The notes below the pieces were generated by a model that searched no databases, had not been told where the DNA came from, and saw nothing but the letters and a program-made list of their open reading frames with translations. Shown piece by piece: positions 1 to 64,000 of a stretch of 64,000 nt of DNA. Position 1 is the stretch's first letter; every line of letters starts with the position of its first letter. Made by a program: the position numbers and the translations under genes. The DNA comes from Clavaria fumosa (Eukaryota; Basidiomycota; Agaricomycetes; Agaricales; Clavariaceae), in the NCBI GenBank assembly GCA_951802425.1, contig OX637800.1, forward strand, positions 434,001 through 498,000, in the 5' to 3' direction.

Positions 1-410
1 ACCTGGTGGAAACCCCGACCTCTCACCAACGTCGCAATCTTATTCCCCTGCTGGTAACAACCTTACAACGCCCAACCCAGCCGAAGGAGCGCTCGCAACC
101 CCCTTGCAACCTTCTAATCTACCTCCCCAACCAAATCTGAGTCCGCTGTATGTTCCGCTTAGCGACAAAGAATGAGAACGACGCCATCAGGAAAACCTGT
201 GCCTGAGATGTGGAAAACCAGGCCATTTCAGTGCTGCGTGCCCTGACTGACAAGTAACAGCATGAGCTGTCTTCACCATGGAAGAAGAAGACTTTGAGGA
301 AACTTATGAAGTTGCAAAAGAGGTTGAGGAGAATATGGATGACCTGCACAAAGAGTTTAATGAGGAAGCGACTCAGGAGCCCCCAGGGGAACTCTGAGTC
401 GCAACGAACC
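1..410 (+). pseudogene. Ty3-type gag 3' remnant with zinc knuckle
   Basis: The plus strand encodes a CCHC zinc knuckle at 200-241 (CLRCGKPGHFSAAC, spacing C-x2-C-x4-H-x4-C), the RNA-binding part of retroelement Gag. The frame has a TGA about 30 nt before the knuckle, where related proteins usually have Arg, and another at 248-250 just after it; both fit C-to-T decay of CGA or a neighbouring codon. A Glu/Asp-rich stretch (about 279-398) follows and looks like the tail of Gag. The upstream part lies outside the window. Pol is absent: the next 1.8 kb holds an antisense gene, followed by a polypurine tract and LTR. The family call is by motif only. Confidence 0.7.
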
Positions 411-581
411 AACCCCCATACTCGCGCAGGCCACAATTCATTCCTTTTCATCTCACTTTCCTTGCCTCTCCTTTTTGCGCTTGTTTTCACATTCCAAATT
501 CACAGACATATATACACAAGAAAAAACACCAAAAAAACAAAAAAAAACTATCTACTACTTGCAAGCTTTTTCTTTCCCCTT

Positions 582-2077
582 TCACAACCCTTCTGCCCCT
601 TCCCCACTTGTGACTTTTTCTTTCTCTCCCCCCTTCTCCTCCTCTCCAGCCTCAGGACCCTTCAACTCCATGCCCCATTGGTCCACCCTTGGAATATCCA
701 ACAATTCCCTCCTCACATGATGCTGCTCTTGCTCTGCCCATTTTTCCACCCACAACAGGAGCTCTTTGGGCAACTTCAGCAAGAGGTCTTCATAGGCAAA
801 GAAGACTGTCTCCAGTCCTTGTTGTCCATGAAAGCAAGCCTCATGGAGCTCACCGATGGTTGTCACACACTTACTGCACAACTCTAAAAAAAACAATCTT
901 CAGTTTGTCGCCAAGAATATGAAGACTTGTGATGACTTACCTTTTTCCTGCTCCCTACTCACTGACAGCTCCTCCTCCATTCTTTCTACAGTCATGAACA
1001 CTCCTATAAAACATGGATTAGTTTATACTATACCCGCAACTGTGGAACTTACTGTGTTCTGATTCCTCAGCTTCCTCCAGTCTATGCCAAACCTCCTCCA
1101 GTTCAATCTTTTGATCTAGATAAACATGAAGGATCAGTTAAAACATCACGAAATGAAAATTACCACTTACCTTCCCACTCCCCATGGAGAGCCTCGAACT
1201 CTCTCTCCACTCCTTCAGCCCACACCATTAATTCCGCAACTTTTGCATCCACAGTTTTGGACATGGACATCTGTGACTTCTTCTTCCGATGTCTCCACAG
1301 TTTCGGCGACTTGCCTCTTTGACATTGAAGGGCCAGGTGTCAGTGACTGGGACTTTGTTTGCATCCATTTGCTGCATGTTGGTCATGACGGACTCTCTGG
1401 CGCCAGTATCGCAACTTGCGATGTCCTTATTCGACTCGTGACCTTAGGCGTCACCACCCCCATCGTCTCCGACCCTTCGGTGCACTTCAACGCCTTGTTG
1501 ATCTTCACATCATCCCATCCATACTCATTCTTGACATGCCATTGACAAAATTCCTGGACCCATGAGCATTTCCTGTGGTCCTCCACACACTGATGACACT
1601 TGCCAGCAGTGCTGCACTCACAATGTCTGCCCTTTGTGACACAGTTGTCGCAACCCTGAGATTTAACAATCAGAAGAAATGAATGGGAACGAGAATTACT
1701 ATTACACACCTCTTGCTCCCTTTCGTTCCACTCTTTGTTCTCCTTTACTGATCCGATTTTCCTCCATGACTGCACGAGCTCTGCAGGTGATGGATCTACT
1801 TCACCCATGACATTCTCCATCGCCCCACTTGGGCCTGTGACATCGCCACCATCTCGCTCGTGCCTGCGATGTTTCTTCGTGCCTTCTTGCGGCCCGCTGC
1901 CTCAATTCGAAGATGCGCACATCGTGCCTGTTCAGCCTTTTGATGGGCCAGTGCATCTTCCAAGATCCCCAAGTTGATGCCGGGCTCTGTCTCATTGTAG
2001 ATGTGTGATTCATGCATGAACTCAGTTTTGTTATTGTCAGTTTCAGGCTCATGTTGTTTGACGAAGGCGGATACCAT
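582..2077 (-). CDS. Zn2Cys6-like cysteine-cluster protein, multi-exon
   Basis: A minus-strand gene of several exons. The N-terminal exon (about 2077-1850) is Gln/Ala/Arg rich. Next comes a cluster CDNC...CHQC at about 1560-1660 with spacing C-x2-C-x6-C-x7-C-x2-C-x6-C, exactly that of fungal Zn2Cys6 binuclear clusters, followed by Lys/Glu-rich sequence. Clear introns are visible between about 1170 and 1115, 1045 and 998, and 942 and 886 (GTAAGT...TAG on the minus strand). The last exon (about 885-582) contains LCSKCVTTIGELHEACFHGQ and a Glu-rich tail. The frame changes near 1800-1850 and 1200-1350, so either further introns or frameshifts exist and the gene may be broken. Whether it binds DNA is not shown; no transcription-factor middle domain is visible. 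It sits antisense between a gag remnant and an LTR, suggesting carriage inside a non-autonomous retroelement. Confidence 0.55.
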
Positions 2078-2179
2078 GGTGGTTGGACTTAGAGAAAATT
2101 TTTGGGTGTTGTGACCTGATCAACAAACATTGTGCTGACTAATTGTCATGTGATCTCCACTCTTGCAGGGCTCGAGGCA

Positions 2180-2193
2180 TGAAGGGAGGGTAA
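2180..2193 (+). other. Polypurine tract of LTR element
   Basis: A purine run (GAAGGGAGGG plus TAA) lies directly against the TGTCAGGACC start of an LTR. This is the usual position of the plus-strand primer site of an LTR retrotransposon, so the LTR at 2194 is a 3' LTR. Confidence 0.6.
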
Positions 2194-2850
2194 TGTCAGG
2201 ACCCATTCATTTTTCCTTGCCCAAGCTGATTCTACCAACACCTATGAACCTCCTGACGACCTGCTACAACCTTGCAAGCCCCTCTACATGCTTCCGGAAG
2301 CCTCTCCAACCTCCCCTGCATTCACATGACACTTGCAACCACCATGCCATACTTGCAATACCTCTCTCTGCCTCACCCCATGTGTATACTTTGCCTGGAC
2401 CCACCATTTCAATGCACGACATGCTGTTGTGCATCTTCTTCAGCCAGCATGTGACCCACCACATGACACCACTGACGCTACTCACGTTACTTGCATTACC
2501 AACATCACTCATGTGACTTCTCACCCAAGGTCACCCATGCCACTAGCATCACCACATGACTGCACTTATGACCTCATGACCTTAATGCTCAAATGCACCA
2601 CCAATGGTCAGCTGTATTATTACTTCAAATATGCGTCCCTTCTTCTCCTCAGTTGTCTATAACTACACTACTTATGATCCGAGAATCCCCCCATAGTTAT
2701 AGCAACATATATACTTATTTAACTAGGTCATGACTCATGACAGGTCATCTTCGTGACCTTACTTATGCATTCCTAACCCCTTGCAACCTTAGTAGAACAT
2801 GTGCCTAGTCACTTTACGACTAAACATACCTTTGGGGCTTGTGTATGTCC
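2194..2850 (+). repeat. 3' LTR, family A (partial)
   Basis: It starts TGTCAGGACCCATTCATTTT. The same start recurs at 44337 (plus) and, as TATCAGGACCC, at 63594 (minus). Similarity to the 44337 copy continues through the 2690-2830 stretch (CCCCCCATAG..., GACAGGTCATCTT..., AGTAGAACATG...) and then stops, so the 3' end is lost. Three copies make this a dispersed LTR family. Small ORFs across it are not genes. Confidence 0.7.
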
Positions 2851-3245
2851 CTTCCTCAATGCCCTGATGCCACTAAGGCTATTATGCACTGGATCCCTCT
2901 TAACATTCAATGTCATTGCATGGTAAGGAGAATTAGTAACACACTAAACACATACACCTCATTGGCACAATGCCACCTGGCTTACCTCACTTGCACTCTG
3001 CCTGTCTCACTTCTGACTCACTCACCTTGCTCATGCCACCCAATCACTCCACTCACACTGTCCACCCTGCCCATCCTACTTACACCACAGGCATTGCTCA
3101 CTTTTATTGTGACAACTGCCAAGTCCTCCCAGTCTATGCCCCCACCTGTTACCAGTCATCTCTGACCTGCAGAGTCTGCAGTCATCAAGTCACTCTACCC
3201 TCAACACAAGTCCCTATCTATCACCTGTCATGTGTCACAACCCAT
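2850..3245 (+). repeat. Dispersed C/A/T-rich repeat, family B
   Basis: CpG-poor sequence rich in CACTTGC and CACCCTGC blocks. It shares long stretches (for example CACTCCACTCACACTGTCC) with 49310-49570 and more loosely with 50200-50520. It is probably a leader or LTR part of a retroelement. No coding potential is seen. Confidence 0.5.
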
Positions 3246-3524
3246 TTAAATAATTGTATACATAGTTATAGTTATGGGTGATTCTTGGATCATATATGCT
3301 ACTAGAGACATGTCATGAAAGGATTTGAAGTGCATATGCAGCTGACTGGTGGTGTGTTTGAGTGAGAAGCCAGAGTCTGCTTGCAGGCCTAAGTCTGCTC
3401 TGTGCATTAACATTTTGAACTTTGCAAAGAACTCATGTGCTTCTGAAGCTCCTTGTTTTAGGCTACCCTGGTTGGCAAGGTTTTTGATTGCTTCCACAGC
3501 CTTCCATGATGTTCTCTGGCTCAA
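3246..3524 (-). pseudogene. Possible gag fragment
   Basis: A 92-residue minus-strand frame with a helix-rich stretch (HEFFAKFKMLMHRADLGL) that resembles the middle of Ty3 Gag (FF-x-F-x-L-x5-L pattern). It has no other domain and no convincing start. It could be chance. The following 3525-4101 shows nothing recognisable. Confidence 0.25.
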
Positions 3525-4101
3525 TCCTGCTCCTGTTTTGTCTTTATCCTATTTACTGATACATGACTATGTAACAAGAGTTTCACCCTAGCTACATTGT
3601 GTAGATAATGAAGGAGAGTAATGAAACACACCAAGGTCCATGAAGCAGTTGGTATAACCTGAGTCAATGAGAGCCTTTTCTCCAACCCATTCCACTATGT
3701 TGAGAGTCTCCAAGTGTATATAGAGGGATGCCTACTGAGAACAACAACAATGACATGCAGAGCAGGAGCACAGCAGATGCTACTGATGTAAGCAGAAACA
3801 AAAATGCAGGCTAGCATCACAACAGTGGTGGTGATCACACTGACAATGAGACTGAGCACTATTTGTAGGTGGACATGAAATCCCAGAATCTCTGGCATTT
3901 TGTATTCTTAGTAATGAATTGCCAAATCATTTGTACACATCAGCAGAACAATATCACATCACATTTTGAAAATGTAAGATAATCATATTCAGGCTGCCAA
4001 TTTTTTGTTTGTTTGATACTACAAGAAGGTGCAATGCAAGGGTGACAAAGAACAGCAGTAACATTCATAATAATGAGAGCCACAGCCAATAGCATTGACG
4101 C

Positions 4102-7100
4102 TTAACATAATACTTGCAAAGGTACTTCCATCTCCTTGAGGACGAATTTTCGCTTCGTTCCCCGAGATTTGTTTGAGGTCTCCAACCAGGGTGTGAGGGC
4201 GGGCCGACAACTAGGGTCCTTGTTCAAGAGTTGCATTGCCAATCTCGCAAACTTGTCATGCCCTCCAGCTCGGTTGCGTGTTGTGAGGTAGCGTAGCACC
4301 AGGCCACATGACCATAGATCAGCATGGATGGGGTTGTATTGTTGCCTTGACCCATTCCTCTTGCCAATCTCGGGCGCCATCCAACCCGGCGTGCCACACC
4401 ACCAATCAATTGTTGAACTGTCAGATTGAATGCAGACAGAAATGTCGAAGTCAATGAGCCACAACTGGCGGCCTCGGCCGACAACCACATTCTGTGGCTT
4501 GATATCAAGGTGGGCAACACCATGTTGGTGAAGAAATGCGACACCTTCCACAAACTGATGCATGAGATCCGTGACTGAGTTGCCGAAGTCGCCGAGGTCG
4601 AGCCCGATGTCAAGACGGTTTCCTTCAGGAAACATAAGGAGGCATCCCGATTCAAATTGGAATGAGTCAAGTAGAGGAACGGTGTGGTTAGACGGGGATT
4701 TGAACGAGTGGAGGTACTGGAGAATGTGGAGCTCGTTGGAACCATGACGGAGCAATTTTACAACAACAGCCATCTTCCCCAAGTGGCTGGCATAGCGCAT
4801 TGCAGGAGGCAGCTTGCAGGCCCCCAAGCCCCATCAGCATTGTTATCAGAAAAGAAACTTCTGGTGACACACCTGGTTTAATGGTTCCCAGTTATTGTCA
4901 GTGCGGTTGGACTGTAGTTCGTAACCTGCATTAGCAAGTGTGCTGACAACCTCGCGAGCGTCGTAGATCTCCTCTGTATGCTGAAGCGTGCGACGTGACC
5001 CTCGTCCCTGACTTTCCTCGCGCTGAGATGCTGTGTCTCTCCTCCGCTTTGATGTGAACGCCGTCTTATATTGATTTTGTGTGACGCGTTGGAGCTTCGA
5101 GATCAGGGACTCAACCTCTCGTAAATGACCCGAAGCCTCTCTGGCTATCCCGACGAAGTTGTAGAGCTCAAATATGAACTCAAACAACTGAAGCGGGAAG
5201 CCCAATCTAAAGCTTTTTACAACATAGAAAACCTAGCATTGCAGTTGAGAATCTGAGATCATGTAGAGGTTCATGCTTACTTGGGGACGCAATCGATCAG
5301 GCTGGTAAAGCAAGTATTGGTCAACCTGGAAGGCATTGTCAAGATAGAGGGCCATGACAATAAGAGGGTCGGCGCCTTCAGGGCGTAATGAGTTCCCAAG
5401 TCGGGCAGCACAAGATGCCTGAAGAAGCATTCGATACCGATCGCTTTGATTCGGGTTCGATAGGACTTCGGAAACCAACAATGGAATACGATGGATGGCT
5501 AGATGAAAATCGCTTCTCGGTGTATAACGATACTTTTTGCCCTCAGGCTTGACTTCAGCGACAAGGGTTAACGGCCAGGCAGCACCACTGCGACATCATC
5601 AGCTTGCGAAATAAAAGTCAAAAGGGGAACACGAACAATCCGCATTTTGCACCAGCAAGACTTCTCTCAAAGTACCATGCCAGCTGAGCAAGGTCGAAGT
5701 ATGCATGGCCTTCATGAACTTTGTCCGCTCTCGTTTCCCACCCTTTGTTTAAAAACGAAAAGTGATGGTGATAAAATTCAACCTCGCCGACCTGTCGATC
5801 GTGCGCCGCATGGTCATCGGGTTGACTGGGGTTTGCTTCGAAATACGTATCAAACTCTGCGCCAAGTTTGCCTTGGAGAAAACTAGTATCCTATGACGGT
5901 GTTTAGTTGCTAACCAATGCAAATGCAAGGATTCTCACAAAGTCAGACGGGATCAATCGCTTCTGCTTCAGCTTCATTTTGAACATGGTGAGATAAGGGG
6001 GCTCGGCATCTTGCAACTTGGCAATTTCATTGGTTTGGAGGTTCTCGACACTTCCAAAGTCTCCCCGTCTAAGCGCTTGGAACGTTACGAAAGGGAAAAA
6101 CCCAGCAGTCTCGACATATTCAGGATCCTGTGACATTGCAAGAGAGTCTGGCATACAAGGACACGAAAGATGCTGTCAGTAAAGCGCAATCAACGTCGCC
6201 ATCAAATGATACTAACCTGCAACTGTACAACACGTAGCAATGGGATCAGAAAATAAAGGCGGAAGCGAGAAACGACCATGATGACGGGCCAGATGCGCGG
6301 CACGAGACGAATGTCAGTGAGCGAAAAGAGAATGACATATGACGGGGCACAAAGAAAGGAAATATCAGAATGGGAGAGGGGTGGAAGAACGAGAGCATGA
6401 GATAGCAGGACATGAGATGATCAAATGGCGAATGCGATAGCGAGTAAAGTGGAGGGGTCATGCAAGAGAGATTGGGTGGGGAACAGGACAGGGTGATAGC
6501 AAATTTGTTGTGATTGAGGAAATTAAGAGGTAGCGAGAAGCGGATGAAGTATAGGGGGAAAAGAAGAGGAGGGGAAGTAGACATGGTGACGAACCAACAT
6601 CGGAGCGGCGGCGAGGGAAGCAATGTCAATTGAGGGTGGCCATGCAAAATATCGTCAGTTTTGCTCATACAACACAACCACCGCACTTACCCGTCGGTAG
6701 CTGCACGATGATGTGGAGACAATCCTCCGGAGGAAGTTGACGAAGGATGGCCGATAGTTTCATTCCACTACTCAGCCTCGTAGTGAATGTGGAAATATCG
6801 GCACCGCGTGACTGTATGCGCCGCGCCAGAGTGTCGTCGGGGTCCACAGGTTCTGTTACATTGAGATTGAGCTGCAACAACAGTATAAGCCCCGCGATTG
6901 ATGTTGCTATTCACGATGTGCTTACCTTCCTGAGGATGAGCATATCGGCGGCAAGGTGATCGAGTTGGGGTCTCTTCTTCTCTTTGATGAGCTCCTTCAA
7001 TCGGTTCACTTTGAAATCGACAGGGACGTCGACCTCGAATGGCGTAGTATCGGTATCAACGAGACACCAAAGGCTAATAACCCGCTTTGGCCAAAGGATT

Positions 7101-7258
7101 AATGTTAGATAAGAAAATAATAGTTGTGTACTGACTGGCTCTGTGGCTTCGGGCATTGGGGCAGCAGGATTGATGGTGGACGTCTCGGTCGGAGTAGCCA
7201 ATGACTGAGTCTCAACTCTATTCACGAGCTTTTTGAAACGGCGAGACATTGTGCTCAT
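4102..7258 (-). CDS. Crinkler-type protein with C-terminal kinase domain
   Basis: A multi-exon minus gene. Start: the ATG at 7258. Exon 1 (7258 to about 7137) is basic. Exon 2 (about 7087-6928) encodes a ubiquitin-like crinkler header (LWCLVDTDTTPFEV ... LKELIKEKK). Exon 3 (about 6875-6690) ends in LHIIVQLPTG, typical of crinkler N-termini. Middle exons (about 6150-5280) include SDFHLAIHRIPLLVSEVL and YLLYQPDRLRPQ, followed by AFEFIFELYNF-like sequence (5205-4880). The kinase domain is at about 4800-4110: VVVK (beta-3 Lys), HLDIKPQN (catalytic loop), LIDFDI (DFD instead of DFG) and WMAPEIG. Several introns are clear (GTAAGC...TTGCAG after ILRK; GTAAGT after LPTG). The kinase core residues are present, so activity is possible. 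Crinklers are known as secreted or host-directed effectors in some eukaryotes; the role here is inferred. The exon structure of 6155-6660 and 5490-5880 is not fully resolved. Confidence 0.65.
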
Positions 7259-7458
7259 CGCTGTTGAGCGACGCAGTATGTATGGCAAGAAGTTTTGCAG
7301 CGAGTGGATGAGTTGGAAAAAAGCTGTAAGGACTGTTAAGATACTCAGCCACGACAGCTGAGTGTGGGATTAGACGCGCGGCAGTAAAGGCGCCCGCTTA
7401 CATAATTTCCCCGATTTGGCTGCAGTCTCACAACATGCCCACTCAGCCCTATCAGCAG

Positions 7459-8545
7459 TCACTTCACTCCCATTTGACGATGAACATATGCCTCGCCCAT
7501 ACTCGACCGGATCCGCACTCCCGCCCAGCTGGATCCACGCCTCGTGACTGTCGGTTTGCCTCCCGCTGTTGATGGACTCCTTTTGCTGTTTGAGTCAGTC
7601 CACCCTACAAGATCGATACTGTCACCTCTGCCACCTAGGACAAGGCCATGATTAATTGTACCCTTCAAGTAACGGAGAATCCTCTTCAGTGCAATGAGGT
7701 GTGGCCTCCCAGGATTAGCTCCGAATTGTGCACAGGCATTCGTCGTGTACTGGATGTCTGGTCTGGTGTGAGTTGCATAGAGGATGCCTCCCAGGCATTC
7801 GAGGTACCCAAAGTCCCCTGCGAAGCGGTCATACGATGAGTGGTCGGCCTCAGAAAGTGGGCAATCAGAAGCAGTAAGTCGTTCCTTGACAGCAGCAGGC
7901 GTTGCTACAGGTGTGGAATTTTCCATGCCAAAGCATGTGAGTAGTACCTGAATATAAGCCGACTGGTCCAATCGGATCGTTCGAGCAGTGTGGTCATGTT
8001 TGATCCGGATTCCTAGTATGTGTTTCAGCTCTCCCAAATCAATAATTTGAAACGTTTTCCCAAGCTCTGCCTTGAACCACTCCACACTGCGGACGTCCGT
8101 TGCTGCCACAGCCATGTCGTCAACATAAACCAGTACCAACACCTCCGCTCCCTTCTCCACACATCTCACGTATAAGCAGTCATCAGCGGGGCTGCTGGTA
8201 AATCCTAGCTGCTTCATCATCTCCCCCAACTTCAACTTCCATTGTCTTCCGGCTTGCTTCAGGCCGTAGAGTGGCCTGCGAAGTCGCCATACATGCCTGT
8301 CATTTTCATTCGTACTTGCACCTTCAGGCAGTTCTAGGTATATTTCTTCATTGAGGTCACCCCGCAGGTACACTCCAACAACGTCAACTTGGTGGACGAC
8401 CCAGTTCTCTCGTGCTGCCATGGCCAAGAGGGTTCGGAGCGTCGTTAGACATGCGACGGATGCGAAGGTGGCTTCGAAATCCTGGCCTGGAACTTGTGAG
8501 TAGCCTTTCGCAACGACTCTTGCCTTATATTGACGAAGTGAGTAC
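7459..8545 (-). pseudogene. Ty1/copia reverse transcriptase-RNase H fragment
   Basis: On the minus strand the frame reads ARVVAKGYSQVPGQDFEATF, QVDVVGVYLRGDLNEEIYL, LYGLKQAGRQW, then VYVDDM (the catalytic YVDD box), LGELKHILGIRI and TRPDIQYTTN, the standard order of copia RT. The RNase H part begins (VGWTDSNS) but is garbled by deletions or frameshifts and stops at 7459. Upstream (gag, protease, integrase) is missing: the frame ends near 8545 against the leader of the plus-strand copia copy. It is about 80% similar by eye to the RT of that copy over the first 80 residues, so it is a related but separate subfamily. Confidence 0.8.
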
Positions 8546-8870
8546 GCTTCGCCGTCGCACCGCTACCTATTCGTCTCAGCTCGGCTCGCTACAGAGAACG
8601 GCGGCACACGATGCGCCGCATCGTAGTGCCACCCTTCCTCCTTCGTTCTTCCTTTGTTTCTTATGAACAATGAACTGTAGTTTACCTGTAGTAGTACTTA
8701 TACAGTTGATTCGTTCCTGTAGGAGTTCACGTGTTCTCTCTCTTACCGCATGAACTCCAGGTCAGTTATTCTGTCTACCCTATAACTTATTCTATACTAA
8801 TACACACGTTCTCTCTCTTACCACGTGAACTCCAGCTTTGTCGCTGGTGCACCTGCGCTGTTGAAAGATT
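8546..8870 (+). repeat. Probable copia 5' LTR and leader
   Basis: Non-coding sequence between two head-to-head copia bodies. It holds two copies of a block with TTCTCTCTCTTACC and GAACTCCAG (about 8730-8760 and 8807-8835), each with CACGTG or CGTG edges, and a GGAGTTCACGTG/CACGTGAACTCC inverted pair. Position in front of the gag ATG suggests LTR end plus leader. Exact LTR borders could not be fixed because no second LTR is visible. Confidence 0.4.
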
Positions 8871-11800
8871 ATGAGACCCGGCAACGGTCAGCTGGATTCG
8901 GCTACAATGGACGCTTTTAGATTTCCAAAGTTGAATGGGCAAAACTACGCGAACTGGTCCATACATATGCAGTCCGTGCTGCAGGCCAAGTACCTATGGT
9001 TAGTCGTAACCGGCGTTGAGATCTGCCCCGCCAAACCAGCTGACCCATCACCGGAAACCGCACCAACCGAGGACTATCGGACAAAGCTGCGCGAGTACCT
9101 CGACTGGGTAACTCGCGACGGTGCCGCACAAGGCTTGATGCGCAGCGCGACCGACGAATCTCAGTGGCCACACGTCACAAGCTGTGAAATGTCAAAAGAC
9201 ATGTGGAACTGGAACATATGGAAACAAGTGCACCAGATGAACCAGCAACTAATCAACATGCACTATTTCTTTGAGGAGCTGTACACATGGAAATATGTGG
9301 ACGGCACACCGATGGCCGACCACATAGCCGCTATCCTCGACATCCGACATCGAATAGTCCAGGCCGGCGAAGTGCTCGACGATCTACACATAGCCCACGC
9401 GATGAGCTTGTCGTTACCGAAGACTTCATCCTGGGAGATGATCAAAATACAGTTGTTTGACATCAAGGTGCTTACCTCTGATATAGTAAGCACAAAGCTC
9501 CAGACGGAGGCCAACTGACGCGCACGAGAGAAGCCTGGCAGAAGCCAAACCGCTCTTCAGGCGTCGGGGAAAGGCAAGAAGGGTAACGGACTGAGAGAAA
9601 AGCAAAACCGAGCGAAGGCCAAGCGTGGCCGTGGTCCGCAACCCGACGACGTCTGCTGGAAGTGCAAAGAGACTGGTCATTGGGGGAATCAGTGTCCGAA
9701 CGCTGAACAGGACGATAACAAACAAGGACACTCACATGGACGAGTATCCGTGCACGCAGTGACGTGCGACCATCCGGACGGCGTCGCACGAGAAGCTGGC
9801 TCCGTTTACATGGCTACGAAGCCCTGCCTCAACGCCGGCGTGATTCTTGATTGTGGGGCAACGGCCCACATGTTCTGCGACAGATCACTATTCGCATCCT
9901 ACAAGCGAATAAGTGGTCATATGGTATCGGTCGGAGATGCTCGCGACATACCTGTTGCAGGATACGGATGCGTCTGGCTGAGGGTTAGAGTCCCCAGCGG
10001 ACACCGTACGACGACGCTGCACGGCGTCATGCATGTCCCAAAACTTGCTATGAACCTGATTAGTCTTGGTGCGCTTCAGGACGATGGAGTGTCTTACCGA
10101 AGTACAACTGGTGGACTGGTAGTATTGCTGGGAGAAGATGAGATTCTGCACGGAGAGCTGGTGAGGGGACTTTACCGCGTCGACTGCACTCGCGCCGAGG
10201 CCCCAGCCGCCTACGAGGTATCTTCCGGCGCCAGTATGCGGACCTGGCACCGACGTATGGGACATCTACACCTCGAGGCGATACGTGAACTCGTTCGAAA
10301 GAAGCTGGTAAAGGGACTTACGATTTCATCTAGTGATCACGACCGTGTGTGCGAGGGGTGCGCTCTTGGAAAGTCACACCGCTTGCTGTTCCCAAAACGG
10401 AGCGAAACACGTTATGAGCTGATGGAATTGGCAGTTGCGGACTTAACTGGGCCTATGGCCGTCGAAACATGGACAGGGATGCGTTATGCCCTCGTCACTG
10501 TCGAAGTCAGCACGAGATTCGGCATCGCACGCCTTTTGAAGACCAAAGACGAGGCGCCCGGAGAGCTAAGGGACGTAATCGCAATGTTAGAGAGGCAATC
10601 TGGACAGAAATTGAAACGACTACGCACTGACAATGGCACGGAACTCGTCAACGACAAGGTAGAAGACCTCTGCCGTCGCAACGGCATCCGCCACGAGACG
10701 ACTGTCCTGTACAGCCCAGAACAGAATGGTATTGTCGAAAGGTTTATGGCTACATGTTTTGAAATGGTTAGATGCATGCTACATTCAAATAGTATGGACT
10801 CATGGTACTGGGGGGAAGCACTGATGTACGCCGTACACATCAGAAACCTCTCCCCGACAGCCGCTATGGCCGACAAAGTTCCCTACGAGGCATGGACCAA
10901 GCGGAAACCAGACGTCTCGCACCTACGAATCTTCGGATCGACCGCATATGCGAACATCCCGAAGAAGGTGCGAGGGGGGAAACTCGAAGCAACGGCAGTG
11001 AAATGTCGCCTACTGGGGTGGTGGGCTGACGAGACTAAAGGATATCGCCTTGAGGATATAGAAACAAAGAAGCTAATAACTGCAAGGGATGTACGTGTTA
11101 TCGAGGACGACAGGCCAACGGACGTTGCCATTATCGAGAACAAAGCGGAGCGCCCGTCGACGGGGGCCTCAGATCTGCTGGGAGTTCGCCGAGACGATGA
11201 CAGTACTATAGAGGACGAAGAAAGATCAGAGATGCTTGAACCAGTGGGAGGTAACTCACCTGCATTACCACGCACTGATCCTGCACCCCTTCGAGAGCGT
11301 TCCACTCGTGTACGACGACTGCCTGCACGATTTGGAGAAGAGGCCACGACCGAAGAAGTTGAAGAAGCTGTCAGAGGAGGACATCAGCACGTTTTTGTTG
11401 TGAGGGATGGGGACCCGCGAACGTACCGAGAAGCGATGCGCTCGGCGCATGCGAAGGAGTGGGAGAAGGCCGTAGCTGCGGAACTTGAGCAGCTACGCAC
11501 CTCTGGAACGTTCGAGTGGGTGCCGAAGGTCCCTGCAGGACGAAAAACGATAGGGAGCCGCATCGTCTTCCAGACCAAACGTGATGGCAACGGAAAGATT
11601 GTCAGACACAAGGCTAGGGTGGTAGCTAAAGGTTACTCACAGATACCGGGCCAGGACTTCACCGCGACCTTTGCATCCGTCGCACGTCTGACCACCCTAC
11701 GAGCTCTCCTGTCGATGGCCGCACGCAAAGATTGGTTTCTTCATCAAGTCGACGTCGTGGGAGTGTACCTAAGAGGAGACTTAGAAGAGGAAATATATCT

Positions 11801-11905
11801 GGAACCACCGGACAGAGCACGTACCAACAATGACGATAAGCGAGTTTGGAGACTCAAGAGGCCACTTTACAGTCTCAAGCAAGCCGGTAGGCAGTGGAAA
11901 GTGAA
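8871..11905 (+). pseudogene. Ty1/copia gag-pol, single nonsense, 3' truncated
   Basis: One reading frame covers gag, zinc knuckle, protease, integrase and N-terminal RT, interrupted only by a TGA at 9516-9518. Gag: LNGQNYANWSIHMQSVLQAK. Zinc knuckle at 9654-9695: CWKCKETGHWGNQC. Protease: VILDCGATAHM (DCG in place of DSG). Pre-integrase: HRRMGHL and CEGCALGK. Integrase DDE: AVADLTGP, RTDNGTE, QNGIVER. RT start: RHKARVVAKGYSQIPGQDF and QVDVVGVYLRG. The frame is lost after LKQAGRQWKV, before the YVDD box, where Helitron sequence starts. The stop fits one CGA-to-TGA change. The body is CpG-rich, so it is likely younger than the neighbouring Helitron. Confidence 0.85.
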
Positions 11906-14250
11906 GTCAAAATTGACCACTCTGTTACACGTGGGACTGGACCTTATTGTTTCAAGATCAGTGGAGAACTCCACCATAAAACTGGTGCTCTTCTCCCCCT
12001 GAGGGGACTGTGCCAAAGTTTGCCCAATTGTATATCTTTGATCCTGCAGAACAGCTGGAACTCAGAGGCAAAACAATCAAAACCTCAATAGAGATATCAT
12101 TTCTGAGGTTCAGGCCATGTTACATGAGATAAATCCTTATGTGACTCTCTACAAGCAGGCATTCATAATCATGAATGAGAAGCCACCTGAGGAGCATCAC
12201 AGGATTTCTGTAAGGCTTCACATGGATAGGGATGCAGACAGAAGAAGGTACAATCTCCCCACTGTTGAGGAGGTTGCAGCCGTGATTCCTGGGGATGCCA
12301 CAGAGGATCGAAGTGAACATAGGGATATTGTGCTACGCCTCCAAGGAGGGGGCCTGAAAAGAATTAGTCACCTTCATCCAAGCTATGCTCCACTTCACTA
12401 TGTTTTACTTTTTCCAAGAGATGAAGAGGGCTGGCACCCTAATATCCCCATTGGTCTAGGACCTGACAATGCTGTCAGGAGCACAATAAAGTCAGTCAGA
12501 GGCGCTATTATGCATATCGGCTGCACTACAGGACAACAGAGGCAGCTACAATTCTTAGAGGTGGAAAGCTTCTCCAACAATATGTGGTGGATGCTTGGGC
12601 CTCAACAGAACAGAGTGCCCTCACTTGGATCAGATTGAATCAGAAGGAGCTCAGAGCTGATTTGTACTCAGGATTGCGTGATGCTGCAGCAAATGAGGAG
12701 TCTTGCTATGTTGAAGCTTGCTGGCATCTGTTTGAATTTGGAATGCATTTTGAGCAACCCGCTGTCTATCGTTTGCCTGTCCATCTCCCTGATCAACAAA
12801 TGGTATACTTCAATCTAGATGACAACTTGGATGATGTTATAGAGAGAGGTAGCTCAAAAACGACATCACTCACAGAGTTCTTTGTGGCCAATGAGCAGTA
12901 TCCAATTGCGAGAGATAACTTACCAAGAGTTTCCTCAGAAGTTCACTTGGAACAAATCAACCAAGAAGGTGGGCTCCCAGGAAAAAAGGATTTGCAATTG
13001 GGAGAATGTACTTTGCCTCACCAGCTGCAGGGGAAAGATTCTACCTTCGCACTCTCCTCACTATAGTCAAAGGTGCCAAGTCATTTGAAGAGCTGCACAC
13101 TGTCAATGGTGAAGTCCATGGTGCATTTAAAGCTGCATGCCTGGCAAGAGGTTTGCTTGAGGATGACAATGAGTGGATATAGTGCTTGCGGGAAGCTTCT
13201 GAGATGCAATTGGGTTCCCAACTTCGGTCCCTGTTTGCCACCATACTTCTTTATTGTCATCCCACACTTCCAGAGGCATTGTGGCAACAGTTTAGGGAAG
13301 GCATCTGTAGTGACTTAGCACACAGGATCCCTCAAATATATCCTGACATTCCTCAACCTTCACCTGCAGATGTCTTTGATTATAGATTTTATCTGCTGAA
13401 CAGGTTGCTGCTCAGATCTGGCAAGAGTATTTCTGACTTCCCTTCAATGCCACAGATTGTAAGAGAATGGGGTACAATGGGTGGAAATGCTCTGCTTCAA
13501 GAGCACTTAGACTATAACCCAGAGGAACAGTCTGAAATTATGACTACACGCCTGGCTGCATTTAATGATGAGAAAAGGACAGCATTCAATGCTGTAATGA
13601 CCTCTGTTGATCAGAAATTGGGCAAATGTCTCTTCCTACACAGTGCAGGTGGTGGGGGTAAGACATATGTATGCAATGCTGCTGCTGCTGCAATTAGAGC
13701 CAGGAGTAAAGTTGCACTTTGTGTTGGCTCTTCAGGGATCTCCTCTCTTCTCTTCCCTGGAGGGCGCACCTCACACTCATGCCTCCACATCCCAATCCCA
13801 GTTGATGATAAATCATTCTGCAAAATTAAGAAGGGGACCAACCTTCATGAGGTGCTCAAGAGCACTGACATCATCATCTGGGATGAGGTGCCTATGCAGC
13901 ACAAGCATTGTGTTGAGGCAGTTGATCGTACACTCCAAGATGTTCTCAATAACAACAGCATCTTTGGAGGCATAACTGTGCTTTTTGGTGGAGATTTTAG
14001 ACAAACAATGCCTGTGGTCCCACATGGAACAAGGGGTCAGATCATAAGTGCATCACTGCGCAGGTCATCTCTTTGGGATAAAATTGAGGTCCATCATCTT
14101 AGGCAAAACATGAGGTTAGAGAGGGATCCTGGGAGTGAACAGTTTGCAAATTGGCTGCTTGAGGTTGGGTCAGGACAGGCAAACCATGTTAATGGGATGG
14201 TCACACTACCACAACATATGCACTGTGGTCCAACAGTACATACTCTCATT
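11906..14250 (+). pseudogene. Helitron Rep/PIF1 helicase, broken
   Basis: Pieces in several frames follow the order of a Helitron transposase. Rep part: HSVTRGTGPYCFKISGELHH at about 11915-11975, then PYVTLYKQAF and DRRRYNLPTVEEVAAVIPG, then a coupling region with NEEWIQCLREA-like sequence. Helicase part at 13186-14250: SAGGGGKTYV (Walker A), IIIWDEVPM (Walker B), GGDFRQTMPVV and LRQNMRL. Helicase motifs V and VI are absent: the frame ends at LIN, where a hairpin-satellite array begins. At least three frameshifts and several stops break it, including one near 12000 (a missing C in a C run). The start is fused within coding sequence to copia RT. Neither a TC 5' end nor a CTRR 3' hairpin was found. 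Confidence 0.8.
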
Positions 14251-14388
14251 AACTGAGGTTGAGTTATGTGTGAATCTATGCATAACTCAGGCTCAGTTAT
14301 GCATGAACCTACACACAACTGAGCCTGAGTTATGCATAGATTTATGCATAACTGAGCCTGAGTTATGCATCAATCTATATGCATAATT
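14251..14388. repeat. Short hairpin-satellite array in helicase gene
   Basis: About four units of the same stem/loop satellite as at 43-48 kb: AGTTATG/CATAACT stems alternate with GAGCCTG or CAGGCTC loops and AGATT- or AATCT-type loops. Nearly all CpGs are decayed (ATGCAT instead of ATGCGT). Its first bases make the stop codon of the helicase frame. Confidence 0.85.
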
Positions 14389-14891
14389 GGCTTTTGTACA
14401 GGCCCAGAGGAGCTTGATGCTCCTCCAGAGTCAGATTTGTTGGAACCTTGGAGGTCTTATGTGCTCTGGAGGACAAAGTGCCAGAACCATGTATGAAGGT
14501 CCAGAGACCACTAGAAAATACTCCAGTGACAGTATTGTGAGTAGCTTACCCTGAGAGTGGGGCCTCAGGACTCAGTACCCATGGCGGTGGCTCATATCTA
14601 GTCCTAGCCTAGTTCATCACTTGGTGAAAATAGGCAATGTTGTGGTATTCAAGCAACAGCAGACAGCCAAAAGAATGACAAGCTCTGGCTCAATCTCATA
14701 CTTGTTGCATTCTCATCCCTCACTCAATGTTTTCTGGAATGCTTTGTGTCCAAGGGAGCAGCATCTAGAAAATGTTGTGAACTCCATTGCAGTTAGGCAC
14801 ATTCTGTGTGACAAATGAACTAGACAGGCAATTTGTGCTCATATCCAGAATGATTATGCACAATGCCTAATTAACCAAGTGAATCAAAGCA
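14389..14891. other. Spacer without recognised feature
   Basis: CpG-poor sequence between the satellite and the next gene. Short ORFs only; possibly decayed helicase or transposon DNA. Nothing can be supported. Confidence 0.4.
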
Positions 14892-17800
14892 CTAATTCTC
14901 TTCATCATCAGAGTAATCTCTGCCTATGCGGGGGCGTTTGGCAGGATGTTGAAATTCATTGGAATGGGAGGAGGATGCAACCTGTTCATGAGCAAAGCAA
15001 GCAGGGAGCATACACTCACCCTTTCTGGCTTGCCTCTTTGCTTCCTCAAGGCCCAGAACAGTAGCAAGGGCATTAAATGGTCCATTCGGTTTTGACGCCA
15101 GGAAACCAGTCAACTGATCATGATAGGCCTGGATCTGGGTGCTGGTGAGGAGTCTGATGTGCTTCCCGAATCTGGCACCCTTGAGGAGGACTTGGCCTTG
15201 GCCAAGAAGGATTCCCAAGCGAACAAGATTGGGCAAGTTGATTGCCTTTGCATCTGGGTAAATCAACTGAATAAGCTTGTTTCTGGAAGGGAACAAGATG
15301 TCTCTCTTACTATGCTTGTTGGTCCAAGGAACGCCTAGTGAGCCATGCTGTTCATGATGCTGACGGAGGGGACTTTGGTCATCATAGATTGCAAGGATGT
15401 AAGTGGCGACCATTGATATATATAAGTCGCGTTGGGAGTTGCCCTTCTTCCCACTGGTGGTGCGGCTGACCCAAGGCAAGCTGGAGAGGAATGCACGTGC
15501 TGATTCCGCACCCTGTAAAGCATTGCTGGGAATCACTTCTGGTGTTGCAGTCCAGACATTGGGGCAAAGTTTTGAAAACATGATGGCAATGAGAAGCGCC
15601 AGTTTGTGGAGAGGAATCCTTAGGTCGATGCGATCACGAATGTAATAGTATGTTTCCTGGACATATGATCCTTCTTGAGCTGCAGGAAACTGGGGCATCT
15701 GGAAGTCGGTAGGAAGAATGTGTCGGTTGAGATAGGAATGAAGTGCATCAATCCGGATTGATGAAGCTTCCCAAGGTGAGTAAACATCTTGCACTCTGGC
15801 CTGGTCAATGGAGCGCTGAATGGTGGCCCTACGGCTGACTGCCAAGGTCTGTACAGATTGGCTGATTTCGGGGGGTGCAGTTTCAGGAGAACCAAATGTT
15901 GTCCATGCTTCCCATGTAGGAATGGAGCTTGGGCGACCTGGTTCACCGCTGTGAGGAGGGCTCCAGGGAATCATGTTGATGCCAAGAGAGAGCATGGCTG
16001 TTCGAAACATTTCTGCAGCATGAGCCTTTGGGTTTCTTTCAAGACCTGTGCCAAGTTGAAACACCTTCTTGAGAGCACTAGGGAGCACCAGCTGGAATTG
16101 TCCCTTTGGGATGAATGGAACACCAGATGTCCTGGGTTTTTCAAGGATGTTGACGAGATCTTTGGTAAAGTCAGCAAGACTTAGACGTTCAACAGATGAC
16201 TTTGGCAATGTATGGCCAGTGGGATTTACAACTTGGATGAGTGGCACACCATTGTCGTAGCTGAGTGGCTTTCGAATGCGGGCCCACTTCTCTAGGTCTT
16301 TGGTTAACGTGTGGCCTAGTCGAATGCTGTCTGGGTCATCACTTGCAAGCAATCCCTGAATATGATTCTTGGCCCCAATAGTCACTAGTGCCACCACATC
16401 TTGGACATAGAGTTCAAGAACGATGTGTGCAGTGATGAGTGATGGGCAGAGATCTTGACTAGAGGTGGGATAGAGATTTGGTGGCAGAGCATAGAGAGTG
16501 TGCTTGATGTGAAACTCCGCAAAGTAACGCTAAATGAGGCATGGGTTAGTAAATAGCTGTGAGCCTGCATAACCTCGTCTAGAGTGTACATAAAGCTGCT
16601 GCTCCACAAGTTCTGGCGCTGCAGTACGCATTTCGTAGACGAGGTTATGTGCATGAACAGAGTGAGCATGTACGCACTGTCCATAAATCAATGCCATATG
16701 ACAGTGTGATTGCACGCTTGGAAGCAACAGCAGGATAACCAGTTGGTGTGATGGGCCAGATGCCAGGATTCCGGCTGAGTTGTGTGGAAATGGAGGAGCT
16801 GAATTTGAGTGCAGAGATGAGGCAGGGGAGACCGAGTTCAACAAGGCTGCGTCGTAGACCAAACGGACCCATCAATTCTCCAGTGATAACACGAGCATCT
16901 CCTGTGTATGCCATTGCCAATGCGCGCTCCAGCATAGCAACAACTTCAATTGTGTATGGTGAAACAGGAATACCATTTTGAACGCGACTTTCTTGTGATT
17001 TCCACAACGTTTGCAACAATGTCACAATGGGATAGGTGGTCCAGAGGTAAATGTTGGGAAAGACATTTGGCTGGAAAGGCTTGCAGCAATATTTCACCAC
17101 GTCCAGGGTGAATGGGTGGGTCCAATGACGAGTGATTGGGTGGATGATTTGACGCAATATTTCACTGGATTGTTGCACTGGAAGTGAGGATGACATTGAG
17201 CAGAAAGGCATGCCACTCACCCTCCATTTCGGATCTCAGGCTTCAGAGAATGAAGATCCACTGTGATAACAATTTCAAACCGCATTGCACGCCCAACATT
17301 GTCTTTGGATAATTTCTCACGAACTCTGTCGTGAGGTAGGTGGGACTGAACATATCGTTTGATCTTGTCAAAGCGGCGCTTTCCGGTGACGTTACTGGCA
17401 TGTGTGCCTGCCAAAGCAGCTGTCAATCTTCCATGAACGACTTCCAGACGACCTGCACGTTCAGTCAGGTTGTGCTGTACAGAGTTATAACCTTGGAATG
17501 CAACAGGACGAATGACTGGATGGGCATCATCAGCATTTATTGCAAGAGATCGGTTAAGGGAGTGGAAGAGAGCTTTGAATGGATAAGGGATTCCATTTGC
17601 CTGGATATGACCATAATGTTTGGTGAATGCCTGAGGGTACACTGTAATTTTGACTGGCTGTTCAAGTTCTGGGTCTTCGACAACCACGTCGTCTTCATCA
17701 CAATTGTTGTGTAGGGCTGGGGGATCAAAAAGAGCCCGAACTTTAGATAACTCTAATAGGATTCCGCAAGGTTTGACCTCTCTTCGATGGCGAGGGCGAC

Positions 17801-19369
17801 GGCGAGGTACTCGGTACCCATGTGCATCATAAATGTTGACTTCTTGGCTAGCTTCATCAACAAGAGGAAGGTCGCTCGGAATAACCTCATGGCGGGAGTG
17901 CTGGTCCAGAGAGTCGTAGTACACGGTTTGATTGTCAAGCTCCACAGGGAGCCACTTTGCAACTTCTCTGAATCTATACAGTGTAGAGGATAAGCAAGTT
18001 GAAACTTAGTAAGGAACCCCCTCACTCCAGGTGCGTAGCCAATGCAAGTGAGAGATATCTGCCTGGGGAGATCGCATGGCCAGAGGTCCAAAGTGCCCTA
18101 TTTTCTTCAGTCGCTTCTCCGCAAGGTAGTGGAATATTTTGCCCATAGGTGCAAATAACCCCAACAGGGGCTCGCTGATCCAGCCAATTGTCATCCTTCC
18201 AGTGGTCTGGTGCATCTGCAACAAATATATCCCATCTGGAACGGACAAGCGCATCCAGTTGTTGCAGTTCATGGTATTGAAGCATAATAACTTTTTCATT
18301 CCTGAGAATGAACACTCATCAGATGCAAGTTTGAAAAGGTAAATGAAAACAGGTTGTAAGCCGCCTGAGACTCTGCTGTACATCAACTTGAAATTGAAAC
18401 ACAGTTCAAGAATGACATGGACTCCAATATAGCTGCCACTTCATGAGGTGGATGACTGGACTTACATGACATTGGTGATGGTCTCGAATTTGGGGGTAGT
18501 GTGATCTAGATCGATGCTGTATGGCTCGAGAACGTAGAAATTGTGCCCCTCCAAGTGACTGATGACGTCGGCCCAGAAGATGATGATGATCCTATAGTGG
18601 CGAGCTGAGAGGCGGGTGTCTCCATGTTTCTCCATCATGTCGAAGTCATTGTCAATATGATCAAAGTATTCCACAGGAGCCATAGCAAGCCACAATTCAT
18701 CTGAGCCAATAGACCCAACGTAAAGCATTGCACCAGTGGGATCAAAGCCAAGAGAACCATATTTAGCATGGAACTCACGGATAGGGAGATGTAGGTTCAA
18801 GTTGAAAATGAAGTGTGGCAGTTGCACAGCAGGTATAAAGACTTTGAGGCCAGGCTGTGCCCCAATGATCATGAAGAAATCAAGGAAGCTGTTATTGGCC
18901 GAGAAACAGAAGTTCGGATCATCCACTTCGACTGTCAAGCCATTGTCAATTTCGACGTTGCACCTCCGATGAAGCAGAGTAAGAGCTTTTGCTTCATCTG
19001 CTCGCTCGAAAGTAGATTGAAGAGAAGAAAGTGGAATGTTGATTTTCGGAATCTGAGCGTATGCCTTGGCAGATATGTCAGGACAAGGGACATCAAAAAT
19101 GCTATTAAAAAGTTCCTGAGGGTCGACAGAGTCTGGGTTCACCAGAGAATTTGCCAGGGCAGCAAGATCAAAGGGTTGAGAAACGTCCTCAACCTCACCC
19201 AAACCTTGGTTGTTGGGTCCAGTTCTACGAGAAATATATGACTTGAAAAGATTGAAGGGTGATAGAACTTACAAGTCACCAGAATTAACATTGCTAATGG
19301 AAATGATAGTGAGATAGACGATGAAATAGTGAATTAAAGATTGACCTACAGACTCTCATTGGTTGACAT
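14892..19369 (-). CDS. Large conserved-looking protein of unknown function
   Basis: A multi-exon minus gene of roughly 1,250 residues. The true start is reached through two tiny exons: 19369-19350 (20 nt, MSTNESL) and 19293-19273 (21 nt), joined to 19224-18466 by GT..AG introns that keep the frame open. Exon 4 is 18432-18026 (intron GTGAGG... to the next exon at about 17965), then 17965-17221 and 17164 to about 16690, then an unresolved stretch at 16.4-16.7 kb, and the last long exon about 16400-14892. The C-terminus is basic then acidic (RPRIGRDYSDDEEN), fitting a nuclear localisation signal. No catalytic domain is recognised. Long frames free of stops and clean splice sites argue for a functional gene. 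From memory, similar proteins with ARVITGELMGPFGLRRSLVE-like cores occur in other mushroom genomes; this was not checked. Confidence 0.7.
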
Positions 19370-19495
19370 AGTAGTAATCAAGTGGGACAAAGTCGTACTA
19401 CAATCACTTGTCATGCATGTCACACTCAGAAAGTCAGGTGATTGTGAAAAAAGTCAGGTGACTGTAACTTTTTGGTTTTGTTTTTTGAATCAGCA

Positions 19496-19503
19496 TTTAT
19501 ATA
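19496..19503 (-). promoter_or_regulatory. TATA box upstream of 14892-19369
   Basis: TATATAAA on the minus strand, about 127 nt before the ATG at 19369. The surrounding ~50 bp (AGCATTTATATACCGC..ACATG.GGCT) recurs at 37917-37975. The rest of 19370-20094 shows two AAGTCAGGTGA copies near 19430-19465 and no gene. Confidence 0.45.
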
Positions 19504-20094
19504 CCGCTACATGTGGCTAGGACAAAGACGCGGTTGTACGTAGAGTACGTGGATTTTGTGGAGGTAGGTGTGCGGGGTGAGGATGTAGGTAGTGTATGTA
19601 TTGTAGGTATGATTGCTGTGATTTAATGTGGGTCGGGGGAGGTGACTGTAACAAAAAGCGCATGTACTACTAAGTTTGTAATAATTCAGTTATGTGATAC
19701 TGTGTGATGGCAAGCTTGGTGAGGGAAATGACTAAATTCCCTTTTCACTGCAGACACTTGACTTTGTTTTTGTTGCTGAGTGTGACACATCAAATGGCAA
19801 GAATGCATTATTATGCATGTGTTGAAAACAGGTCGAGGCGTCGTTTCCCAACACAAATAGAATAGAATGCTACCCCTTTTTTGGAATTTTCATTTTTTTG
19901 CAAGCCATGCTCAAGTCATACATCTGGCAAAACGATTGATTGCTTCAGATATTACAGTAGATATTAATCGTCTAGGAAGATCTGGAAAGGTGTATGGTAG
20001 CATTCACATGAAGGGTCGAAGGCATAGAAAAGACCCTCTACATTATCAAGAAGATCCACGTATCAAGCAGAGGTCGCAGTCTCACTGGTGGATA

Positions 20095-20696
20095 TAGTGT
20101 TGCCACAGCTATGACTAGTAGCTGACTAATAGCCATAGCCTTAGCTGATTGTAGCTGTAGCCTAGCTGGCAATCAGCTATGGCTACAAAGCAGCTATGAC
20201 TATGGCTATTGATATTTCCATAGCTGATAGCTGCAGCTAAGCTATGGCTAGGTTTGATGTAAAGTTTCAAGTGAAATAAGTTGAGAATAGCACTTTATCT
20301 TTCAAATATTTCACTGTTAAATGCTCTATTATCTTGTTAGCCATGTTGTAACTCACCTTTTTATCCCTGCTGTGCTGACTTTATCATTCTTAGACTTGTT
20401 GCATATGAACCAGCTTATAAACTGACAGTGACAGTGGTTGTAACTGGTGATAGTAGTGGCATTGCATTATTAGTCAAAGTGGCAGTACCACAGTGTCATG
20501 ACCACCAGGGCATTACAGCAGTGAGAATGAACACATAATTATAATATAAGAGTTGGCAGCTAAGCCATGACTATAGTCAGCTAAACTCACCAGCTGCAGC
20601 TATGACTACAGCTAAGACAAATTGAGACCAGCTAGAGTAGTCACGAGCTGCAGCTGGTCTAGCTGGCTCGTGACTAGTCTAGCTGCGGCAACACTA
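20095..20696. mobile_element. hAT-type MITE (602 bp) with 8-bp target duplication
   Basis: Terminal inverted repeats TAGTGTTGCCACAGCTA and, at the right, TAGCTGCGGCAACACTA (one mismatch). The flanks carry the same 8 bp, GGTGGATA, at 20087-20094 and 20697-20704. An 8-bp duplication and TAGTG ends are hallmarks of hAT transposons. The interior has many AGCTATGGCTA-like subterminal repeats and no transposase, so it needs a transposase in trans. Confidence 0.9.
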
Positions 20697-20784
20697 GGTG
20701 GATACATTCTCTAAGAATTTCAGCCCCCTAAACACAATCATTTTGGCACATATTCATACTTTGTATAACTCAGGTGCCAATCGC

Positions 20785-21068
20785 ATGTATATTTGCTAAG
20801 AGTCCTGAATCTCTCAGTTGGCAGCATTGTGCGCATGACTCAAATTGCATTGTGTGTGTACACAGTCCTTCTAATACCATTGCTGGGCAGTGTGAAAACA
20901 AAGAACCTGTGTGGGAATAGTGATGATGTATGCCTAGAACTCCAGGCATCCGAGGGTATGTGTAATTGTCACGACACATTCCTTCGCTATATTTTCTAGT
21001 TGCGTCACTGCCGTTAGAAAGAGGCACTGGAGGAATGGGAAAGTTGGTGATCCATAAAATATGCCGCT
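20785..21068 (+). repeat. Dispersed direct repeat C, copy 1
   Basis: From ATTTGCTAAGAGTCCTGAAT to GATCCATAAAATATG, this matches 28537-28842 in the same orientation with scattered changes and a ~40 bp length difference. It has no coding content and could be a solo LTR or a duplicated border. Downstream DNA to 21766 has no supported gene. Confidence 0.7.
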
Positions 21069-21766
21069 TAAGAGTATGCGGGGTGAATGGATGCCTTTCT
21101 GTAGGCATTAATCTCCATCATATCCTAGATGTGTGAGGTCGGGGTGTGAAGAAGATTGGTGTTTAGAATGCCAAACCATAGAACAGACACATTCTCCTGA
21201 TCTTTGCGAGTGATATTCATTGCAGTATATTTTTTTCAATTGCCATATTCGGCGGCTAGCTCCCCGTCGCACGCTATGGATGAGAGCGTCTTTGCTCTGT
21301 CGGCCCAGGCCAATTTAGATGCTGTCAAACCATCGTATATGCATCCCCGGCCCTGGGTCTACTGGAGGCCCACTCTGCCCATGCAGCAACATTGGACCGT
21401 CTCTCAAAGCACATTTACAGAGGTCGTTTTGACAGGTAGACCCTTGATGTATGAAAAACAGGTCGTGCATAGGATCAGAAATGGAAGCAAGTATAAAAAA
21501 AAAGAGCACGTAAGCCTCTTATGCGGGGTGGGGGTTTTGTGGACAATGTCAGTGGAAATTCCTGACATATTCCACGGTGTTAGCAGTTGCCAATATCAGC
21601 AAAACCAACCTAGCTATTCAGTACTATATAGCATCAAAGCAGCCCTGACAGGTCTCAAGTATAGAACACAATATGGTATTGGTTACCTCTCTATAGCACT
21701 TCATACTGGCTTCATAGCCAATGTCAACCGTAGGCAATTACCGCCGCTTCACTTTTCAATTCTCAA

Positions 21767-23688
21767 ATGCATCATGATGCACCGCTCATGTATAGAAAAC
21801 AAATGTGTGACCCTGAATGTTGCGGCCCTCACGATCACGTGGCAATCTTGTACTGCACCAACATCATGCCACAGAAAAAAAAATCACAGCTCAGCAGGAA
21901 AATCAAGAAGTGCTTGCCCCCACACCTACGCACTGCTCCCACAGACATCTGGGATAACCGGAGGTTATGGGGTCCGAGGGAAGCTGTCGGAGACTACTCC
22001 GAGACGTTTTGCGCGAAGGACTACCAGGCCAACACGAATACCTTTGTCATTTGGTCAAGACCTTATTATCATGGCATGCATGCAACATACTTGGGTAGAT
22101 TTCCAGGGCAATACATGCAACACCTCCAGCGGCTAAATCACATGCATGCCTGGTGCAGGGATCTTCTGTTGCTTGGAAACTGGGCCAAATGGGAGCGAGT
22201 CAAAAATGGAGGTGCCCTAGTGGAGGGTGCACAAAGATTAATGCGATACCTCGCAAAGATTCGAATGGAATTCATCAGCAACGCTCGCGCCGACCAAGAC
22301 AGCGTTGTGCCGCTCATATCCAGGGCATCATCATTTGACTTTCACCTGCTTGCGTTGTATAACAATACGGGCTACACTGAGCCTGAGCTCCACATGTTCC
22401 TCAGCAACAAAGCGGGCCAGGATGCTTTCACTAGGGATGCAACAATGCTAGGTGTGTGTATTATTAGTGTCACGGTCCAGAAAGGCAGCAACAGACTTTT
22501 GAACCCCATAACACAGACTGGACTTCATGGCAGGAGTCAAAACTCCATGCAGAACTCAGTGAAGACTGGGCGAAAAAAATAAGGGAATGCTATGTTGCAT
22601 TCCATGCAAAACCAGACAGCAATAACCAAGGTTATGGTGGGCCTTTACAGGGCATGGCTATATTTGTTGCTGCAGCTTTTGAGGTATCATCCATTGTTTT
22701 GAAAGCTCCTGTGCAAAATCTGAACAAATTAATGCAGGTCCATGCAAATGTTGGGAAGGATCCATGTTTAACCCCTTGTGACCAGGCCCACAAAACTAAG
22801 CCGGTTCACGAAGTGGTCGACAGTCAGGATGACAGTGAAATCAGCGTATGTGCCTTCCAACTCCAGTGGTATTGCTTCAACAGCCTTCTACAGATTGGGA
22901 AGGAACTCAGAACCGATTACGATTTGTCACTTAAGGATAACCAAGCTGCAGTTGTTGCAAAGTTTGTTGGCGGAGAACAGGTCACAACAATCCAAGTTCC
23001 TCTGTATGAGCTTGATGCATTCCTTGGATTGGAGCGATACTGCCGAATTCTTCGCTTAATGTTCATAGGCATTGGCCAAGGGTTCAACTTGCCAACACAA
23101 AGGTTTCGAAGGCTTCTTGTCCATGAGTATTCCTCCGCACTTTTCGCTCGCAGCCTCATTATAGAAGAATATGCAACTGAATGCGGCCCAAGTGGTATCT
23201 TCGACACATCCTATTCCAACGAGACGCTGAAACTCACGCAATTGCGCAATTTCTGGTCACCGCTTGAAAATGCCAGCCTTTGGAGGCCACTCAGCCAGCA
23301 GTTGACATATCCTTTCGACATTGCCACAGCATATGAAATTTGGCTAAGGAATGTAGATGAAGGGACTCTGGTGTGTTTCTGACCGCTTGTATGGCCATTA
23401 TAATCAACCCTCTCGCAGGGCCGGTGCAAAAGAGGTCTACCATCAGAAATGTTTCGTCAAGACATCATTGCACAAAGAGAGGCCTTTGGAACAGCGGGAT
23501 CTAAGCCCAACTATCTGGGCTCTCCTCGTGTGAGGACTCTATCTTCTGAGGAAAAATTGGCAGCTACCTGTATGTTTAACCTCCTTAGTGCAGGGTCAGC
23601 AGTTGATGTTTATATTGCTATAGCCGCTTCGCACCAAGGCCTAATGCCATCTGATGGCAAGTCAACCGATACGCATGAGCCGTCTTAA
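21767..23688 (+). CDS. Unknown three-exon protein (~602 residues)
   Basis: Exons 21767-22451, 22517-23370 and 23419-23688 join through GTGTGT...ACACAG and GTGTGT...TCGCAG introns; phases 1 and 0 fit exactly and the stop is TAA at 23686. The start is the first Met of the open frame and could lie further upstream in another exon. The N-terminal part is basic (QKKKSQLSRKIKKCL); the middle has LAKIRMEFISNARADQDSVV and GYTEPELHMFLSNK; no membrane segment or known catalytic motif is seen. The last exon begins GRCKRGLPSEMFRQDIIAQR and has a partial duplicate near 36085. Function is unknown. Confidence 0.65.
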
Positions 23689-24074
23689 TCACGTAACTTT
23701 CTCCACAGGCCAGGAGCAAGACGAAACTGATTCCATTTTCCGCTATATTAACTTCTCCCCTGCTTTGCTATAAATCTACTCCCTGATACTTCTCCATTAC
23801 TATCGCTTTCAGCGTGTTCAACTCTTACCTCCCTTTCAACACATTAGAAAATTTTAATGATTTGGCTTCATTCCTCAACTTCAGGATGTTGCCTTGTTTA
23901 ACAAGGTCACTGGGTAATATTCATCATCGTCATTGGAGTTTGGAGCATCACCTTAACCATTTATGTTAATCCCTTTACACAACAACATGATACATGTTCC
24001 ACTGCATTTCTGTCTCCGTGTTCAGTCCTTCGATCCACCCTCCAGCATTCACTCGGATGCTGTGTGAAGGAGCT

Positions 24075-24350
24075 TCATGCCGTCTTCATGCCGTCTCTGG
24101 TGCGTTCTCGGGATAAGGTCACATAAGCACTGAATGGCATGAGTTCTCTGGTGGGTGGCTTTGCAATGTCAATTATCGCGGGATCTAATATCTGTCCTTG
24201 AGCTCGGTGGTCTGTAGAGGCATATGCTGGGGTCATTGGGAGCCGTCGAGTCAAGACTTGGGATGCGCCGGTCATGTTATGAATTGAGAATCCTCTGGGC
24301 AGTGGGCATACCGGCATCACCCCATGAGAAAGACCATCAACTACTGACAA
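24075..24350 (-). pseudogene. PIF1-type helicase C-terminal fragment
   Basis: The minus frame contains AYASTDHRAQGQILDPAIID and FSAYVTLSRERTRDGM, the motif V/VI region of PIF1-like superfamily 1 helicases (AY-x-TD-x-AQG and YV-x-LSR). Walker motifs and the rest are absent. A second copy of the same region lies at 39.4 kb on the plus strand. Flanks at 23689-24074 and 24351-24866 show no intact gene; they may contain decayed helicase sequence. Confidence 0.7.
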
Positions 24351-24866
24351 TGTTGTTCTTGCCAGGTGGATGGGTATAACGGCGGATACTGTAGTTGAAT
24401 GATGGGTTCCTCGTGTGTGAGAAGGTAGCCTCGTTCATCGAGAACGATGTTAATAATTTGACCTCAAATCCCGTTGGCAATATCCAAGTCGGTATTTATA
24501 TTGAACGTCACCATGACCTTCAGACCAATTGCCAGTCGACAACGTCTGGAAGACCATGCATTCCATCCTCAAATATTATCAGAAGGTTTCATTTAGCACA
24601 TCCACAAAATCATAGCTAGCTGAGTACCATAGGGCCCTTTAATATCCTGGCCATTTATTGAGGTGTGAGGTTGTAACTCAACTGCAAGAACATCAGGTGC
24701 TATTTTGAGGGCTCCGTTGCTCTTGGAAGAATGGGGATAAACAATCAACGAGACAAGACGACCATTGCATATCAATCCACAATAGTGGAAGCCAACTTGT
24801 ACAGTAAAGAATGAGGAGAGATAGCTATATCAAGAGAGCAACACATAGCAGTGAACAAGAGGGTGT

Positions 24867-25691
24867 TCAATTTTGGTTGATGGCGCCCTCAAGCTGGTCG
24901 CGAAGTGCAGTCATGGCTTTTAATTGCTCTTCTATGCCCTCTTGCTGCAACTTAAAACCATTCAACAACATACCAAGAGTGGTACCAATTTGGGCTTCGG
25001 CAGCCGCCAAGTCAGGTGTCACAGGATCCCCTCGCCCTTTCCCTTTGACCATGGGCGTGCTGCTGATGGGCGCCACCGTCTTCGTTGCTTTTTCAGTGGT
25101 TTTTAAACCACCTGCCCGAGGCTTTTTGCGTGGAACCTTGGTGGGCAAAGCTTCATCGATGTCAATCAAACTTGAATCACCTCGTGCTCTCTAAGAAACA
25201 GGTCAGGTAAAGGCAATGCATCATAAATATCGTCAGACCTTTGCAAGTGGCTTCTTTCCTATAGCAGGTGTCTCCTTTGCACAACCCTCTATTGAAGCAG
25301 TTTCATCTGTAGGAGGGACATTGTGAGAAGGCTGCATCTGTGAATCAGAAGCGGCCTTCATCTTATCCTTGAATTTTCACACTAATTTTCCAGGAATGGC
25401 AAGACATCAATTAGTACACTCACGGAGAAGCTGCATTCTAACGATGCCACATAACAAGCTCGACATGCCAGCTTTCCAATGTTGATACATCCAAGGTTTT
25501 TTGCCTCGCAATTGGAACACTACGCTATGAGAAACTAGGTGACTACAAAATCAATGAGATTAAGCACCTTGAGTGGGTACTCTTTGACTTCTTTAGTCCT
25601 CTTCAGAGGCTCTGTTCCTGGCTGGATGAAGGTTGGCAATATGCTTCTATGAGTTAGGACCTACTTGGATTTTCGGTTGAGAGTCAGACAT
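24867..25691 (-). CDS. Small Zn2Cys6-like protein with coiled-coil tail
   Basis: Start ATG at 25691 (MSDSQPKI), then short exons separated by 40-55 nt introns. The second (about 25619-25566) encodes PGTEPLKRTKEVKEYPLK; the third (about 25524-25434) encodes CSNCEAKNLGC and CRACYVASLEC, giving C-x2-C-x6-C-x7-C-x2-C-x6-C. This is the Zn2Cys6 spacing and identical to that of the gene at 582-2077. After further exons the last one (about 25191-24867) is Lys/Arg rich (RARGDSS, PRKKPRAGG) and ends in a heptad-like helix (EEQLKAMTALRDQLEGAINQN without the final residue). It is likely a nuclear DNA-binding or adaptor protein; the target is unknown. The intron after the cluster is the least certain. Confidence 0.6.
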
Positions 25692-25868
25692 GGTGGAAGA
25701 AAGTAGAAAACAATGCCAAATAAACTTGCCTAGGTTAGGTAGTCCCGTGATGTGTTGTTTCTTGTTTACTTTTGTTTACAATACGATATCCCGCCTTCGT
25801 CATAAAGACTCAGGACCTATGCCTCGACGGACCAACAGGTAAAATGTAGGTAGAAATGTAATTGCGGG

Positions 25869-26294
25869 CTATCCTGAGTCCCTCCTTCGTTTTGTTGTAC
25901 TGATTGGCGAGTATATATCGTGGCTCTCCTTGACGGTTATTGAGTAAGCGAGCGATATCGAGTAAAAAAGCGTCTGGGCACGCTGGGTTTCTTCGACCAT
26001 ACGCATCACATCATCGTGGAGCTCCCTCAGCAGCTTCAACTGTTTAATCCTCTTCACGAGTGTCTTCCTCATGATACGGAAGGCAGCCTTTTGAGTATTA
26101 TTGAGCCGCTCAAAATGAAGGCAAAGCGGGAAGAAACGTAAGGCCCGAGGTCGCTGTTTGTTGATAGGGAGTGGTTGGGGACTGATATAACATGTGGTAC
26201 AAGGTTTTTGTGGGGGTATGTCGAGAATAGATGGCATAGCGAGCTGCATTGGGGCGAGGCTGCTTGGAGGATGAGGCGATTGATCTGCCGTCAT
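25869..26294 (-). CDS. Hypothetical 141-residue protein
   Basis: A single open minus frame from ATG 26294. The N-terminus is Pro/Ser rich (PHPPSSLAPMQL); the C-terminal half has a helical, charged stretch (KTLVKRIKQLKLLRELHDD) and a basic end (STTKRRRDSG). The layout of linker, helix and basic tail resembles nothing recognised. The frame also runs upstream through a GTT microsatellite, so the chosen start is uncertain. Confidence 0.4.
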   Translation of the reverse strand: MTADQSPHPPSSLAPMQLAMPSILDIPPQKPCTTCYISPQPLPINKQRPRALRFFPLCLHFERLNNTQKAAFRIMRKTLVKRIKQLKLLRELHDDVMRMVEETQRAQTLFYSISLAYSITVKESHDIYSPISTTKRRRDSG

Positions 26295-26414
26295 GGTTGG
26301 GAGAGAAAACTGAGGTTCGAGGTTTGAGGTTTGAGGTTTGAGAGCTCGTCTTTCGACGGTACTGAGCGATGTTACGAGTGCCCGAGGCTCGGAACCCCAA
26401 CGCAACAGATGATG

Positions 26415-26438
26415 GTTGTTGTTGTTGTTGTTGTTGTT
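26415..26438. repeat. (GTT)8 microsatellite
   Basis: Eight perfect GTT units. DNA from here to 27167 has only short frames (one at 26511-26837, uncharacterised) and no supported gene. Confidence 0.9.
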
Positions 26439-27167
26439 TAGCACACACAAGTTTTCGTGTGGGATTTGATCTCAATCTGCATGTGTGAGATAGATGGAGC
26501 TAAAGAAATATCACAGTGCAGCTCCCAAATGCCACGGCGGTGAATATTCTGTAATGCATTCTGCATTGACCTTGCAGTCTGAGCATGCTTTGTAAAGTAC
26601 TCCGGTCTTTAGCATGACTCTCTGCAACACCCGCATCCACAACGTCTCGATGGTTGTCATTGCTGTTGTCAAGCAAATTGTCAGGACCATGAAATTGTAG
26701 AGAAATGCAAGAGCCGCAACAATTTGTGCCTGGGCCTCAATCTCGTATTCTTGAATAACCATCGCTTCTTCACATTGCCAAATGGGGGTTTGATCACATT
26801 CCGGGGCTGAGCATGGCATAAATTGAAGAGTTCCCATTTTTGGGTTGCTTGCAGGCCTTTCCCATTCTTTGAGATGGTATCTGACCCATGATAATGAATC
26901 AGCAAGGCATCACAACATTCATACTCAGCATTAGCAAGATAGTGTCAGCCATTTGGAACCTTGAAATAGGAGGAGGTTTTCTTGACGAATATGGCATAGG
27001 TATAAAATTGTCAGTTGCGGCTTAAAATCACTCAGCCTTCTGACTTTGTTAGTCTGAGCGATACAAGATTGCAATCTAGGAGATACGGCATACAAAAATT
27101 AATACAGAGCTCACATAGCCTACAAATGTACAAATGCCAACTCCAGTGGGTAACACCAAAGCTCAGG

Positions 27168-27955
27168 CTAAGTCTCCAATAATGCAAACAAATCCACTTG
27201 TTCTAGTAAGTTGTTGAGCACAACTACCACGCTGAAGTTGTTTTGAAAAACAATGTGAAACAACTTCTCGAAATCTGGATCAAGGATCAGAACAGTGGAG
27301 CTTGATTGCCCAGGGAAGATCTTACCGGGGTGCTTCTTCTGTGGTCTGCCTGTTCGAAAATCCAGAATGATGTAGTCTTGCATGTCGCCACTAGCCAACC
27401 AATGGCCATATGCGCCCTGAATGCTGAAGCGAGAGTGATGTTCTGTCAAGTTACTCCCATTTCTTACTATCTCTATCCCCCAGCGCTTTGTGGGAATGTA
27501 GAAGTCGATCCGGCCAAAGAGAGATCCAGAGGGAGTGTAGAAGTCGATCCGGCCAAAGAGAGATCCAGATGAGGATGCGAATTCTGGGGATAAAACGGTG
27601 CCTCCTTGAGTAGCTTTGAAGATTCCACGATAAAATTCATCCTGATATAGTGCCTCAAGTGGCCGATTGCAGTATACCATGCCAAAGGAGGATGGTGAAC
27701 GCAGCTGAGAAGGCTTGAACAGTTTTATCCCTGCTATAGCCATTTCAAAAAGTGTCGCATATCGGCATTCGACTTGGAGATGACAGCTTCCATGCCAGAT
27801 AGGCTGCATGAAGTGGCGATGCAAAAGCATAATATTCCTCCCCATTGGCCTGATCTGTGTGCACCCAGCCACGCTGAAAGCAAAGGTCCAGCCCTGGGAT
27901 TTCCAAGTTGGGGTCCTTTTTTATGTAGCCATGCAGGATGAGGGTCTTGAACACA
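27168..27955 (-). CDS. Restriction-nuclease-like C-terminal domain of crinkler type
   Basis: The minus frames from LFAHVFKTLILHGYIKKD through LELCFQRGWVHTD-like sequence and FASPLHAAYLAWKL, then ALYQDEFYRGIFKA, SPEFASSSG, RIDFYIPTKRWGIEIVRNG and DYIILDFR, match by pattern the nuclease-like C-terminal domain seen in many fungal crinkler proteins (E..., RIDF, (E/D)-x-R/K core). A 36-nt in-frame tandem duplication repeats GSLFGRIDFYTPS right at the catalytic strand, which may disable it. The 5' part is missing: a GC-rich minisatellite lies at 27985-28165, where earlier exons would be expected. An intron or frameshift near 27780 joins two frames. Confidence 0.5.
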
Positions 27956-27984
27956 TGTGCGAATAAAACGTCCTGCATATCCAC

Positions 27985-28290
27985 AGGCGGTGGCAGGAGG
28001 GCAGGCGGCTGGTGGTGGCAGAAGGGCGGGCAGCAGGTGGCGGCAGAAAGGCGGGCAGCGGGTGGTGGCAGAAGAGCGGGTGGCAGGTGGCAGCAGAAGG
28101 GCAGAGGCGGGTGGCGGCAGCAGGGCAGAGGCGGGTGGCGGCAGCAGGGCAGGCGGCAGCTAGGAGGCAGGGATGATGCAACGTGACAGGAGCTGGGGAG
28201 GCGAGGGTGATGCAATGCGACGGGAGCTGGGGAGGCGAGGGTGATGCAATGCGATGGGAGCTGGGGAAGCGAGGGTGATGCAATGCAGTG
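27985..28290. repeat. Two GC-rich minisatellites
   Basis: 27985-28165 holds degenerate GGCGG(C/T)(A/G)GCAG-type units. 28186-28290 holds three copies of a ~36-bp unit (GGGAGCTGGGGAGGCGAGGG then TGATGCAATGCGA). Pro/His-rich ORFs here are artefacts of the repeat. 28291-28536 shows nothing else. Confidence 0.85.
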
Positions 28291-28536
28291 GCACGGCAAC
28301 TTACCGTCTTCCATGCATAACCAACTAATGGTAATTAGCCTAATAATGCATCAGATTGCTCACCTCATGTGATTTTGGTGGCACTGTGGGTCATTCCTAC
28401 AACTCAGTTGTTCTCTGGCTACAAAGATTTGATATTTATCACAACAGCAAAAAATTCAATATGTAACAGTAGCATGCCCTGATTGTTTTTGTAACCATGT
28501 TAAATAATAATGTTAGCGGGCTGTGCCATGTATACG

Positions 28537-28842
28537 GCCTTATGCCTTATTTGCTAAGAGTCCTGAATCAACTCAGATTGCGTTGTGTGTGAACACAGTC
28601 CTTCTAGTACTATTGCTGGGCAGCATTGACTCTATTCTGGTCAAGTTAGTCATGGTGACTAAGCGTGAAAACAAAGAACCCGTGGGAATAGTGATGATGT
28701 ATGCATAGAATTCCAGGCATCCGAGGCGTATGGGTAATTATCATGACACATTCCTTTGTTATATTTACGAGTTGTGTTGCTGCCATTAGAATGAGGCTGG
28801 AGGAATGGGAATGTTAGTGATCCATAAAATATCTCCACAGCA
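28537..28842 (+). repeat. Dispersed direct repeat C, copy 2
   Basis: The second copy of the repeat at 20785-21068, same orientation, with a small insertion in the middle (about 28625-28665). The two copies flank the 21-28.5 kb gene block. Confidence 0.7.
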
Positions 28843-28921
28843 TCTCATCCGTATCGTTGCACATATGTAGTGCTAGACATACTCTAAACAAAATTAAGGA
28901 ACAAACAACTATTCGAGTAGA

Positions 28922-31900
28922 TCAAGCTGCATCTCCATCTTCCAAATCATCTGCATCATCTGATGACAATTGGAAATCCATGACATCTCGACGCCATTCA
29001 ATTCCAGTTGACCGTTTCTTCTTGGATACTGGGATTTGGCCTGGATCTGCATTGGAATCATTAGTGTGGCTATACAGCTTTCCGTCAAGAAGCATATCCC
29101 ACTGTCAAGGCGCCTCTTGGCTGGCTGGGTTCGACCTTGCAAGCCCATAAGGTCAAAGATCAAACATAATCTAAAAGAATTTATGCTTACGAGTGGAAGG
29201 CCCTACATCCAGTGGCAAAAGGCCAGAAGTTGGACCCCTGAAACGAGCAGCTAGAGCTCCCGGCTTCAAAACTAATTTATTACAAAGACTTAGTGATCAA
29301 CGACCGCCTGAAATGTTGCAATAATAAATGCTGACCTGATTTTTTCGTGGTTTCAGAAGTGACCCTCAGAGGTGAGGCTTCTTCTGAAGTGAAAATTAAT
29401 TAGAAAGATCTGGTACCTCATTCACTTTGCTTACTGGTCTTCTTCGAGGTTCCACTCGAGGGCTGAGAATCTGGCACTAATATAACATTAGCCTGTTAAT
29501 TTGGAATGGAAGACAGATTAACCAATTGTTGTAATTTGTAGACCTGTAAAGTGGATGAAAAGACGAAATTGGTTTTATTAATAAATTAAACTTACTGTTA
29601 TCTATCATATCTATGGAAGGTGACAAACTTGCATAACTGTGACTTTCCTGCGAGATAGGTGAACTACGCGTAACAAAATTGGGGATATGCGCATCGTCGA
29701 TATCTTCATTGGTTATCATCGATTATGTTTCAACAACTAAAGATTAACTTAATTTGACACACCTGGTGCTCCTGTCAGTGACCAGCAAAAAGAATAAATG
29801 GCATATGATACTGACCGCTATAAATATCGTCACTATCATCGTCACCTATGATTGGGAGGAATTTGGTCTTAAAGTTGGCAGAAAAGGGGTAGATATACAT
29901 ATACCTTCCTTGTTGCTCTGCAGTGCTGCACGAGCTCAAAATGAAAACATGTCCATTGGGGAAGTACAGGTGAGTACCTATGTGCTTCAAAGCAGCGGCG
30001 CCTGAAGTCGAACTCAGTTTACACATATCAGAGAAATTGTGTTACTCTAGCATACCTTTGCTCCATTTGGGATGCAGGGCACTTTCATCTTCCTTTGTTT
30101 CGTCTAATTCAATATACAAACTTGAGTTGATTTGTACACATCTCTAAGTCTTAGGGTGCACATACCTGCCTGTCCCTTTGACATGTCTGATACAATATAT
30201 TGACATTAGTTAGTTTCGATGCGAAATCAAGTCACGATGCATACCTGTCAGACCCTTCGATATGTCTAATATAGCAAGTAGATTGTGAGTTGAATTCTTC
30301 GCATAACTAAGTCTTTGTGATGCGTACCTGCCAGGCCCTTCGATGAGTCTAATATGACGTGAAAGTGTTAGCAAATTTCACTCATAATCATGCCTTAGGT
30401 ATATGCACCTGCATGGCCCTTTGACCGGTCTAATACAATTTTAAATCTAAGTTAGGGTCATGTCTCACATACACATACCTGCCGGGTGCTTTGATGTGTC
30501 TTATATGACATGTTATCTGAGTAGGTTTCAACACAATCAAGTCTCAGTTGTGCCTACCTGCATCACTCCCAATTGATTTGGAAGATGTTTGTGCTTGTGA
30601 GCCGGGAGCTAAAGTCATCATTAATCCAAGGTTCCGGGTCCAGAAACTACACACCATATTTGTACCGTTGATCAATCTGCCCTTGTCGGAGCTTGAACCT
30701 AAACCTTTCAAGGGCAGTCTCCCTGTTCGGATCATAAAGATCCTTGTACCCATTCGCAGCACGGAAACTTTGTCGTCCCGCATTATTTGCTAACGCCTAA
30801 GGAGTTGGTATTTAGCTATACACTCAGGACATTGTATGGAAATTACCTCAACCAAGAGATCCAAACTTTTGAGGACCTCATCTTCAGTTCTGTGCCCTTC
30901 ATCGGCCATATACCAGGAAACGGACGACGACTCGACTAACTTGACGATGTCCTTTATCTCCTTGTACTGCTGTTTGCTTCTTGTTGATAATGTCATCTCC
31001 ATCAAGCGCTTCTGAGCTCCCTTTGTGTTACTGACAGCAATCTCCGATATGGCACCAATCCTCAGGCCATCCGGGAAATTCCAGTTCCATGTTGACTTCC
31101 CTTCCTTGAGGGTTGGATCTGTTGCTTTAGCGATATAAGTCTTAATGCGTTCGCGTAAATGGGCCACAGGTGATTCAAACAACTCCGGGCGATATTGGTC
31201 AACGAGTGCTTGCTCGACCATTGCGAATCGTGCCAAAACATGGAGGTCGCGCACATAGGACCGGGCCGGGATAACTTTCCAGCTGAATGTCGTGGCTTCA
31301 ATAACATGCATGCCAAAGTGGTCGATCTTGTCCCAAGACTTTTTGCCCTTGAGGTGCAGCGCAAGATCCTCACCAAATTGCTTTGCAACTTCGGTGGGAT
31401 TGGTCACCCTCTTTCGGAGCGCATCTGTCGCCGCATTTTCTTCCTTCGTTTCTGGCTCTAGGAAGAATAAGGCAAGTGTTTCCTTGCTGCTCCGCTTGAG
31501 AGTAAGACGTTTGCGAGTAAGATATTCGACTATATCGATTAGTTTGCTGCATCTGGATTCGACGAGTTCGCTGAATATCTGCCAGACCTGTTTGCCCTAG
31601 CTCCATGAAGCATGATAAATCTCACATACATGGTAAATTGCATCATCCTTGTGAATAATTCTCTGATCTTGATCAACACTTTGAATAATTACCGCACTTG
31701 CATCGTTCCATTTGTTCACTCCTCGCATGTTCAATGGATATCCATACAGTGGCTCAAACCACCGGGCGACCTAGTTCCTTAATGAGAGAAGTGAATATGA
31801 AAGGAAAATACTTACTTACCTCATCCAGGGCACCTGTTACGCCCTCAAAAGACTCACAGATCATCTCAATGACAGTATTTGTCATTAGTGGAAGTGGAAT

Positions 31901-33423
31901 GTGCTTGTCAACCCGCCGTGTCAAGAGCCAACGAAGTTTTGCTTTGGCAGAATCCCGGAGAGGATCATCCTGGAGTTCTTCGTCGATGTGGCGGAAGACA
32001 GCACGAGAGTATAGGTTGAGCTGGACACTATATGCTTCATCATCTGTCCCAATCATCTTTTTACAACTTTTGAACAGCTTCTTTGCTTCATCATCAACGA
32101 GCTTGAGAAATTTCATGTCGAACATTGACATGCGAGGTTCACCGCAAATAACTACTTTGCAGTCTAATGCGTCTGTTTGCTCCTTTATGACTTTGGCATC
32201 CTGCTTGCCTTCGCTGATGTCTCTAATGAGAATTTCGACATCCTGCAGTGTTGGAAAGGGTGTGGCAGATGACATGTACTCCAAGATTTGTATGGAGCGT
32301 CCAATAAAATAAGCCAAAATCTTTCAACATGATTACATGAAGTCAGTGATGATATTTGTGAAGTAAGCAATGACAAACCGCCCCATGATGGCCCATAAAA
32401 GACCTTGACATCCAATAAGGTTGGAATAGGCGGCCACTTTGATAATGGCAATGAAGGGTGGCTGTTTGAACATACATGCGAATGAGCGAAGACATGGCCA
32501 TAATTTCCCCATATATCGTGCCCTTCTGGACAGCAAGGTCATAGTATTTTTTTTGCAGATCAGGAATGATCGGCATGTCATCCTCCGCATCATCAACAAG
32601 ATCGCGAATGAGATTGGCGAAAAACTCGCCAGGGGTTTCCTTGTATGTGTGGAGAGTTTCGTTATCAGAGAGCCATTTTGCAACACGCATGCGGTTAGCT
32701 GTAGCAAAATCTAATGAAAGTTGTTAGATAGTAAACAATCTGAACACAATTAACTCACCATAGTCGTACAAGGCAAATCCCCAATCCCCAGCAATGGCAA
32801 GCTCACCCTTGAGATGGTGAATCTGAAAGATGATGGCAGATGCCTCTTTGCTCTGGCTATCAGTTTCTTGCTCCTTCATAAGTTCCTTTTCAGCCTTTTC
32901 AATCTCTTTCTCGAGTTTCTGCTTCATCTGCTTAACAGCCTCAAAGCGGTGCTGTCCTGATGCACCATAGACTTTGCCAATGTGCATGTTTCCAACCCAC
33001 TTGATGGTTGGGAGGTCATCAGCACCTGTCCCGACAAGCTGGCGAAGGTGGGAGATATCGATATGGCTGCGATGAATGATGAGGGGAATGCGGTTTTTCG
33101 GACCATAACGCTGCACGCCATGCTTCTTGAATGAGTCTAGAATAAGTTTTACTTGACCTGGGACAAGGGCCCTCTTATTCCAGAGCTGCCAGATAGGATT
33201 AACATCAAGGAGATCTCCTTTCGCATAGCCAAGGAAAGCTGCTTCGCAAAGCTCGTCACGCTCTTTGAGTGACTGCGCCGTTTTGTCGATCACTGGAGGC
33301 AAATCCAAGGGGGCAACAGGCACTCCGGCATCCTGCGTTATTTTTATGGAGCATATCGGAATAAAGACAACGAAGACTCACCCCTTTGTTAGACTTCTTA
33401 GATTTTCCAATTTTTGGAGGCAT
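28922..33423 (-). CDS. Microexon-rich protein with ParB-like N-terminus
   Basis: Exon 1 is 33423-33382 (MPPKIGKSKKSNKG); exon 2 is 33332-32759, with a ParB/sulfiredoxin-like segment (LVPGQVKLILDSFKKHG ... VYGASGQHRFEAVKQM) and a Lys/Glu coiled coil. Exon 3 starts at 32710; more exons run to about 30680 (some joins near 32.3-32.5 and 31.6 kb unresolved). Then follow 30608-30558, five 21-nt microexons (30499-30479, 30429-30409, 30348-30328, 30265-30245, 30186-30166), 30103-30056, 30001-29978, 29845-29816, a 9-nt exon 29771-29763, 29703-29596, 29476-29435, 29383-29336, 29271-29191, 29135-29103 and 29046-28922. From exon 2 on, every join checked is phase 1 and the frame stays open. The product ends in basic patches (PAKRRLD, SKKKR) and an acidic tail (SSDDADDLEDGDAA), so it is probably nuclear. 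Function is unknown. Confidence 0.7.
30166..30499 (-). other. Tandem series of five 21-nt microexons
   Basis: Each microexon starts AC and ends CAG, is flanked by TAG/AAG/CAG acceptors and GTATG/GTACG/GTGCA donors, and encodes a heptapeptide of pattern D-x-S-K-x-x-A/T (DTSKHPA, DRSKGHA, DSSKGLA, DISKGLT, DMSKGQA). Introns of 49-62 nt separate them. The intron-plus-exon units are related to each other, so the series arose by tandem duplication. All are phase 1-1 and can be skipped or added without a frameshift. Confidence 0.8.
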
Positions 33424-33772
33424 TTTAAGTGAGAAAGAAATGTGAATAGCAGTGCTGGGCCAGTGAGCTTAAGAAGACTGGGTAACTAGATAAAGTAAAG
33501 AGGCAAGCAACCCAGACACGTGAGGGCACTGCATGGATAGCGAAAAGCGAAATCACATGACTTACTGTTTGGTGCTATTTGACAAGCTTGCCCAGCGACT
33601 GCGACAAACAGGCCCAAACAGCAAGGGAATGATGGCGTGGTAGTACTCAGCCCGCCCCAGCAGACGCTTTCTCAGTAATAGCAAGCCATTCTCCGCACTC
33701 TCTTTCACTGTCGAATAGCTTGCTATCGAGTATTTTCATTGTAAGAAACACTTTTTATCCACACTGAAAAAA
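33424..33772. promoter_or_regulatory. Divergent promoter region
   Basis: A 349-bp gap between the ATGs of two divergent genes. It holds a CACGTG box near 33517-33522 and a TCACATGACTT motif nearby. Shared control of both genes is an inference. Confidence 0.4.
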
Positions 33773-34561
33773 ATGGTTCAACTGACTGAAGCCGAAACCC
33801 TGCGCCATGCAGAGTTACTTTCGCGAAACGTCGCTCGCTCTGTGAGACGCGCAGATCCGCTTCACGAAGGACCTGTCTCAGACGAGAAGGATGATACCTT
33901 CGCTCCGCCGGAGAACCCGCCTGAAAATCCCCCAGAACTTGATAACGAATTAGATGATATCGGTCAGCTACACCGGCTCCCCTTAGAAACGTTCCGAGCA
34001 GTCATGAAAATGGCCATCTTGAAGGAGGCCGAAGGCTTGCGCAAGGCGGCAGGCAGTCCAGCCGAATTGATAGAGCAGAGTCCTGACAAGACTGCAGCAT
34101 ATTTCAAGGTAGCAGATGAAAAAGAGTGGGTCTACAACGGGAAGACGTACGAGATTGCTGATTCCATTTGGCACTTGGTGCAGTCTGGTGTGCACCTGAT
34201 ATTGCCCTCTTTGACTACTGCTAGTCTGAAGGAGCTTGCGACCAACCCTGGTTCCATGAAGACGCGGAAGGGACTGGATGCGGTCGGATCAAAAAGGGTG
34301 TTGCTGGACCAGTCAATGCTCGGACTAGAGGAGCACCTTCCGGAGAACATGTGGCATGAAGCATGGCACAACCAGGATGTTATCTATCAAGCGGTATGCG
34401 AGCCGGACATCTACGCTTACTTCAAAAATCACTGGTCATTCTGTTCGAGTCAAGAAGGTTTCTCAGAAAACTACAAGGCTATTCGATTCATATGTGCGGC
34501 TCTCTGGTTCGGAGTACTCAGCAAAGTTCTCCGAGTTCAAATTGGAATCGATGCTAACTAG
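33773..34561 (+). CDS. Unknown 262-residue protein, divergent partner
   Basis: An open frame from ATG 33773 after a pyrimidine/A-rich leader. The N-terminus is acidic and Pro-rich with a short repeat (ENPPENPPE). The middle is helical (LETFRAVMKMAILKEAEGLR), followed by YEIADSIWHLVQSGVHLILP and HLPENMWHEAWHNQDVIYQ. No known domain. Near 34500 the next frame (YSAKFSEFKLESMLTRVNQA) looks more coding than the annotated end, so there may be a frameshift or an unrecognised intron and a longer natural C-terminus. Confidence 0.5.
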   Translation: MVQLTEAETLRHAELLSRNVARSVRRADPLHEGPVSDEKDDTFAPPENPPENPPELDNELDDIGQLHRLPLETFRAVMKMAILKEAEGLRKAAGSPAELIEQSPDKTAAYFKVADEKEWVYNGKTYEIADSIWHLVQSGVHLILPSLTTASLKELATNPGSMKTRKGLDAVGSKRVLLDQSMLGLEEHLPENMWHEAWHNQDVIYQAVCEPDIYAYFKNHWSFCSSQEGFSENYKAIRFICAALWFGVLSKVLRVQIGIDAN

Positions 34562-34567
34562 GGTGAA

Positions 34568-35558
34568 TCAAGCTGTGCGCATGCGTGAGCCCGGCCGGGG
34601 TTGTCGCTGCCGGAGCTGTGCGGCATGAACCCTATCCCAGCGAGAGGGGACCTCGTCTGACAGGCCCTTTTCGATAGGCGCAAGGGGTAATGCCACTGGT
34701 CCCTTGCGCCTCATCTGCTCTCGACGCGGCCACCTCAGTGCGAATTGCAACCATTCCACCACTGAATCAGGTGGAAAACCATTTGCAGCCTGGACTTTAT
34801 AGCACCATTGAAGGCCTTCGATTGGCATGGAGTCAACTCTGATTGTAGTTTCTACACTAGGCATAGCCAAGCCATGTTCTTTTTCAATATACTGAGGCAT
34901 ATAGGCAGCTTTCCACTGCTCCAGGATGAACCATTGCGTAATAGCAGCAGGCAGAAGCTGAGCAGCTCTGGATGAATTGACACCTAGAATCAGCAATGCA
35001 TGGATTTCCAAGTGGAGGCAATTGGAAGAAAGAGCAATGAGTGAGCCAGGAAATATGCTCAGAATATGTGATATTGCAAATACAGAAGGTGCTGACAGCC
35101 CATTTGTGCTTTTGATTGAAGTTCTCTAACGCTACTACCACTTACTGGCTTTAAAGATAAATTTGGAAGATGCACAGAGTTGAGCCGTGCACGTTGCCGC
35201 TTCTGGAACATCCGTTGAGCTGCTTCCCCGACCCAGGTGCCTTGGCCGTCTTTTAATCCGAAAATGCGGGACCGAACCTTTGGATGTCAACACAAACGAT
35301 CTTGCACCAACTGCCAAGCCACATGGTTGCGAAACCACCAGGACTGGTTTGGGCCATCCAGATACACATCGCCCAGGTAGCCAATTGCAGGGCTTGGTGG
35401 GCCGTGTCCAATGAACCGCACAAAATGGACTGGTCCTGAGTGGGCTCTAAATTCGGAACTGGTGGTGAGGACTTTGAGGGGTTTTCCTGTGATTCCTCTG
35501 AACTGCTCAATAGTTGCGGCGATGCCAAGTGCTGATACAGATCATAAGGTTTTAGCAC
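34568..35558 (-). CDS. Possible multi-exon gene, unknown
   Basis: Two minus-strand frames, 35558-35253 (LDTAHQALQLATWAMCIWMA) and 35011-34568 (LQWCYKVQAANGFPPD and RWPRREQMRRKGPV), with a possible donor GTAAGT near 35147. Joins could not be proved and the 3' end overlaps the plus gene. It may be a real gene or two chance frames. 35559-35690 shows nothing else. Confidence 0.3.
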
Positions 35559-35689
35559 AAGAGATTTATAATAAACTTACCATGCGCTTGATCGACTGAC
35601 TCCTCTATCAAGTTAAATCTTGGCAGATCAAAGGAATCCATGTAGAGCACAAATTGTGGATTGAATGGCAAATAACAGGTTCTGTGTGG

Positions 35690-35775
35690 CTCCAACACTG
35701 CCACCGTCACTTCGACACCGCCACCGTCACTTTACCACTGCCACCGTCACTTTCAACACTGCCACCGTCGCTCTT
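35690..35775 (+). repeat. Minisatellite, ACTGCCACCGTCACTTT units
   Basis: Four imperfect copies of a 17-24 bp unit. No gene is supported between here and 36060. Confidence 0.85.
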
Positions 35776-36059
35776 GATGCCTGGATGGGAGCACAGCGGA
35801 GCAAACCGGCCATCGTCAAGCTAACAAGGCCGATGGCTTGGGATCTATCCTGCTATTTTACCAGCATACCTGACATTTCAGTAGCACTGGTATTATTGCC
35901 AGTGGCACTACTGGCCTTCGCTACAGTACATGTGCGTCTCACAGACTCTTGTCGTCGTCTAGACCCTTGTGCTTATTGTTGCCGATCGATGAGCTCAATT
36001 GTTTCAATAAAGATTACGCCCTTGTGACCACAATTTTTACCCCCATGTACTACTGCACC

Positions 36060-36270
36060 AGCTGCCTCTTCCATCTGAAATGTTTCGTCAAGAAATCATT
36101 GCTCAAGGAGAGGCCTGTGGAACAGTGCGTCAAAAAGGGACGAGTAAGAGTCCGACATCTCGGACAAAGTTTGGCAAAATCAAACATAAATCTACTCCGT
36201 ACTCCTCTCTCCCCTACATTTTCCATAGCACCAGTATTAACTTCGTAGTGTTACCCAACACACTTAACGC
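36060..36270 (+). pseudogene. Duplicated last-exon fragment
   Basis: AAATGTTTCGTCAAGAAATC and the following ~60 nt (MFRQEIIAQGEACGT) match the start of the last exon of the gene at 21767-23688 (MFRQDIIAQREAFGT). Similarity fades after about 25 codons and no upstream exons are present. 36271-36593 has no feature. Confidence 0.5.
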
Positions 36271-36593
36271 TCTCAGTTTTTGAAGTCTCACTGTCTTGCT
36301 GGGCTTCTGCAAGGGGCTACAGTTCCCCCAGCGGGCAGAGATCACTGGTGCCTTCCACTCCCACTACTTGTTTCTGGTATCCTGCACTGACTTCACAGAG
36401 CAGTCCCATCTCAATCTATGACATCCATATCCAACAGAGCTTTATCCAATACTCCAAAATATCTCCCTCTGTCTTGTGGCACCAAGTGTGAAACAACATT
36501 GTTGACCAAGACCACTCTGCCCAACTGGCAGCAATGCAGGCCCTAGATCACCGGGCTGGCTGAAATGCAGGCATCTCTCAACTCTATCCCCCC

Positions 36594-37705
36594 TGAACAG
36601 CAAAGACCGCCAAGGGTCTTGGGAGTAAGTGCACCGAGGCACCCACTCCCCATCCCTGCCGGAACAGCAAAGACCACCGAGGGTCTTGGGAGTGAGTGCA
36701 CTGAGGCACCCACTCCCTATCCCCCTGAACAGCAAAGACTGCCAAGGGTCTTGGGAGTGGGTGCACTGAGGCACCCACTCCCTATCTCCCTGTACAACAA
36801 AGACTGCCGAGGGTCTTGGGAGTGGGTGCCTTGGTGCACCCACTCCCTACCCCCTCTGAAGAGCAAAGACCGCCGAGGGTCTTGGAAGTGGGTGCACCGA
36901 GGCACCCACTTCCTATCCCCCCCTGAACAGCAAAGACCGCCGAGGGTCTTGGGAGTGAGTGCACCGAGGCACCCATTCCCTATCCCCTGAACAACAAAGA
37001 CCACCGAGGGTCTTGGGAGTGAGTGCACCGAGGCACCCACTCCCTATCCCCCTGAACAGCAAAGACTGCCAAGGGTCTTGGGAGTGGGTGCACTGAGGCA
37101 CCCACTCCCTATCTCCCTGTACAACAAAGACTGCCGAGGGTCTTGGGAGTGGGTGCCTTGGTGCACCCACTCCCTACCCCCTCTGAAGAGCAAAGACCGC
37201 CAAGGGTCTTGGAAGTGGGTGCACCGAGGCACCCACTTCCTATCCCCCCCTGAACAGCAAAGACCGCCAAGGGTCTTGGGAGTGAGTGCACCGAGGCACC
37301 CATTCCCTATCCCCTGAACAACAAAGACCACCGAGGGTCTTGAGAGTGAGTGCACTGAGGCACCCACTCCCTATCCCCCTGAACAGCAAAGACTGCCAAG
37401 GGTCTTGGGAGTGGGTGCACTGAGGCACCCACTCCCTATCTCCCTGTACAACAAAGACTGCCGAGGGTCTTGGGAGTGGGTGCCTTGGTGCACCCACTCC
37501 CTACCCCCTCTGAAGAGCAAAGACCGCCGAGGGTCTTGGAAGTGGGTGCACCGAGGCACCCACTTCCTATCCCCCCCTGAACAGCAAAGACCGCCGAGGG
37601 TCTTGGGAGTGAGTGCACCGAGGCACCCATTCCCTATCCCCTGAACAACAAAGACCACTGAGGGTCTTGGGAGTGAGTGCACCGAGGCACCCACTTCCTA
37701 TCCCC
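36594..37705. repeat. Hairpin minisatellite with 327-bp higher-order repeat
   Basis: Seventeen monomers of 64-67 bp. Each has a small hairpin (AAGAC-x-GCC-x-AGGGTCTT type) and a larger one (GGGAGTGGGTGC stem, six-base loop, GCACCCACTCCC). Monomers 3-7 form a five-monomer block of 327 bp present three times. One monomer type has GGAAGTGGG paired with CCCACTTCC, a compensating change; another has loop CTTGGT where others have ACCGAG or ACTGAG, the reverse complement allowing one C-to-T. Because 327 is divisible by 3, long ORFs appear; they are not genes. Confidence 0.9.
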
Positions 37706-37916
37706 AGATCAACAAAACTGCACGAAGATCAAGGAACACTCATATCTAGAGTAGCCTTGGTAGACCAATGACCGTTTTCATCCAGTCATTTGTGTACTAA
37801 GGCTACCTAGCAGAAAATTACGTACCTGCGAGGAAGGAAGTAAAAGAGAAAGAGAATGGTGTCGGAGTAAGAAAATTTTTGTCAAAGAAAGATCATGTGA
37901 CTTGTGACTTGTTTTG

Positions 37917-37975
37917 TCAGCATTTTTATACCGCAACATGCGGCTGAGATAAAGACACGCTTGTACATACTAGTG
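37917..37975 (-). promoter_or_regulatory. Duplicate of the 19.5-kb TATA region
   Basis: About 55 bp (GTCAGCATTTTTATACCGCA, ACATGCGGCT, TTGTAC) match 19490-19545. On the minus strand it gives TATAAAAA. No gene follows in the expected direction; the minisatellite lies there. 37706-37916 and 37976-38112 show nothing else. Confidence 0.4.
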
Positions 37976-38112
37976 GTCGTCGCCAATTCCGGCGCCTCCG
38001 GGAACCTTGCTCCATCCAATGAAAATTTTCGCAAGATGTCACCATGTGTTTTACTGTTTTATAAAAATGTATGATACATGAAGTCTTCGTACGTCGTCAT
38101 TGCAGTCAACAA

Positions 38113-39050
38113 GATCATTCACTCGAAACCTCCTTTTCTCCATCATTGTCATCGTCACCAGTAAGGTTCTGGGGAGTCAACGTACTCGGACCAGCAAGGG
38201 GGATGGAGGAGATTTTCTTCTTCTGTGGAAGTCCTCCGTCGTGTGTTCGAGCACGTTTTGCAGAATCTTTGGGACCTGTAGCCAACGCAATAGGCCCGTC
38301 TCGCAGGTTGCGGCGTTTGTAAGCGCTGGAGGGAGTCGGCAAACCCGTTTTGACAACGATGATTTGTTCCACATTGCCTGTGAAAGAATCATACGGGTTT
38401 GTCGTTGCTGATGCGGTAGTGCTTGAAAGAAAAATGCACTTCCACCAATGCATTGGTGATTGTCGTTCGAACGTCGGCCGGCTCCACAAAACTTCCGTTT
38501 TTGTACACAGCCAAAGGGCAGGCGCAATGGGTGTCTTTCAACGTTTCGAATTCGTTCTTCGCGTCATCTGGAATTTCCCATTCCGCAGTCTCTCTCTCTG
38601 TCTTTTAGTCAGGACATGATGTTAATGGCGAATGTGTTTACGCACCTCGTTCCATTTGATCATTTTCATCGATCTTTTGCTTAGGTTCCCATACATTGCT
38701 GGAGAACTTGAGGAGGATTGATTTCCCATCGTTAGCAATGAAGTTCTTGTGGATTTTGGTGGTCGCAGTTGCGTTCTGCAAATCCCGAATAATTTTATCC
38801 CAGTCACCTTTGAATGGAGTGTCCTCTGGGCATGCGATACTGAATTGATATTTTGCTTGTTTTAAAGGGAATTTTCCGGAGTAATTTCCGCAAGGTCCGA
38901 CATTGACGAACGCATCGACAACACGACCGACGACGACTGCTGGTAGGGCTGTCCCGTTACTTTTATCAACCAGAATGTGACCCGTACCAGATTGGAGCCA
39001 ACCGCCGACGGTCGTATGTGTTCCCGTAGCGACGTATGCTGGTGATTTGA
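38113..39050 (-). CDS. Unknown protein, 5' truncated
   Basis: A minus frame from about 39050 (SPAYVATGTHTTVGGWLQSG ... CGNYSGKFPLKQAKYQFSI ... WDKIIRDLQNATATTKIHKN) passes through one or more introns near 38.6 and 38.4 kb to VEQIIVVKTGLPTPSSAYKR and a C-terminus with SAKRARTHDGGLPQKKK and an acidic end (GDDDNDGEKEVSSE). The basic patches suggest nuclear location. The 5' end abuts plus-strand helicase sequence, so the start is lost or lies beyond. No domain is recognised. Confidence 0.5.
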
Positions 39051-39708
39051 CTATGGAAGAAAAGTTGAAAGTGGCCTCTATGAAACCAAATGAAACAGCC
39101 AGACTACCCACCCGAATTCCTCTCGTCATTGGGATGCAAGCTATGGTTGCCATGAATGTAGCAACAGACGCAGACCTTGCAAATGGTTCCAGAGGAGAAA
39201 TAGTTGACATTATCCTCGACCCAAGGGAGGGAGCGGGCTCCAACGGAGGAGTAAAAGAGTTGAAGTATCCTCCTGCCCTGCTCGTTTTCAAACCATGCAT
39301 GAAAACCAACATTCATTTCGATGGGTTACCAGAAGGACATGTTCCCATTTTCCCCTGTGAACTCACATTCACCATGACAATTCAGGAAGGAAAGAAGACC
39401 TCTATCATAAGACACTAAACACCAATCACACCAGGCTTCGCATATACAGACCATCGAGCACAAGGTCAGACGATAGAATATGTCATCGTCGACATTGGAC
39501 GCACCCCAAATTTTCCTCTCAGTCTATTTAACGCCTACGTTGCATTATCGAGAAGCCAAGGCCGTGACACTATACGGCTTTTGAAGATTTTGATGACCGC
39601 CCGTTCACACAACACCCCTCTGAAGATTTAAGACAAGAGGATATCCGACTACGACAACTGGACGAAGACACAAAACAACGGTACGATATGAGTAGAAACG
39701 TTTGGTGA
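39047..39708 (+). pseudogene. PIF1-type helicase C-terminal part
   Basis: The frame 39047-39415 (ARLPTRIPLVIGMQAMVAMN, DLANGSRGEIVDIILDPREG) continues after one TAA (39416-39418, probably CAA before decay) into PGFAYTDHRAQGQTIEYVIV, DIGRTP and FNAYVALSRSQGRDTIRLL: motifs IV-VI of PIF1-like helicases. A one-base deletion near 39585 then shifts the frame (LLK|DFDDRPF). Walker motifs are missing. This kind of helicase is common in mushroom genomes, alone or in Helitrons. 39709-40437 has no supported gene. Confidence 0.75.
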
Positions 39709-40437
39709 AGCAGTGTGAAACAGAACCGTACCAACCAAAAAAGGGATCCAGCTTTCAACCATTTGCTGTGCGCCCGCTTCACTCCGTAGGGGACGCTTAC
39801 ATAACTTGTTCTGCGTAGACACAAACATGAGCAACGCATATTAATTACATAATGTGTACGGGAGAGACCTTGCAGGAGCAAGGTGACGGTATGTGGATGG
39901 GCAATGTAAATGGTTAGAATTGGTTTGAAGGTATTTGAATAGAATTTGGTGGATTGGGCTTCCTTTGGTTTAATAATGTGGGTCTGGGGCTCGGCTCGGG
40001 TGATACAAACGTGTCAGAGAGACGGGTTAGCATAGGAACCTGGCTATGGCAAGCAGTCCCTTTACGCTGCTAAGAAGTATTGGGAGATGAGTCTCTGTGG
40101 ATCGCTTATTCGTCGTATGTCCTGCAGTTATGAAATATGTGGTGTCAAAAGCGGGAGTGGGGTGACAGGAATGGTGTCGCCACAGAGGCATTCTGGTTTG
40201 TATGGGATGTCTGATTTGTCTGCGCGATACAACAGCGAGTTGGAGGGGAACCCATTGGGGAGCTTCCGGCCTTTCTGCGCTACTCCCGCCTGTTCGTTTT
40301 TTCCTTGTGGCCCGGGATCAATCGGAGGGATGTGGTTGTAAAGAGAAATTTACGTGCAAGGCTTGACAAAAAAGAGATAGGGATTGGGAGAGGTGAGATG
40401 TGGCGTTCGTAATGTTTGTAAGTGCAGAAGTATGGGA

Positions 40438-40530
40438 AGTGAAGGATCCCTAGGGAAAGTGCAGGATCCCTAGGGAAAGTGCAGGACCCCTAGGGAAGGT
40501 GAGGGATTCCTAGGGAAATTGCAGGATCCC
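40438..40530. repeat. 22-bp tandem repeat with TCCCTAGGGA core
   Basis: Four units of AGTGCAGGATCCCTAGGGAA; the core TCCCTAGGGA is a perfect palindrome. It lies ~400 bp upstream of the H3-like gene. 40531-40927 shows no other feature. Confidence 0.9.
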
Positions 40531-40927
40531 GCACAAAATGGCTTTTGAAGTGCAAAAGTCATGTATATTATATATTTGTCCAGTATGGTACACCATACAG
40601 AAGAACCATCCAATAAGAGAATGTGTTTGGAAATGTCATCATGTTGCTTGCAAAGCGAGAGCCATCCCTGCTGCTAATGCGTGACTGGGAGCGAAGGGGT
40701 TATTTGAAAGTAATTTGCCGCTAACCCCACACTGAAGGAGGTTAACCTGCAGGTAACTGCCAATTCTTCCCCGGAAGACATGAGGAGAGCTGAAATGCTT
40801 GTGCTTAAATCCCTGTGCAAATGCCATGTGACCATGCTCAAGCCTAGGTCACGTGACCTCTTTCGTTCCAACATGGAGTGCGAGACTGAGTGGCTGTGCA
40901 GAACACTCGCTGTCTGTCTAATTCACA

Positions 40928-41344
40928 ATGCCAAGAATCAAGCAAACTGCATCAAGGCCAACTGGCACCCTCTGTGTGCGAGCTACCCCAGACTCACCTC
41001 CTGTCAAACGAAATCTTCAGCCTATCACTAAACAAGTTGAGATCAGGGTGAGTCCCAGATGGTGCTGTTAATTTATTGGAGCTGATCAAAGATATCAGGC
41101 AGATGAAAAGGTTAATGACGAAGTAAGGTCATTCAACTTCCTGTAATGTAGCACTGATCTCTTGCAGTGGTGCTGCAGTTGCGGCAATGGTGGATCTCTC
41201 TTGGACTGCGACACATGTGAGCGAGTAGTTTGCAACAACTGCCTCGACATTCCGCGATGCTCCGAGCTTATCAAGGAGCCCGACGTCAAATTTTTCTGCA
41301 TGGCCTGCCATCTAGGCTCAAAGAATCGTGTTGGGCCCTTTTAT
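40928..41344 (+). CDS. Histone H3-tail mimic fused to ADD/PHD-like finger
   Basis: Exons 40928-41047, 41099-41122 and 41168-41344 join in phase 0 through GTGAGT...ATCAG and GTAAGG...TGCAG introns. The product starts MPRIKQTASRPTG; in register with histone H3 (MARTKQTARKSTG), residues R2, K4, Q5, T6, A7, T11 and G12 are identical. Residues 50-96 form a zinc-finger pattern C-x2-C-x8-C-x2-C-x4-C-x2-C-x18-C-x2-C-H (CCSCGNGG, CDTC, CNNC, FFCMACH), the cysteine order of the PHD part of ADD domains (ATRX/DNMT3), which read the H3 tail. The C-terminus is cut: after GPFY the sequence runs into a Helitron remnant. It would act in the nucleus if expressed; self-binding or competition for H3 readers is inference. 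Confidence 0.6.
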
Positions 41345-41390
41345 GTAATTGTCAATCTTTATCTGTGCTAGCTTATTGACATGGGTTAAA

Positions 41391-42560
41391 TCACAGCCTC
41401 TCTACCGTAACAACAAACCCATTATTATATTGGCGAATGTTTTTCTTAAAATTTCCAGACAGAGGGCTTAAACCACAGAGGAGGTTTCTCAGGGCAGCAG
41501 GTGGTTCAGGGATAGGAAGTAGCTGAATTTGGCCCTGAAGGCAGCAAGAACCAAATTTAGGATTGTTTCTTGTTGACCTTGTGAGCTTTTCAGAACCGAA
41601 GTGCAAAGCATGGCAATGGGTGCATTCTACATCCATATGGCCAAGGGAGACTTTTCCCCTAGGCTCTGTGTAAGGCTGACGTCCTAGAGCAATGGCAGGT
41701 TGAGCATTTTGTACATTTTGTTGATCTCCAGCTGGTATCTGTGCAGCTCTATGTACCATTGCATCTCTCTGCTGTGCCCTTTGTTACTGCTGTCTTTACC
41801 TTGCCATAGCCTCTACAACTGCATTTTGGTCTCTCTGCCTTCCTCTCCTCTGCTCTTGTGCCTGAGCAATTTGCTGTAGATGGGCTGCCTCAGCTGCCCT
41901 CCTTTGCTGTAGAAGTGTTGCCTCAGCAGCTCTCCTTTGTTGTTGATAGGCTGCATGAACTGCCCTCCATCGCTGCTGATTGGCTGCTCTGGCTGCAACA
42001 TGTTCCTGTTGCACAGCAGCAGTCCTCTCCATATCCATGTTGCCCAGTATTCTCCTATGCAATGCTTCCTCTTCCTCCAATTCCCTTGCATGAACCTGTG
42101 GTGATAGTAAAAATGGTTGTGTGTGTGGTCCAGGAAGATGAGGTAGTAGGAGGCCATATGGATGTACATTCATTGCAAAAGGGTCCTCAGCATTCCCATA
42201 TATGACCTGGGGCAATCCCCTGTTAGGACCCTGTAGGGCACCCACCACCCCAAATCCTCCTGGTACACCAGGTGGCTGGTATTCATTCATGTCCATTATG
42301 GAGTAGGTGGGCCCTGCAGTAGGCAATGGTGCAGCAATGGCCTGGCCCAAACCAGGGACATTGGGTGGCTGCCCAAACATAGGCTGGGGTATTGGCCAGA
42401 CAGGCCCACTCTGCACCCCAAATACAGGCTGGGGGATAGGCCTTCCACCTCTGTTCTGCTCCCCTGGAGTCCTACTGCCACTTCTACTACGACGCTCATC
42501 TGGGGGGGTCATCATCAATCTCATCATCCTTTCCAACCTTCTCTCTTCTGCTCTGATTTG
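41391..42560 (-). pseudogene. Helitron Rep N-terminal region
   Basis: The minus frame 42536-41796 begins with Pro/Gly-rich sequence and a Gln/Arg/Ala coiled region (QQRRAAEATLLQQRRAAEA). In the same frame, past two stops (TAA, probably from CAA/CAG) it goes on to MDVECTHCHALHFGSEKL, FGSCCLQGQIQLLPIPEPP and FKKNIRQYNNGF. The C-x2-C-x2-LH and FG-x-CC pattern is the N-terminal zinc region of Helitron replication proteins. Rep and helicase domains are missing; sequence ends near 41391, where the H3-mimic gene is cut. 42561-43162 holds no supported gene. Confidence 0.7.
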
Positions 42561-43162
42561 CTCTGGAGTAGTGGGGGGATTCCTAATGTTTATCAGATTG
42601 GATATTTAGACTGAAAGGAAATAGCACTCACATGCTTGCTCCTCTAGGTCGCTCTAGGGGGAAGGGAAATTTCTAAATCAATTTGTAATAAAATGAATAA
42701 GCAAATACACACCTGGCCAATAGTCTACTTAACCAACACTCCACCAGCCTCTAGTCTATCCAATCTATGCATAAAAGTCAGTATTTTTACTCTGACAATT
42801 GAGTCCTGTACAAAACAACCTTATCTGATCAAGAGAAACCTATATCAGAGGTTAGAATCTTGTGATAGTGGTGTGATAAGGCAAAGAAATGCTTACGGAA
42901 CAGCCCCAGGAGGTCAGAGTGATATATTTGGAGCAGCGGAAAGTGTGGGAGAGATGAGGGAAAGCCAAGTGGGGCAGGGGGGGCAGGGAAGAGGCAAGGG
43001 AGGGGCAGGAGAGCAGTCCCAGGGAGGGGACCATCATGCCGGGTGTCGTTGTCGCACAGGTGACAGCGCATGACATGCCGGTGACATGCCGCTGTCACCG
43101 CTAAGCGAGTGCCTGCCAAGGCTCGCTTAATTCTTGTTTTCTCATGCGTCGTCCCATTCTTA

Positions 43163-44336
43163 TTAGATTCATACATAATTCAGGCTCAGTTGAAGATTTA
43201 TGCATGACTTGATCTCAGCTGTGAATCTATGCATAACTCTCAACCTCAGTTGTGCATAAATCTACACATAACTGCACCTGACTTGTGTGTCAATTTACAC
43301 CTCAGTTGTGCATGGATTTATGCATAACTCAGGCTAAGTTATGCATAGATTCACAGATAACTCAGGCTCAGTTGTGTGTAAATTCATGCATAACTGAGCC
43401 TCAGTGGTGCATAGATTGACACATAACTCAGGCATAACTCAGGCTCAGTTTTGCATAGATTCACGCATAACTTAACCTGAGTTATGCGTGAATCTATGCA
43501 TAAGTCAGGCTCAGTTGTGCGTGGATTCACACATAAGTCAACCTCAGTGGTGCATAGATTCATACATAACTGAGCCTGAGTTATGCATAGATTCATAACT
43601 TACCCTGAGTTATGCATGATCTACGCATAAGTCAACCTCAGTTATGCGCAGATTCACTCATAACTCAGGCTCAGTTATGCATAAATCTACGCATAACTGA
43701 GGTTGACTTATGCGTGAATCCACACATAACTGAGGTTGACTTATGCGTAGATTCATGCATAAGTCAGGCGCAGTTATGTGTCAATCTACGCATAACTTAG
43801 CCTGACTTATGCGTGAATTTACACATAAGTCAACCTCAGTTGTGCATAGATTCACGCATGACTGAGCCTCAGTTATGCATAGATTCACGCATAACTTAGC
43901 CTGAGTTATGCATGAATCTACGCATAAGCCAACCTCAGTTATGCGTGGATTCACTCATGACTCAGGCTCAGTTATGCATGGATTCACGCATAACTCAGGC
44001 TAAGTTATGCGTCAATCTACGCATAACTGAGCCTGAGTTATGCATGAATTTACGCACAACTGAGGTCGGGTTATGCGTGAATCTACACACAAGTCAGGCT
44101 CAGTTGTGCATAGATTTACACATAACTGAGGTTGAATGAGCGGGTGGGACGACGTGGGCTGCTGCCGCCGCCGCCGGAAATTATGTGTAAATTCATGCAA
44201 AACTGAGCCTGAGTTATGTGTCAATCTATGCACCACTGAGGCTCAGTTATGCATGAATTTACACACAACTGAGCCTGAGTCATGTGTGAATCTATGCATA
44301 ACTTAGCCTGAGTTATGCATAAATCTATGCACAACT
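43163..44336. repeat. Hairpin satellite, left block
   Basis: A ~33-bp period. A 9-base stem (AGTTATGCG or decayed AGTTATGCA) alternates with its reverse complement, separated alternately by a 7-base loop (CAGGCTC/GAGCCTG and variants) and an 8-base loop (TAGATTCA/TGAATCTA and variants), both in either orientation. A GC-rich ~42-bp insert (GCTGCCGCCGCCGCCGG) lies at 44137-44178. CpGs are mostly decayed to TG/CA. The block ends at the CAACT target duplication of the LTR. Confidence 0.95.
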
Positions 44337-45820
44337 TGTCAGGACCCATTCATTTTTCCCTGGCCTACATCTAGGGCATTCCACAGATATTTCATGGACT
44401 TTAGTAAATAGAATCGTAGCCCTTCATTTTTGGATGAAAATAATAATAAAATAACATTCAAAATGATGCAGAATTGACTGAGATATGGACAGTGCAAGTT
44501 TTATGGCTGAAGCTTTTAAATTGATGCTTCCTCACCTTAATCTTTGCAAGAGAGTCATCAAATTTTCACAAACCTTCAAAAAACTCACATTTTGATGACT
44601 CTCTTGCAAAGATTGAGGTGAGGAAGCATCAATTTAAAAGCTTCAGCCATGAAACTTGTACTGTCCATATCTCAGTCAATTCTGCATCATTTTAAATGCA
44701 ATTTTTAAAAAATTTCATCAAGAAATGAAGGGCTATGATCCTATTTACTAAAAACCCATGAAATACCCATAGTTAACCTGTGGAATGCCCTACCTACATC
44801 GACTCTATGGACCTCCCAATGCCTCCTTACCACCTCGCGAACCACCCTGTACCCTTCCGAAACCCACTATCTGATTCTGAACACCTCCCGGACCTCCCTC
44901 GCCTTATCACGACATGCTACACTCGCACAGCCTCCCCCCATCACCCTACACAGCATTCATGACAGACTTATTACAGTGTAAAAAATTATAATAAAGGATG
45001 CAAAAAAAGTTAAAATTTGTAGGCCTCAAAAATGGTTTCACATATTGTAGAAAAACTTGAATTTAGTTATGCTGTCTATGGTCTGAGGATCCCCCCATAG
45101 CTATAACTATGTATATGCCTATTTATCTAGGTCGCAACCTGTGACAGGTCATCTTTGCAACCTTAGTTATGCTTTCTTTACCCCTTGTGAACTTAGTAGA
45201 ACATGCACATAGTCACTTTATGACTAACTACTATAGTCTTGTCACCTGGTGACTTCTGTACTCTTCCTTACTTGTTCTACTTTCTGTATGCACATATATA
45301 AGTCTCACATGTACATACAGTACTGTAGACTTGATATTGACACATTTTGGTTTAAGCTTGAGGCCTTGACACCCTTTGAGCCTGGAACCATCGCAATTGA
45401 TAGTTCTTGTCTCCCTTGGTGACTCCAACACTTGGTGACTCCAACAATGCCATGACACTCCTGTTTCATTCTAACTTGTCCTCCACACTCATATAACTTG
45501 CATGACCTAATTATTTTCTCTTATTCATCTTGGTACTGACTCCTGGAACCCTACAGGTCCACTCATTGGTCAGCAAGGTCATTGCCTTTACCGACTTTCC
45601 TCTCGACATTGCCACAACTACTTGCAACCTTCTCAGTGACTTACTCTCTTTCTTAACTTGTCTTTTTCCCTTCCTACACTTTGTTTGTCAACTTCATGAC
45701 CTTCCAGGACCAAGTATTGTCAATTGTACTCAACAGTTGATTGGTCTTAGCAAGTTCACAGATCAGTCACCAATGAATCAACCCCTAGGCTCTATTCTCA
45801 AGACAGGACAAGTCCTAACA
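44337..45820 (+). mobile_element. Solo LTR, family A, with 5-bp target duplication
   Basis: TGTCAGGAC at the start and GTCCTAACA at the end form imperfect inverted ends (TG..CA). CAACT is repeated at 44332-44336 and 45821-45825, and satellite sequence continues on both sides. Without the inner MITE and its duplication the LTR is about 1,055 bp. No internal element region remains, so it is a solo LTR from recombination. ORFs inside are not genes. Confidence 0.9.
44372..44792. mobile_element. hAT-type foldback MITE (421 bp)
   Basis: Perfect 15-bp terminal inverted repeats TAGGGCATTCCACAG, extended as an almost complete inverted repeat over the whole element (arms ~190 bp). The flanks carry CCTACATC at 44364-44371 and 44793-44800, an 8-bp target duplication. 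It has no coding capacity. It was inserted into the LTR, so it is the youngest layer here. Confidence 0.95.
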
Positions 45821-45825
45821 CAACT

Positions 45826-48760
45826 GAGGTTGAGTTATGTGTAAATTGACACACAAGTCAGGTGCAGTTATGTGTAGATTTATGCATAACTGAGGTTGAG
45901 TTATGCATACAGTTGTGTGTAGATTCATACATAATTCAGGCTCAGTTATGCAAAGATTTATGCATAACTTGACCTCAGTTGTACATAAATTCAAACATAA
46001 CTCAGGCTCAAATATGTGTGATTCTATGCATAACTCTCAACCTCAGTTATGCATGAATCTACACATAACTGCACCTGACTTGTTTGTCAATATACACATA
46101 ACTCAGGCTCAAATATGTGTGATTCTATGCATAACTCTCAACCTCAGTTATGCATGAATCTACACATAACTGCACCTGACTTGTTTGTCAATATACACAT
46201 AACTCAACTTCAGTTGTGCATAGATTTATGCATAACTCAGGCTAAGTTACGCATAGATTCACAGATAACCCAGGCTCAGTTGTGTGTAAATTCACGCATA
46301 ACTCAAGCTCAGTTATGCGTGGATCCAATCTATGCATAACTCAGGCTCAGTTGTGTGTAGATTCATGCATAACTCAGGCTCAGTTAGTAGATTCGCACAT
46401 AATTAGATCCACGCATAACTGAGCTTGAGTTATGCGTAGATTGATGCATAATTGAGCCTGAGTTATGGGTGAATCTACGCATAACTCAGGCTCAGTTATG
46501 TGTAGATTTATGCATAACTAAGGTTGACTTATGCGTGCATCTACGCATAAGTCAACCTTAGTTATGCGTAGATTCACGTGTAACTCAGGCTAAGTTATGC
46601 GTGAATCTATGCATAACTCAGGCTAAGTTATGCATGAATCTACGCATAACTCAGACTCAGTTACACGTCAATCTACGCATAACTCAACCTCAGTTATGTG
46701 TAGATTCACGCGTAACTCAGGCTCAGTTGTGCATGAATCTACGCATAACTCGGGCTCAGTTGTGCGTAGATTCACGCATAACTGCGGTTGAGTTATGCGT
46801 AGATTTACGCATAACTAAGGTTGACTTATGCGTAGATTTACACATAACTAAGGTTGACTTATGCGTAGATTTACGCATAAGTAGGCCCGAGTTGAGCATG
46901 AATCTACGCATAAGTCAACCTTAGTTATGCGTAAATCTACGCATAAGTCAACCTTAGTTATGCGTAAATCTACACATAACTGAGCCTGAGTTATGCGTAG
47001 ATTCACGCATCACTGGGGTTGAGTTACGCGTCAATCTACGCGTGACTCAGACTCAGTTATGCGCGAATCTACGCATAACTCAACCTGAGTTATGCGTAGA
47101 TTCACGCGTAAATCAGGCTCAGTTGTGCGTAGATTTACGCATAACTGAGTCTGAGTTATGCGTGAATCCACGCACAACTGAGCCTGAATACACGCATAAC
47201 TGAGGTTGAGTTATGCATAGATTTACGCATAACTCAGGCTCAGTTATGTGGAAACTCAACCTCAGTTATGCGTAAATCTACGCACAACTGAGCCTGAGTT
47301 ACGCGTGAATCTACGCATAACTCAGGCTCAGTTATGCGTAGACTCACGCGTAACTCAGACTCAGTTATGCGTGAATCTACGCGTAACTCAGACTCAGTTA
47401 CGCGTGAATCTACGCATAACTCAGACTCAGTTACGCGTAAATCTACGCATAACTGAGGTTGAGTTATGCGTGAATCTACGCATAACTCAGACTCAATTAT
47501 GCGTGAGTCTACGCATAACTGAGCCTGAGTTATGCGTAGATTCACGCTCAACTCAGACTCAGTTATGCGTAAATCTACGCACAACTGAGCCTGAGTTATG
47601 CGTGAATCTACGCACAACTGAGCCTGAGTTACACGTAGATTCACGCGTAACTGAGTCTGAGTTATGCGTAGATTTACGCATAACTGAGTCTGAGTTATGC
47701 GTGAGTCTACGCATAACTGAGGTTGAGTTATGCGTGAATCTACGCGTAACTCAGGCTCAGTTGTGCGTAGATTTACGCATAACTGAGTCTGAGTTATGCG
47801 TGAATCTACGCATAACTCAGACTCAATTATGCGTGAGTCTACGCATAACTGAGCCTGAGTTATGCGTAGATTCACGCTCAACTCAGACTCAGTTATGCGT
47901 AAATCTACGCACAACTGAGCCTGAGTTATGCGTGAATCTACGCACAACTGAGCCTGAGTTACACGTAGATTCACGCGTAACTGAGTCTGAGTTATGCGTA
48001 GATTTACGCATAACTGAGTCTGAGTTATGCGTGAGTCTACGCATAACTGAGGTTGAGTTATGCGTGAATCTACGCGTAACTCAGGCTCAGTTACGCGTGA
48101 ATCTACGCATAACTCAACCTAAGTTATGCGTAGATTCACGCGTAACTCAGGCTCAGTTGTGCGTAGATTTACGCATAACTGAGCCTGAGTTACGCGTGAA
48201 TCTACGCATAACTCAGGCTCAGTTATGTGTAGATTCACGCTCAACTCAGGCTGAGTTATGCGTAAATCTACGCACAACTGAGCCTGAGTTACGCGTGAAT
48301 CTACGCATAACTTAGGTTGAGTTATGCGTAGATTCACGCGTAACTGAGCCTGAGTTACGCGTAGATTCACGCATAACTCAACCTCAGTTATGCGTAGACT
48401 CACGCATAACTCAGACTCAGTTATGCGTAAATCTACGCATAACTCAGACTCAGTTACGTGTGAATCTACGCGTAACTCAGGCTCAGTTGTGCGTAGATTC
48501 ACGCATAACTCAGGCTCAGTTGTGCGTAGATTTACGCATAACTGAGTCTGAGTTGAGCGTGAATCTACGCATAACTCAGGCTCAGTTATGCGTAGACTCA
48601 CGCATAATTGAGTCTGAGTTATGCGTAGATTCACGCATAACTCAACCTCAGTTATGCGTAGATTTACGCGTAACTGAGTCTGAGTTACGCGTGAATCTAC
48701 GCATAACTTAGGTTGAGTTATGCGTAGATTCACGCTCAACTCAGGCTGAGTTATGTGTAG
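45826..48760. repeat. Hairpin satellite, right block
   Basis: About 88 periods of 33 bp with the same stem/loop plan as the left block. From about 46900 on, CpGs are mostly intact (ATGCGT, ACGCAT), while 45826-46600 is mostly decayed. Seven-base loops come as CAGGCTC, CAGACTC, CAACCTC and their reverse complements; eight-base loops as TAGATTCA, TAGACTCA, TAGATTTA and reverse complements. Because 33 is divisible by 3, frames up to 355 codons open on both strands with an 11-residue repeat (such as LCVNLRITEPE); these are not genes. Confidence 0.95.
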
Positions 48761-48866
48761 ATGTAGTGGTTGTGTAATATTGTATCTGAACTAAGCATAA
48801 GTAGGCCTTCCTTGGCCCAGCATAACCCACCCATAACCCTAGGGGAATTACCAAAACATAGTTACA

Positions 48867-49162
48867 ATGCTGCTCATAGCAACCCACCTCCAGACCCTGT
48901 TCTTTTTTCCCTTCCCCAGGTAGTCCAGCACAATGCAGTTCTGCCTCCACCCCTTCCTTGCCATGTGCTATCCACTCTATGCTGCTTGTCTTGTTCTTCT
49001 GTCTAGGAGTCTGGTGATTAACATAGACCCAAGAACAAGACAAGCAGCATAGAGTGGATAGCACATGGCAAGGAAGGGGTGGAGGCAGAACTGCATTGTG
49101 CTGGACTACCTGGGGAAGGGAAAAAAGAACAGGGTCTGGAGGTGGGTTGCTATGAGCAGCAT
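48867..49162. repeat. Perfect palindrome, 132-bp arms
   Basis: Arms 48867-48998 and 49031-49162 are exact reverse complements by eye, with a 32-bp centre. The flanks are not symmetric. Frames through it are artefacts. 49163-49309 has no feature. Confidence 0.9.
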
Positions 49163-49309
49163 GGACATAGCCTAGGCACTGTATGGCACACATAAGCAAT
49201 GACTGATGAACATGAGCAGTGCCAGGTATGACAAGCATGAGCACAGTAAACACATACATTACTCAAGCAGACATGTCATGAATAATACAAGGAAATATTA
49301 ACTTATCAT

Positions 49310-50560
49310 TGACTGATAATATGCACTGTCCACCAAACTTGTCCCAATGGTGCCACCCATGCTGCTCACCCCCAATTGTGCCATCCACCCTGCTTGCACT
49401 GCCTACCCACTCACCTCATTGGTGCTACACCACATGGCTTGCCTCACTTGCACCTCCTCACTTGTGCCACTTGCCTTACTCACCTTGCCTGTGCCACCCA
49501 CTCACTCCACTCACACTGTCCACCCTCCATCCTACTTACACCACCTGTGCTACTCACTCTTAGCATGCCAAACCTAGGTCCTACATACCTACCAAGATCC
49601 AATGTGATGCAGGCTGGGATATCATACAGATACAGGTAAGCCATGCCAGGAGGACCAGGACACCCACATCTCTCATAATGTACAAAGTAAGTTGACTGGA
49701 TGTGTGCCTCAAGGTGGGTGTCCAGGACTGCCATGCCCAAATGACACACAAAGTTGACTAGATGTGAATGTCAAAGTGGGTGTCCTGGATGCCCCATCTC
49801 ACAAAGTCAGTTAAGTGATGAGTTGAGTTTGTGTCAAAGCTTGAAAGCATGTGTGTGGCCCACAGCTATCAACACATGGGGGAGAATGGGGGAGACACAA
49901 TTGCTGAATGAAGAGACTGGGGAAGAGACAGGAGAGCAGACAATCATACAAGGGCAATGGTATGCTGGTACATGGGTGACTATCTGATGGTGCTATAGGG
50001 ACAACAGGGAGCACCTCAGATGGAGGAGGGCTTGAATGGATGCTAGATGGAATGGAAGAAGAAGGCCCTTAGTTGGTAGTAGAGACAGGAAGGCATAACA
50101 ATGTCATCCATGTGGACAAGAAATACTGATGAAATGTGGAAACAAAATTCCATTTCTTAAGATGAGTTGCAGATTCATGTGAATATACAATATGGGTGAA
50201 GGATGATGTGCTTGCTTGTCCCCACTCATCTCAGACCTCCATTGTCCACAGGCAGCAAGTCACCCTACCCCTCAATGTAAGTACCTGTCTATCATGTTCA
50301 CCTTGCTTGTACTGCACTAGTAATCATGCTTGTGCCATCCATGTCACTCTCACCACTTCCATCATCCACCCCACTTGCCTCACTTGCACTGCCTACCCTG
50401 CTCAACCCACTTGTGACATCCACCCTGCCCATCCCACTTGCACTGCTGACTGCTAACCATGATTGCCCCACTCACCTGCTCACCCTGCTTGCACTGCCTA
50501 GGAAGTCATGGAAGATGACTATGCTGGTTGTGGGCAATCCATATCTGCAAAGGAAAAGGA
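49310..50560 (+). repeat. Family B repeats, probable retroelement leader
   Basis: 49310-49570 and 50200-50520 share CACTTGC, CACCCTGC and TGCCACCCACTCACTCC blocks with each other and with 2850-3245. Between them are G/A-rich, CpG-poor stretches with two AAAGT(T/G)GACT(A/G)GATGTG copies near 49690 and 49755. They precede the chromovirus body at 50.6 kb, so a leader or LTR role is likely but not proved. Confidence 0.45.
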
Positions 50561-50578
50561 AAAACCCTTCAGGCTATG

Positions 50579-53255
50579 TCACCCGAGTGAGGAAACAGAA
50601 GTGTTACGCCTCCATGTATTGGGAAAGAGTGTGCCAAGGAAGGAAGCTCCAAAGAGCTGACTACACTTGGGCCCCTGTGACAAGGGTGAGCCCTGGAAGG
50701 GGGAGAGGCTAATGCCTCTGTAAAATTGAAAGATGATGCCTACCTCAAGGGCAGGCATGAGTACTGGTTTAACCAGTATGCTGAACTCTTTGGGGGAGTC
50801 CCCCCCAGACTGCCTCCATTTTGGGCAGTAAACCACCATATACCCTTGATAGACAAAAAGAAAGTCTATAACTATTACTTGCCTTGGTGTGCTGAGGCAT
50901 TCAAGGAACAATTCCTTGAGAAAGTGAACCATTACATTACTAACGGTTGGTGGGAAGCAGGAGCAGCATCACAGGCAGCTCCTATGCTGTGTATACTGAA
51001 AAGCAGCTGGAACCCGCTGCTACAGACAGTTGTAGACTGCCAGAAACAGAATGCAAACACTGTACAGGATATTACCCCATTGCCTGATCAAGATCAGATC
51101 AGAGAGGACATGGCTAGAGCCGCATATAGGTCAAAGATTGACCTATCAGATGCGAACGAACAAGTATGCGTAGAGCCTGAGGAGGTGTGGAAGATGGCAT
51201 TTGTGACTGTCTTGGGCACCATGTTCTCACAGGTGATGCAGATAGGGGAATGTAATGCCCCTGCTACCTTTCAGTGCCTGATGATGCACATATTTTGTCA
51301 TCAGCTGGGGAAGTATGTGCATGTGTACTTAGACAATGTATTCACCCTCTCCAAGACCTTGGAGGACCATGAGCATCACTTAGGGATGGTCTTTGAGACC
51401 CTCAAAGGCACCAGCCTTTTCTTGAGCAAGAAAAAGTGCTCGTTATATGCAAAGAGCATAGATTGCTTAGGGCACATAATAGATGCCTGGCGAATCCACA
51501 TTACAGTGGATAAAATGGAAAACACCAACAAGTGTTAACAAGGTACAGAGGTTCCTTGGGTTAGTACAGTACATTGGACAGTTCCTGCCCAATCTGTCTG
51601 CATATACTGGCCCATTAGCCAGTCTGTATAGTGAAATGCAAATGTTTCACTGGAGGCCGCTCCATGATAGATGCATGGAGATGATCAAGGCATTGGCATG
51701 TAAAACACCAATATTATGCATGGTAGATGCAGCAGTACAGGTAATGGCAGCAGAGCTAGCCTGGCTCTTTCTAACACATGTAGTGAGACTACATGGGTTG
51801 CCAGGATTGATTGTGTCCAACAATGATCCTAGATTCACATCTGCCTTTTGGCAGGAAACTCACCAATTACTCAGTGTTAAGCTGTGGATGTCCACAGCTT
51901 TCCATCTGCAGACAGATGGAGTGATGGAGCAGTCAATCTGATCTGTGGTCCAGCCAGACTAGACAGATTGGGCGGAGCGAATCCCAATGGTCAAGTTCGC
52001 CATTAACACACTGATAAGCATGTCTATGGGGTTCACCCTATTTGAATTAACCTATGGGTATATGCCCCAGATGATGGCAGAGTTGCCAGACAACCTCTGG
52101 GCACAGCCCAGAGGAGTAAGGATGTTCGCAGAGAAGGCTGCACTCAACCTTTCAATGGCACATGACGTGATCATAGAAAGTTGCATCCACCAGATGTTTT
52201 ATGCTAATCAGCATAGACAGGAAGAGCACCCATTTAGAGAGGGAGAATTAGTTTATTGGGCCTTACCCAATATGGTCATGTAGACTGGAATCATCCACAT
52301 ACGAGCTGGAGCTCCCTGACTCACTAAAGTCAAGGAGAATCCACCTGATGTTCCTTGTCAGCTGGCTACAGCAACATGAGCCAAACAACAACTTGTTGTT
52401 TCTGCACCATGAGGTGAAAGTCTTTTATGACTTTGAAATGGATCCAAAGGAGGAATGGCTGGTCGATGCTAGTGTTGCCACGGTTCGGTTCAACTTCCGC
52501 TAACCGATGAGTCAAGCCGCATTTTAGCCGAACCGCGCCGATACTTCGGCTTACCAGTTTGAGCGGTTTTCGAGTGACTTAACCGCGGTTTAAGATCCAT
52601 TTTTGGAAGAAAATCAGTTAATGCTGTTTTCCTTGGCTCATCCCCCCTTTGCTATCCCCTCATGGCCTGCCATCCCCACTCCTTACTACATTCAATACCC
52701 CTGCAATGCCCACAAGTTGTTGTGGCCTGGGGATGATTAAAAAAATGAGGTGGCTCATTTGCGCCAAAATTATGTAAGCGTTAATTATATAAGGTGGCTA
52801 CTATATATAGAAGAAAACTGTTCTTACAAAAACCCCTCCAACCTTGAAAATAAGACTGGAAGTGAGTCTGACAATGCTCCCAAATGTGTCTGCACCCTCT
52901 TCTTTGAGACTCACAGCTGAGTTGGAGGAGCTACAGCTTGATTTCTTGGGATTTCCATTTTAGCACCAAGCCGTGACTTAGCGCGTTGTAATCGGTTCGG
53001 CTTCGCTCAGCTTTCCGCATTTGGACAAAACCGATTGAACCGGACCGCGCCGGACTCCGCCGAACCGTGGCAACACTAGTCGATGCCATTATTGGCCATA
53101 GGTGGGAAGGACGCCACCTAGAATGTGAGGTCCAATGGAATCTTGGGGATACAACTTGGGAGCCATATATGGGAGTCAAAGAGCTAGCAGCTCTAGACCA
53201 CTACCTTGAATTGCAAGGGGTGGAATCATGGAGGGCACTGCCTAGGCACCCTTGA
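50579..53255 (+). pseudogene. Ty3 chromovirus pol, degraded
   Basis: RT: AVNHHIPLIDKKKVYNYYLP, YRSKIDLSDANEQV, NAPATFQCLMM, and VYLDNVF where active RTs have YLDD (Asp to Asn). RNase H start: VQRFLGLVQYIGQFLPNLSAY. Then a deletion near 51745 jumps to the integrase core: VRLHGLPGLIVSNNDPRFTS (catalytic SD changed to SN) and FHLQTDGVMEQ. Then the Ty3 C-terminal region (51987-52283) and a chromodomain: the frame ends at about 52469, where a MITE sits, and resumes at 53079 (GHRWEGRHLECEVQWNLGDT, TWEPYMGVKELAALDHYLEL). Asp-to-Asn changes and stops fit G-to-A/C-to-T decay. It cannot be active. Confidence 0.85.
52470..53078. mobile_element. hAT-type MITE (609 bp) in the chromodomain
   Basis: Perfect 19-bp terminal inverted repeats TAGTGTTGCCACGGTTCGG. 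Target duplication GTCGATGC at 52462-52469 and 53079-53086. Subterminal CCGAACCG/AACCGC motifs lie at both ends; the middle is A/T-rich without a transposase, apart from a short frame near 52875-52962 that might be a remnant. Removing one target copy restores the chromodomain reading frame at that point. Confidence 0.95.
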
Positions 53256-53485
53256 GCAGAGTGCAGACAGAGCACCCATGCAGAGTAGTAAACAGATTGA
53301 GCCAGACCGCAGGGTCATTAGCCACAGTTGAGTCACATGGTGGCTCAGGTATGAAACCTTAAGAGGATCCACCCTCTTTTTCTTATTTCTCCATCAACCA
53401 TAACCATGGATGATCTGATGGGGAGACCCCATCTCCTCATGCTATCCCTGCTGCCACTGTCCCTGGCCTTGCACCAGGAAACTCG

Positions 53486-54988
53486 TTGCTGACAAGCATC
53501 ATCAGAATGGCTGGGTTGTCCCAGCCATTATTGTCACAAGGGGAGGAGGCCCTCCCCTGGGTCCAAGACCACATGATTCATGCAATCACTCACAGATCCT
53601 GGTGCCGACAGTGCATCAGGTTCCATTGTCACATCTTCGAGTTGCTGTTGCACTTGGATGAAGTGTTTCAGCAAACACTTAAGGAAGTGCAGGAAAGTGC
53701 TAAGCACAAACTTGGGCTGGGGCTTGAGGTGATGCAGTGCAAGCTGGAAGACTTGTGCAAAGATAATGAGAAGGGCAGTGCCCTTTGTGTGGGTCATCAG
53801 CAAAAGCTTGAAAAAGCTTATGATAATTTGGACAAGGTTGAAGAAGACCTTAGAGGGGCACAGGAGAAGATTCTCTCCTTGACAGAAAAGTTGGCAAGCA
53901 CCAATGAAGAGCTTGCCACACTGAGAACCACAGCAAAGGGAAAGGGACCTGAAAGGGACCCCTTGGAGTGGGACCCAAAATGGGCCTGCACCACTGTCTC
54001 GTATGCGGACATAGCACTGCCTACAGGGGACATTGACATCCCCATGAGTTTTGAAGAGGGATATCCCCCTCTTCCACCTGCTGGTGTCAGTCAGCAGAAT
54101 CCTGATGCCTCACTGAGACATTAATGAACTTTCTCAGAGATGGTTCTCACACCTCTGACAAGGGGTTATCCCTTTAATGCCCCTCAACCAGACAGAGCTC
54201 CAGATGGCTACCCTTGGCCATCTGGGGTGTCCATGAAACCTGGTGCATGGGTTGTCAAGTTGAAGACAGTTGAGGAGGTGATTGCCCTCAACCAATAGGT
54301 GCATCATGGAGTGCCTGACGGCAGTTATGATATGACTGCCATGATGAAGATGCGATGGGCTGTCAAGGAGGCCCAGAAGAACGCCACAGTGGCTAAGCCA
54401 CCCATGCCAGTTGAGGACTGGCTGGTGAGGAACTGGAGAGTTCCTGCCAGGGTCAAGAAATCAGCAGACCAGGTAGCCTGCCATCTGCAAGGGCAGATGT
54501 TGCAAGAGAGTGGAGGGATGGGCAACCCATCCCTGAGGACAGGACCCTCGGAAGTCACAGGAGGGGGAGTACCCTCCTATCCATTGTACCAGACATTGCT
54601 GCTGGCAATGATGAGAGTAGTTGTGCCTCCCATGAGGGAGTTTATAGACATTGGGGAGCTGTTGCTCCCCCAAGAGTTGTGGCTCTCCTTTGTAGGAGAG
54701 AAGGGGGAAATTCCCCCTATGAATCCAAAAGGTGACAGAGGCACAGTGTCAGACCTGCACTGCTATGTTGAGGAAATAAGGATGGGCAGAGTGGCCATCC
54801 TTGGCATTGATAAAGATGGGGACTCACTCCTGTCTTTTGCATGCAAGGTGGCCATCTGGCACACCATAATGGCATGCGTGCCATCCCAGGCCCGGATGCG
54901 GTGCCTGTTCCTGGCCATGGCCATGGCCCTCTTTGTCTCAAAGGGGGCATATGCGCAGGCCATCAAAGGGAGAGTCCTCCCTGTGTGA
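53486..54988 (+). pseudogene. Coiled-coil ORF, probably retroelement-associated
   Basis: Frame 53486-54121 has a long coiled coil (KLEKAYDNLDKVEEDLRGAQ, LTEKLASTNEELATLR) and ends after a Pro-rich stretch. The reading continues past a stop and frame changes to 54299-54988 (MKMRWAVKEAQKNATVAKPP, PVEDWLVRNWRVPARVKK, FIDIGELLLPQELWLSFVGE). It lies in line after the chromovirus and is equally CpG-poor. Similar coiled-coil ORFs accompany retroelements in mushroom genomes (recollection, unchecked). 54989-55599 continues the same decayed DNA with no supported gene. Confidence 0.4.
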
Positions 54989-55599
54989 TGGTCCAGACTC
55001 TGGACCACAAATGTAACACTGACAGTTGCACAGACAATCAAGGCATTTGCTGATGCCAGAGTCTCTGTTGAAGAAGCTCTGGGACAAATTTGTACTCATG
55101 TACCCACACAAGTACATGTGAAAGGGGAATGCCCCCGTAGATGATGACATCCAGCTAGTGCTGGCTGAATGGGAGAAGCCTCCCATACCCCCCGAATGTA
55201 TGCACTGCTAGAGTGCATAGGGCACAGTGCACATCTGTGCTGCCTCTGGGTGGGGGAGAGGACAGGGGACAAATGGAGGGGCAACATGCCCCTGGAAGAC
55301 AGTGGAAGTACATCCACTGTCCAAAACCCCCTAGGGCTGCCTATTGGAGGTTTAACAATACACCCCCCACCAGGGTGTGCCACTCGTGACACACTGTCCA
55401 ACTGGGGGCAGGTCACGCAGACCACTTGGCTGGACCTGTCAGCACCAGGCAAAGGCCCCAGGAGGGGATTGCGCCTGGTGACATGGCGACAACTCTGCCC
55501 AAGGGGATGCACCCCTTTAATATTATTTTACAATCCTGCTTGTCATCCTGCACTGCCTGCACATCATCTCTGGTTAGGGGCCTCTCCAGTGGGGGAGGG

Positions 55600-55811
55600 T
55601 GTAAGGCCCCAGGCCTTCTATATTTCCTATTACATAATCTACATACCATATTTAGTTCAATAAGCATAGCTGCTTGGCTATGCTTACATCAGCAGCCCCT
55701 GGAGGGCCACTCACCTATATATACGATGTCACAACTGTACAGAGAGGGCAGATCCCTCTATATAGAACTACCTACTCAATATACCATTGAGTCCAGTTCT
55801 TTTGAGGGATA
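55600..55811 (+). repeat. LTR-like repeat D, copy 1
   Basis: It starts near TGTAAGGCCCCAGGCC and holds TATATATAC near 55715 (TATA-like). 55705-55811 (GGCCACTCAC to TTTGAGGGATA) recurs at 63595-63700. It lies in front of a copia gag remnant, the place of a 5' LTR. 55812-56559 contains G/T-rich DNA and a short frame (56143-56445) without a recognised domain. Confidence 0.55.
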
Positions 55812-56559
55812 AGCTGCCTTTCAATGGCCCTGGCTTGGGTGGTGTTGTCATTCATGATTTTTGACTGGCAGGGTGTGTCCTGGTGGTCAGTATGGGGGGG
55901 TTGTGTTCATGTAGTCCTGCTGCTCCCTGCATCTTCAGTCTGGTGACTGCTGGCATTGGTTAACATTTGGTTTTTGGCTTTATTTTGCTGTTCTCTGCTC
56001 TGCTCTAGTATGGGTAGGTGGTTTGGAAATGTAGATATGGTAGTTAAGAGGCTCTTGTAAGGACTATGGTACTAGGTGACTGGGTATTCTTGATTTTGTT
56101 GTTGGGTTTTTATGGTGTTGTTGGGGTTGCCTAGAAAGGAAGTTGCTCCCTTCACTCCCTTGTTCAATGCCATTGTCACACTCTGAGTCAATTGTTGCAA
56201 CTGCCCTCATTGCCATCATGGTTGGTCATATTGAGGCCATGGTCCCAGCTCCTGCCAGCACCCCAGCAGGCCGGTTGAATGTGGCTAACCCTGCATCTGT
56301 GAACAATGGGCCAGCATCTTCAATGGAATTGGTGATCTCACCTCTGCCATTGGGAAATGATGCAGTGTCTATTGCCCTAGCTGTGTCCTGGGCAGAGTCA
56401 CAACTGTGGTATCACTGCTTACCTCAATTTGTGCTTCACAAATAGTGTCCCAGTGCAAGACTGCCTGCCAGCTTCTGAGTCCCTCTGCCAATTTGGTGCC
56501 TCACTTGCAGGCCAGTACTCAGAGTCAGTGGCATGCAACATCCTGGCTGGTGTGAGAGC

Positions 56560-57420
56560 CTAGCACATCTTCTCCAATGTCCCTTGGAAGGGGGGTGTGC
56601 ATCTCCAGCAAGCCCTGCATGGTGGTGAAAACCTGCAGCCTGTGATCTCAATCATGCCCATGTGATGGCCAGTGTCTTGTGACAACTCATGCCCACTGGA
56701 CCCATCCTGATTACTGTGCATGTCCCTGAATGGAGTATAAGAAGAGTCACAATACCTGCCTTCACTACCATTATCACCCTGCTGAAGATCAGCCTTGACC
56801 TGCTCATTGAACTGCTCAGCCAAGGGGCTGATTGCTGCACTCTCAGAGAAGGGCCTACCCAAAAGAAAGAAAGCAGTGAGGCAGCACTTACCACCACAAT
56901 GAACTCTGCCAGACCCAAGGAAAAGGACTGGCTGAAAGGGAAGTGTTACATCTGCAGAAGACAGGACATTATCAGTATGATTGTTGGGCAAAAGAGGGAG
57001 GGAAAGGAAGGGCAAGACCCCCAACAAAAGGGCAGAAACACTGAGAAGGCTGCCACTGCTGAGCATGACAGTGACAAGATAGCATGGCTGGCTGTCATAG
57101 AAGAAGATTGTCAGCCTGAGACAGGCAAAAAGCCTGCCACTCACCTGACACATGACTATGGCAATGTCAAAATATACAACTCCAGCACTTTGTGGCACAT
57201 GTCCCCTTACTGTTTGAAGTTTGTAAACTTCACTGAAATCCCTCCCAAGAACATTCACACAGCTTACTGGCATACCTTCTGTGCCACTGGCAAGGGGGAT
57301 ATGTACATCATGGTCCCAAAGGGGGAAACCAAGACAATTTTATTATTATGAGACATACTCTATACTCCAGCAATGTCAGCAACTGTTATGACCCCATCCA
57401 ATTACATAAGCACTATCTCC
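56560..57420 (+). pseudogene. Copia gag-protease remnant
   Basis: The frame to 57351 holds a decayed zinc knuckle (KGKCYICRRQD, second half lost), an acidic linker and a protease-like segment YNSSTLWHMSPYCLKFVNF, where active proteins have DSG-x3-HMSPY. After a TGA it continues DILYTPAMS, the usual LKDVLYAP-like block. All later domains are missing. Upstream gag is in several frames with stops. Confidence 0.55.
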
Positions 57421-57945
57421 ACTCCAGGCTCTGGACTCTGCACCTTCTCTGATCTGCTCTGCCATAACTCTGCATACTCTGCTTCACACTTCCCTCAGAC
57501 TCTGTTCTAGAACCTTCTCCCACCATCCCCCTGTTCTTGTAACCAATGGGTGGATGCCCATGACCCATGGGAGTCATTGTTGTTGTGGTTCCTTTGTTCC
57601 TTGAAGATTGCACAGGCACTTGTGGTGAAACCCTCCTGGAAATTTGATATATACTATGTTTCAGAGTACTCTTCTACTCCTGTCCTTGCAGTATAAGATC
57701 CCACCTGTAGTTCCCTGTTCTGCAATTTGAATATTATCATCCCTTGATCCTGAACTCTGAGCTTTCATCCTCATTGTCCTCAACATTCTTCACATCATCC
57801 AAGCAACTCCAAGCAGGATGATGGGAGGGGGGAGAGAGGGATGGAATATGATAGGTATGGGATGGCCCAGTATAGCATTGCATTTGTTTTGGAATCCTAT
57901 GGTTGGTTTTGATAAACGGTGTAAGGACCATATGTGATCTAAACA

Positions 57946-58704
57946 CGGAAATATGACAGATACCGACTATCCGGATATTTTGCGATTTAAGGAAATTACA
58001 TGCGATACGATCCGATAACGATCCGACACCGTCCGATAACGTCCGATAGCATCCGATATATATCCGATATTGGACTCTCCGGTCTTCAATCCCCCGTGAC
58101 GATCACAGCCCGCAGCTCTCACACCGCCCACGCCTCTCTATTTCACCTCTCCAGCACGGTCAGCGCTCGACATACACACTATTCCATTCCCATTCCTTTA
58201 TTTCATATACCATGCTGTAAATTTCATATTGTGATCCCTTTCAACCATTCAATCGTTTAAATGTTTCAAACCCTTTGCAGTACTTTGTCCATTGTTCCTA
58301 GTACCCCTTTGCTGTACCAGCCCCACTTTCCTTCAGTTTATGAGCGGTCCGGACATTTACTAGTTATCGGACATTTCATTCCTCCGAGCTACTCAATTCC
58401 CTTGTGATATAACTCCTTCATGTAACCCTTCACGCGACATGGCGCTGTTCCATATGTTTTCCGGACATTTCCGTACATTCCAATTTGCTGTACTTACAGA
58501 ACTGTACTTAAGCACACTTCGGACTTCTCTGAAATAGAGCTTTCTGGACCCCCTCTCTCTCTTAGAGACCTCCCCTAAGTTCACTTGTCGTCGCAACTTT
58601 CGATTCGCTGGCCTCCGTCGTTACCGGCCCTTCGTCTTATCGCACCACTTTTATCGGATTTTATCGGACACATAGCAGAATATCCCGGACATCGTATATT
58701 TCTG
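57946..58704. mobile_element. Candidate non-autonomous DNA transposon with CCGATA repeats
   Basis: The left part has six or more CCGATA-type repeats (58005-58070); the right part has TATCGGA and CCGGACAT repeats in the opposite sense (58355-58695). Ends GAAATATG...GGATATTTTGC and its rough complement at 58640-58704 form imperfect inverted repeats. No target duplication could be fixed. It is CpG-rich inside CpG-poor DNA, so it is a later arrival. 57421-57945 and 58705-58984 show no gene. Confidence 0.35.
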
Positions 58705-58984
58705 TTTCTCACACATTTTGAACTCATACTCCACATCCTCAAGGGTGTTTGGTGAATTTTTAACGCTTTACAGGAACCCCTGAAGAACTTGACTGTAATC
58801 AAGCAGTTGCAGCAAGAACCGTATTACGCATTACAATGGGAGAATTTTGACTGGGTTGGTCAGCAGCTTTGGCATGCATTGGGAAATGAGTTTTGGGAAA
58901 ATGTAAACCATGGAAATTGAGGATTAGAGGGGTAGATATAGGCACACAAAATTTCATAAGACTAGCTTGAGTGGTTAGCTTGCA

Positions 58985-61450
58985 GTGAAAGAAAGCGCAG
59001 ATACTCCATCTGCACAAGGACTATGCAATTAGTCAACACAAAGACAGAGTGAACTGTCCTTCTTTTTTGCAAATACAACAGGGGCTCCCGTGGGGGATTC
59101 AGAAGGGTGGATAAATTCCTTCTGGAGCATGTTGTCAATATAGTCATGCAAAACCTTTAATTCCAGCTCGGACATGTTATACAGCAGACCCCAAGGGTCT
59201 TTGGTGTCTGGTTCGAGTTGTATCGCATGATTGTAAGTTCGGTGGGGTGGAAGGGTGCAGGCCTCTTCCTCAGAGAAGACATTGGTAAAGTCTGCGTATT
59301 GAGGTGGTAGGTTCGCCCTTGCTTCTGGGGGTTCAGAATTGATTAGTGCGGCATTAGCTTGGAGCGAGTCTTCAGGTGCAGGGAAAAAATGATAAACAGC
59401 ATGAAGAATTATATCCTCACCCACTAGATGGTTGGTGAAGTGGGCGGGATCCAAAATTCGAATATCGATAGGTGCTGGTTTGGGCAACGGGGCAGCAGAA
59501 TTTTCCTGTGACCCTGTTCTGTGTAAATTCATGTTGGGTAAAGTTTTATCAGCAGCAACAACAGTGGGAAAAGGTGGCAAAGGCTCCTCGGGTAGGTTTG
59601 CCCAGTCCCATGTGGTGGAGTTCAAAGTTCCCGACATAGCAGAATTGCTATCAGGCGCGGTGGGGTTCAACTCCGACAGTGAATTTCCAGTGGTCCCTGT
59701 GGGTAGTCCTGGGCTCAGTGTTGACCAGTCCTTAGGAGCGAGCTCCTTCAGGACCCTGAGTTCATCAGTGGTTGGGTCATGAGACCCCGCAGGCCTTGCT
59801 GCATCGGTGGCCACAGTGGGCAAGGGCTTCATCATCAGCAGTCAGGTATCAGAATTGCAGAATCATATCAAGAGGGTTGGTCAATCGATGTCTGGGTTGT
59901 GTTTCCAAAGCCATGACAGTCCGAGTATGACCTTCACATCCGAATGGAGTTGTGTAACATAGAAACGTTCAGTGTGCATTGTGCTGTCCTCAAAGCAGAA
60001 TTGTTGGTCGGTCACTTGGGTGATCAGTCCTGCGATGGACCCATCAAATAGCCTAAGTTGTATAGGGCGGGTTAGTGTTGAACGGAATTTCAAAGGTGTA
60101 AAGTCGGGCAAAACGAAACATTCGGTAGCTCCACAATCTACAAGTGTGGGTACAGGGGTATTGCTAATTTGCAGAATAACAACAGAAATCAAAAAGGCAG
60201 CAGAAGAAATAGATGACAGAACCGTGTATAAGGGGAGTTCATCCATGGTACAGGTATCAGTATTGGTATCTATGGCAATATCGCAACTCAAGAATCTCCC
60301 TACATGCCTTGAGATGCTGGAGCATTTCCCAACTTGTCGCTGGCCAAGGGCTCAGCTGTGGTCATGGTAAATGTGAGGGTGGCACGGGCAGCAGAATTGC
60401 AGTTAGCGGGGATCAATGGGCATGTATTCGAGAAATGCCCTTGACCCATGCAATATAAGCAAAGTCCAGCAGCCCGGTGGAGAGTGGTCTGCAAGGTGTG
60501 GATTTCTCCATCTTTCCCTCCTTCGGCTTCGTTACAGGGGTCGAGGCAGGTTTGGCCGGAGTGGATGTCATGATGGGGTTGGTTACTGGAGTGGGCGCAG
60601 GGCGGTTCGAGGATTGGTTGTTGGCGGGTTTCGCGTTGCGGTCTTTCATCGGGTTTGACAAATTTCCGCACGACGAGTCGCCGGGTCGCTTTCTGTATTG
60701 GACGGATGTCGGAAAGCGGCCTTGTTCTTCCTCGCATTGCCAGTACCGCTGCTCAAAGGCCAAAGCTTGTTGACGGAGTCCGGTGAACTCCTGCTCTCGA
60801 CTCGTGTATTGAAACTGGTCTTTGATGCAGTTGGCGAGCCCCTGGTAAAAGGCCTTGGCGAGCACGGTGTCATTGTATCCAGTGTAGGGTGCATGCGAAT
60901 TGAAGGTGACGATGTATTCTGTGATGCGGGAATTGTTGGGCATCTTCAAATTATGCAGCACACTCTTCGAAGTCATATGTGGGGGGGTTTCTGAATACCA
61001 GAAATAATTCCATGGTGAAGTTATCCCAATTGTCCAACATTGTGGGGGGCGGTTGCTGGACAAGGTATGGCATCCACCAGGTATTTGCTTGATCTCAGAG
61101 ATACGATGTGGCGAATAGAACACGATCCCGATCAGTAGCGAATTTCCATGGCTTCCCCAGAAACCATGTAATGCACTGCAAGATGAACATTGTTAGCCAT
61201 GCTGGGTCCTTACCCGTGAAGACGTCGGGCTCCTTGAGTTTGGGGCCGTCGTCTCCAGGTGCTGGGTAGTAGATGTAGTATGGCAGACCAGCGGGCAGAT
61301 TTCCGATGGGTACCACAGGAGGTACCGCCGGTGGAATTCCTTGCGGAATCCCCGGAATCTCGAAAGGTCGTGGCGGCAACTGTGGCGGGAGGCTCGGGGT
61401 TGGCAGCAGCAGACATCTTGACCCTCATGCTGAGGATGGTGGGTTGACAC
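58985..61450 (-). pseudogene. Ty3 gag-protease-RT remnant (minus)
   Basis: Gag: LKEPDVFTGKDPAWLTMFIL, then ITEYIVTFNSHAPYTGYND and YQGLANCIKDQF. Zinc knuckle: CLYCMGQGHFSNTC. Protease (60291-59881): PVPTLVDCGATECFVLPDF and VILGLSWLWKHNP. RT start (59250-59030): YADFTNVFSEEEACTLPPHR, YIDNMLQKEFIHPSESPTGA, PVVFAKKKD. The RT is cut near 59030, before its catalytic box. Frames change several times between 61.1 and 60.4 kb. The element runs on the minus strand, with its 5' side near 62.2-62.5 kb. Confidence 0.85.
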
Positions 61451-61699
61451 TGGGTATTGGAAAAGGAAGCACTGGTAGCACTCCAGAGTAGTTAGTTGTG
61501 AGTAGGGATAGTGGGGGTAGTACTGGTGTAAGTGTATATCTCAACACAAGAGCAGGGACTGAGGGTCGAGGTAGTGGAGTAGGGCTTGGAGGCATTGTGG
61601 GTGGAGCGGGAGGATACAGGGTTACTGGGACCAAGGGGTTGGAGCTCCCCGAGGAAACCAAACCTGGTCTGAGCATCATCCCTAACGAAGTGGACACAG

Positions 61700-61900
61700 A
61701 GGCCGGGGTCTGGGGACCCGAAGGTTGTTGGTCAGGTGTGTATGGATGGCGAGGGGTCTGGGGACCCGAAGGTTGTTGGTCGGGTGTGTATGGATGGCAA
61801 GGGGTCTGGGGACCCGAAGGTTGTTGGTCGGGTGTGTATGGATGGCAAGGGGTCTGGGGACCCAAAGGTTGTTGGTCGGGTGTGTATGGATGGCGAGGGG
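61700..61900 (-). repeat. 48-bp tandem repeat in gag N-terminus
   Basis: Four copies of a 48-bp unit (GGGGTCTGGGGACCCGAAGG start). On the minus strand they encode a 16-residue Pro/Gln repeat (YTPDQQPSGPQTPCHP) in frame with the region upstream of gag. Confidence 0.85.
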
Positions 61901-62229
61901 GCCTGAGGTGGCACTGTTTCATCCCGATGGGACCTCAAGCACATCCTCGGCAGGTTGGGTTGTGGTGTCTTTGGCACAGCATACGACATACTGTCAAGAG
62001 TAGGTCAATTCCACCAAAATACAAGTGTAAACGACAGTGAGGGAGGGTGTAGCAGTAATTCTGATGGTGAGAGGGAATTCTGCATGCAAGCTGCATTGGC
62101 AGGAAGAGGCGCAGATACAACAGGAGGAGGTGGGAGGTAGCAGAACAACATAAGGGGGGGTTTTGACCTGGAGACCACATGAGAGGGTGGCCACTATGTG
62201 ATGCCCAGTCCAGTACCTGAGGCAGCTCT

Positions 62230-62540
62230 CGACAGTGATCCTTGTGCATAAGTGGGTAATCGAGTTTATGTTGTATGCTGTAGTAACTACTACAACCTTG
62301 GGGTTTATATAGTAAGTGGTATCTAAAATAGGATAGCGTAGGAGAAAATCTGCAAAGAAGAAGTTATAAAACAAAGACCAAGGAATTGCCCAGAAACATG
62401 TTTCAGCCACAGTATCCAAATCCCCAAATCTAATATTGTTAAGGGACCTTCACTAACTCATCTGGTGACCACCCTGCAAGTCCTAAACTGACTCCACTTG
62501 TTTCCCAAGTTTCCTGATGTCAGCTGAACAATGGCGAAGC
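62230..62540 (-). repeat. Probable 5' LTR end of the minus Ty3 element
   Basis: A minus-strand TATATAAACC near 62310 and a CTCGATTACCCACTTATG block near 62250 precede the gag region. A related block (CCCACTTATCGATTACACC) is at about 62858. The borders are not certain. Confidence 0.35.
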
Positions 62541-62746
62541 GTGCGGAGTATGTTGGAATTTCGACTCACGCATGGTATTGCTGATTGTCGATTTGGGACA
62601 GCAGTCGGGCGGCGGAATTACATCGGGAGTAGTCGTGGTGTGTGCAGGTGCATCAGGCGGCCCATAGTGGGGTGTGTTGGGTTGTGACACCTGCCTGATA
62701 TGTAAACCTACCAAATTCTCCTTAATTTAGAGTCCTTAAATGGTAT

Positions 62747-62885
62747 GTTAGGATTACTAGTTAAGGAGCTATGTTGAATCTTTCCAAATGTAGTAGATAT
62801 GCAAATTTGAGTATAAATAGCTGATGGAACCTCATGTTGCAGGCATCATTACATACCCACTTATCGATTACACCATCCCCCAAGA
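62747..62885 (+). repeat. LTR fragment with TATA box
   Basis: It starts TGTTAGGATTACTAG, has GTATAAATAG near 62812 and ends near CCCACTTATCGATTACACC, so it looks like the first part of an LTR in plus orientation. 62541-62746 and 62886-63050 show no gene. Confidence 0.3.
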
Positions 62886-63049
62886 GGATTAAGCCTATGT
62901 CTAGCCCAGCAAGGAGCTAAGGACAAATTTAGTTAAACTAAGGACTAAATCTAGTTGAACTAAATCTAGTAATTGCTGACTAAGGACTTAGTCTGGTCAA
63001 GTGATCTGGGTACCCAAGGGTACCCAGGCTTTGATCGAGCCACCCTATG

Positions 63050-63594
63050 CCGACTCCCTTGGCGCGGTAAGTATTGAGCAAGTTACAGATATCTTGGTAT
63101 AGGGTACAAGCTGTTCTACTGTACAATGGCTAAGCCCATGGGATGTTGTGACTTAGGTTACTAACTAATAATAATATCTGCCCAAAGCAATGCCTTGCTA
63201 GCAGTGTTGGTTTCAATACTGTTAGCAGGAAGGTATGGAACTGGAGGGTCTACTAGTCCTGTAGGCCAACTGCATAAGGAATTGAGGACCTGTCTGAGTC
63301 ATCCTGATTCTCAGTGACTCATTTCTGACTGCACCCAGTACCAGATCCATAACAGATGTGCAATGGGGTTCAGGTGGTAGGTATGCATAAGGTGTGTTAG
63401 GGAAGGGCATTGCAAGTACAGCCTGGTGGTTGTGAGTGTCATGTAAGAGCAGGGAAGGTCAGAGAGGCTTCTGGAAGGGGACTGCAGGTTCCAGAAGTGT
63501 GTAAAGGGGCTCGCAAGGTTGTAGAAGGCTGTTGGGAGGTTCATAAGTGTCAGTAGAGTCTGCTTGGGTAAGGGAAAATGAATGGGTCCTGATA
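63050..63594 (-). repeat. LTR, family A (minus copy)
   Basis: Read on the minus strand it starts TATCAGGACCCATTCATTTT at 63594 and follows the 2194 copy (ACTTATGAACCTCC..., CTACAACCTTGC..., TTCTGGAA...). It was inserted within repeat D, whose remaining part begins at 63595. The far end is not defined. Confidence 0.6.
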
Positions 63595-63700
63595 GGCCAC
63601 TCACATATATATACTGTGTCACAACTGTACAGAGGGGTGGATCCCTATACATAGAACTACTAGCTCAATATACCATTGAGTCCAGTTCATTTGAGGGATA
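63595..63700 (+). repeat. LTR-like repeat D, copy 2
   Basis: It matches 55705-55811 from GGCCACTCAC to GAGGGATA. Its left part is replaced by the family A LTR. 63701-63865 is C/A/T-rich (CACCCTCACCC) without a gene. Confidence 0.6.
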
Positions 63701-63865
63701 GAAAGTATTACACCTGTGAAGGACAAGGGACCATCACAGTCATGAGAAAAGAAGCCTGAACCCCACTCTCAGTCACCTTCACCCCTCACCTTCACCTTCA
63801 TGAACACTCTTACTCACCCTCACCCACCCCATTTACTCTGTCACTCTCACAATCATCTTCACTGT

Positions 63866-64000
63866 CACGTCCGTGCCGCTCCCTTCCGGTCCGGACCGGA
63901 AACACGATCCCCGGTCCCGGACTTTCCATCTCCGGCCCTGACCGCCAACCTCCGATCCCCGGATCCGACCGCCGACCTCCGGTCTCCGGACCCGGACCTC
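63866..64000. other. CCGG-rich DNA at the window edge
   Basis: An abrupt change to CpG-rich sequence with CCGGTCCGGACCGG and repeated GACCGCC(A/G)ACCTCCG blocks. It looks like subterminal repeats of another element running out of the window. Identity unknown. Confidence 0.35.

Follow-up and report, generated by a model that had tools for sequence, protein, structure and literature searches.

A hairpin minisatellite in Clavaria fumosa with loops in both orientations and inverted duplication of blocks in register

An array of short hairpins at positions 43163-48762 of the window (the 64,000-nucleotide stretch of Clavaria fumosa DNA analysed here) raises the question of how the loops of a tandem repeat come to lie in both orientations while the stems between them remain in register. 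The 33-bp unit consists of a stem of 9 bp, a loop of 8 bp, an inverted stem of 9 bp, and a loop of 7 bp; it forms two short hairpins with common arms, and inverted copies of the stem recur every 16-17 bp. This alternating layout had been proposed in a first-pass annotation and is borne out by parsing, which finds 245 stems, distributed over the stretches 14262-14369, 43230-44336, and 45833-48757, and the expected length in 227 of 242 inter-stem gaps (114 of 8 bp and 113 of 7 bp), the other 15 having different lengths. The same annotation had described the span 43163-48760 as a strict alternation and its stems as constant. The layout does extend over the span, but positions 44337-45820 are an insertion and not array, and the stem forms AGTTATGCG and CGCATAACT predominate in the right half only. 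On the left side, where the stems vary freely, CpG-lacking forms such as AGTTATGCA are more frequent among forward stems, and CGCATAACT is still the most frequent reverse stem at 43000-44400 (n = 6), as counted over the top seven forms of each stretch. Much of the variation among stems is CpG transition.

14251-14389, no strand assigned: detached array piece of roughly 130 bp, adjoining a fragment of a PIF1 helicase
43163-44336, no strand assigned: left block of the array, in which some units are irregular and a short GC-rich insertion lies near 44128-44178
44332-44336, forward strand: left copy of the target-site duplication CAACT
44337-45820, no strand assigned: LTR-like insertion of 1,484 bp, beginning TGTCAGGAC and ending GTCCTAACA
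45821-45825, forward strand: right copy of the target-site duplication CAACT
45826-46403, no strand assigned: right block of the array, CpG-poor part, holding a direct duplication with a 101-bp shift
46404-48762, no strand assigned: right block of the array, CpG-rich part

Once the insertion is removed the array continues in register. Nested within the insertion is a fold-back sequence (about 44381-44796); parts of the insertion match other places in the genome, the whole does not. A search for other arrays, suggested in the first-pass annotation, returned no further copy among the matches listed for the 48.76-Mb assembly; the few other places among those matches (C3, C4, C5) look like chance, control patterns having given 5 and 3. 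Beyond the junction with the detached piece, the helicase sequence is followed by different DNA in four other genomic copies. When bacterial and archaeal genomes were scanned for the exact pattern, three places came up and were taken as chance; viral contigs, scanned for an exact 29-base string, had no match. Instead of the abundance at many loci that marks a satellite, one place and one small detached piece were found among the matches listed (a lower bound), and "minisatellite" is therefore the safer word. Titles and opening lines of abstracts of the papers listed from the open-licence literature yielded no satellite of such a layout, which is weak evidence.

Each main loop class is present together with its reverse complement, as had been claimed. 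Forward and inverse counts are 25 and 18 for CAGGCTC, 11 and 9 for CAGACTC, and 7 and 7 for CAACCTC among the 7-bp loops, and 25 and 27 for TAGATTCA, 16 and 11 for TAGATTTA, and 3 and 4 for TAGACTCA among the 8-bp loops. The six oriented classes account exactly for 86 of the 114 8-bp loops and 77 of the 113 7-bp loops; 1,000 column shuffles reached no more than 43 and 33, respectively. None of the palindromic intermediates TAGATCTA, TGAATTCA, and TAAATTTA, for which independence predicts 7.9, 3.8, and 10.3 occurrences, is present in the array. Mixed loops are present (TAAATTCA, n = 4; TGAATTTA, n = 3; CAGGCTG, 2; GAGCCTC, 2; GAGGCTC, 1; CAACCTG, 1). Neighbouring loops have the same orientation in about half of the cases (50/103 for an 8-bp loop followed by a 7-bp loop, 59/104 for the converse), consistent with the earlier statement that orientation varies from unit to unit with stems in register, and this mixing spans the whole array.

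Duplicated blocks of units are found in both orientations within the tandem array:

47790-48180, forward strand: left arm of an inverted duplication, 391 bp, with 2 mismatches (47963 and 47975)
48254-48644, reverse strand: right arm of the same duplication, 391 bp, 389/391 identical to the left arm
43304-43433, forward strand: left arm of a second inverted duplication; 127/130 positions match the reverse complement of 44207-44336
44207-44336, reverse strand: right arm of the second inverted duplication
47444-47762, forward strand: copy 1 of a direct duplication with a 330-bp shift (10 units), 317/319 identical to 47774-48092
45995-46105 and 46096-46206: direct duplication with a 101-bp shift, 111/111 identical

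The 391-bp pair is the clearest of the large in-register inverted duplications, and both differences between its arms are CpG transitions. Its inner edges lie at stems (48172-48180 and 48254-48262) around an in-register spacer of 73 bp (48181-48253). A near-perfect inverted copy whose inner edge lies at inverted microhomology is what fold-back copying would leave, although the stem at the edge is weak evidence because any in-register inverted copy looks alike.

Comparison of similar copies indicates whether single loops also flip between otherwise alike neighbours. Nine block pairs of at least 95.7% identity contain no exact flip in 90 loop comparisons; one of their three replaced loops (47323) changed class and orientation together. 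Nine less similar pairs contain 3 exact flips in 82 comparisons, each next to one or two further replaced loops, a pattern expected of recombination between units; the power of these comparisons is low. In the right part, loops of the same class and opposite orientation have flanks with at most 2 mismatches in 64 of 610 pairs when aligned inversely and in 19 of 610 when aligned directly, and for pairs of different class and opposite orientation near-identical flanks occur in 42 and 29 of 1,356, respectively, the pairs in both sets being non-independent. Sharing of direct context by flipped-loop pairs is not above that of different-class pairs in a further context test. In a search for flips between similar contexts, 25-bp flanks gave 337 loop pairs with 17 exact flips and 22 near ones, and 33-bp flanks gave 135 pairs with 4 exact and 3 near; exact flips number 2/80 with 42-bp flanks and 0/51 with 58-bp flanks, counts that carry no chance expectation. 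One candidate for a clean flip, 47306 versus 47735, was rejected: the next loop is also replaced, and the left part (47264-47355) matches 48254-48345 while the right part (47327-47432) matches 48383-48488, so that the difference is explained by a recombination mosaic. When windows are compared blind to orientation, flip fractions range from 0 to 0.17 for blind distances up to 5 and from 0.33 to 0.46 for distances of 6 to 13; of eight flip-containing window pairs at distances up to 5, five have the flip at the window end only, read as a block edge, and three have an internal flip.

The first-pass annotation had proposed repeated inversion of single loops and had named duplication and inversion of blocks as the competing account. 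Inversion as the operation stands, given the exact reverse-complement loops and the missing palindromic intermediates, but the unit seen to invert is the multi-unit block and not the single loop. The block account covers the loop orientations largely (0/90 flips) but not fully, in view of the loop at 47323 and the 3 flips in 82. Repeated single-loop flipping as the main process is not supported; some flips may occur alongside block copying.

Array evolution was simulated in a set of 4,000 runs and a second set of 14,000, in which 6,233 block-only and 6,158 block-plus-flip runs were kept and runs with undefined statistics dropped. Diversity and recent copying were matched by 165 of 1,333 block-only simulations of the first set, with neighbour agreement of 0.30-0.67 (5-95%) and a median share of variants in both orientations of 1.0; the observed values are 0.41 and 0.50 for agreement, and 9 of 9 for variants in both orientations. 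Random orientation is reproduced by block duplication with no flips. Adding single-loop flips fits about as well: among the best 50 runs of the 14,000-run set, 28 are block-only and 22 block-plus-flip, and the split is 56 to 44 in the best 100 and 103 to 97 in the best 200; the simulated flip rate stays near its prior and is thus not measured by the fit. Direct duplication and flips alone match diversity in 170 of 1,333 runs, but the both-orientation median is only 0.33, and this combination cannot generate the inverted blocks. The observed flip fraction in the most similar window pairs (0.003) falls below the 5% quantile of block-only simulations (0.022), and the simulation is therefore only approximate. 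In power simulations for the context test, 528 of 1,500 jobs passed the diversity filter, and ten flips per loop per substitution still gave overlapping statistics. The simulations show that the power to detect single-loop flips in one sequence is small, and some such flips may occur.

The array is probably a minisatellite whose stems provide the inverted microhomology that keeps backward copying in register. The inverted blocks, their register, and the lack of exact flips between the copies most alike are directly observed; fold-back or template switching is the chemistry that we infer beneath them. Direct duplication of blocks through in-register exchange would expand the array and turn it over, as would inverted duplication of blocks, in which a strand folds back on itself or changes template at a 9-bp stem and backward copying covers tens to hundreds of bases. 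Because the stems are mutual inverted copies every 16-17 bp, the inverted copy would join in register, the stems would appear constant, and all loops of the block would be reversed. Repeated rounds and exchange between units could scramble orientation down to the scale of single loops. Strong folding of the array strand (200 nt at -74.6 kcal/mol, z -16.6) speaks for this reading as well.

That single loops invert one by one through hairpin or cruciform template switching, block duplications only copying the result, appears unlikely, yet has evidence on its side. Neighbour orientation is random, simulations with flips fit about equally, less similar block pairs hold the three flips, and loop inversions have been published (PMC8794818, PMC6824564, in the passages cited). 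The hairpins also fold well. A 65-bp hairpin minisatellite in the window has one clear single-loop flip over a perfect 12-bp stem, CTTGGT in 3 of 17 units versus ACCGAG or ACTGAG in the others, taken to be a single event that was copied along with a 327-bp repeat. Against this stand the lack of flips in the most similar pairs, the unrelated direct contexts of flipped loops, and a dispersed hairpin minisatellite used as comparator, whose loops run one way in 83/86 parsed units of hairpin 2 (the 3 flipped representing one event) and in 86/86 of hairpin 1. Unlikely to a similar degree is that replication lets each hairpin of the array flip its loop as often as point mutations arise, or more often, with block copying on top; if true, the loop orientations would be a self-scrambling bar code, readable as a lineage recorder.

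Near-perfect inverted repeats are a familiar class of artefact, but an assembly or sequencing origin (a fold-back read) is improbable here, with at least two inverted pairs of unequal divergence (127/130 and 389/391) and orientation mixed across the whole array. It is scarcely credible that a site-specific recombinase or nuclease acts at the stems in a programmed loop inversion, for which only the regular stem/loop layout speaks: no second array is among the matches listed, the left-side stems vary freely, and a scan of 10 of the 42 listed ORFs, introns not considered, found a PIF1 helicase and a Copia-type polymerase with integrase core but no dedicated recombinase besides that core. Equally remote are convergent transitions of palindromic loops by CpG decay or RIP-like mutation. 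Much stem variation is CpG transition and some loops are mixed, but the palindromic intermediates are absent, transversions separate the 7-bp classes from their inverses, and linkage within loops lies far above column shuffles; this linkage led us to reject convergent point mutation for the main classes and argues against independent point mutation as a general source of the two orientations.

Under the preferred reading of in-register backward copying, the array shows a tandem repeat of mutually inverted stems copying both ways without loss of register, and these stems make inverted duplication visible at base resolution. The array is a marked locus at which fold-back copying, direct exchange, and single-loop flipping could be weighed against each other. 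Among known systems, and as far as the cited passages go, higher-order repeats with inversely oriented monomers occur in satellites of beetles, mammals, and others (PMC5615363, PMC7859515) and likewise have tandem copies in both orientations, whereas in this array the inverted stems are already chained within the unit, inversion keeps register every 16-17 bp, and the array lies at one genome place among the matches listed, in a fungal host. The hairpin-associated small inversions of plastids (PMC6824564) share a loop between short inverted repeats in two orientations, but are isolated loci compared between species, whereas here the array is tandem and blocks are seen to invert, not single loops. 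Template-switch mutations with loop inversion (PMC8794818) resemble the proposed copying chemistry in that loops are inverted with stems intact, but are events of one hairpin, compared with up to hundreds of bases here. Fold-back inverted duplications at yeast breaks (PMC11724301) share fold-back priming at short microhomology; most of those span about 5-34 bp, those of the array 130-391 bp.

The first-pass annotation had described the array as constant stems alternating with loops that stand in both orientations, and a stem-based parse bore this out: 245 stems and 242 gaps were recovered, 227/242 gaps having the expected 8 or 7 bp, and the loop classes are frequent in forward and inverse form alike. 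Within-loop linkage far exceeds that of column shuffles, although a few mixed loops occur. The features of the array are as follows.

43301-44131, 44181-44336, 45818-45905, 45910-46386 and 46404-48762: 33-bp period of the main array (Tandem Repeats Finder)
44337-45820: insertion read as LTR-like, starting TGTCAGGACC and ending GTCCTAACA, with a 5-bp target duplication, CAACT, on each side
47790-48180 versus 48254-48644: inverted duplication, 391-bp arms with 2 differences, both CpG transitions, and a 73-bp in-register spacer
43304-43433 versus 44207-44336: second inverted pair, 127/130 identical

The units are back in register once 44337-45820 is removed, and the left and right parts are one array split by this insertion. 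The right half of the insertion, starting near base 732, has genomic matches elsewhere at about 75%, and its nested inner fold-back part (bases 45-460, about 44381-44796) has relatives at 81-89%; no full-length second copy is among the matches listed (40 of 759 candidates scored). The left three stretches of the array have observed/expected CpG ratios of 0.51, 0.0 and 0.20, the right four of 1.15-1.43 (0.59 in window positions 1-43000), so that the right end looks younger or more recently homogenised.

Ungapped self-comparison reveals large direct and inverted block copies inside the array, including a direct copy at a 10-unit shift (317/319 identical). The first-pass annotation had attributed the mixed orientations to repeated inversion of single loops between short inverted repeats. 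Loops were counted over 18 block pairs picked or trimmed from the self-comparison lists; overlap among these pairs makes the loop comparisons non-independent, and matches that are long and ungapped are somewhat biased against flips. In the nine pairs of at least 95.7% identity, 83/90 loops are unchanged, four carry a point change, three hold a loop of a different class instead (at 47323 with the opposite orientation as well), and exact flips number 0/90. The remaining, less similar nine pairs do contain 3/82 flips (at 47306, 48164 and 48032), each with one or two replaced loops as neighbours. Same-class loops of opposite orientation in the right part have near-identical flanks in 64/610 inverted versus 19/610 direct alignments, compared with 42/1,356 and 29/1,356 for opposite loops of different class. 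Flipped loops show no excess of direct-context similarity; if anything, the stems around them differ more (by +0.28 and +0.17 mismatches; 389 and 397 of 400 permutations gave no higher value), and a wider context shows no notable difference (333 and 283 of 400). Inverted blocks are therefore the demonstrable origin of the inverted loops.

Simulations that allow nothing but block duplication (direct or inverted), deletion and point mutation bring neighbour agreement down to about 1/2 and yield variants in both orientations, matching the observed array; adding single-loop flips fits about equally well. At 0.003, the flip fraction in the most similar observed windows lies below the no-flip simulations' 5% quantile of 0.022, and the simulation is thus only a rough guide. 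A modest flip rate is beyond the reach of one haplotype's sequence.

A second hairpin minisatellite served as comparator.

36584-37705: 65-bp unit, 327-bp higher-order repeat

Related arrays lie at at least 24 other genome places. The sample comprised the window array plus 20 regions, which take in 21 of these 24; two of the regions yielded no parsed units. Among 86 parsed units, hairpin 1 loops point one way in 86/86 and hairpin 2 loops in 83/86; the three exceptions are CTTGGT inside a perfect 12-bp stem and are read as one flip event, since one occurs in each 327-bp repeat. Hairpin loops thus do flip in this genome, rarely. No inverted units were seen among the 86, and this family keeps its loop orientation. 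Elsewhere in the window, Tandem Repeats Finder reports a 48-bp repeat at 61705-61900 (4.1 copies, 97% matches).

The whole assembly (48.76 Mb, 17 contigs; window G000:C7:434001-498000) was searched for other arrays by pattern and by similarity, repeat counts being lower bounds: among the matches listed there is none beyond the main array and one detached piece. Single weak matches on contigs C3, C4 and C5 look like chance.

13186-14250: PIF1-like helicase ORF, ending abruptly at 14250, where satellite DNA starts
14251-14389: detached array piece, adjoining the PIF1-helicase fragment
14250-14378: 33-bp period of the detached piece (Tandem Repeats Finder)

Four more genome copies of the helicase sequence, 95-98% identical, diverge in their continuation from 14251 onward, and the sequence right of the detached piece was not found at these four loci (12-14 mismatches of 30 at best). 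Because its best main-array match is 88%, the detached piece seems not to be a recent copy. ORFs of the window include Copia-type polymerase and PIF1-helicase matches, which together with the size of the assembly point to a fungal source. An open frame of 501 aa (14895-16397, minus strand) is without a Pfam match and has one relative, of 417 aa (52% identity over 72%).

Folded as single-stranded DNA, three single array hairpins have energies between -7.3 and -8.9 kcal/mol; a 200-nt stretch of the array reaches -74.6 kcal/mol against a shuffled mean of -24.1. A 3' end lying in one of the stems could anneal to a different, inverted stem and be extended backwards; as stems recur every 16-17 bp, the product would stay in register. 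Published work describes fold-back inverted duplication at short microhomology in yeast (PMC11724301), template switching with loop inversion in RNA genes (PMC8794818) and hairpin-bounded small inversions in plastids (PMC6824564). Satellites bearing inversely oriented monomers are also described (PMC5615363, PMC7859515); in the minisatellite here, the unit itself renders inverted duplication register-neutral.
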